A stretch of 33,859 nt of DNA from a virus: positions 1-33,859 of the IMG/VR virus record IMGVR_UViG_3300027833_000134. One strand, written 5' to 3'. Shown piece by piece: positions 1-33,859 of the stretch; within the stretch, counting starts at the first letter, position 1, and each line of letters begins with the position of its first letter. Below the pieces are notes generated by a model that saw only the letters and a list, made by a program, of their open reading frames with translations, was not told the DNA's origin and made no database searches. Made by a program: the position numbers and the translations under genes.

Positions 1-2
1 TA

Positions 3-434
3 ACAGCACAAGATATAAGAGAAATGAATCTCTTTAAGTACTATAGGTTAGTAAGAAAATGGGCTTGTAAAACTTACAACATAACCGACGCTGACCTAGA
101 GTTACTTATATATTTAGATTGTAAAGGTAGGTTTAATAGACAAGATTTTATAAACGGAGTGTACACGATGAGTTGGGACAAAGCTAGATGGGACAGGCTT
201 AGGAAAAACGATTGGATAGAAGTGTGGAGGCATAGAAACAGAACTACTATAAAGTATTCTGTGTTTAAAACTTCTTTTAAATGCTCTCAATTAATAAGTA
301 GGATATATAGAGTACTACTAGGAGAAGAAGATTTACCAACGTCAGAGAGAAGTAAATTTTTTAATAACAAATCATATACAGATAAAGTTTACAACAAAGC
401 TATAGACGATATGATTAAAGACAAAGACAGATAA
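3..434 (+). CDS. Winged-helix-like conserved phage protein, 5' partial
   Basis: The reading frame is open back to the left edge: codons 3-23 read TAQDIRE directly before the ATG at 24. The true start is therefore probably upstream, although ATG 24 (136 aa) is a possible start. The protein is basic and aromatic-rich. A helical run around ITDADLELLIYL is followed by a segment ending WDRLRKNDWIEVW and then RNRTTIKY, which has the look of a helix-turn-helix with a beta wing (MarR-like by pattern only). A DNA-binding role is inference. Its stop is one base short of the next gene's ATG, so it is probably co-transcribed with the HExxH gene and the holin. Confidence 0.6.
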   Translation, partial: TAQDIREMNLFKYYRLVRKWACKTYNITDADLELLIYLDCKGRFNRQDFINGVYTMSWDKARWDRLRKNDWIEVWRHRNRTTIKYSVFKTSFKCSQLISRIYRVLLGEEDLPTSERSKFFNNKSYTDKVYNKAIDDMIKDKDR

Positions 435-435
435 C

Positions 436-804
436 ATGGCATTTAAACTTGGAAGAGAAAAACGAGGTATTAAAAACTCACAGACTACACCTATATTTAG
501 AAAAAAACTAGATAAAGGTATTTTAGGTGAAGCCAATGACGATGGAAGTATATTTATTAGTAAAGATATAAAACCTGGTAGTAAGCAAGAAAAAGAAGTA
601 ATAACCCATGAAAGTAAGCACGCTAGAGATATGAGTGATGGTAAGCTTTCTTATGGTGATGATCACATTAGGTATAATGGTAAAACTTATCATAGAGAAA
701 ATGGTAAGATAAAGTATAATGGAAAGTGGCACGAAGAAGGAAGCAAAGAGTTTCCTTGGGAAAAAGCCGCATATAAAGAATCAGACAAAATTAAAAACAA
801 ATAA
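436..804 (+). CDS. Small HExxH putative metallopeptidase-like protein
   Basis: This 122-aa basic protein carries the zincin signature HESKH at residues 58-62, within VITHESKHARDM. That gives His58 and His62 as possible zinc ligands and Glu59 as possible catalytic base. A downstream PWEKAAY segment puts Glu109 where a third ligand could lie. No signal peptide or membrane segment is visible. The gene starts two bases after the previous stop and ends three bases before the next start, two genes upstream of the holin. From memory, similar short MAFKLG...HExxH proteins occur in other Bacteroidota phages. The substrate is unknown: it could process virion proteins, act in lysis, or be a non-catalytic relic. 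Confidence 0.65.
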   Translation: MAFKLGREKRGIKNSQTTPIFRKKLDKGILGEANDDGSIFISKDIKPGSKQEKEVITHESKHARDMSDGKLSYGDDHIRYNGKTYHRENGKIKYNGKWHEEGSKEFPWEKAAYKESDKIKNK

Positions 805-806
805 CT

Positions 807-1181
807 ATGGCATTCAAAATGAAAGGTAGTTCGTTATACGGATCACCACTAGCTCAAAAAAAAGGTAAAAAAAATAATAATCCTAAAGATTCAGAGGGAA
901 GATCTCAAAACGTAAACGCTAAAGACTATTTAATAGAAGACGTTTCCGAGGTTCAAAAAAACGACAAAGGACTATTTGTTACTGGTCTTGAGGATGGAAA
1001 CTTTAGCAACAACTCAACTCAGGATACTACTTACTTACCTCGTGGTGCTAAACACTGGAGTGGTAAAGATTACAAAAAAGGTGATTATCTAGATGAAACT
1101 GATTTTGAAGAAGGAGATTTAGGAACTGGCTATGACTTTGATAAAAAGAAAATAAGACCATCTAAGAAAAAGAAAAAGTAA
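807..1181 (+). CDS. Lysine-rich small phage protein of unknown function
   Basis: This protein of 124 aa has no domain I recognise. The N-terminus is basic and low in complexity (MAFKMKGSSLYGSP, then a KKGKKNNN run). The middle is acidic (DETDFEEGDLGTG), and the C-terminus is a run of lysines. It opens with MAFK, as does the preceding HExxH protein, and the first 12 bases of the two genes are nearly identical. Its TAA stop shares one base with the holin ATG (TAATG), suggesting translational coupling. The charge pattern suggests a disordered protein that binds DNA or other proteins, but that is inference. Confidence 0.55.
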   Translation: MAFKMKGSSLYGSPLAQKKGKKNNNPKDSEGRSQNVNAKDYLIEDVSEVQKNDKGLFVTGLEDGNFSNNSTQDTTYLPRGAKHWSGKDYKKGDYLDETDFEEGDLGTGYDFDKKKIRPSKKKKK

Positions 1182-1567
1182 TGTTAGGTAAATTACTATC
1201 TGGTGGTGCTACTGAACTCATAAAAAGTGTCGGCGGCGTTATAGACAACTTACATACTTCAAAAGAAGAAAAGCTAGCAGCAGAGCTTAAAATCAAAGAG
1301 ATGGTGATGAGTTACGAAGCGGAGATGCAAAAGCAAGTAACTGAGCGTTGGAAAATGGATATGCAATCCGATTCATGGCTTAGTAAAAACATAAGACCTT
1401 TAGTCTTAATATTCCTAGTGGTATCGACGGTATTATTAATATTTATCGATGCTGGAATTATTAGGTTTGAGGTTAAATCTTCGTGGGTAGATTTATTACA
1501 ATTAGTTTTAATAACAGTTATAGGTGCTTACTTCGGTGGCAGAAGCTTGGAGAAAGTAAAAAAATAA
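1181..1567 (+). CDS. Holin, GTA/3TM-type
   Basis: This 128-aa protein has the layout of the 3TM/GTA holin family. An amphipathic N-terminus (residues 1-22) is followed by a charged helix (about 28-60). The segment WLSKNIRPLVL then leads into a membrane span at about 71-93, and a second span at about 102-119 ends in IGAYFGGRSLEK. The NIRP-before-helix and FGGRSLEK endings are what I recognise of the family. Holins collect in the inner membrane and open it late in infection so that lytic enzymes reach the cell wall. No recognisable endolysin lies beside it here. It starts by TAATG overlap with the previous gene. Confidence 0.8.
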   Translation: MLGKLLSGGATELIKSVGGVIDNLHTSKEEKLAAELKIKEMVMSYEAEMQKQVTERWKMDMQSDSWLSKNIRPLVLIFLVVSTVLLIFIDAGIIRFEVKSSWVDLLQLVLITVIGAYFGGRSLEKVKK

Positions 1568-1574
1568 ATAATTA

Positions 1575-2375
1575 ATGGCTAGAATTAGTACATACGCAAT
1601 AGACCCGGTACTAGACGCACTAGACAAGCTTCACGGTACTGATGAGAACGGAGTTACAAGAAACTTCAATATGGGTGGAGGTGGACCAGTTACACCTGGT
1701 GGTGGAACTAGCAACACTTATATAACAAACAACTCAAGCACTACTGTAAATAACTCTGTTGTAAACTATATAACAGAAGCCGATCCTAGGGCTTTGGCTT
1801 TTTTATACCACAACAATACGTTACACGCAAGTGGTACTAATTATACTGGTGGAACAATAAACATTTCAAGTGCAGCTAACTCTATAGTATTTTCAGCTGT
1901 ATCTACATTGAAAGTTAGTAAATTTCCATACGCAACACATTTAAACAACCCTTCTCCTCTTACTTCACAAAACATATTAGCTGAGTACGTGGGAATGAAG
2001 GTTAAGTGGTCTTGGGTTAATGATCCAAATGTTTATGGTATATATGAGGTAAATAGCTTTATTCAAGATACTTCAAATACGGACTTTTATGACATGGGTC
2101 TTACGTATATATCTGGAAATGGATCGCTAACAGCACACCCGCTTCCAGATCTTTATATATTAGAGCCTTTTGGCGATGGTGGTGACAAACACTATACTCA
2201 CACGGAAACAAACGCAACTTCAACTTGGACTGTTGATCATAACTTAGGTAAATACCCAGCTGTACAATGTGTGGTTGGTAACACTATATTTATACCTAAC
2301 GTAGAACACATATCCATCAATCAATTAAAAATATATTTATCCGCTGATGGTAGTGGAAAAGCTTACTGTAACTAA
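1575..2375 (+). CDS. Tail fibre/tip protein with HNLG C-terminal domain
   Basis: This 266-aa protein is probably virion-associated. The N-terminal ~40 residues may attach to the tail. A Gly/Pro/Thr/Asn linker follows (GGGGPVTPGGG, then Asn/Ser/Thr repeats), and then a beta-rich middle. The last ~50 residues contain STWTVDHNLGKYP (HNLG at 222-225), a pattern common at the C-terminal tips of phage fibre and adhesin proteins. It opens the host-recognition cluster and is followed by a 30-base A/C-rich leader before the next fibre gene. A receptor-binding role is inferred from this pattern and the location. Confidence 0.6.
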   Translation: MARISTYAIDPVLDALDKLHGTDENGVTRNFNMGGGGPVTPGGGTSNTYITNNSSTTVNNSVVNYITEADPRALAFLYHNNTLHASGTNYTGGTINISSAANSIVFSAVSTLKVSKFPYATHLNNPSPLTSQNILAEYVGMKVKWSWVNDPNVYGIYEVNSFIQDTSNTDFYDMGLTYISGNGSLTAHPLPDLYILEPFGDGGDKHYTHTETNATSTWTVDHNLGKYPAVQCVVGNTIFIPNVEHISINQLKIYLSADGSGKAYCN

Positions 2376-2405
2376 CAAAACAAATAACAAACTTAAAACA
2401 ATAAC

Positions 2406-4427
2406 ATGAAATTTCTAAATCACTTAGATCTTGTAGAAAATGAAGCAAGACGACTTAAAATGTACCGAGTTGCAGCTTCTGCCTACACTCCAAGTATAAC
2501 ATCATCTGGTAATATAATTATGGACACAGCCGCGGCTATTCCAAAGTGGTGGGATGGTACTGCTTGGCGTGACTTCTCATATAACACTACTGGTGGTGTA
2601 AATACTACTTACACTTATGCTGTTCCAGCTAGTACAACTAAACTTAGGTTAACTGGGTCTGATTCCACTACTAATGATATTGAAATAGCTGCTGGTACAG
2701 GTTTTATGTCTGTCGTTAGAACAAATGCTAATAAACTAACAATAAATAACGAGACTTACAATATTGGAATTTCTACACCTACAACTGCTGTATCGGGTAA
2801 AAACGTTGCTATAGATCTTGGTAGAAGTAGTGGTAGTGTAGTTGATGAGGTTGGTATACAAGATGGTACGTATATAACTAACAGTATAGTAAACACTGGT
2901 ACATTCAAGGGAGATTTAAGTGCTGTTGATGGAACTGCTGGTGAAGCTGAAAGAGTTTTAGCTAAAAGTAACAAATGGATAACTATAGCGTCAATAAACA
3001 CAAATACACAGAACACTTACTCAACAAGTATCCCGTCATCAACAACAAAACTTAGATTGTCTGGTGCTGGCGCAGCTGGTAACACAACAGATGATATTGA
3101 GTTTGTAGGTTCTGGTGCTACGAGTGTTACTAGAACAAATGATAGCAAGTTTACTATATCATCTACTAATACACAGTACACTGGTACAGTTAGTACTGGT
3201 ATAACTTTAACTGGTACCGTGTTCACAGTTAACACTTGGGGCCAAATAAGTCTTGCTACTTCAGGTTCAACACAAGGTGAGACTGCTGGTAGATACTATA
3301 GAGTAGGAACGGACACTGCTGGTAAACTTATAGTAAATGTACCTTGGGTAAACACAAATACAAATACAACTTATACCGCTGGTACTGGTATGACATTAAA
3401 TTCAACAACGTTTAATGTTAATACTTGGGGCGCTATATCTGGTACTTTAAACGCTGCTCAAGGTGAGACATCTGGTAAGTGGTATAAAGTTAACACTGAC
3501 TCGAATGACAAACTTGTAGTTAATGTACCTTGGCAGAACACTCAAACAACTAATACTGACGCTAACTACGCTTTAAGTGTAGGTGCTGTATCTTCAAATG
3601 AGTCTACGTTATCATTAGTTGGTTCTTCTGGTGGTTCTACAACAACTGCTAAATTCTCAGGTACTACTAATGAAATAGAAATCACAACTCCAGCAACTGG
3701 TAATGCTGGTGATATTACTATTGGTTTACCGAACGATGTAACAATTGGTAATGATTTAGCTGTTACTAACGATCTTACTGTAACTGGTGATTTAACTGTT
3801 AACGGTACAACAACAACAATAGATACTACACAACTTCTAATTGAAGATAATCTTATAACGTTAAACAAGAATCAAACCGGTACACCTTCAACTACCTTAA
3901 CTTCTGGTATTGAAGTAGAAAGAGGTACACCAACTAATTCTAGTATTCATTGGGTTGAGCAAACGGACAAATGGGTTGCTAATGATGGATCAAACTCTTA
4001 TAACATAATACAAAATGTATTTACAACTGCAACTGGTGACAGTGGTACTGCAGCGGCTAACTCATACACAACTGCTTTAGCTGTAAACGGTGCAAATGGT
4101 ATAACAACTACAGCCTCAGGTCAAGCAATATCAATATCTGGTGGAACTGGTATGACTCCATCAAAAGTTGCAACCATATCTTCTACAAGTATAAACTCTT
4201 CTACAAACAAAAAAGCAACTATTACACATAACTTAGGTACTAAAGATATAGTAGTTAGACTTTACGAAATACAAGGTGAAGGTGCTTATAATGAGATTTA
4301 CGCAGATGTAACAGCAACTACCACATCGGCGTGCACGGTTCAATTCTCCGCAAACCTAAGTGTTAGTGTTAGAGCCGTAATAATTGCTGCTAGATATGCT
4401 GGATCTGTAACTCCAACATACTCATAG
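2406..4427 (+). CDS. Repeat-built tail fibre protein
   Basis: This 673-aa protein is rich in Thr, Ser, Asn and Gly, with almost no Cys, as is typical of trimeric beta-structured fibres. Two module types are each present twice: a STTKLRL...TNDIE type of about 50 residues (67-115 and 204-253) and a VNTWG...GETxG...VNVPW type (264-314 and 327-376). A beta-helix-like stretch (NDLAVTNDLTVTGDLTVNG) follows. The C-terminal domain begins near ITHNLG (HNLG 608-611). The N-terminus MKFLN matches that of the next fibre gene, suggesting a shared attachment leader. It stops with TAG, as does the next fibre; most neighbours use TAA. Confidence 0.75.
   Translation: MKFLNHLDLVENEARRLKMYRVAASAYTPSITSSGNIIMDTAAAIPKWWDGTAWRDFSYNTTGGVNTTYTYAVPASTTKLRLTGSDSTTNDIEIAAGTGFMSVVRTNANKLTINNETYNIGISTPTTAVSGKNVAIDLGRSSGSVVDEVGIQDGTYITNSIVNTGTFKGDLSAVDGTAGEAERVLAKSNKWITIASINTNTQNTYSTSIPSSTTKLRLSGAGAAGNTTDDIEFVGSGATSVTRTNDSKFTISSTNTQYTGTVSTGITLTGTVFTVNTWGQISLATSGSTQGETAGRYYRVGTDTAGKLIVNVPWVNTNTNTTYTAGTGMTLNSTTFNVNTWGAISGTLNAAQGETSGKWYKVNTDSNDKLVVNVPWQNTQTTNTDANYALSVGAVSSNESTLSLVGSSGGSTTTAKFSGTTNEIEITTPATGNAGDITIGLPNDVTIGNDLAVTNDLTVTGDLTVNGTTTTIDTTQLLIEDNLITLNKNQTGTPSTTLTSGIEVERGTPTNSSIHWVEQTDKWVANDGSNSYNIIQNVFTTATGDSGTAAANSYTTALAVNGANGITTTASGQAISISGGTGMTPSKVATISSTSINSSTNKKATITHNLGTKDIVVRLYEIQGEGAYNEIYADVTATTTSACTVQFSANLSVSVRAVIIAARYAGSVTPTYS
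2604..2750 (+). repeat. Fibre module A, copy 1
   Basis: This stretch encodes residues 67-115 of the 673-aa fibre, with the pattern TYTYAVPASTTKLRL then TNDIE, VVRTN and KLTINN. It matches the protein at 3015-3164 by eye. The likeness is clear in protein and partial in DNA, so the duplication is not recent. Confidence 0.65.
3015..3164 (+). repeat. Fibre module A, copy 2
   Basis: This stretch encodes residues 204-253 of the same fibre (TYSTSIPSSTTKLRL, then TDDIE, VTRTN, KFTISS). It is the second copy of the module at 2604-2750, set apart by about 88 residues of unrelated sequence. Confidence 0.65.
3195..3347 (+). repeat. Fibre module B, copy 1
   Basis: This stretch encodes residues 264-314: TGITL, VNTWG, QGETAGRYY, KLIVNVPW. 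It is followed after about 12 residues by a second copy, so the two form a tandem pair. Confidence 0.7.
3384..3533 (+). repeat. Fibre module B, copy 2
   Basis: This stretch encodes residues 327-376: TGMTL, VNTWG, QGETSGKWY, KLVVNVPW. VNTWG, QGET and VNVPW are shared with the first copy, and the spacing between them is preserved within one residue. Confidence 0.7.
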
Positions 4428-4450
4428 ATAATAACAATAAAATTTAATAG

Positions 4451-7400
4451 ATGAAGTTTTTAAACGACATTATATTAACAGGTGCAGGGGCTGATTTAAC
4501 GGCCCCTGCCACTGTTACTTTTTCGGGGCTTAGCACAACAACAGAAACAAATGCTGTTGTAATAAATAGCTCGGGTGTCCTTAGTAAAAGGACATTAGGT
4601 AGTAATGCGTTTAATAGTACAACAATACCTACTAACGCTGTGCTAACTACAGGCAACCAGACTATAGCCGGTGTCAAAACATTCTCTAATAATTTAACTG
4701 TTGGTAGCAACTCTTTGACAGCTGGCTCGTTAGACATAAACGGCAATGCAGATATTTCTGGTAACCTAACGGGAGTTGATGCTTTCACTGCTAGTGGTAA
4801 AATACAAGGTGCAGAATTAGAAGGAACAAGTTTAGACATTAACGGCAATGGTGATGTATCAGGAACGTTAAATGTAACGGGTAGTATAACAACAAGCAGC
4901 GCTGGAGTTAATGGAAATTTATACGCTAACAGGTATATTCAAAATGCAACTGGTATACCAACAAACAATTTAGGGGCGCCAACAGTAACTGAAATGGCTT
5001 TGTTTGAAAATCAATTTAGACCTCAAACAACTTTAGCTAATAGTTATGATGATTTAGCTGATCTTACATTTTTTACTAGAGCAAGTGGTACTGGTGAAGG
5101 TGATTATGCAGAAGTAACTAGTTATAGTGACGATCAGAAGCGTAAGTTCTTAAGAACACATAACTCTTCTGTTGTAATACCAAATGGGCATAATTCATTT
5201 AGAATAGAGTTTGTAGCTAAGTATTATACCTTTGCAAACGCAATGGTGGCTTATTGGTCTAGTCAAAGTCACAATTCACAGGTTCATGTATGGAAAAGAA
5301 GATGTGATAACAATGAGTGGTATCAACACACTAGCTCAACAACTACAGTTTCTTCTTGGCCTGGACACTTATATTTACCTTTTGGCACAATAGCTTGGAA
5401 CGAAGACAATACAACTTCCTCAGGCCACTACAATAAAATAAGAATAGAATTCACTAACATTACCTGGAGTACAGGAAGTTATTCTGATAGGGATATACTT
5501 TTATATGGTATGCAAATATGGGGTGGTTACCCATCAGGTAAAAGAACCGTGCATAATTATGATCAAAATGGTAAGCTAGATCTATTTAAAGACCTTGGTT
5601 TACCAGACAATGGTGTTGCAACTTTTGGTAGTGGTGATGATTTAAAAATATACCACGATGGTAGTAATTCATACATAGAAGATTCTGGTACTGGTAATTT
5701 AAAGATCAGGACTAACGCTTTAAATGTAATGAATGCCGCAAATAGCGAGACTATGCTGAGCGCTACGGAAAATGGAGCTGTTTCTCTTTATTATGACAAC
5801 GCTTTAAAACTAACAACAGCTTCTGGTGGTATTAATATAACAGGTGAATTAGAAGCTGATAGTTTAGACATAGACGGTAACGCTGATATATCTGGCACGC
5901 TGTCAGGTAATTTTGTAGTAAGAAGTACAAACAATGCAAACACAGATGGAGCAAACTTTGCTGTAGACACAACAAACAAAAGTGCAGATGAATATGCTTA
6001 TGAAGTTTTGCGTAGTGGTACTACAGTGGCTGGTATAACTATGGTCGGTAAAATTACTGGTACAGAGTTAGAAGGTACAAGTTTAGACATTAATGGTAAC
6101 GCTGATATATCTGGGACTTTAACTATAGTTGCGCCAACAGCTAATTTACACGCAGCAACCAAAGCCTACGTAGATGGAGCTGTTATAGCAAACACAGACA
6201 CTCAAGATTTATCTCAGAGTGGTAATACGGTTTCTTTGGTTGATGGAGGTAGTGTTGATATAAGTGCTACAACTGCGGTTGCAGCTAACACATCACACGC
6301 CGCTTCAGCTCATGCTCCATCAAATGCAGAGCAAAATGTACAATCTGATTGGAATGCTACAAGTGGTGATGCTTTTATAGATAACAAACCTACAATACCT
6401 AGTGGTAATCAAATTATTGATTGGACATCAGACCAAGGGTCTACAAACATCCACGCGGGTAATTACACTGATACAGACACTGTTTACACTCACCCAACAA
6501 CCGCTGGTAATAAACATATACCAACAGGTGGTGCTAGTGGTGAGTTTTTAAAATATACAGCAAGTGGAACAGCTGTCTGGGCAACGCCTTCTTATATAGC
6601 CAACACTGATACTAATAAATTTCTAAGTGGTATATCAAAAAGTAGTAATACGCTAACTTTTACTGTAACCGGTGGTACTAATCAAACTTATACATTTGGT
6701 GCCAACGCGTTTAATAGTACAACCATCCCGGCAGCAGAATCCTACACTCAACACGAGAATATATCAGCCGCAACATCCGTTAACGGAACTGGTAGAGCGT
6801 ACATACAAGATATAACTGTAGATAGCAATGGTCATGTTACTGGAATTGCAACAGCTACTGAAACAGTAGTAAATACAAATACACAGAACAGTGCCGCTAC
6901 AACAAGAGGCTTCTTTTCTGGTTCAGGTATAAATACTAGCACTGGTGTTATCACGAACACTACTTACGGTAGTGCTACTACAGAAGCCAGAGGGCTTGTA
7001 ATGGTTGGTGACGGTCTGAGTATTACAGAAACAGGTGTTTTATCAGCAACCGCGAGTACCGATGCTACAACATCAGCATCTGGGGATATGTCATCTCAGG
7101 ATAAAACTAAATTAGATGGTATTGAGTCTTTAGCAGACAAGACAGATGCAACCAACGTGGCTGCGGCTGGAGCCAGTATGAAAACCTCTACAGAAACAAT
7201 TAGTGGTGCTAAAACTTTTAGCTCTTTAACAACTATAAGTAACACAACAGATTCTTCTAGTGCTGCCGGTACAAATGGCGCGTTAAGAACCGCTGGTGGA
7301 GCAAGTGTTGCTAAAAAATTATATGTAGGTTCTACGATAACAGGTTCTGCTGATGTAATAGCTTACTCAGATAAGCGTTTAAAGAAAAACGTTAAAACAT

Positions 7401-7642
7401 TAGATGGTAAGAAAGTGTTAGAGATGCGAGGAGTTAGTTTCGAGCGTACTGACAGTGGAAAACAAAGTTCAGGTGTAATAGCACAGGAAATGGAAAAGGT
7501 TGCACCAGAACTCGTTATAGACGATGGTAACTACAAAGGTGTTGCTTATGGTAACGTTGTAGGTTATTTAATAGAAGCTATAAAAGATCAACAAAAACAA
7601 ATTGACGAATTAAAAGAACTTTGCAATGGCTGTTCCAAGTAG
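4451..7642 (+). CDS. Long tail fibre with C-terminal S74 self-cleaving chaperone
   Basis: This 1063-aa fibre has an N-terminal leader beginning MKFLN. Long Thr/Asn/Gly/Ser-rich repeats include four copies of SLDINGNADISG-type sequence (residues 93, 127, 471 and 544). An inserted, more globular region lies at about residues 185-400 and is Trp-rich with two Cys. The C-terminus is a peptidase S74 intramolecular chaperone with the hallmark SDKRLKKN. Ser973 and Lys978 have the spacing of the known Ser-Lys dyad. VSFERT, GVIAQE and VAPELV follow, then YLIEAI and a coiled-coil heptad tail. In this family the domain helps trimerise the fibre and then cuts itself off; cleavage before Ser973 would release about 91 residues. 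The gene overlaps the next by 17 bases. Confidence 0.88.
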   Translation: MKFLNDIILTGAGADLTAPATVTFSGLSTTTETNAVVINSSGVLSKRTLGSNAFNSTTIPTNAVLTTGNQTIAGVKTFSNNLTVGSNSLTAGSLDINGNADISGNLTGVDAFTASGKIQGAELEGTSLDINGNGDVSGTLNVTGSITTSSAGVNGNLYANRYIQNATGIPTNNLGAPTVTEMALFENQFRPQTTLANSYDDLADLTFFTRASGTGEGDYAEVTSYSDDQKRKFLRTHNSSVVIPNGHNSFRIEFVAKYYTFANAMVAYWSSQSHNSQVHVWKRRCDNNEWYQHTSSTTTVSSWPGHLYLPFGTIAWNEDNTTSSGHYNKIRIEFTNITWSTGSYSDRDILLYGMQIWGGYPSGKRTVHNYDQNGKLDLFKDLGLPDNGVATFGSGDDLKIYHDGSNSYIEDSGTGNLKIRTNALNVMNAANSETMLSATENGAVSLYYDNALKLTTASGGINITGELEADSLDIDGNADISGTLSGNFVVRSTNNANTDGANFAVDTTNKSADEYAYEVLRSGTTVAGITMVGKITGTELEGTSLDINGNADISGTLTIVAPTANLHAATKAYVDGAVIANTDTQDLSQSGNTVSLVDGGSVDISATTAVAANTSHAASAHAPSNAEQNVQSDWNATSGDAFIDNKPTIPSGNQIIDWTSDQGSTNIHAGNYTDTDTVYTHPTTAGNKHIPTGGASGEFLKYTASGTAVWATPSYIANTDTNKFLSGISKSSNTLTFTVTGGTNQTYTFGANAFNSTTIPAAESYTQHENISAATSVNGTGRAYIQDITVDSNGHVTGIATATETVVNTNTQNSAATTRGFFSGSGINTSTGVITNTTYGSATTEARGLVMVGDGLSITETGVLSATASTDATTSASGDMSSQDKTKLDGIESLADKTDATNVAAAGASMKTSTETISGAKTFSSLTTISNTTDSSSAAGTNGALRTAGGASVAKKLYVGSTITGSADVIAYSDKRLKKNVKTLDGKKVLEMRGVSFERTDSGKQSSGVIAQEMEKVAPELVIDDGNYKGVAYGNVVGYLIEAIKDQQKQIDELKELCNGCSK
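4727..6115 (+). repeat. Four dispersed SLDI(N/D)GN(A/G)D(I/V)SG repeats
   Basis: Copies lie at 4727-4762, 4829-4864, 5861-5896 and 6080-6115, all in frame. Each encodes 12 residues. The second and fourth are also preceded by the same ELEGT sequence. They look like repeated strands of a beta-helical shaft rather than a DNA-level element. Confidence 0.7.
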
Positions 7643-8663
7643 TGGCATAATTAGTTTAGTTCGTATAAAAAACGAAGTCAGCGAAGATGATTACAACGCT
7701 GGCGTTGGTTATACAGGTATATCTTTACAAGAGTTAGCTACTGGTGTAATAAACACCAATAGCGCTAGTGCACCTAATTCTAATGCTCCCCATGCTATGT
7801 CAGAATGGTATGGTTATGACCAAGATGCTGAGGCTGCGTTTTCAGATGCTTATTCTGTAGCAAAATCTATAACCACTGGAACTGGACAAGCAGTTTATAT
7901 AGCAGATAGTGATGCTCATTTTAATTTTATACATAGTGATGCCTATACAATATCATTTTGGGTTAAGCCAGGTTGGTCAGCGAATTTAAACACCAATATA
8001 CATTTGTTTTCATCTACTACTGCTGGTTCAACAGATGCAAGTGCTAACATGATTAGAATATATTATCATGAAGGTTTAAATAGGCTATACTACGAATATC
8101 GTTCCGCATCAACTGCTAAGAAATCTAATTTTTATTTATTTCATTCTAACTCTGGTAATCATGCAGCAGCATATGCAGCAGCTAATTTAGGAACTTCATA
8201 TTGGAGTGCTGCAAATAGAGGAAATGTTGGAGATGATGACTTTACAATGATTACTGTTGCAAAATCAACAACAAATTCTGCTGGATCTAGTTATGCAAAA
8301 GTTTATTGGAATGGTACTTGGTTAGGTAATGGGCATTATGGAGCAAACGGAACTGGACAAGGAACTCCTAGTATGACTAGTGTTGATAGACAAATAGCTT
8401 TAGGTAGTAATAGTTGGAATTATACAAAATCAGGTGATAGTACAGAAACACAGTTTAATGATTTAACTATTTGGGATAAACAATTATCAGCAACTGAAAT
8501 ATCAGAACTTTATAATAGTGGTACAAGACTTGATGCTACTAGTCATAGTGCAGCAACAAACTTACAAATGTATTATAAGTTTGAAAATGATGGTACAGAT
8601 AGTAGTGGTAATGAGGCTCCTAACTTTACATTAAGTGGTAACTCTAACTTTGAGACATTATAA
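7626..8663 (+). CDS. LamG/concanavalin-like adhesin, tail-associated
   Basis: This 345-aa protein has two parts. The N-terminal ~65 residues (MAVPSSGIISLVRIKNE to NAPHAMSEWYGYD) match a leader I know from other phage tail proteins. The rest is a LamG-like jelly roll: an opening strand YTISFWVKPG near residue 107, and the closing pattern FNDLTIWDKQLSATEISELY near 278, followed by YYKFEND. LamG folds usually bind sugars. It starts inside the last 17 bases of the S74 fibre gene, so the two are probably translated together and assembled on the same tail. Glycan binding at the host surface is inference. Confidence 0.75.
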   Translation: MAVPSSGIISLVRIKNEVSEDDYNAGVGYTGISLQELATGVINTNSASAPNSNAPHAMSEWYGYDQDAEAAFSDAYSVAKSITTGTGQAVYIADSDAHFNFIHSDAYTISFWVKPGWSANLNTNIHLFSSTTAGSTDASANMIRIYYHEGLNRLYYEYRSASTAKKSNFYLFHSNSGNHAAAYAAANLGTSYWSAANRGNVGDDDFTMITVAKSTTNSAGSSYAKVYWNGTWLGNGHYGANGTGQGTPSMTSVDRQIALGSNSWNYTKSGDSTETQFNDLTIWDKQLSATEISELYNSGTRLDATSHSAATNLQMYYKFENDGTDSSGNEAPNFTLSGNSNFETL

Positions 8664-8917
8664 TGAAATATTACATAGTAACAAGTAAAGTTTTTGAAAC
8701 TTTAAACAAAGAAAACATAGATTATGCTCTTAGTAGCATAGATAATAGTAAAAACATAGTCGTTACAAGTGATACTATAGATAGCGCATTAAGCACTTTT
8801 ACTAACGCATCAGGCTTGTCCACGTATACTTTTAACAATCATACTGATTGGGTAGGTGATAACACAGGCATAACAGAAGAAGAGATCGCAGATGTGAAGT
8901 ACATATCTGGATTGTAA
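8663..8917 (+). CDS. Small protein following the LamG adhesin, unknown
   Basis: This 84-aa acidic protein has no domain I recognise. It begins MKYYIVTSKVFETL and contains a Ser/Thr-rich middle and a C-terminal ITEEEIADVKYISGL. It is joined to the LamG gene by a TAATG stop-start overlap and followed by an A/T-rich gap that closes the adhesin cluster. Small proteins in this position can be fibre assembly chaperones, but nothing in the sequence proves that. Confidence 0.5.
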   Translation: MKYYIVTSKVFETLNKENIDYALSSIDNSKNIVVTSDTIDSALSTFTNASGLSTYTFNNHTDWVGDNTGITEEEIADVKYISGL

Positions 8918-8941
8918 TTAATTAAATTAAATTAAACAAAA
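8918..8941 (+). promoter_or_regulatory. A/T pentanucleotide leader before the pre-packaging genes
   Basis: The gap consists of TTAATTAAATTAAATTAAAC followed by AAAA directly before the ATG. The five-base period and the A-run at the start codon suit a Bacteroidota-type ribosome entry site without a Shine-Dalgarno sequence. Promoter activity cannot be judged. Confidence 0.35.
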
Positions 8942-9226
8942 ATGGCAAAAAGAAAAACACAAAAAGTAGTAGACTTAGCACCTAAAGGTGAGAAACTAAC
9001 TAAAGAAGAATTAACAGCTTTACAAGCATTAGCTAGAGACTTTGAGGCTCACTATAGAGAGCTTGGGGTACTGGATTTTAGAAAGCACACATTAAACCAC
9101 GCTGTACAAGAATTACAGAAGGCAATGGAGAAAATGCAATTTGAGTTAAAGGGTACTTATGGAGATGTTGATATTGATATCACTACTGGTGAGATAAAAG
9201 AGATTTCTAATGAAACTAATTCGTAA
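8942..9226 (+). CDS. Small helical protein upstream of the packaging genes
   Basis: This protein of 94 aa has a basic start (MAKRKTQKVV) and a predicted long helix, possibly a coiled coil, from about residue 20 to 70. It ends in GTYGDVDIDITTGEIKEI, an ending I recall in conserved hypothetical proteins of marine phages. No enzyme motif is visible. Its last 17 bases overlap the start of the next gene. The place before the co-chaperonin and terminase suggests an assembly role, which is inference only. Confidence 0.55.
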   Translation: MAKRKTQKVVDLAPKGEKLTKEELTALQALARDFEAHYRELGVLDFRKHTLNHAVQELQKAMEKMQFELKGTYGDVDIDITTGEIKEISNETNS

Positions 9227-9431
9227 GATATCTATAGGCTCTAACTATAAGAATGACGCCATGCACTATGCCGTGGGGCAAGAAGTGTATGGTGGTCATA
9301 CTATATGCGATATTATAGAAGAAGACGATAAGTTCTCTGTTTACATAAGAAAGGGAAACCAAGTGATACCTTGGAAAGACTTTAACAAAAACATGGCTAT
9401 ATCCGTAGAGTACAACCTAGAGTTTAAATAA
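9210..9431 (+). CDS. Small beta-rich hypothetical protein
   Basis: This 73-aa protein begins MKLIRKISIGSNYKNDAMHYAVGQ and contains alternating strand-like segments (GGHTICDIIEE, KFSVYIRKGNQVIPW). I do not recognise the family. The size and pattern would fit a small beta barrel. The start lies 17 bases inside the upstream gene and the stop overlaps the GroES-like ATG (TAATG), so its expression is tied to both. Confidence 0.5.
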   Translation: MKLIRKISIGSNYKNDAMHYAVGQEVYGGHTICDIIEEDDKFSVYIRKGNQVIPWKDFNKNMAISVEYNLEFK

Positions 9432-10018
9432 TGAAAGGTGTTTATAGCTTTATAATAAAACCAAAAGGAGAAAGATATAACAATACAAAAAAAATAGGTG
9501 ATAAAGAGTTGATACTGAATGCTGAGATATCAAATCACCAATACATAAACAGAGAGGCTATTGTTACAGCTGTTCCTATGGCATACGATACTTATATAAA
9601 TGTTGGTGATACAGTTTTAGTTCATCACAATGTTTTTAGAAGATGGTACAACGTAAGAAAAGAAGAGAAAAATAGTAATAACTATTTTAAAGAAGACACT
9701 TATGTTGTATTTGAAGATCAGATATTCGCTTACAAAAGAAATGATGTCTGGACACCTTTAAAGGGTTATTGTTTTGTGCAGCCTTTAAAAGAGAATAATA
9801 AACTGTTTAATGAGGAAGAACAATTGAGAGGTATTGTTTTGTTTTCAGACGGTACAGTTGATAAAGAAAGTTTAGTTCAATTTAAACCATCATCTAAATT
9901 TGAATTTATTATTGATGGCGAGAGGGTATATCGAGTTAGATCAAATAAAATTACAATTAAATATGAATACCAAGGAAACGAAGAGAAGTATAATCCAAGC
10001 TGGGCAAGTAGCAGTTGA
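9431..10018 (+). CDS. Tandem GroES-like co-chaperonin
   Basis: This 195-aa protein reads as two GroES-like folds in a row. In domain 1 (about 1-107), FIIKPKGER is the first strand and a loop holds the hydrophobic triplet L27-I28-L29, close to where GroES carries IVL for GroEL binding. REAIVTAVP and VGDTVLVHHNVF follow, then EDQIFAYK, where GroES has its ILA strand. In domain 2 (about 112-182), GYCFVQPLK, LRGIVLFSDG, ESLVQFKPSS and YRVRSNKITIKYE follow the same order, but the mobile loop is short. Phage co-chaperonins such as T4 gp31 adapt host GroEL to fold capsid protein, and the location next to packaging and capsid genes fits. The GroES assignment is by pattern only. Confidence 0.65.
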   Translation: MKGVYSFIIKPKGERYNNTKKIGDKELILNAEISNHQYINREAIVTAVPMAYDTYINVGDTVLVHHNVFRRWYNVRKEEKNSNNYFKEDTYVVFEDQIFAYKRNDVWTPLKGYCFVQPLKENNKLFNEEEQLRGIVLFSDGTVDKESLVQFKPSSKFEFIIDGERVYRVRSNKITIKYEYQGNEEKYNPSWASSS

Positions 10019-10238
10019 TGAGTTAATTAAAGTTGCAAAAGAACCTATTGTAGATTCTGACGACGATATATCAGCTGACAGATTAAAAAACGCAGCAGCA
10101 ACTAAAAAACTAGCTATATTCGACGCTTTTGAAATACTTAACAGAATACAAGAAGAAGAAAACTTGCTTGAGGGCAAAGCACCTGAAGAGACAGAGAAAG
10201 AAGCTTTTAAAGGATTCGCAGAAAGTAGATCTAAATAA
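9963..10238 (+). CDS. Probable terminase small subunit
   Basis: I start this gene at ATG 9963 (MNTKETKRSIIQAG, 91 aa); the frame is open further upstream, but that would only lengthen the overlap with the GroES-like gene. The protein is helical: QVAVDELIKVAK, then DRLKNAAATKKLAIFDAFEILNRI and a C-terminal FKGFAESRSK. Small terminase subunits bind the packaging site and regulate the large ATPase. The assignment rests on size, helical content and the one-base TAATG overlap with the large subunit. A clear helix-turn-helix is not visible. It overlaps the upstream gene by 56 bases in another frame. Confidence 0.5.
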   Translation: MNTKETKRSIIQAGQVAVDELIKVAKEPIVDSDDDISADRLKNAAATKKLAIFDAFEILNRIQEEENLLEGKAPEETEKEAFKGFAESRSK

Positions 10239-12454
10239 TGTACAAGCAAAGTTTAGTTGAAATAATAGAACCCATTAAAAAAACAACTGTCACTAGAATG
10301 AACCGTGGTAGTAAATGGAGTTACGGATATAATAAAGAACACGATATTGTTGTAGTTTCTAAAACAGGTAAAATTGGTGATATAATCCAGATACAAGGTT
10401 TAAAAATAGCTTTACCAAAACAACCTAAAGAAATATATAAGCATGAAGACGATATATGGGTTAGACAGGAGTATCCTAAGCAGCTTTCTCGATTAAAGAA
10501 TATATTTGATTGGAGAAGTTACCCGGATGACCAGAAGGATCAGTGGCATGATTATATAGATGAAGAGTTTAAACGCAGGGAAGAGGGTTTTTGGTTTACT
10601 AATAATGGAAAAGCAACGTGGTTGCCAGGAACTCACTACATGTATTTACAATGGAGTAAGATTGACGTAGGTGCTCCAGATTTTAGAGAAGCAAACAGGT
10701 TATTCTTTATATTCTGGGAAGCTTGTAAGGCGGATAAAAGATGTTACGGAATGTGCTACCTTAAAAATAGACGATCTGGATTTTCTTTTATGTCATCAGC
10801 AGAGACGGTTAACTTAGCAACAATGAAAAGTGACAGTAGATACGGTATACTATCTAAGTCAGGTGCGGATGCTAAAAAGATGTTTACCGACAAAGTTGTA
10901 CCTATTAGCGTTAACTATCCTTTCTTTTTCAAACCAATACAAGATGGTATGGATAGGCCGAAAACGGAGCTAGCCTTTAGAGTACCAGCTAGTAGATTTA
11001 CAAGAAAAAAAATAACATCTAACGAGAAGATAGAAGATTTAGCTGGTTTAGATACAACTATAGATTGGAAGAACACTGGGGACAATAGCTATGATGGTGA
11101 AAAATTAGCATTATTAGTACATGATGAAAGTGGTAAGTGGGAAAGACCTGATAATATTTTAAATAACTGGAGGGTTACAAAAACATGTTTACGATTAGGT
11201 AGTAGAATTATTGGTAAATGTATGATGGGATCAACCTCAAACGCATTAGACAAAGGTGGAGACAATTTTAAAAGATTATACAATAGCTCCGATGTCACAG
11301 AGCGAAATAGAAACGGTCAGACTAAGTCTGGTCTCTACTCTCTGTTTATCCCAATGGAATGGAACTATGAAGGCTTTATTGATAAGTACGGAGTTCCTGT
11401 ATTTAATACACCTGATAGGGATGTATTCGACCCACAAGGAGAGTTAATAGATGTAGGTGTAATAGACAACTGGCAAAACGAGGTTGATGGCCTTAAGTCA
11501 GACCAAGATGCTTTAAACGAATTTTATCGTCAGTTTCCAAGAACAACTGAGCACGCGTTTAGAGATGAGAGTAAGAACTCAATATTTAACTTGGTTAAGT
11601 TATACCAACAGATAGATTACAACGAGGGTTTAGGTAACACGTTAGGTTTGACAACTGGAAACTTTCAATGGGTTAACGGTATAAAAGATTCTAAGGTTAT
11701 ATTCTATCCAAACCCACAAGGTAGATTTAAAGTAAGTTGGGTTCCTAAGATGGAGTTGCAAAACAATATTATAGTAAAGCAAGGTATAAGATACCCGGGT
11801 AACGAGCACATGGGTGCTTTTGGTTGTGATAGTTACGATATATCAGGTACGGTAGATGGAGTTGGATCGAAAGGAGCTTTGCATGGTTTAACTAAGTTCA
11901 GCATGGAAGATGCTCCACCAAGCTCTTTCTTTTTAGAATACATAGCTAGACCACAAACAGCAGAGATGTTTTTTGAAGATGTGTTGATGGCTTGTGTGTT
12001 TTACGGAATGCCACTACTATGTGAGAATAACAAACCAAGATTGCTCTATCATTTTAGAAGGCGTGGTTATAGAGGTTTCAGTATGAATAGACCTGATAAA
12101 ACGTGGAACAAACTATCAGTTACAGAAAAAGAAATAGGTGGAATACCTAATTCAAGTGAAGATATAAAACAAGCTCACGCTGCTGCTATAGAGATGTATA
12201 TACAAGAAAAAGTAGGAGAGATATCAGAAGGTAACTTCGGAGATATGTACTTCAATGAAACTTTAAATGATTGGAGTAAGTTCGATATAAATAAGAGAAC
12301 AAAGTTTGATGCAACTATAAGTTCTGGTTTAGCTATAATGGCTTGTAATCGACATTTATATGCACCTAACGCAAAAATAAAAAGAAAAGAAGTGAATATA
12401 AGTATTTCAAGATATAATAACAATGGATCGAATTCAACAATAATTAAACACTAA
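10238..12454 (+). CDS. terL: Terminase large subunit
   Basis: This 738-aa packaging motor protein joins an ATPase to a nuclease. The Walker A is of the deviant type, KNRRSGFS (176-183), with the lysine at the front, much like KSARVGYS of lambda gpA. Walker B is LALLVHDE (Asp296, Glu297), and GSTSNA (331-336) fits the coupling motif. In the RNase H-like nuclease, Asp531 (GCDSYD), Glu596 (LLCENN) and Asp691 (KFDATIS) are spaced as the usual metal-binding acids. It drives DNA into the prohead through the portal and cuts concatemers. The portal gene starts one base after its stop. It is on the long side for a large terminase, with an extended N-terminus. Confidence 0.88.
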   Translation: MYKQSLVEIIEPIKKTTVTRMNRGSKWSYGYNKEHDIVVVSKTGKIGDIIQIQGLKIALPKQPKEIYKHEDDIWVRQEYPKQLSRLKNIFDWRSYPDDQKDQWHDYIDEEFKRREEGFWFTNNGKATWLPGTHYMYLQWSKIDVGAPDFREANRLFFIFWEACKADKRCYGMCYLKNRRSGFSFMSSAETVNLATMKSDSRYGILSKSGADAKKMFTDKVVPISVNYPFFFKPIQDGMDRPKTELAFRVPASRFTRKKITSNEKIEDLAGLDTTIDWKNTGDNSYDGEKLALLVHDESGKWERPDNILNNWRVTKTCLRLGSRIIGKCMMGSTSNALDKGGDNFKRLYNSSDVTERNRNGQTKSGLYSLFIPMEWNYEGFIDKYGVPVFNTPDRDVFDPQGELIDVGVIDNWQNEVDGLKSDQDALNEFYRQFPRTTEHAFRDESKNSIFNLVKLYQQIDYNEGLGNTLGLTTGNFQWVNGIKDSKVIFYPNPQGRFKVSWVPKMELQNNIIVKQGIRYPGNEHMGAFGCDSYDISGTVDGVGSKGALHGLTKFSMEDAPPSSFFLEYIARPQTAEMFFEDVLMACVFYGMPLLCENNKPRLLYHFRRRGYRGFSMNRPDKTWNKLSVTEKEIGGIPNSSEDIKQAHAAAIEMYIQEKVGEISEGNFGDMYFNETLNDWSKFDINKRTKFDATISSGLAIMACNRHLYAPNAKIKRKEVNISISRYNNNGSNSTIIKH

Positions 12455-12455
12455 T

Positions 12456-14813
12456 ATGGCAGAGTCTTTTAATCATAAAAATTTCCCATCTCAAGTTGTT
12501 AGTGACCGAGAAAAGGTTTCTAGTGAGTATGGGTTGCGAGTAGCTAGAGCCATTGAAGTAGAATGGTTTGATGGTCCTTCTCACAGTAGAAGCTCAGGAG
12601 CTCAAAGAAAGTTTCACAACCTAAGGTTATATGCTAGAGGCGAGCAATCAATACAAAAATACAAAGACGAGTTATCTATAAACGGTGATTTGTCTTATCT
12701 TAATTTAGACTGGACACCAGTACCTATTATACCTAAGTTTGTTGATATAGTGGTAAATGGTATGGCTGGCAGAGGGTTTGAATTAAAAGCCTACTCACAA
12801 GATCAATACGGAGTTTCTAAAAGAACAAAGTACATGAACAGCATGATAGCTGACATGCAAGCTAAGAAGTACAACGATAAGGCTATGAGTAATTTAAACA
12901 TAAACTTATACGAAAACGACCCAAAAGAGTTACCAGACTCAAAAGCTGAACTTGAACTACACATGGCTTTGAACTATAAACAGTCTGTTGAAATTGCTAA
13001 TGAAACAGCTATAAACACTTTAATGGATGGTTGTAAATACGATCTAACAAGAAGAAGATGTTTGGAAGATTTAACTGTTTTAGGTATTGGTGCTACCAAA
13101 ACAACATTTAATTGGTCTGAAGGAGCTAAAGTAGAATATGTTGATCCTGCTAACTTAGTTTACTCATATACTGACTCACCATACTTTGATGATATATATT
13201 ATGTTGGAGAGGTAAAACACTTACCTATAAACGAAGTAGCTAAAGAGTTTCCACACTTGTCTGAAAGTCAATTAGAAGAAATACGCTCTAAAAACAATAA
13301 CACAGCTGGTAATTATCTTAGTGATACTGATAAAAATAAAGTATCTATACTATACTTTAATTACAAAACGTTTATGAATGACGTTTATAAAATTAAAAAG
13401 TCTAAATCAGGTGCTGAAAAATCTATACAAAGAGATGACAGCTTTATGCCACCAAAAGGAGCTAGTGATTATTCTAAACTACAAAGAACCGTTGAGTGTT
13501 TGTTTGAGGGAGCTTTGGTTTTAGGTACTGACATATTACTCAAGTGGCAGAAGGCTGATAATATGATGAGAACTAAAAGTGATTTTAACAAAGTTAAAAT
13601 GAACTACTCCATAGTTGCTCCAAAAATGTATAACGGCAAGATAGAATCTATTGTAAGCAGAATTACTAGCTTTGCTGATATGATACAACTAACTCATCTA
13701 AAACTTCAACAGGTGTTATCTAGAATGGTTCCTGATGGTGTTTACTTAGACATAGATGGTTTAGCTGAAGTTGACTTAGGTAACGGAACCAACTATAATG
13801 CTCAAGAAGCTTTAAACATGTTCTTCCAAACTGGATCTGTTGTTGGTAGATCGTTTACTCAAGATGGTGATCAAAACCCAGGTAAAATACCTATACAAGA
13901 AATTTCAAATGGAGCTGGTGCAGGTAATAAATTACAAGCACTTATAGGTAACTATAACTACTATCTACAGATGATTAGAGATGTAACCGGTCTCAATGAA
14001 GCAAGAGACGCTTCAACTCCAGACTCTAGATCGTTAGTTGGTATACAAAAATTAGCCGCAGCAAACTCTAACGTTGCAACTAGACACATATTAGATGCTA
14101 GTTTGTTTTTAACAGTGGAAACAGCAGAGCAAATATCACTTAGAATATCAGACATATTAGAGTACTCACCTACTAAAGACGCTTTTATACAACAAATAGG
14201 AGCTCACAACGTAGCTACTTTAGATGAGATGAAAGAGCTACACTTATACGATTTCGGTATATTTATAGATTTAATGCCAGACGAAGAAGAGAAACAAGTA
14301 CTTGAAAACAATATTCAAATGGCTATACAACAAAAAAGCTTAGATATTGATGATGCTATTGACATACGAGCGGTTAAAAATTTAAAAATGGCTAACCAGT
14401 TAATAAAGTACAAGAAGAAAAAGAAGCTAGAAAGAGAACAAGCCATGTCAGAGCAGAATATAAAAGCTCAAGGCGAGTCTCAACAACAAACAGCTCAAGC
14501 AGCAGCTCAGTCTCAAATGCAAGCTAACCAAGCTAAGGTAGAAGCTGAAATGAAGTCTGAAGAACAAAAAAACGGTTTGAAAATACAATACATGGAAAAA
14601 GAAGCTGCAATGAAAATGAAGCTAATGGACCATGAGTTTGAGATAAACAAGAAGTTGAGAGAGATGGACAACCAAGCTGCGTCTGCTAAAGAAAATCAAA
14701 AAGATGATCGTAAAGATAATCGAGAAAAAATGAAGGGAGAGCCTAAAAACTTTGAGTCTGCTAATGATAGCATGCAAGGTGGAATGGGTGTAGCAGGATT
14801 AACAAGTAACTAA
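12456..14813 (+). CDS. Portal protein
   Basis: This 785-aa protein forms the ring at one capsid vertex through which DNA enters and leaves. The N-terminal half has the portal look (LNLDWTPVPIIPKFVDIVVNG, then a mixed alpha/beta region). A helical stem region follows near MIRDVTGLNEARDAS. Beyond about residue 595, LYDFGIFIDLMPDEEEKQ leads to a run of helices. The last ~130 residues are a Gln/Ala/Lys/Glu-rich coiled coil, as in portals with a barrel. From memory it is reminiscent of crAss-like and related Bacteroidota phage portals. It lies between terminase and scaffold, the usual order. Confidence 0.85.
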   Translation: MAESFNHKNFPSQVVSDREKVSSEYGLRVARAIEVEWFDGPSHSRSSGAQRKFHNLRLYARGEQSIQKYKDELSINGDLSYLNLDWTPVPIIPKFVDIVVNGMAGRGFELKAYSQDQYGVSKRTKYMNSMIADMQAKKYNDKAMSNLNINLYENDPKELPDSKAELELHMALNYKQSVEIANETAINTLMDGCKYDLTRRRCLEDLTVLGIGATKTTFNWSEGAKVEYVDPANLVYSYTDSPYFDDIYYVGEVKHLPINEVAKEFPHLSESQLEEIRSKNNNTAGNYLSDTDKNKVSILYFNYKTFMNDVYKIKKSKSGAEKSIQRDDSFMPPKGASDYSKLQRTVECLFEGALVLGTDILLKWQKADNMMRTKSDFNKVKMNYSIVAPKMYNGKIESIVSRITSFADMIQLTHLKLQQVLSRMVPDGVYLDIDGLAEVDLGNGTNYNAQEALNMFFQTGSVVGRSFTQDGDQNPGKIPIQEISNGAGAGNKLQALIGNYNYYLQMIRDVTGLNEARDASTPDSRSLVGIQKLAAANSNVATRHILDASLFLTVETAEQISLRISDILEYSPTKDAFIQQIGAHNVATLDEMKELHLYDFGIFIDLMPDEEEKQVLENNIQMAIQQKSLDIDDAIDIRAVKNLKMANQLIKYKKKKKLEREQAMSEQNIKAQGESQQQTAQAAAQSQMQANQAKVEAEMKSEEQKNGLKIQYMEKEAAMKMKLMDHEFEINKKLREMDNQAASAKENQKDDRKDNREKMKGEPKNFESANDSMQGGMGVAGLTSN

Positions 14814-14833
14814 TTATTTAATATTATTTTATC

Positions 14834-15919
14834 ATGGAAGAAAACAAAGAAGACGTTGTCGAGGAGACTACGCAAGAACAACCGTCACCGGTATCAATAA
14901 ATGAAGACGGCGACATAAAACTAGATTTAACAAAAGTACAAGAAGAGAAAGCAGAGCCTGAAGCTGAGGTAGTTGAAGAAAAACAAGAAGAAGAAGTCGT
15001 AGAACCAATAGCTGAAGAACAATCGTTAGAAGAGGTTGTTGAAGAGTTTGTGGAAGACACACCAGAAGCTATAGAAGAAGATATAGTAGATATACCGGAA
15101 AACGTTCAGAGACTAATGGACTTTATGGATGAAACTGGTGGTGACTTACAAGACTACATTAAGTTGAATGCGGACATTAGTGAAATGGACGACTCAGAGG
15201 TTTTAGAAGATTACTATAAAGCAACGAAACCTCATCTTGACGGTAAAGAAATAAACTTTTTATTAGAAGACCAATTTTCGTTTGACGAAGAGGTTGATGA
15301 TGAAAAAGAAGTAATGAGAAAAAAGTTAGCCTTAAAAGAGCAAGTTGCTGAGGCTAGAGCTCACTTAGAAGAGTCCAAATCTAAATATTACAATGATATC
15401 AAATCTGGCTCGAAGCTTACGAGTGAACAGCAAGAGGCGATTGATTTTGTAAATAAGTATAATCAGGAGAATGAGCAGAACATGGAGATTGTAAAACTAC
15501 AACAATCAGCGTTTCAAGATCAAACTAAAAAAGTATTTAACAAAAACTTTGATGGATTTGAATTTAACATCGGTGATAAAAAAGTAACTTATAATATCCA
15601 GGACGTTGACAATGTACGAGACAAGCAGTTAGACATCAATAATTTCGTTGGAAAGTTTCTAAACGATAAATCAATGATGGAAGATGCTGCTGGTTATCAC
15701 AAAGGATTGTTCACTGCAATGAATCCTGATGCAGTAGCTAAACATTTTTACGAGCAAGGTAAATCGGATGCTATCAAGCAAACGGTTGCCGATTCAAAAA
15801 ACATCAATACATCAAGAGAGTCTCATAAAGTTTATGAAGGCGAGGGAGGTATAAAGTTCAAGGTGTTAGGAGATAGCTCTGATGATATGAGGCTACGAGT
15901 TAAAAAAAGAAGAAAGTAA
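14834..15919 (+). CDS. Capsid scaffolding protein
   Basis: This 361-aa protein sits directly before the major capsid gene. The first ~95 residues are extremely acidic (Glu, Asp, Val, Gln). The middle is helical with coiled-coil character (around 150-220). The C-terminus is basic and ends LRVKKRRK. An acidic disordered head and a basic capsid-binding tail are typical of scaffolds that shape the prohead and are then expelled. No protease motif is visible within it. The acidic head gives long antisense open frames, which are shadows. Confidence 0.78.
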   Translation: MEENKEDVVEETTQEQPSPVSINEDGDIKLDLTKVQEEKAEPEAEVVEEKQEEEVVEPIAEEQSLEEVVEEFVEDTPEAIEEDIVDIPENVQRLMDFMDETGGDLQDYIKLNADISEMDDSEVLEDYYKATKPHLDGKEINFLLEDQFSFDEEVDDEKEVMRKKLALKEQVAEARAHLEESKSKYYNDIKSGSKLTSEQQEAIDFVNKYNQENEQNMEIVKLQQSAFQDQTKKVFNKNFDGFEFNIGDKKVTYNIQDVDNVRDKQLDINNFVGKFLNDKSMMEDAAGYHKGLFTAMNPDAVAKHFYEQGKSDAIKQTVADSKNINTSRESHKVYEGEGGIKFKVLGDSSDDMRLRVKKRRK

Positions 15920-15955
15920 ACGATTTACTTTCACAAACTTAAAACATATTAAAAT
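15920..15955 (+). promoter_or_regulatory. A-rich leader of the major capsid gene
   Basis: The 36-base gap runs ACGATTTACTTTCACAAAC then TTAAAACATATTAAAAT before the ATG. It has no Shine-Dalgarno sequence and no obvious hairpin, and is A-rich next to the start codon, as in highly translated Bacteroidota genes. A promoter cannot be proved by eye. Confidence 0.3.
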
Positions 15956-17392
15956 ATGGCTGTAACAGGTGTACCGGCTGCTGGATATACTCCAGCACCG
16001 ATGAAACAAACGTTGAGTACTGCTTATTTAGATTTCGCAAACGGAACTAATGACTGGGCACAACAATATTTACCAGATCTTATGGAAAAAGAAGCTGAGG
16101 TTTTTGGAAACAGAACTATCTCAGGATTTCTTTCACAAGTAGGAGCTGAAGAATCTATGAGCGCTGACCAAGTAATTTGGACAGAGCAAGGTAGATTACA
16201 TTTATCTTACAAGGCTGTTGCTTTAACTGCTGCTGGTGCTGTAGGAACATTAACTTTTGACTCTGGATCACAAGATGTTGATGGTAACACTGTAGCTGCT
16301 TTAGCTCACGGTATCCGTCCAGGTGACATGCTTTTGGTATCTGACTCTGACGAAACTGTAAGATGTTACGTTAAGGCTGTTACTACTGCAGGTGCTGTTA
16401 CTATCTTACGTTACGATGGTGCTAACATTGTTAGTGGTAACTTAGCTGCTGGTGATGTTAGTGTACTAGTATATGGATCTGAGTATGCTAAAGGAACTAT
16501 AGGGAGAGAAGGTGCTAACAAGCCACAGTTCAAATCTAGAACTAACAAGCCAATTATCTTGAAAGATAAGTATGAGGTTTCAGGATCTGATGCTTCTCAA
16601 ATTGGTTGGGTTGAAATTTCTGGTGAAGAAGGTCAATCAGGTTACTTATGGTACCTAAAAGCTTCAGGTGATACTAAGGCTAGATTCTCTGATTACTTAG
16701 AAATGGCGATGATGGAGTCAGTTGCTCCAACAACCGCTTTAACTAATACTGCAACAGGCGCTGGTGTTATTGGTGGAACTGAAGGTATGTGGGAAGCTTT
16801 AGAAACTAGAGGTAATATATCTAACGCTTTAGATAATACTGCTACGTTAACTGAGTTTGACGCTATCATCGACGAGCTTGATGCTAATGGTGCTATTGAA
16901 GAGAACATGATGTTCTTAGATAGAAAAACATCTTTAAACATTGATGATATGCTTGCTACTTTATCTGATGGTTCTCAAGGTGGTGTTGCTTACGGTGTAT
17001 TTAACAACGAAGAGGACATGGCATTGAACTTAGGTTTTACTGGTTTCAGAAGAGGTTCTTACGACTTCTACAAGTCTGACTTTAAATACCTTAACGATAA
17101 ATCAACAAGAGGATTAATTAACTCTACTGACTCGACTAATGCGATTCACGGTGTTATGATTCCTGCTGGTGTATCTTCTGTATACGATCAATCATTAGGA
17201 AAGAATCTTAAGAGACCTTTCTTACATGTACGTTACAGAGCTTCTCAGTTAGAAAGCAGAAAGTACAAAACTTGGACTACTGGTTCAGTTGGTGCTACTT
17301 CTTCTGATTTAGATGCTATGGAGATGCATTTCTTATCTGAAAGATGTTTAGTTGTTCAAGGTGCAAATAACTTTGTATTATTGAAAGGATAA
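15956..17392 (+). CDS. Major capsid protein (HK97-fold)
   Basis: This 478-aa protein is the main shell protein. An N-terminal arm (1-45) is followed by NRTISGFLSQVGAEESM and VIWTEQGRLHLSY. Residues about 90-178 are a beta-rich insertion with GIRPGDMLLV and AGDVSVLVYG strands. The HK97-like core resumes with NKPIILKDKYEVSGS and a helical spine-like YLEMAMMESV. The C-terminus ends LSERCLVVQGANNFVLLKG. From memory it resembles shell proteins of marine and crAss-like Bacteroidota phages. Codon use differs from the neighbours: only 2 of 19 Ile codons are ATA, and Arg CGT appears, as expected for very high expression. A strong terminator follows at once. Confidence 0.85.
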   Translation: MAVTGVPAAGYTPAPMKQTLSTAYLDFANGTNDWAQQYLPDLMEKEAEVFGNRTISGFLSQVGAEESMSADQVIWTEQGRLHLSYKAVALTAAGAVGTLTFDSGSQDVDGNTVAALAHGIRPGDMLLVSDSDETVRCYVKAVTTAGAVTILRYDGANIVSGNLAAGDVSVLVYGSEYAKGTIGREGANKPQFKSRTNKPIILKDKYEVSGSDASQIGWVEISGEEGQSGYLWYLKASGDTKARFSDYLEMAMMESVAPTTALTNTATGAGVIGGTEGMWEALETRGNISNALDNTATLTEFDAIIDELDANGAIEENMMFLDRKTSLNIDDMLATLSDGSQGGVAYGVFNNEEDMALNLGFTGFRRGSYDFYKSDFKYLNDKSTRGLINSTDSTNAIHGVMIPAGVSSVYDQSLGKNLKRPFLHVRYRASQLESRKYKTWTTGSVGATSSDLDAMEMHFLSERCLVVQGANNFVLLKG

Positions 17393-17404
17393 GCATTATC
17401 TTTT

Positions 17405-17445
17405 AAAAGAACCGGGGCTTCGGCCTCGGTCCTTTTATTTTTATT
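17405..17445 (+). terminator. Rho-independent terminator after the capsid gene
   Basis: A perfect 8-bp stem pairs 17411-17418 (ACCGGGGC) with 17423-17430 (GCCTCGGT), including one G-T pair, around a TTCG tetraloop. It is extended by AAAAG (17405-17409) pairing with CTTTT (17432-17436) across one mismatch. A T-rich run (TTTTATTTTTATT) follows. It is G+C-rich against an A+T-rich background. It would end transcripts from the capsid gene, or reduce expression beyond it. Confidence 0.88.
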
Positions 17446-17465
17446 AATTTATATTATATTATATT
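17446..17465 (+). promoter_or_regulatory. Period-5 A/T tract before the post-capsid gene
   Basis: Between the terminator and the next ATG lies a tract with repeated TATTA units (ATATTATATTATATT). It may serve as an easily melted promoter element or as an unstructured ribosome entry site. No -33/-7 Bacteroidota promoter pair is evident. Confidence 0.3.
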
Positions 17466-18323
17466 ATGGCAAAAACAAAAAAAGCTTACGCAGGAGATCC
17501 TGGCGATGAGCATGTAGAAAAAGTGGTAGAAACTCCAATTATGGAAGCACCACCGGTTGTAGAACAACCAAAAAGAAGAGAACCAAAAAAAGAAATTATT
17601 AACGATTGGGAAATAAAGGATAGAGTTTATTTGTTAAGAGACGGTTCAACTCCATTAACCTATAGTATTAAAGCTAGTAATCTTTTTTATTTTGACAAAG
17701 AAAAAGGTCACGAAAGAGAGGTTCAGCTTACTGAAAATCAAAATACGCCTTTTGTAGATGAGTTCAAAGGGCAGGTCAGACCTGGTAGAATAATATTTAG
17801 AAACGGAGTTTTACAAATACCTGCCAGCAAGGTAAACTTCCAAAAGTTTATGAGTATATATCACCCTTCTGCTAGCAAGATTTGGTATGAGGTTAAACCA
17901 GCTGTTAAAGCCGCATCACACTTAGATGTTTTAAACGTAGAGTTAGATGCTATGATAGAAGCTAGAAACCTAGACATAGATATGGTTGAAGCAATAATGC
18001 GTGTTCAATTGGGTTCTAAAGTGTCTAAGATGACATCTAAGGAACTTAAACGTGATGTCTTATTATTTGCTAAGGAAAACCCTATTTTGTTCTTAGATTT
18101 ATGTAAAGATGAGAATATACATATAAGAAACGTAGGTATTAAAGCGACTGAGTTAGGTATACTAAAACTATCTGATGACCAAAGAACTTTTACTTATGCG
18201 TCTAATGGTAGGAAATTAATGAATGTTCCTTTTAACGAACATCCATACTCAGCTTTAGCATCTTGGTTTAAAACCGACGAAGGAATGGAGGTTTTAAAAT
18301 ATGTTGAAAAAGAATTGAAGTAA
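17466..18323 (+). CDS. Conserved phage protein after the capsid gene, unknown
   Basis: This 285-aa protein has a disordered, charged Pro/Glu/Lys-rich N-terminus (1-45) followed by DWEIKDRVYLLRDGSTPL. A beta-rich part (to about 115) precedes a helical part containing LDIDMVEAIMRVQLGSKVSKM, and then DDQRTFTYASNGRKLMNVPF with EHPYSALASWFKTDEGM near the end. I recall similar sequences in marine phages, always unassigned. It is bracketed by two UUCG hairpins, so it forms its own transcript unit between capsid and connector genes. A structural or head-completion role is inferred from position. Confidence 0.6.
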   Translation: MAKTKKAYAGDPGDEHVEKVVETPIMEAPPVVEQPKRREPKKEIINDWEIKDRVYLLRDGSTPLTYSIKASNLFYFDKEKGHEREVQLTENQNTPFVDEFKGQVRPGRIIFRNGVLQIPASKVNFQKFMSIYHPSASKIWYEVKPAVKAASHLDVLNVELDAMIEARNLDIDMVEAIMRVQLGSKVSKMTSKELKRDVLLFAKENPILFLDLCKDENIHIRNVGIKATELGILKLSDDQRTFTYASNGRKLMNVPFNEHPYSALASWFKTDEGMEVLKYVEKELK

Positions 18324-18333
18324 ACAATAATAT

Positions 18334-18357
18334 GCGATCACCCTTCGGGGTGATTGC
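18334..18357 (+). terminator. 10-bp TTCG hairpin, probable terminator or mRNA-end stem
   Basis: GCGATCACCC (18334-18343) pairs with GGGTGATTGC (18348-18357) across TTCG, with all ten positions paired including one G-T. It begins 10 bases after the upstream stop. The tail is TATATTTAAAT rather than a clean T run, so termination may be partial and the stem may instead protect the 3' end. Confidence 0.7.
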
Positions 18358-18373
18358 TATATTTAAATGATAA

Positions 18374-18565
18374 ATGTTAAAGTGGAACGAAGAACATCAA
18401 GAGTGGTACGTAAACGGCATTAAACCTTCAGAGGGTCTTGGTGACACTGTGTATAAAATCCTTAAACTTATTGGAATTAAAAAATTAGTAGAAGCAATAC
18501 ACTCCAATTGCGGGTGTGAATCAAGAAGAGAAAAATGGAATAAAATGTTTCCTTATAAACAATAA
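18374..18565 (+). CDS. 63-aa CGC-motif conserved phage protein
   Basis: This is a small basic protein. After EWYVNGIKPSEGLGDTVYKILKLIGIKKLVE (amphipathic helix), it carries C46-G-C48 within CGCESRREKWNKMFPY. From memory, the CGCxxRREKxNKxFPY ending recurs in short proteins of Bacteroidota phages, always of unknown role. Two cysteines are not enough for a metal site in a monomer, so a metal site would need an oligomer. It lies just after the second TTCG hairpin and six bases before the next gene, within the connector cluster. Confidence 0.6.
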   Translation: MLKWNEEHQEWYVNGIKPSEGLGDTVYKILKLIGIKKLVEAIHSNCGCESRREKWNKMFPYKQ

Positions 18566-18571
18566 AAAAAT

Positions 18572-19378
18572 ATGGCTAACAACACAACTATAAGTATAGA
18601 TACAGTTTATCAAAGAGTATTAGCGTTGGCTAATAAAGAGCAGAGAGGATATATAACCCCGCAAGAGTTTAATCTTCTAGCTAATCAAGCTCAATTAGAC
18701 ATATTTGATCAATACTTTTACGACTTAGCTGCTATGACACAGTTAAGCAAAAGAGGAGAAGAACAACAATCACCTGGGGCTAACAACCCTTTGGAACCTG
18801 ACTTTGGAGACACTGTCAATATACTTAGAGAAAAAATAAGTATATATCAAGGTACTGATGTCGCCCTGACATACAGTGCAGCAAACGGGTCATTTTCAAT
18901 GCCTGCATTATCAAACACAATTTATAGAACCGGTAGAATGTATTACTCTGGAACAGGTGGTTCTAGTATACCTTTAAAACGTATAGAATACTATATGTTA
19001 CCTGAATTAAAAGAACTATTTGATGCTAGGACAGCTTCAAGATGGAGCTCTAACGATACTGCAGAATACTACTACACGGAAAACACAGATGGAACTTTTT
19101 CTTTATATAGAGAAAGCAGTGGTCAAACACCATTAACTAGTGGTTTAAAAATAGAGGTTGTAGCAACAACACCTGCTACTGTAAAGTGGGGTTACGTTGT
19201 TGTTAATGAAAAAGCGTTGTATGATGCCAACAACTCTATAGATTTTAATCTACATAGATCAGAAGAGACTGTTTTAGTTATAAAAATACTGGAGCTAGCT
19301 GGTATAACAATTAATAAACCTGGTTTAGTTTCTTTGGCTTCAGCCGAAGAACAACAAAATGATGCACAAAAAAAATAA
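18572..19378 (+). CDS. Head-tail connector/ring candidate
   Basis: This 268-aa protein starts with a helical segment (SIDTVYQRVLALANKEQRGYITPQEF, then NQAQLDIFDQYFYDL), which is what I recognise from structural proteins of Bacteroidota phages. The rest is beta-rich with Tyr-rich strands (RMYYSG, KRIEYYMLPEL, WGYVVV). The C-terminal helix (EETVLVIKILELAGI) ends in an Ala/Glu/Gln tail. Being among the first of the connector genes, it may form a ring below the portal. No signature proves this. Confidence 0.55.
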   Translation: MANNTTISIDTVYQRVLALANKEQRGYITPQEFNLLANQAQLDIFDQYFYDLAAMTQLSKRGEEQQSPGANNPLEPDFGDTVNILREKISIYQGTDVALTYSAANGSFSMPALSNTIYRTGRMYYSGTGGSSIPLKRIEYYMLPELKELFDARTASRWSSNDTAEYYYTENTDGTFSLYRESSGQTPLTSGLKIEVVATTPATVKWGYVVVNEKALYDANNSIDFNLHRSEETVLVIKILELAGITINKPGLVSLASAEEQQNDAQKK

Positions 19379-19382
19379 ATAA

Positions 19383-20354
19383 ATGGCAGATAACCTAATA
19401 ACATTAACACACGAACAATATTACGAAGGTAAAGATGGCACTCAATTATCAGGTGATGATAGACAGTATGGTAACTATCAATTCATTAAAGTTGGTGACG
19501 TTGTAAATGACATACTAGCTAATTACGGTGGAGAGGGAATGATGCTAGCTGGTATTAGATTAAGAAATATTAAGTATCATGCTAATAGAGCTTTACAGGA
19601 ATTAAGCTTTGACACTTTCAGGTCAACTAGATCTGTTGAAATAGAAATACCACCATCTTTAGTGATGGCTTTGCCACACGATTACGTGGGTTATACAAAG
19701 GTTACTTGGAAGGATAATTACGGTATTGAGCATATTTTATACCCTGCTATACTAACTAGTAACCCGAAACCTTACAATCAAGATAGTAACTACTTTTTAG
19801 AGTTTGATAGTAATAACGACACAACACACGCTAGTGATTCTAACACTTGGTTTGATTACCACGGTAACACTCCCAACACTAGTCCTCAAGAGGTTGATAG
19901 CGATCTTATTAGAAACGCTAATGGTCAAATTTTCGGTTCAGAACCAAAGCACATGAATGTTAACGGATCTTTTTATATAGACTATCACAAAGGAAGAGTT
20001 CATTTTAGTAGTAATTGTACGGGAAAAACTGTGACCTTTAAGTATATAAGCGACGGAGTTGCTTATCTTAATGATGGCGTTGAAAACAAAGGCGCATCAC
20101 CAACTGATCCTTGGCAAAATGAGATACATGTAGAAAAAGACTTTATAGTGCACAAGTTTGCCCAAGAAGCTTTAATAAAACACGTGTTGTATGGATGCAT
20201 GCAATCAAAAGAACAAGCAAATCCTAATACAGTTGCAATGTTAAAAAAGGAAAAGTTTGCTGAAACAAGAAAAGCAAAAATAAGATTGTCAGAAATTAAG
20301 ATAGAAGAGATCACTCAGATAATGAGAGGTAAGTCTAAATGGATAAAACACTAA
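19383..20354 (+). CDS. Tail adaptor candidate (P22 gp4 / tail-tubular-like)
   Basis: This 323-aa protein has a helical N-terminus (VGDVVNDILANYG, then GIRLRNIKYHANRALQELSFDTFRS) and a beta core (VEIEIPPSLVMALPHDYVGYTKVTW), the general order seen in phage head-tail adaptors of the gp4 type. A C-terminal helix (VHKFAQEALIKHVLYGCM) follows, with a basic end. It starts 4 bases after the previous gene and ends 8 bases before the giant tail gene. The likely task is to seal the portal and carry the short tail. The assignment is by position and general pattern. Confidence 0.55.
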   Translation: MADNLITLTHEQYYEGKDGTQLSGDDRQYGNYQFIKVGDVVNDILANYGGEGMMLAGIRLRNIKYHANRALQELSFDTFRSTRSVEIEIPPSLVMALPHDYVGYTKVTWKDNYGIEHILYPAILTSNPKPYNQDSNYFLEFDSNNDTTHASDSNTWFDYHGNTPNTSPQEVDSDLIRNANGQIFGSEPKHMNVNGSFYIDYHKGRVHFSSNCTGKTVTFKYISDGVAYLNDGVENKGASPTDPWQNEIHVEKDFIVHKFAQEALIKHVLYGCMQSKEQANPNTVAMLKKEKFAETRKAKIRLSEIKIEEITQIMRGKSKWIKH

Positions 20355-20362
20355 GATAAAAC

Positions 20363-23300
20363 ATGGCAGAATTAAAAAGAGATTTTTCTGGAGCAAAGAT
20401 GAACAAAGATATGGACGAGAGGGTTTTACCCGCTGGTCAATATCGAGATGCGTACAACATACAAGTGTCAACTTCTGATGGTTCTGATGTTGGTGCTTTG
20501 CAGACTTTAATGGGTAACACAGAGGTAACAAATGGTATTGTGCCTGAGGATTATTCTACCTGCGTTGGAGCTATGGTTTTACCTGAAAAAGATTTAATAT
20601 ACTATTTTGTAGCTGGTGGTGGGTTTAAAGGTTACAGGCCAATAATTAGAAAGGATTACATAATAGAGTATGACACTATTACTAAAACCTCTAAGTATGT
20701 ATTCGTAGACATATACAGTACACAAGTACAAGCTTCTCAAGGTATTTCTTTTTCTGGGATTAAGTATTTTATTATATCTGACAACGGCGAAACGTTAAAC
20801 AAAACAGGTATAAGAAAGGGAATGACTATAACTGGTTCTTTTACTAATCCATCTGGTGGTGCTGTCACAAACTTAACCGCGGCTGACAACGTTTTAGTAA
20901 CCGATATAATAAAAACGTCTAACGGTTGGGAAATTCATCATGATTATGGGTGGGCAACTGGTGGTACGTTTATAGGTATTACCGCTAATGAGGTTATAAC
21001 TTTTTCAGCAGAGAAAGTACTTAGATTTAACCCTTTGGAAAAAATAAACTCAATAAACCATTTAGATGGAATGTTATTTTGGACGGATGGTGTTAATGAG
21101 CCTAAAAAAATACATATAGATAGAAGTAAAAAAGGAACTGGTGGTACACATTTAGTAAAAGGTTGGAACAATAGTCTCCCTATCAGCCACGCTAGTAACG
21201 TATCAAACTCACAAGCAACCAACGTAAACTTTGGTTTAAATGCTGATTTTCACACCAGAGTAGTTGTTTCTGACGCGTTTAACTATAGCATGGAGATTGC
21301 TATGGAAAGAAATGGTTATCTGCCAATATGGTCTGAAACCGAACATATAACAGTGGCTAAACAAAACCCTAAGTTTCCTTTAAAATTAGAAATGTTAACT
21401 TCTGATATTAATAGAACACCAGACTCAACTCCTGGCACGCCAAACCCATCGCCAAATTTAACTGGAACGCAAACTAGTATAGCTGTGAAATGGGTTGACT
21501 CTAACGATGATCCATTAGCTGCTGGTGTCACTATAAATGGTTTCAACTTTGCGGATCCAGTTGACTTTAGGGTTGGAGATATTTTAATGTTTACTAACGA
21601 TTTAAGTTTAAACCCATTAACCTGGGATTCTGATGAATCGCAAGTGAAAGTTGTTGTAACTAGCGTTCCCGCTGGAGCTCCTAACAACGGTGGTAGTACT
21701 GGTCCATACAACTTCACTATTTCAGCTGTTGACGCTTTTGTGCCTACCGCACCTGAAATATGGTTGGCTAGATTAGAAGACAAACCTAGTCTTTTCGAAT
21801 ATAAGTTTCCAAGATTTTCTTACAGGTGGAAGTATCAAGATGGAGAGTATTCTACTTTCGCACCTTGGAGTAAAGTAGCTTTTATACCAAACGATTTTGA
21901 TTACGTGGCTAAAAAAGGTTACAACTTAGGTATGACGAACAGGCTAAGAACATTGAGACTAAAAGATTATTTTCATGAGTTTGCTTTGGTTCCAGATGAT
22001 GTTGTTCAAGTTGAACTGTTGTATAAAGAAGAGGGTAAAACAGCTGTATACTCTATAAAAGAAATATCAAGAAAAGATGGCGCTCCCGAGTGGCCTGATA
22101 GAAAATCAAGTAATTACAATAGAGGTTCTTACACTATAACCTCTGAAATGATACACGCAGTACTACCGTCAAATCAAATGCTAAGACCTTGGGATAATGT
22201 CCCGAGATCAGCATTAACTCAAGAGATGACATCTAACAGACTTGTGTATGGTAACTACAAGCAAAATTACGATATAAATAAAGGTTTGGAGCTGGATATC
22301 AACTTTAAAAACGAATGGTTAGTTGAGAACCAATACGGACAAGAGGTTCCAGAGTCTTCCACAAAGACACTAAGAACATATACTGTAGGTTGTGTTTTCG
22401 TAGACGACATGGGTAGAGAATCACCTGTTATAGTGCCAGCAACTGGTAGTAGTATAACTTTAGATAAAAAATGGTCTAGACACAAGAACAGGTTGAGAGC
22501 AACGCTACAATACCCTAGCACACCACCATCTTGGGCTAAGTACATGAAATATTATGTCAAAGAAACATCAAACGAGTACTATAACATGGCTATGGACAGG
22601 TGGTATGATGCTGAAGACGGTAACGTTTGGATATCATTTCCCTCAGCGGAAAGAAATAAAATTGACGAAGAAACATTTTTAATACTTAAACGAGAGCACA
22701 AAGATGATAAAGCTGTCCTAGAAGAAGCTAGATATAAAGTCATAGCTATAGAGCCTGACGCTCCAATGTTTGTTAAGACTAATAAAAAGTCGCACGGCGC
22801 AGCGGTTACTGACATTCAATTAGGATCTACGATGGCAACGGCAACAAATATAATTATAGACGATTCTAGTAGTGGTGCCTGGAACACTGCTTTTGGAAGT
22901 AGTTGGATGGCCGATGTTTATTCTAAAAGTGGACCTGGAGCTATGTTTGCAAGGGTTACAGCAACTAGTGGTACTGATATAGTAGCTTCAAGATGGGTTG
23001 ATATAGTGGCTATAAGAGACCTTGGGTCTGATAAATCAATAAAACTAGGTGAACCTATCGGTGATACTGCTGATGGTAGTAATGTTTTTGGTTCTGGAGC
23101 TAGTATAAGTTACAAGATTGAAATAAGAGAAGATATAGTTAAAGACAAACCAGAGTTTGATGGAAGGTTTTTTGTCAAGATATACAAGGATTTGTTATTG
23201 CAAAAAGCAATAATGAAAGAGCTCGACGCTACAGATAACATGACTATTATTAAGTCTTACCCATTAAGACTTATTATTGGTGATGAAGTGGGAACTTTTC

Positions 23301-26300
23301 CTCACCCTGCGAACCCAACTAATACAACAGCTGGTAGTACACCTCAATACCATAGTTCAAATTACAATTTCACAAACACATGGTCTGGTGGACAAGGTTA
23401 CTTCGATAGTGGTCACAAACAAGGTTACCAAGGTGGATCTGACGAAAGTCAAGATTGGTTTTCAAAAATGCCTACCCACTGTTGGTATATAGATGCCGTT
23501 GCCAGCTTGAACATGGAAAACTGGGGTTCTGGGTCGCATAGATATCACTCTGGTAGAGGTAACGGTTTACACAGTTCTCATAGTGGTGGTAGTGGTGGTA
23601 GTGGAAACGGAGGAATTAAAAACTATAGTAGTTATTCTAAGATATACTTTATGACCAAAGGTTGGGGTACCGACATAACCGGCAAGAGGCATGAGTTTAA
23701 AAAAGACATGACTAAAGTTGGTACTATATTTAGGTTTAGAGATGATCCAAATCAAGTCGCTTATGTAGTTATTGCTTACAGTGGTACGTCTCAAGGTAAA
23801 AATTGGAGAAAAGGAGGTGGAGGAGAATGCAAAAGCAGTTGGGGGTCATGTCCACGTACTGGTTTCAACATTAATGTTGAAAGACTTGATGGTGGTGGAC
23901 CTATAGAGTGGCAAAAGTGGGACCCATTGAGTGCTTATAAACACGATGGAAGAGCTGATGGTTCGCCTATAGATATACTACAGTTAGAAGCTGGTATGGG
24001 TGGAGATGGTAGTAATTCTCTATCTACAGAAACTCCAGCTATATGGGAAACAGAACCTAAAGAAGATATAGGTTTAGATATATATTATGAGGCTTCTGGC
24101 TGCTTACCTCTAAACGTAACGCATGGAGACAATGAATTATTAATACCAGCGTTCTCAACTTTTACTATTAGAGAACCAAGTGGCGCGTGGCACGTAGATG
24201 GCAGTGGTAATAAGATTCATTACAGAGTGATGGCTGTTAATTCAACTGGTAGTGATCATTTCACAAACCTAACTATATCACCAGCTTTTAACGCGCCTGT
24301 TGCTGGGCAAGGTAGATATATACATTTAGAAAGATATGACGGTTCAGCTGTAACAGTTTACATTAGTAAAGCTACAGGTAATTATGCTTCTGGAGATAAT
24401 GTCATACAAATTCAAACTGGAAAATCACCAATAAACGCGGCGACAAATGCAGCTGAACCGTGGAGAGCTCCTCATCACCAGCCGTTATACCTTAGCTACT
24501 CTAACTGTTGGACTTTTGGCAATGGAATAGAATCAGATAGAATTAGAGACGATTTTAACGCGCCTCAACTTACTAATGGTGTTAAAGCTTCTACCGTTCT
24601 GTCTGAGCCTTATGCTGAAGAACATAGAAGTAGCGGTCTGATATGGTCTGGTATATTTAACTCGACTAGTGGTGTTAACAACTTAAACCAGTTTATACAA
24701 GCAGAGCCTATCACTAAAGATCTAAACCCTTCTCATGGTACTATACAAATGCTAGTGGCTAGAAACACAGATACCCTAGCGTTTTGTGAGGATAAAGTTT
24801 TGAGATTATTAACAGACAAAGATGCTCTTTACAATGCTGATGGTAGTTCTAATGTAACCGCTAGTAACTCGGTTATTGGCCAAGCTACTCCAATACAGGG
24901 TGACTACGGGATATCTACAAATCCAGAGTCTTTAGCCGTAACCTCAACAACTATATACTGGGCTGATCAAATGAGAGGACAAGTGTTGTCTCTTACTGGT
25001 GGGACAAGCATAAGAAGTATTTCCGACATAGGTATGAAGGATTACTTCAATGACGAGTTGATAGGCGTTTATAGTTTAGACGGTAGTTATGATGATAAGA
25101 AAAATGAATACAACATATCTATAGGTAAAAAAACAGCCCGTACAGCATACAGAGCTACAAAGACTACGCTTAGTTATAGTGAGCTTAGCAAGGGTTGGAG
25201 TAGTTTTAAATCTTTTGAACCAGAAGCTGGTGTTAGTTTAAACAACGAGTACTATACGTTTAAGGAGGGTAGCATGTGGCAACACCACACTAACGAAACT
25301 GCAAACAATTTTTACGGACAACAGCATTTCTCTACAGTGACGGTTATATATAATGATCAACCGGCTAATGTAAAAAGCTTTAGCACGTTGAATTACGAAG
25401 GGACACAGGCTCAAATATCACAATTCGTAACTGAATCAGTTAGCAACGCTAGCGGTGATTCTTTAAACATAGGTGATTCTGAATACTACAACTTAACAGC
25501 TAAAACAGGTTGGTACACAGAGAGTTTAAAAACAAACCTACAGGACGCTTTGATGTTAGAGTATAAAGATAAGGAAGGTAAGTGGTTTAGTACGGTTAAA
25601 GGTGTTTCTACAACTTTAGACAATCTAGATGAAAGAGAGTTTTCAGTGCAAGGGTTGGGTAATGCTAACGCTAGTACAACCGGTACGCCTTCTTCTGTTC
25701 ACAAGATATACATACAACCTTCACCTTCTAGTCTAATAAACAATGGTGGCACTAACTGGGATAACACGGCTGATTCTTCTAATTTTCTAATAATACTAGG
25801 TACTCAACTTGTTGGTACTAGTGGTACAACTATACCCGCTAATCAGTTTGTAAACTCAACAATAAGTAATGTAGCTTACAACGCTGGTGGTGGTGTTTAT
25901 CAATACTCTGGGTTGAATTTAGATGCTAGCTTAGCATCTGTACCCGGTGGAGTTGCTACTACTACTGGTTCTGGTAACGGAACTATTTACAGGTTTACAA
26001 AGCCTTCACATGGAAGTAGTTGGAATGCTAACGACTTAGTTAAATACGTTGAGTTTTCTAACAACGGAATAGCAGATGACCCTGCAAATACAATTAACGT
26101 GAAGGTTGTTGCTGATACGTTTACTATGCCAGCTAGCGACAAATTTATACTTGTTGACGTTGATTATAGTGGTACCACTGTTTCCCAACCAGGTGTGATC
26201 GATAGAGATGCGTGTGTTAGAGTTACTTACGGTATAGATGAGGGCACTGTTAATACTAGAGCTTCTGTAACAAACAGTAGTGTGCCAAATATAACGTACA

Positions 26301-27661
26301 GTTCAGATACTGGTTTTATTAGCCCAACAACAGCTTTACAGTCTGATAAATGGTCTGGAGTGGTTCCTGAGGGTAGCACAACGTTACTCGCTCATTATAC
26401 CGTTACAGCTGATAACAACTATCACTTATCACCAGTTGGTGGTAATGGTGCTGAAGTTGTTTACTTCGTCAGAAATGCAAACGCTGCTTGGGAGAACTAT
26501 TACACATACACTATAACAGACACGTATTACACTAGCGCTGGTAATACAAACAAAATAGCGTCTAGTGAGGTTAAAGTATTTTATACCCCTCCCGTTGGTG
26601 TTAGCGGTTTAGATCCAGACCCAATATCTCCAGAAGGTGATTTTTGTTCTCACCTACATGATATTAGGCTCAACTACACTTCAGTGGCTATAGTTAGTAT
26701 TCAAAGTAAGGTTACGTCTTTAGCGGTTAGTAGTAATACTCCTCAAGTGGGTTCTATGGTTAACATTACTTCTAACGCTAATACAGCTGGTAACTTTAGC
26801 TTGTACTGTGTTAGAATGAATAGTAGCAATACTGCCGCTACACACTATTACAATTTTACATCAGAAGCTTTTGTTGCTATTACTGAAGGTTCTCAAGCGC
26901 AAGGCACTACTGTGACTATAGCTAACGCAAGAGAAAGTGTTAACAATACCGTACAACTACCTTCAACAGCATCATCGCTTAGGTACAGCATTTATGCTCA
27001 ACCCGGTACGATTGGTTTAGATGCTAGCGTTCCATCCACTTTTAATCTACTGAACATAGATCCAACGCAGATGACAGGTTCTTCTACTTTTACGCCACGC
27101 GCGCTTAATTACACGACCACTTCTGGATCAACAACGATACCAACCTCTGTAGAACTATCAACATCCAACCAGATGTACGACTTCACACATACATGGACTA
27201 AAGCCGCAGAACGAACTATACAAGCTAGTGGTGTGCCTACTATTGATGATGTAAGTGGTTGGAATGAAACCAAAGCTCTTGGTACTGCTTTTCCTAGCAA
27301 CGCTGGCTTACTTCAATTATCAGATGTTACAGGTGTAAAAGTTGGAATGTTAGTCAAAGATAGAGAGTACGAAGACGGTAATATAACTACGAGTAGAGTA
27401 CCTGAGGACACTGTTGTTACAACTATAAATAGTACAACTAAAGTTATAGGTATAAGTAACAACACAACAGGCGCTATGGGTGAAGGTTCAGGTTTATATA
27501 TAACTAGTGATTGGGAGTACGAATTAGTTAATCCAGTTATAAACTCTACAGCTAACAACGTTACTGTTACTGGTAAGATAAAAGTAGTTAAATACGGTAA
27601 GATATCACCAAATGGAAACATAGAACTAGTAGCATCTAACTTTATAACAATAACATCATAA
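20363..27661 (+). CDS. Giant tail stabilization-type structural protein
   Basis: At 2432 aa this is the largest complete gene. The N-terminus FSGAKMNKDMDERVLPAGQYRDAYN and DVGALQTLMGNT is a hallmark I know from stabilization/tail-hub proteins of crAss-like and marine phages. Conserved blocks recur far downstream: CEDKVLRLLTDKD (~1470), ADQMRGQVLSL (~1533), GSYDDKKNEYNISIG (~1574) and LDEREFSVQGLGN (~1755). A Gly/Ser/His-rich insert lies at about 1054-1085. The last ~670 residues are Thr/Ser/Asn-rich beta sequence that looks like added domains. It is far longer than I expect for the conserved core. No lytic or hydrolase motif was seen. Confidence 0.7.
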   Translation: MAELKRDFSGAKMNKDMDERVLPAGQYRDAYNIQVSTSDGSDVGALQTLMGNTEVTNGIVPEDYSTCVGAMVLPEKDLIYYFVAGGGFKGYRPIIRKDYIIEYDTITKTSKYVFVDIYSTQVQASQGISFSGIKYFIISDNGETLNKTGIRKGMTITGSFTNPSGGAVTNLTAADNVLVTDIIKTSNGWEIHHDYGWATGGTFIGITANEVITFSAEKVLRFNPLEKINSINHLDGMLFWTDGVNEPKKIHIDRSKKGTGGTHLVKGWNNSLPISHASNVSNSQATNVNFGLNADFHTRVVVSDAFNYSMEIAMERNGYLPIWSETEHITVAKQNPKFPLKLEMLTSDINRTPDSTPGTPNPSPNLTGTQTSIAVKWVDSNDDPLAAGVTINGFNFADPVDFRVGDILMFTNDLSLNPLTWDSDESQVKVVVTSVPAGAPNNGGSTGPYNFTISAVDAFVPTAPEIWLARLEDKPSLFEYKFPRFSYRWKYQDGEYSTFAPWSKVAFIPNDFDYVAKKGYNLGMTNRLRTLRLKDYFHEFALVPDDVVQVELLYKEEGKTAVYSIKEISRKDGAPEWPDRKSSNYNRGSYTITSEMIHAVLPSNQMLRPWDNVPRSALTQEMTSNRLVYGNYKQNYDINKGLELDINFKNEWLVENQYGQEVPESSTKTLRTYTVGCVFVDDMGRESPVIVPATGSSITLDKKWSRHKNRLRATLQYPSTPPSWAKYMKYYVKETSNEYYNMAMDRWYDAEDGNVWISFPSAERNKIDEETFLILKREHKDDKAVLEEARYKVIAIEPDAPMFVKTNKKSHGAAVTDIQLGSTMATATNIIIDDSSSGAWNTAFGSSWMADVYSKSGPGAMFARVTATSGTDIVASRWVDIVAIRDLGSDKSIKLGEPIGDTADGSNVFGSGASISYKIEIREDIVKDKPEFDGRFFVKIYKDLLLQKAIMKELDATDNMTIIKSYPLRLIIGDEVGTFPHPANPTNTTAGSTPQYHSSNYNFTNTWSGGQGYFDSGHKQGYQGGSDESQDWFSKMPTHCWYIDAVASLNMENWGSGSHRYHSGRGNGLHSSHSGGSGGSGNGGIKNYSSYSKIYFMTKGWGTDITGKRHEFKKDMTKVGTIFRFRDDPNQVAYVVIAYSGTSQGKNWRKGGGGECKSSWGSCPRTGFNINVERLDGGGPIEWQKWDPLSAYKHDGRADGSPIDILQLEAGMGGDGSNSLSTETPAIWETEPKEDIGLDIYYEASGCLPLNVTHGDNELLIPAFSTFTIREPSGAWHVDGSGNKIHYRVMAVNSTGSDHFTNLTISPAFNAPVAGQGRYIHLERYDGSAVTVYISKATGNYASGDNVIQIQTGKSPINAATNAAEPWRAPHHQPLYLSYSNCWTFGNGIESDRIRDDFNAPQLTNGVKASTVLSEPYAEEHRSSGLIWSGIFNSTSGVNNLNQFIQAEPITKDLNPSHGTIQMLVARNTDTLAFCEDKVLRLLTDKDALYNADGSSNVTASNSVIGQATPIQGDYGISTNPESLAVTSTTIYWADQMRGQVLSLTGGTSIRSISDIGMKDYFNDELIGVYSLDGSYDDKKNEYNISIGKKTARTAYRATKTTLSYSELSKGWSSFKSFEPEAGVSLNNEYYTFKEGSMWQHHTNETANNFYGQQHFSTVTVIYNDQPANVKSFSTLNYEGTQAQISQFVTESVSNASGDSLNIGDSEYYNLTAKTGWYTESLKTNLQDALMLEYKDKEGKWFSTVKGVSTTLDNLDEREFSVQGLGNANASTTGTPSSVHKIYIQPSPSSLINNGGTNWDNTADSSNFLIILGTQLVGTSGTTIPANQFVNSTISNVAYNAGGGVYQYSGLNLDASLASVPGGVATTTGSGNGTIYRFTKPSHGSSWNANDLVKYVEFSNNGIADDPANTINVKVVADTFTMPASDKFILVDVDYSGTTVSQPGVIDRDACVRVTYGIDEGTVNTRASVTNSSVPNITYSSDTGFISPTTALQSDKWSGVVPEGSTTLLAHYTVTADNNYHLSPVGGNGAEVVYFVRNANAAWENYYTYTITDTYYTSAGNTNKIASSEVKVFYTPPVGVSGLDPDPISPEGDFCSHLHDIRLNYTSVAIVSIQSKVTSLAVSSNTPQVGSMVNITSNANTAGNFSLYCVRMNSSNTAATHYYNFTSEAFVAITEGSQAQGTTVTIANARESVNNTVQLPSTASSLRYSIYAQPGTIGLDASVPSTFNLLNIDPTQMTGSSTFTPRALNYTTTSGSTTIPTSVELSTSNQMYDFTHTWTKAAERTIQASGVPTIDDVSGWNETKALGTAFPSNAGLLQLSDVTGVKVGMLVKDREYEDGNITTSRVPEDTVVTTINSTTKVIGISNNTTGAMGEGSGLYITSDWEYELVNPVINSTANNVTVTGKIKVVKYGKISPNGNIELVASNFITITS

Positions 27662-27662
27662 T

Positions 27663-28004
27663 ATGCCAACAGCCTTAACATTTACACAACCATTAAATAT
27701 ATCGTGCCAAGTAGGTGACACGGCTTATTATGTGCCAACAACAACTACAGGAAACTTTAATGTCAACTCTTCAGGTATTATAGAGATAGGTGTTATATCA
27801 GACATAACGGGCTTGGTTATAACTATAAATAACAATTTAGTTCCTAGCGTTCCCAATGGATCTTTTATACTTTTTAGCAAAGATAACAAAGCTAACTTAA
27901 GCAGTGCATTGGGTTATTATGCTGAGGTGAAAATGAAAAACTCCTCAACAGTTGCGGCAGAACTATTTAGTATGGGTATTGAAATGTTTGTTAGTAGTAA
28001 ATAA
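27663..28004 (+). CDS. Small beta-rich phage protein, unknown
   Basis: This 113-aa protein begins one base after the giant tail gene stop. Alternating strands (ISCQVGDTAYYVPT, IIEIGVISDITG) lead to a FILFSKDNKANLSSALGYYAEVKMKN segment that I recall from small marine phage proteins. It is probably a minor virion component tied to the tail gene by close spacing. The function is unknown. Confidence 0.6.
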   Translation: MPTALTFTQPLNISCQVGDTAYYVPTTTTGNFNVNSSGIIEIGVISDITGLVITINNNLVPSVPNGSFILFSKDNKANLSSALGYYAEVKMKNSSTVAAELFSMGIEMFVSSK

Positions 28005-28046
28005 CTGTAAAAAAGTGTGATTATTTAAGTATAATTAAATAAAATC

Positions 28047-28499
28047 ATGAATAAAGATATAAAGTTATCTTCACGAAAGAAAATCTTAGATTTTCAATCG
28101 ATGTTGATTGACAATGCTGATGAGGTTGACATTGTAACTCATCAAGACTCAGAGTTATTTCCACTTAAACACACTTTTGCTGACGGTATATATGTTAGAC
28201 AGATGAGTATGAACACAGGGTCTGTTGTTGTGGGAGCAATACATAAACACTTACATGTTTGGTTTCTACTAACCGGTCACATAACGGTTGTAACAGAAGA
28301 CACAACAGAGGATTATATATCACCTTGCTACGTGATAGCTAAACCAGGAACCAAAAGAGTTATATACGCTCAAGAAAAATGTATATTTGTTAATATACAT
28401 AAAAACCCTACAAACTCTCAAGATATAGAATGGTTAGAAAAAGAGATAGTAGCTAAAGACATAAAAGAATATGAAGAATACATTAATCAAAAAAAATAA
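28047..28499 (+). CDS. Cupin-like protein in the virion operon
   Basis: This 150-aa protein has a central single cupin barrel by pattern. GSVVVGAIHKHLHVWFLLTG carries three alternating His residues (66, 68, 70) where cupins place the first metal-binding motif. AKPGTKRV stands in the second motif, but its usual His is absent, so metal binding may be partial. Long helical ends flank the barrel (KKILDFQSML before; LEKEIVAKDIKEYEEYIN after). It sits between tail and internal-protein genes after a 42-base A/T-rich gap. It could be a small-molecule binding enzyme or a structural cupin. Confidence 0.6.
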   Translation: MNKDIKLSSRKKILDFQSMLIDNADEVDIVTHQDSELFPLKHTFADGIYVRQMSMNTGSVVVGAIHKHLHVWFLLTGHITVVTEDTTEDYISPCYVIAKPGTKRVIYAQEKCIFVNIHKNPTNSQDIEWLEKEIVAKDIKEYEEYINQKK

Positions 28500-28502
28500 G
28501 AT

Positions 28503-29246
28503 ATGAGTTTTTTACTAGTAGGCGCTGCTGTCGTAGGTGTTGGTGCTGGTGTAGCTAAAGCTATATCTGGTGGTAAGCAGAAGAAGGCTGCTAAAGCGGC
28601 TGAGAAGAAAGCTAAGGCAGAGATGGAAAAGCAGAAGGCTAAGTTTGCTGAAATGGACACTAGTAATCCTTATGCTAACATGGAAAACACAATGGAAGAC
28701 CTAACCGTTAACCAAGGTGAAGCTGAGTTCATGAAACAACAACAACAACAGTCTCAAGCTAATATAATGCAACAAATGAAAGGTGCTGCTGGTGGATCTG
28801 GTATTGCTGCTCTAGCTCAGACTATGGCTAACCAAGGTTCTATGGATGCTCAGAAAGCTGCGGTATCAATTGGTAAACAAGAAGCTAGCAACCAAATGGC
28901 TGAGAGACAAGAGCAAAGTAAACTAAATATGCAGGAGGCAACAGGTGATGCTAGAACACAGGATTTAGAAAGAAACAAACAATCGCAATTACTAGGTATG
29001 TCACAATCAGATGTTGCCGCGCAAGGAGCAAAAGTACAAGCTGCTGATCAAAAAATGTGGTCAGGTATAACTGGAGCCGCTGGCGCTTTATCATCTGGAC
29101 TAACCGGTATGGCTGGCGGTATGGGTGGTGGTGGTGGAAGTACTAATGCTGCTACTGGTATACCAGACGTAAATGTTGGTGGAGGATCTCAACAAAACGC
29201 CTCTGCTGCTGGAGAGTGGGTTAATGGCGAATTCAAACCATTTTAA
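28503..29246 (+). CDS. Internal virion (ejection) protein candidate
   Basis: This 247-aa protein has a hydrophobic Gly/Ala/Val N-terminus (FLLVGAAVVGVGAGVAKAI), then a Lys/Ala coiled helix (KKAAKAAEKKAKAEMEKQKAKF). A segment DTSNPYANMENTMEDLTVN and GAAGGSGIAALAQTMANQ follows, which I recognise from a widespread Bacteroidota phage structural family. The rest is Gln/Ala/Met-rich helix, and the C-terminal ~60 residues are Gly-rich and disordered. The make-up resembles small podovirus internal proteins that insert in the cell envelope during DNA ejection. That role is inference. Confidence 0.6.
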   Translation: MSFLLVGAAVVGVGAGVAKAISGGKQKKAAKAAEKKAKAEMEKQKAKFAEMDTSNPYANMENTMEDLTVNQGEAEFMKQQQQQSQANIMQQMKGAAGGSGIAALAQTMANQGSMDAQKAAVSIGKQEASNQMAERQEQSKLNMQEATGDARTQDLERNKQSQLLGMSQSDVAAQGAKVQAADQKMWSGITGAAGALSSGLTGMAGGMGGGGGSTNAATGIPDVNVGGGSQQNASAAGEWVNGEFKPF

Positions 29247-29257
29247 ACAAATAAACT

Positions 29258-30451
29258 ATGAGTAAAACACCACTAAAACAAGATTTACAAGGAGGAGCTT
29301 ATAAAGCTGCTTTAGGAGGTTTGGTACCCGGACAACAAGATGGTATGGGTCAAGGTATGGACGACCTTATGGAATTAAGCCAAAACCTAGTAACCAATAT
29401 AGCCGAAAGAAAAAGCCAAGCAAAAAAACAAGCGCAAGACGTTTTAAGAAACGGAGGTGGTTTGGGTGAGGATTGGTTAGGAGCAGCAAAAAAACACGTT
29501 AAAGAAGGTCACGATGAATACCTAGAATTACTAAATAATGGTGATGATGGGAGTAAATCAATGATAGGCTTGGAAGAGGTGTCAGGTACTACAGCTGCAG
29601 CTAAAGATACTAGAACTAGGGTTGCAGAGATATTTGATCAAAACGATTTGTCAGAAGCTGTTGGTGAAGATCAGCTACGTATAATGAATGCTGTAACTGG
29701 TAAGTATGCTGATAAAAGAATAATAAAAGACGGCGATAACAAAGGTAAGTGGGAGGTTGATGTGGGTGACGGAGAGTATATGATGATGGAAGATGTAGAT
29801 GCCATGCTTGATGAGTATGGTAAGGATTACGTGTCTATATCAGGTGTTCGCGATAAGATAATAAAATCAAGAGAACAAGGTGCAAACCAAAGCGGAGACG
29901 ATCCAAACGCCCAACCGTATTTCGATATGAATAGGACGGTTTCTGATATTGATGCTACACTTAAAGAAGGTAAAATAAGATCATTAATAAACGACGATAT
30001 ATTAGGGGAAGGAATGCCGTGGGGAAAAGCTGTTGAGGAGAACCCAGAGATAAAAGGTATGACTTATGCTTCTTTAGGTTTAACACCACCACCTGGTGAT
30101 GATGGAATAATAGGTAATGAAGATGATCCAGACGGAGCTAAAACCATTTTAAACAGTGAACATAGAGGTTTGGTTGTAGATGCTTTAGTTAATCCTGATA
30201 ACGAGCTATTTGATGAAGATAGAACTAGAGGTTTAATGGCTAGTTATATTGGTATGTCAATGCAGAGTAATTATAACGAAGGTTTTGCGAGTAATAGGAA
30301 GCCTAAAGAACAAGATAAAGTAGAGCAACCAGGAGATCAAATGTATATTAAAAACTCAGATGGATCAATGGCTCCAGTGTCCGCAAAAGAAGACCAATAC
30401 AAGGACTTATCAACTGAAGAGTTGTTAGCTATGTATCCACCAAAACAATAA
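29258..30451 (+). CDS. Putative internal virion protein, unknown
   Basis: This 397-aa acidic protein lies between two ejection-protein candidates. The N-terminus (MSKTPLKQDLQGGAYKAALGG) is followed by helices (MDDLMELSQNLVTNIAERKSQAKKQAQDVL). Asp/Gly-rich middle parts (PPPGDDGIIGNEDDPDG) and a C-terminal ELLAMYPPKQ complete it. No membrane segment or enzymatic motif is visible. The company it keeps suggests a structural or cargo role. I do not recognise the family firmly. Confidence 0.5.
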   Translation: MSKTPLKQDLQGGAYKAALGGLVPGQQDGMGQGMDDLMELSQNLVTNIAERKSQAKKQAQDVLRNGGGLGEDWLGAAKKHVKEGHDEYLELLNNGDDGSKSMIGLEEVSGTTAAAKDTRTRVAEIFDQNDLSEAVGEDQLRIMNAVTGKYADKRIIKDGDNKGKWEVDVGDGEYMMMEDVDAMLDEYGKDYVSISGVRDKIIKSREQGANQSGDDPNAQPYFDMNRTVSDIDATLKEGKIRSLINDDILGEGMPWGKAVEENPEIKGMTYASLGLTPPPGDDGIIGNEDDPDGAKTILNSEHRGLVVDALVNPDNELFDEDRTRGLMASYIGMSMQSNYNEGFASNRKPKEQDKVEQPGDQMYIKNSDGSMAPVSAKEDQYKDLSTEELLAMYPPKQ

Positions 30452-30459
30452 AATAAAAT

Positions 30460-33400
30460 ATGAATAGAGAGATATTAGGTGACATTCTTAAAAGAATGAA
30501 CGATGATGGACAACCTCAAGAAAACTTGGCTAAAGTTGCTAACTACTACAACGGCTTGCCTAAAGAAAATAAAGATCCCAACGTAGGTGGTAAAAATACC
30601 GATGGTTCTTGGAAAACTCCAGAACAAATATGGGAAGAGTTACAAGCAAAAAAAGAACAAGGCTCTCAGACGAAAGGTGCGACTGTAGGGCCTCAAATAG
30701 TTTCCGGAGATACGGAATCAGCATCGGGAGATGGTTCTTCGGAATCACAAGAAATAAAGCCTAATCAAGTAATAGAACAAGGTGGTTATGAGTATAAGTT
30801 TGAAGTAGGTACAGATGGACAACCTATATACTACACCAAAAAACCAGGTGCTAAAAACTGGAACAAAGTAGACGCTGGAGTTGAAGACGGTAAAATAACG
30901 AACCCAGCATACGTTAGTATAGGCCAAGAGTTTAATCATTTTGATAAAGATGCTTTTAATAGAGATGATTATTTAAAACAACAAAACGCTCAAAAACAAA
31001 TAGAGTATAAAAGAGCAAACCCTACAACTCTAGAAGACATGGGTTTAACTTCTAATGAAGACGGTTCTTACTTTAGAAACGATGATAAATTTGTTAACGT
31101 TGATGGTCAGTGGTACAAACAACCTATCAATGGTTTAGGTGGAGCACCAGCTGAAGGTTATCATGGTAAGCCAGTAAGTAGTAAGTTTGCAAAAAACTTA
31201 AACAACATTTTAAGTACTCCAGAAAAAATTAAAGCAGGGGTTTCAACCGATCCAGATGAAGTTGTTAATTACTTAAAACCAAACCTTAACCACATTAAAG
31301 CCGCTAACATTAAGAAGTTAGATAACAAACAAAATGTTTGGACTAAAGGTTTAAGTGATTCAGAGATACTAAAAGTACAAAGATTAAACAAGAACGATGA
31401 TTTTGATCACAGGAATACAGTTACATGGGTTGATAAAAACGAAGGTACCGTAAGAGAGAATATTGAAAAGTATTTTCCAGGTGTTAATGTAGAAGAGGTT
31501 GGCGCTGGAAATGCCGTTAGAATAAACACGCCTTGGAGATCAAAGCCTTATTACGTTGATTTAGTTCCAGGTGAAAACAACTTTAAGAAAACGCAAGCTG
31601 TATTAAACAACTTTACTAGAGATCACGCTAATCAAGGAAGTAACATTAATAGATCTTTAGCTACAGTTCTCGGCGAAAGACAACTAATGAGTAGTAATAG
31701 GCTTAGTAATGAGGGTGTTGATGCGGCGAATGAAATTTTTGCTGAATCAGACTTAGATTACTCTATTAAAATAAACAAGGCTACGTCTTCAATACCAGAG
31801 ATGGTACTTGGTTTACATGAAAGCTACACTCTTAAAACCCCTAATGGTGAGCGAGAGTTTAATAATGCAAACGAAATGACGTCTTGGTTGTATGAAAATC
31901 TTAGTGAAGATGAATATAACAAGATGGACGACTTTATGCTTGAGAAAAGAAAAGATGCCATCAAGAAAAAGCAAGAGAAAATAAACAGTGAGTTAGCTTC
32001 TTTATCAGATGAAGAAATAAACAATAGCTACTGGACTAGTGGTAAGGCAAAAGAAAGTGTTATGTTTGATTTAGACAAAACCAATATGTCTACAAAAACT
32101 CAAGCTTTAATAAAAGCTGAGTTAGAAACACCTATAATGATTAACCGAAACGCAGGTTTAGGTTCGACAAATATTCGTATGGTTCCTAAAGAAGGTTGGG
32201 AGCAAGAGAGATTTGCAAACCTGTTAGATGAGATGAAGGGTAAGATACCTGAAGAAGATTACAAAGAACTACAAGAGTACGTTAAAAGTGAGCAGGTAAC
32301 TAGCGTAGAGAGATTAAACGATCAAAAAAATGTAATAGCAGAACAAAAAGGTGATTTAGAATTTGAAACATACGTAGGACACAAAGAAAACGTAACAGTT
32401 AGAATAAGCGCTAAAGACATGACTAATAAAAGTTCTGTCGCGATTGAGCAAGAGAAAAATGGTTTTGTTTCTGATTATAAAAACCTAGTTGAAACTTTTA
32501 ATAACGATAGTATTCAGCTAGAAAGATCTTACGAAAACATAAACGCAAACATGAGAAGGGATGGTTGCGGTGTTAAAGTTATAGGAGAAGGTGAAGACGC
32601 TACTGTTGTTGTGTCACATCCAGATCCAGAAAAACAAAGATGGTATCAAAAAAAGATGGAATCTTTAATGAACCAGAGTAACACCTTAAGAAAAGCTGGT
32701 AAAAACGCTGGCATGGAGTTTGATAACAAACTTAAAGATTGGCAGGACAAGCATGTTGAAGCAAACGTAGACAACAAGAGCTTAGCGCACTTAGTGAACA
32801 AAGAGTATGATGGTACTAAAATAGTAATGCAAGACTTCTTTGATGGTTTTAGAAGTTTTGGTTACAACATACCCGCTGCGTTTAACAATGATTGGGCTGT
32901 GGAACAAGCTGGTAATTTCAATACAGCTAAGAGTTCTTTCCAAACAAAGTTAACTATGGATCAAGCGGCTGAGTTTGATCAAATTGGTTTTACATCGTGG
33001 AGAACATTTAATCAACAGGCTGGTAACATGGTTATTGCTACGGCAACTAGTTTTGTGCCAGGTTTGGGTGGAGCTGTTTTAGGAATAACTGGATCAACAG
33101 CTTTAACTGCAGGTCTGTATGGTTTGAGTAGCACTGGTGGTAAAAGAGTTGACCTTATGGGTAGGAATGAAAGAGGTGTTAAAGCTCAAAAAGATTTAGA
33201 TGAGTTAGAGGCTCTGTACAAAGACGGCAAGGTAAGTAAAGAAGAATATAAAAAACAAGCTATAGCTTTGACCGACGCTATCAACATGGGTGGTATTGAT
33301 AGTGGTGATATATGGAAATCTTCAATATGGGCTGGTGGTACTGAAGCTGCTGTAATGCTAGTTGCTGGTACAGCTGTAAACGCAATGAAGTTTAAAGGTT

Positions 33401-33859
33401 TAATGAGTGGATCATTCTCTTCGGCTGCTGGTAACGAAATCACTAAAAGTGTTGGTGATAGGATTTTAAATTTTGCCATGGGTACCGGTGGTATGATAGG
33501 TAGTGAGCTTATTGAAGAGATATCAGCTTTGGGAGCTGACAAGTTAGGAGATGCTATTATACTAGGAGATGATGTGTGGGAAGGATTGGGAGATGAAGTA
33601 AAAGAAACGATCTGGTCTACTGTAATATCTTCTGGTGGTATGGGTTCTTTTGGTAACGCTTACAGTAATATAACAGCACACGTTGCAAATGGTCCGGCTA
33701 GAAACCAGTGGTTTAACGAAATAAAACCAGAACTTAAAAGTATAGACAACGCTATTAGTAATCTAGATCCTGATTCAAAAAACTACATGAAAGACATGAA
33801 GTATTTACAGGACGCTAAATCAGAGCAAATAGCTAAAGTTGTAAAGCTTAGTAAAGAAG
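30460..33859 (+). CDS. Giant internal virion protein candidate, 3' partial
   Basis: The frame opens at ATG 30460 (MNREILGDILKRMNDDG) and stays open for 1133 codons to the window edge. The N-terminal ~100 residues are polar and disordered. A long charged helical middle follows (EKINSELASLSDEEIN, KKMESLMNQSNTLRKAG). Three hydrophobic stretches come late: about residues 855-885 (IATATSFVPGLGGAVLGITG), 955-980 (AGGTEAAVMLVAGTAV) and 1005-1020 (NFAMGTGGMIGSELIEE). A huge protein with late membrane-active segments, after two smaller candidates, resembles podovirus ejection or cargo proteins. No transglycosylase motif is seen. Confidence 0.7.
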   Translation, partial: MNREILGDILKRMNDDGQPQENLAKVANYYNGLPKENKDPNVGGKNTDGSWKTPEQIWEELQAKKEQGSQTKGATVGPQIVSGDTESASGDGSSESQEIKPNQVIEQGGYEYKFEVGTDGQPIYYTKKPGAKNWNKVDAGVEDGKITNPAYVSIGQEFNHFDKDAFNRDDYLKQQNAQKQIEYKRANPTTLEDMGLTSNEDGSYFRNDDKFVNVDGQWYKQPINGLGGAPAEGYHGKPVSSKFAKNLNNILSTPEKIKAGVSTDPDEVVNYLKPNLNHIKAANIKKLDNKQNVWTKGLSDSEILKVQRLNKNDDFDHRNTVTWVDKNEGTVRENIEKYFPGVNVEEVGAGNAVRINTPWRSKPYYVDLVPGENNFKKTQAVLNNFTRDHANQGSNINRSLATVLGERQLMSSNRLSNEGVDAANEIFAESDLDYSIKINKATSSIPEMVLGLHESYTLKTPNGEREFNNANEMTSWLYENLSEDEYNKMDDFMLEKRKDAIKKKQEKINSELASLSDEEINNSYWTSGKAKESVMFDLDKTNMSTKTQALIKAELETPIMINRNAGLGSTNIRMVPKEGWEQERFANLLDEMKGKIPEEDYKELQEYVKSEQVTSVERLNDQKNVIAEQKGDLEFETYVGHKENVTVRISAKDMTNKSSVAIEQEKNGFVSDYKNLVETFNNDSIQLERSYENINANMRRDGCGVKVIGEGEDATVVVSHPDPEKQRWYQKKMESLMNQSNTLRKAGKNAGMEFDNKLKDWQDKHVEANVDNKSLAHLVNKEYDGTKIVMQDFFDGFRSFGYNIPAAFNNDWAVEQAGNFNTAKSSFQTKLTMDQAAEFDQIGFTSWRTFNQQAGNMVIATATSFVPGLGGAVLGITGSTALTAGLYGLSSTGGKRVDLMGRNERGVKAQKDLDELEALYKDGKVSKEEYKKQAIALTDAINMGGIDSGDIWKSSIWAGGTEAAVMLVAGTAVNAMKFKGLMSGSFSSAAGNEITKSVGDRILNFAMGTGGMIGSELIEEISALGADKLGDAIILGDDVWEGLGDEVKETIWSTVISSGGMGSFGNAYSNITAHVANGPARNQWFNEIKPELKSIDNAISNLDPDSKNYMKDMKYLQDAKSEQIAKVVKLSKE

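Follow-up and report, generated by a model that had tools for sequence, protein, structure and literature searches.

A predicted minimal gluzincin-like zinc metallopeptidase sharing an N-terminal tag with late proteins in a clade of marine podovirus-like phages

The zincin gene and the late operon

The window (the whole stretch of DNA analysed, a fragment of 33,859 nt corresponding to a 33.9-kb virus record, G000) comes from a marine podovirus-like phage with relatives among the phages of flavobacteria. An ORF located on the plus strand at 436-804, with ATG as start and TAA as stop codon, encodes a protein of 122 aa that contains the motif HESKH and, downstream, the sequence PWEKAAY. When the sequence was read again, the ORF and both motifs were found at the positions given in the initial annotation. 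This is the only HExxH motif present in the 37 window ORFs of at least 60 aa (12,052 aa). The features considered are the following:

24-434, plus strand: gene upstream of the zincin gene, winged-helix-like by eye; synteny in 122 of 138 loci, mean column identity 86%
436-804, plus strand: predicted minimal gluzincin-like zinc metallopeptidase (zincin), 122 aa; 156-sequence alignment, AlphaFold2 (AF2) model and zincin-only fold matches
436-477, plus strand: N-terminal tag region of the zincin, MAFKLGREKRGIKN, predicted to be disordered yet conserved; pLDDT, residues F3/K4 and presence in other late proteins
607-621, plus strand: HExxH motif HESKH, residues 58-62, within the helix 50-68; H58, E59 and H62 in 156/156 sequences
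754-774, plus strand: PWEKAAY, residues 107-113, with E109 at 760-762; E109 in 156/156 sequences, helix in the model, in register with E113 of IrrE
807-1181, plus strand: tagged Lys-rich protein beginning with MAFKMKGSSLYGSPL, 124 aa, candidate partner or substrate; ORF and tag family
1181-1567, plus strand: holin, 128 aa; phrog_3427, E 9.7e-32
10238-12454, plus strand: terminase large subunit (TerL), used to place the phage; phrog_6681, E 5e-172, and tree

The TerL, portal and virion genes of the window match PHROG head families, and the closest sequenced TerL relatives are those of ctfjg026, a genome from a spring metagenome (64%), the Flavobacterium elemo phages (45%) and the Cellulophaga phages phi38:1/phi46:3 (38%). 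The comparison of 138 zincin loci, many of them too short to show every gene, has revealed the order 24-434 homologue, zincin, holin, g94, GroES-like protein of 195 aa, TerL and portal, with the 24-434 homologue present in 122 loci, the holin in 127, g94 in 128, the GroES-like protein in 129 and TerL in 119. In near-complete genomes, a GroEL-like gene of about 520 aa and an 85-aa GroES, identified by GroEL and Cpn10 matches, precede the 24-434 homologue. In a profile search of the PDB, the 24-434 product itself matched nothing at E values of up to 1, and it showed only weak similarity to DUF7943.

The initial annotation had placed the zincin gene next to the holin gene. The holin is indeed nearby, and it also matched the Pfam model GTA_holin_3TM just below its cut-off (E 4.5e-5, 24.4 bits against 24.8), but it is not the immediate neighbor because the tagged Lys-rich ORF intervenes. 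Directly upstream of TerL, the window contains a 195-aa protein (9431-10018) named "co-chaperonin GroES". This name is probably wrong, since near-complete relatives also have the genuine 85-aa GroES beside GroEL, and the protein could be the terminase small subunit or another head factor. In one related genome (G012, loci L156-L159) TerL was found in two ORFs of 403 and 232 aa, perhaps as a consequence of an insertion or a frameshift.

Conservation and predicted fold of the zincin

The alignment of 156 sequences of the zincin family, with pairwise identities down to 18% and a mean column identity of 33%, has revealed that the only fully invariant columns are H58, E59, H62 and E109, so that the HExxH motif is not a chance occurrence. 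These are the residues whose invariance among homologues had been put forward in the initial annotation as a check of the protease assignment. Residues F3 and K4 were also conserved in more than 90% of the sequences. The differences between the zincin gene and its nearest relative were distributed as 13/10/36 of 120 over the three codon positions, which indicates purifying selection. In viral contigs, 66 relatives were found with a single-sequence query and at least 570 with an alignment query.

No Pfam model reached its cut-off with the zincin or with 30 members of the family. Peptidase_M90 (PF06167) gave 17.3 bits against a cut-off of 26.2, and the 30 members gave no match to the M78 model at E values of 1 or less; M90, M91, eCIS_core and M78 were rejected as the home family, as their matches were either weak, near E 0.003-0.004, or absent. 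The sole PHROG with an appreciable match was the unannotated phrog_16532 (26 of 30 members, best E 1e-5), which is missing from two isolate relatives. Searches with tblastn, carried out with the zincin and a divergent member as queries, gave zero matches in 50,697 phage records, and neither the family nor its N-terminal tag was found described in the literature. The proposal of a new small zincin family is thus borne out by the sub-cut-off Pfam scores, the unannotated PHROG and the empty tblastn searches, and the family is very probably missing from current databases. The only PDB sequence relative of a deeper zincin profile was selecase (E 0.0022), and the best structural matches in BFVD include viral SprT-like models.

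Two AF2 models were obtained from 30 and 102 sequences, with pLDDT values of 77 and 80, respectively. The pLDDT was about 80-90 over residues 21-110 and lower than 50 at residues 1-7 and 10-15. The predicted order of elements is strands, the HExxH helix (50-68), a five-strand insert and a helix (107-120) starting at PWE, and according to both alignment and model the compact domain comprises about residues 18-122. When the model was compared with the PDB, the chains with Z of at least 3 were exclusively zincins, with unrelated folds appearing from Z 2.6. The scores were 6.0 for IrrE/PprI, 5.5 for a mycobacterial regulator, 4.9 for SPRTN, 4.7 for VgrG2b, 4.4 for abylysin, 4.3 for selecase and 4.2 for CapP. 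The first AF2 model gave a similar list that also contained Wss1 (Z 4.4) and ArdC. As the top Z is just 6.0, a middling value obtained with a predicted model, the fold is argued from the gap in Z that separates zincins from unrelated folds and from the fact that the chains above this gap are all zincins.

The superposition on IrrE (3dte) covers 89 residues at 3.5 A, with model residues 11-122 aligned to 35-126. In this register, which was taken from the end-points of the alignment and not from atomic distances, the offset is +24 at the start, where H58/H62 correspond to H82/H86, and +4 at the end, where E109 corresponds to E113. The zinc ligands of IrrE are H82, H86 and E113 (PMC5552922). The model is therefore consistent with H58, H62 and E109 occupying the IrrE zinc ligand positions, and E109, at the start of the helix 107-120, is proposed as the third ligand. 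The zinc-protease layout put forward in the initial annotation agrees with both the invariant residues and the predicted fold, the proximity of the ligands being read from the same alignment end-points. Within the limits of a predicted structure, the zincin fold and the conservation of its active site are well supported by computation, and the 436-804 product is, very probably, a genuine zinc protease of miniature size that would bind zinc and cleave proteins. The biochemical guess of a zinc protease is hence regarded as right. With 122 aa, of which the first 15 or so form a disordered tag, this zincin is among the smallest credible gluzincins.

The N-terminal tag and its phylogenetic range

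The zincin begins with MAFKLG (MAFKLGRE...) and the next gene product with MAFKMKG, and the zincin N-terminus M-A/G-F-K-L-G is a variant of the MAFKMKG tag. Although residues 1-15 are predicted to be disordered, conservation is seen at F3 and K4, a combination that would be expected if the segment were a signal. The pattern M[AGST][FY]K[LMRG] starts 208 other ORFs (155 distinct) in 140 loci, all of them on the zincin strand. When viral contigs were scanned at the DNA level for the MAFKMKG pattern alone, at least 119 stretches were obtained, of which 118 were analysed. Among the matches listed, all 238 tags were located at protein starts and none was internal; the zincin lies within 74 of the 118 stretches and, for 26 of the 43 other records, in another part of the record, so that about 100 of the 118 lie on zincin contigs. 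The invariance of K4 in these pattern-found tags arises by construction, as K4 was fixed in the search pattern. In six near-complete genomes, tags were found on 28 of 258 late-strand ORFs and on none of 136 early-strand ORFs (p 5e-6).

At least 305 distinct tagged proteins were grouped into 135 clusters, mostly mutually unrelated, with one large cluster that was probably merged through low complexity. The tagged proteins are found at window 807-1181, at loci L070, L115, L120, L134 and L172 and at many others, they are rich in lysine (18% K) and they frequently contain SPxK motifs. Known domains were nearly absent from the 135 representatives (one DUF6321 and two weak matches), and their domain content gives no functional clue. 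Codons of the tag vary synonymously, which indicates that the constraint acts on the peptide; a DNA or translation element is disfavored, because both synonymous codons and conservative residue changes vary.

Zincin phages form one clade in the TerL tree (SH-aLRT 99), which comprises hundreds of viral contigs and no record of the 50,697-record phage collection. The zincin is near-universal in this clade, at a fixed place of the late operon; the few rows without zincin inside it are partial stretches, and at least one of these records (L195/G019) encodes the zincin elsewhere. In the sister TerL clade (80 loci), no zincin was found and the tag was present on 0 of 1,614 ORFs, and both are missing from five isolates or named genomes. 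The zincin and the tag were gained on the same branch, or lost outside it. As this is one event on one branch, the link between them is suggestive and confounded with the history of the clade. The tag pattern occurs only once, at the zincin, in the 65-kb genome G004, and one tag match was found in G011, the genome of a tagless fusion of the zincin to PAP2. In seven tagged contigs of at least 40 kb (G015, G020, G021, G024, G041, G048 and G053) the zincin was not seen, and these may be fragments. The scan of contigs from cellular genomes gave one contig with zincin, a 63-kb contig of a Sphingobacteriales MAG (L140, JAAXIF010000025.1). This contig has zincin, holin and TerL, is a relative of the window's phage clade, and is probably a phage contig binned with the MAG.

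The common tag is the unexpected part of these results. It makes the function of the zincin testable, and it predicts which ORFan proteins of the clade share a destination. If the tag served as a signal for packaging, many orphan phage genes would be accounted for and a new peptide would be available to load cargo into phage heads.

Proposed function and comparison with known systems

The initial annotation had considered a lysis factor, a processing protease or a new small zincin family, and had remarked that no endolysin was recognizable. This is true of the window, which is a fragment, but it does not hold for the phages themselves. Six near-complete relatives (57-67 kb) were retrieved, and all of them have an M15 endolysin similar to the ctfjg026 enzyme (E 1e-29 to 2e-36), located at the distal end of the late operon or close to it, past the giant structural genes and beyond the point where the window ends. 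In the two of these genomes scanned with Pfam and PHROGs, the endolysin corresponds to Peptidase_M15_3/phrog_894. The strong form of the lysis proposal, in which the zincin substitutes for the endolysin, was rejected in view of this enzyme in all six near-complete relatives. In the zincin, neither Pfam nor PHROGs gave matches to peptidoglycan-hydrolase domains, no signal peptide or membrane segment was recognized by eye, and the N-terminus is not hydrophobic. The guess of a lysis factor is probably wrong, and a weaker version, in which the zincin and the nearby holin break the envelope by cutting, for instance, an outer-membrane or spanin-like target, is considered improbable in view of the dedicated endolysin, of the lack of an export or membrane segment and of nearest solved relatives that are proteases and not peptidoglycan hydrolases. 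In favor of this version, the holin lies one to a few genes from the zincin in 127 of 138 loci. Sequenced isolates have lysins (M15, amidase or muramidase-like) upstream of TerL, and position alone made the lysis guess reasonable. Two zincin-PAP2 fusions (L127:7998-8858 and L128:4332-5192; PF01569, E 8e-11 and 1e-12), in which the tag has been lost, are also in its favor, together with the free PAP2 genes that other genomes have close to the M15 endolysin. These PAP2-like phosphatase genes of the late operon were observed in G006 (L152:13363-14496), G007 (L160:15949-16764) and G012 (L158:16611-17135).

The main rival, although judged unlikely, would be a protease aimed at the host, either synthesized late or injected, that cuts a host regulator or a defense protein. 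Precedents are the cleavage of repressors by IrrE/ImmA-type zincins and the antirestriction role of ArdC-like ones. The best fold matches are zincins of this kind, cutting regulators or belonging to conflict systems (IrrE/PprI, CapP, the mycobacterial regulator and VgrG2b), ArdC appears in the list of the first AF2 model, a very conserved putative DNA-binding gene (24-434) adjoins the zincin, and an effector role has been put forward for certain phage zincins (PMC5512222, PMC7824862). However, host-directed accessory genes are usually variable, whereas the zincin is near-universal and fixed in the late operon of one clade, and it has a tag common to late proteins. The same tag, common to candidate packaged basic proteins, could instead carry the zincin into the virion for an early action in the next host, such as clearing DNA-bound proteins like SPRTN/Wss1. 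SPRTN is among the better fold matches with both models, and Wss1 with the first one, but no DNA-binding domain was seen in the zincin and the virion location is itself a proposal, and such an early role is quite unlikely. A zincin-fold protein devoid of catalysis, acting as a structural or binding module, is very improbable, as the sole full invariance of E59 and the three predicted ligands in 156 sequences is hard to explain without catalysis.

The late-operon position, the common tag and the common phylogenetic range are well supported by computation, and the common tag suggests that the zincin works on or alongside the tagged proteins and not as a stand-in endolysin. A putative processing protease is the best of the readings offered in the initial annotation. 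It is tentatively proposed here, as a reading that could well be correct, that the zincin is an intracellular protease of the gluzincin type, produced late, which acts on the tagged proteins or together with them. It would be a single-domain minimal gluzincin, with zinc held by H58, H62 and E109 and with E59 as general base, expressed late from an operon that also encodes the GroEL/GroES pair, the holin, the terminase and virion proteins, and cytoplasmic as judged from the absence of an export signal. Lys-rich late proteins would be directed by the tag to one shared site, most likely the assembling head or virion, where the zincin would also go to trim or clear them; both the substrates and the virion location are inferred. 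In some jumbo phages, zincin domains have been proposed to take part in head maturation (PMC7824862). Here the zincin is located outside the head gene cluster, upstream of TerL, and it is absent from the sister clade and from isolates that have the same TerL/portal; as the sister clade builds heads without it, the zincin is not a general head protease. A more specific version of the proposed processing role, possible but doubtful, is that the tag marks unrelated Lys-rich proteins for one destination, probably head packaging and delivery to the next host, where the tagged mini-zincin processes them.

If this were true, the tag and the zincin would be the zinc-protease counterpart of the T4 capsid-targeting sequence and gp21. 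The gp21 prohead protease of T4 is of the serine type, and its gene lies among those of the head. Only the idea of a short N-terminal signal on unrelated packaged proteins together with a phage protease is common to both systems, which differ in tag sequence, fold and genome position, the packaging of tagged proteins being here a proposal. The DNA-protein crosslink proteases SprT/SPRTN and Wss1 have the zincin fold in common with the phage protein (Z 4.9; Wss1 4.4), but the SprT Pfam model did not match it and, in SprT/Wss1, the third ligand is His where the phage family has Glu109. IrrE/PprI and the ImmA-type peptidases (M78, COG2856) gave the top fold score (Z 6.0) and the zinc-ligand register, but the phage zincin is much smaller, its 30 members did not match M78 and no XRE-type repressor partner was recognized. 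For the zincin-like MPTase domains of phage polyvalent proteins, a role in processing packaged or injected proteins has been proposed (PMC5512222). These domains are phage-encoded and contain HExxH and a Glu on the following helix, as the zincin does, but they are part of large multidomain proteins, whereas the zincin is free-standing except in the PAP2 fusions of L127 and L128. Minigluzincins (selecase MJ1213, abylysin and jannalysin; 4qhf, 4jiu and 4jix) are, like the phage zincin, single domains of about 100 residues with strands, an HExxH helix and a Glu-bearing helix; the sequence match is weak, although unique in the PDB (selecase E 0.0022), and the fold scores are Z 4.3-4.4. The minigluzincins are archaeal, whereas the phage zincin adds the N-terminal tag and a conserved inserted beta-sheet (Y73, D75 and R87) between HExxH and E109.
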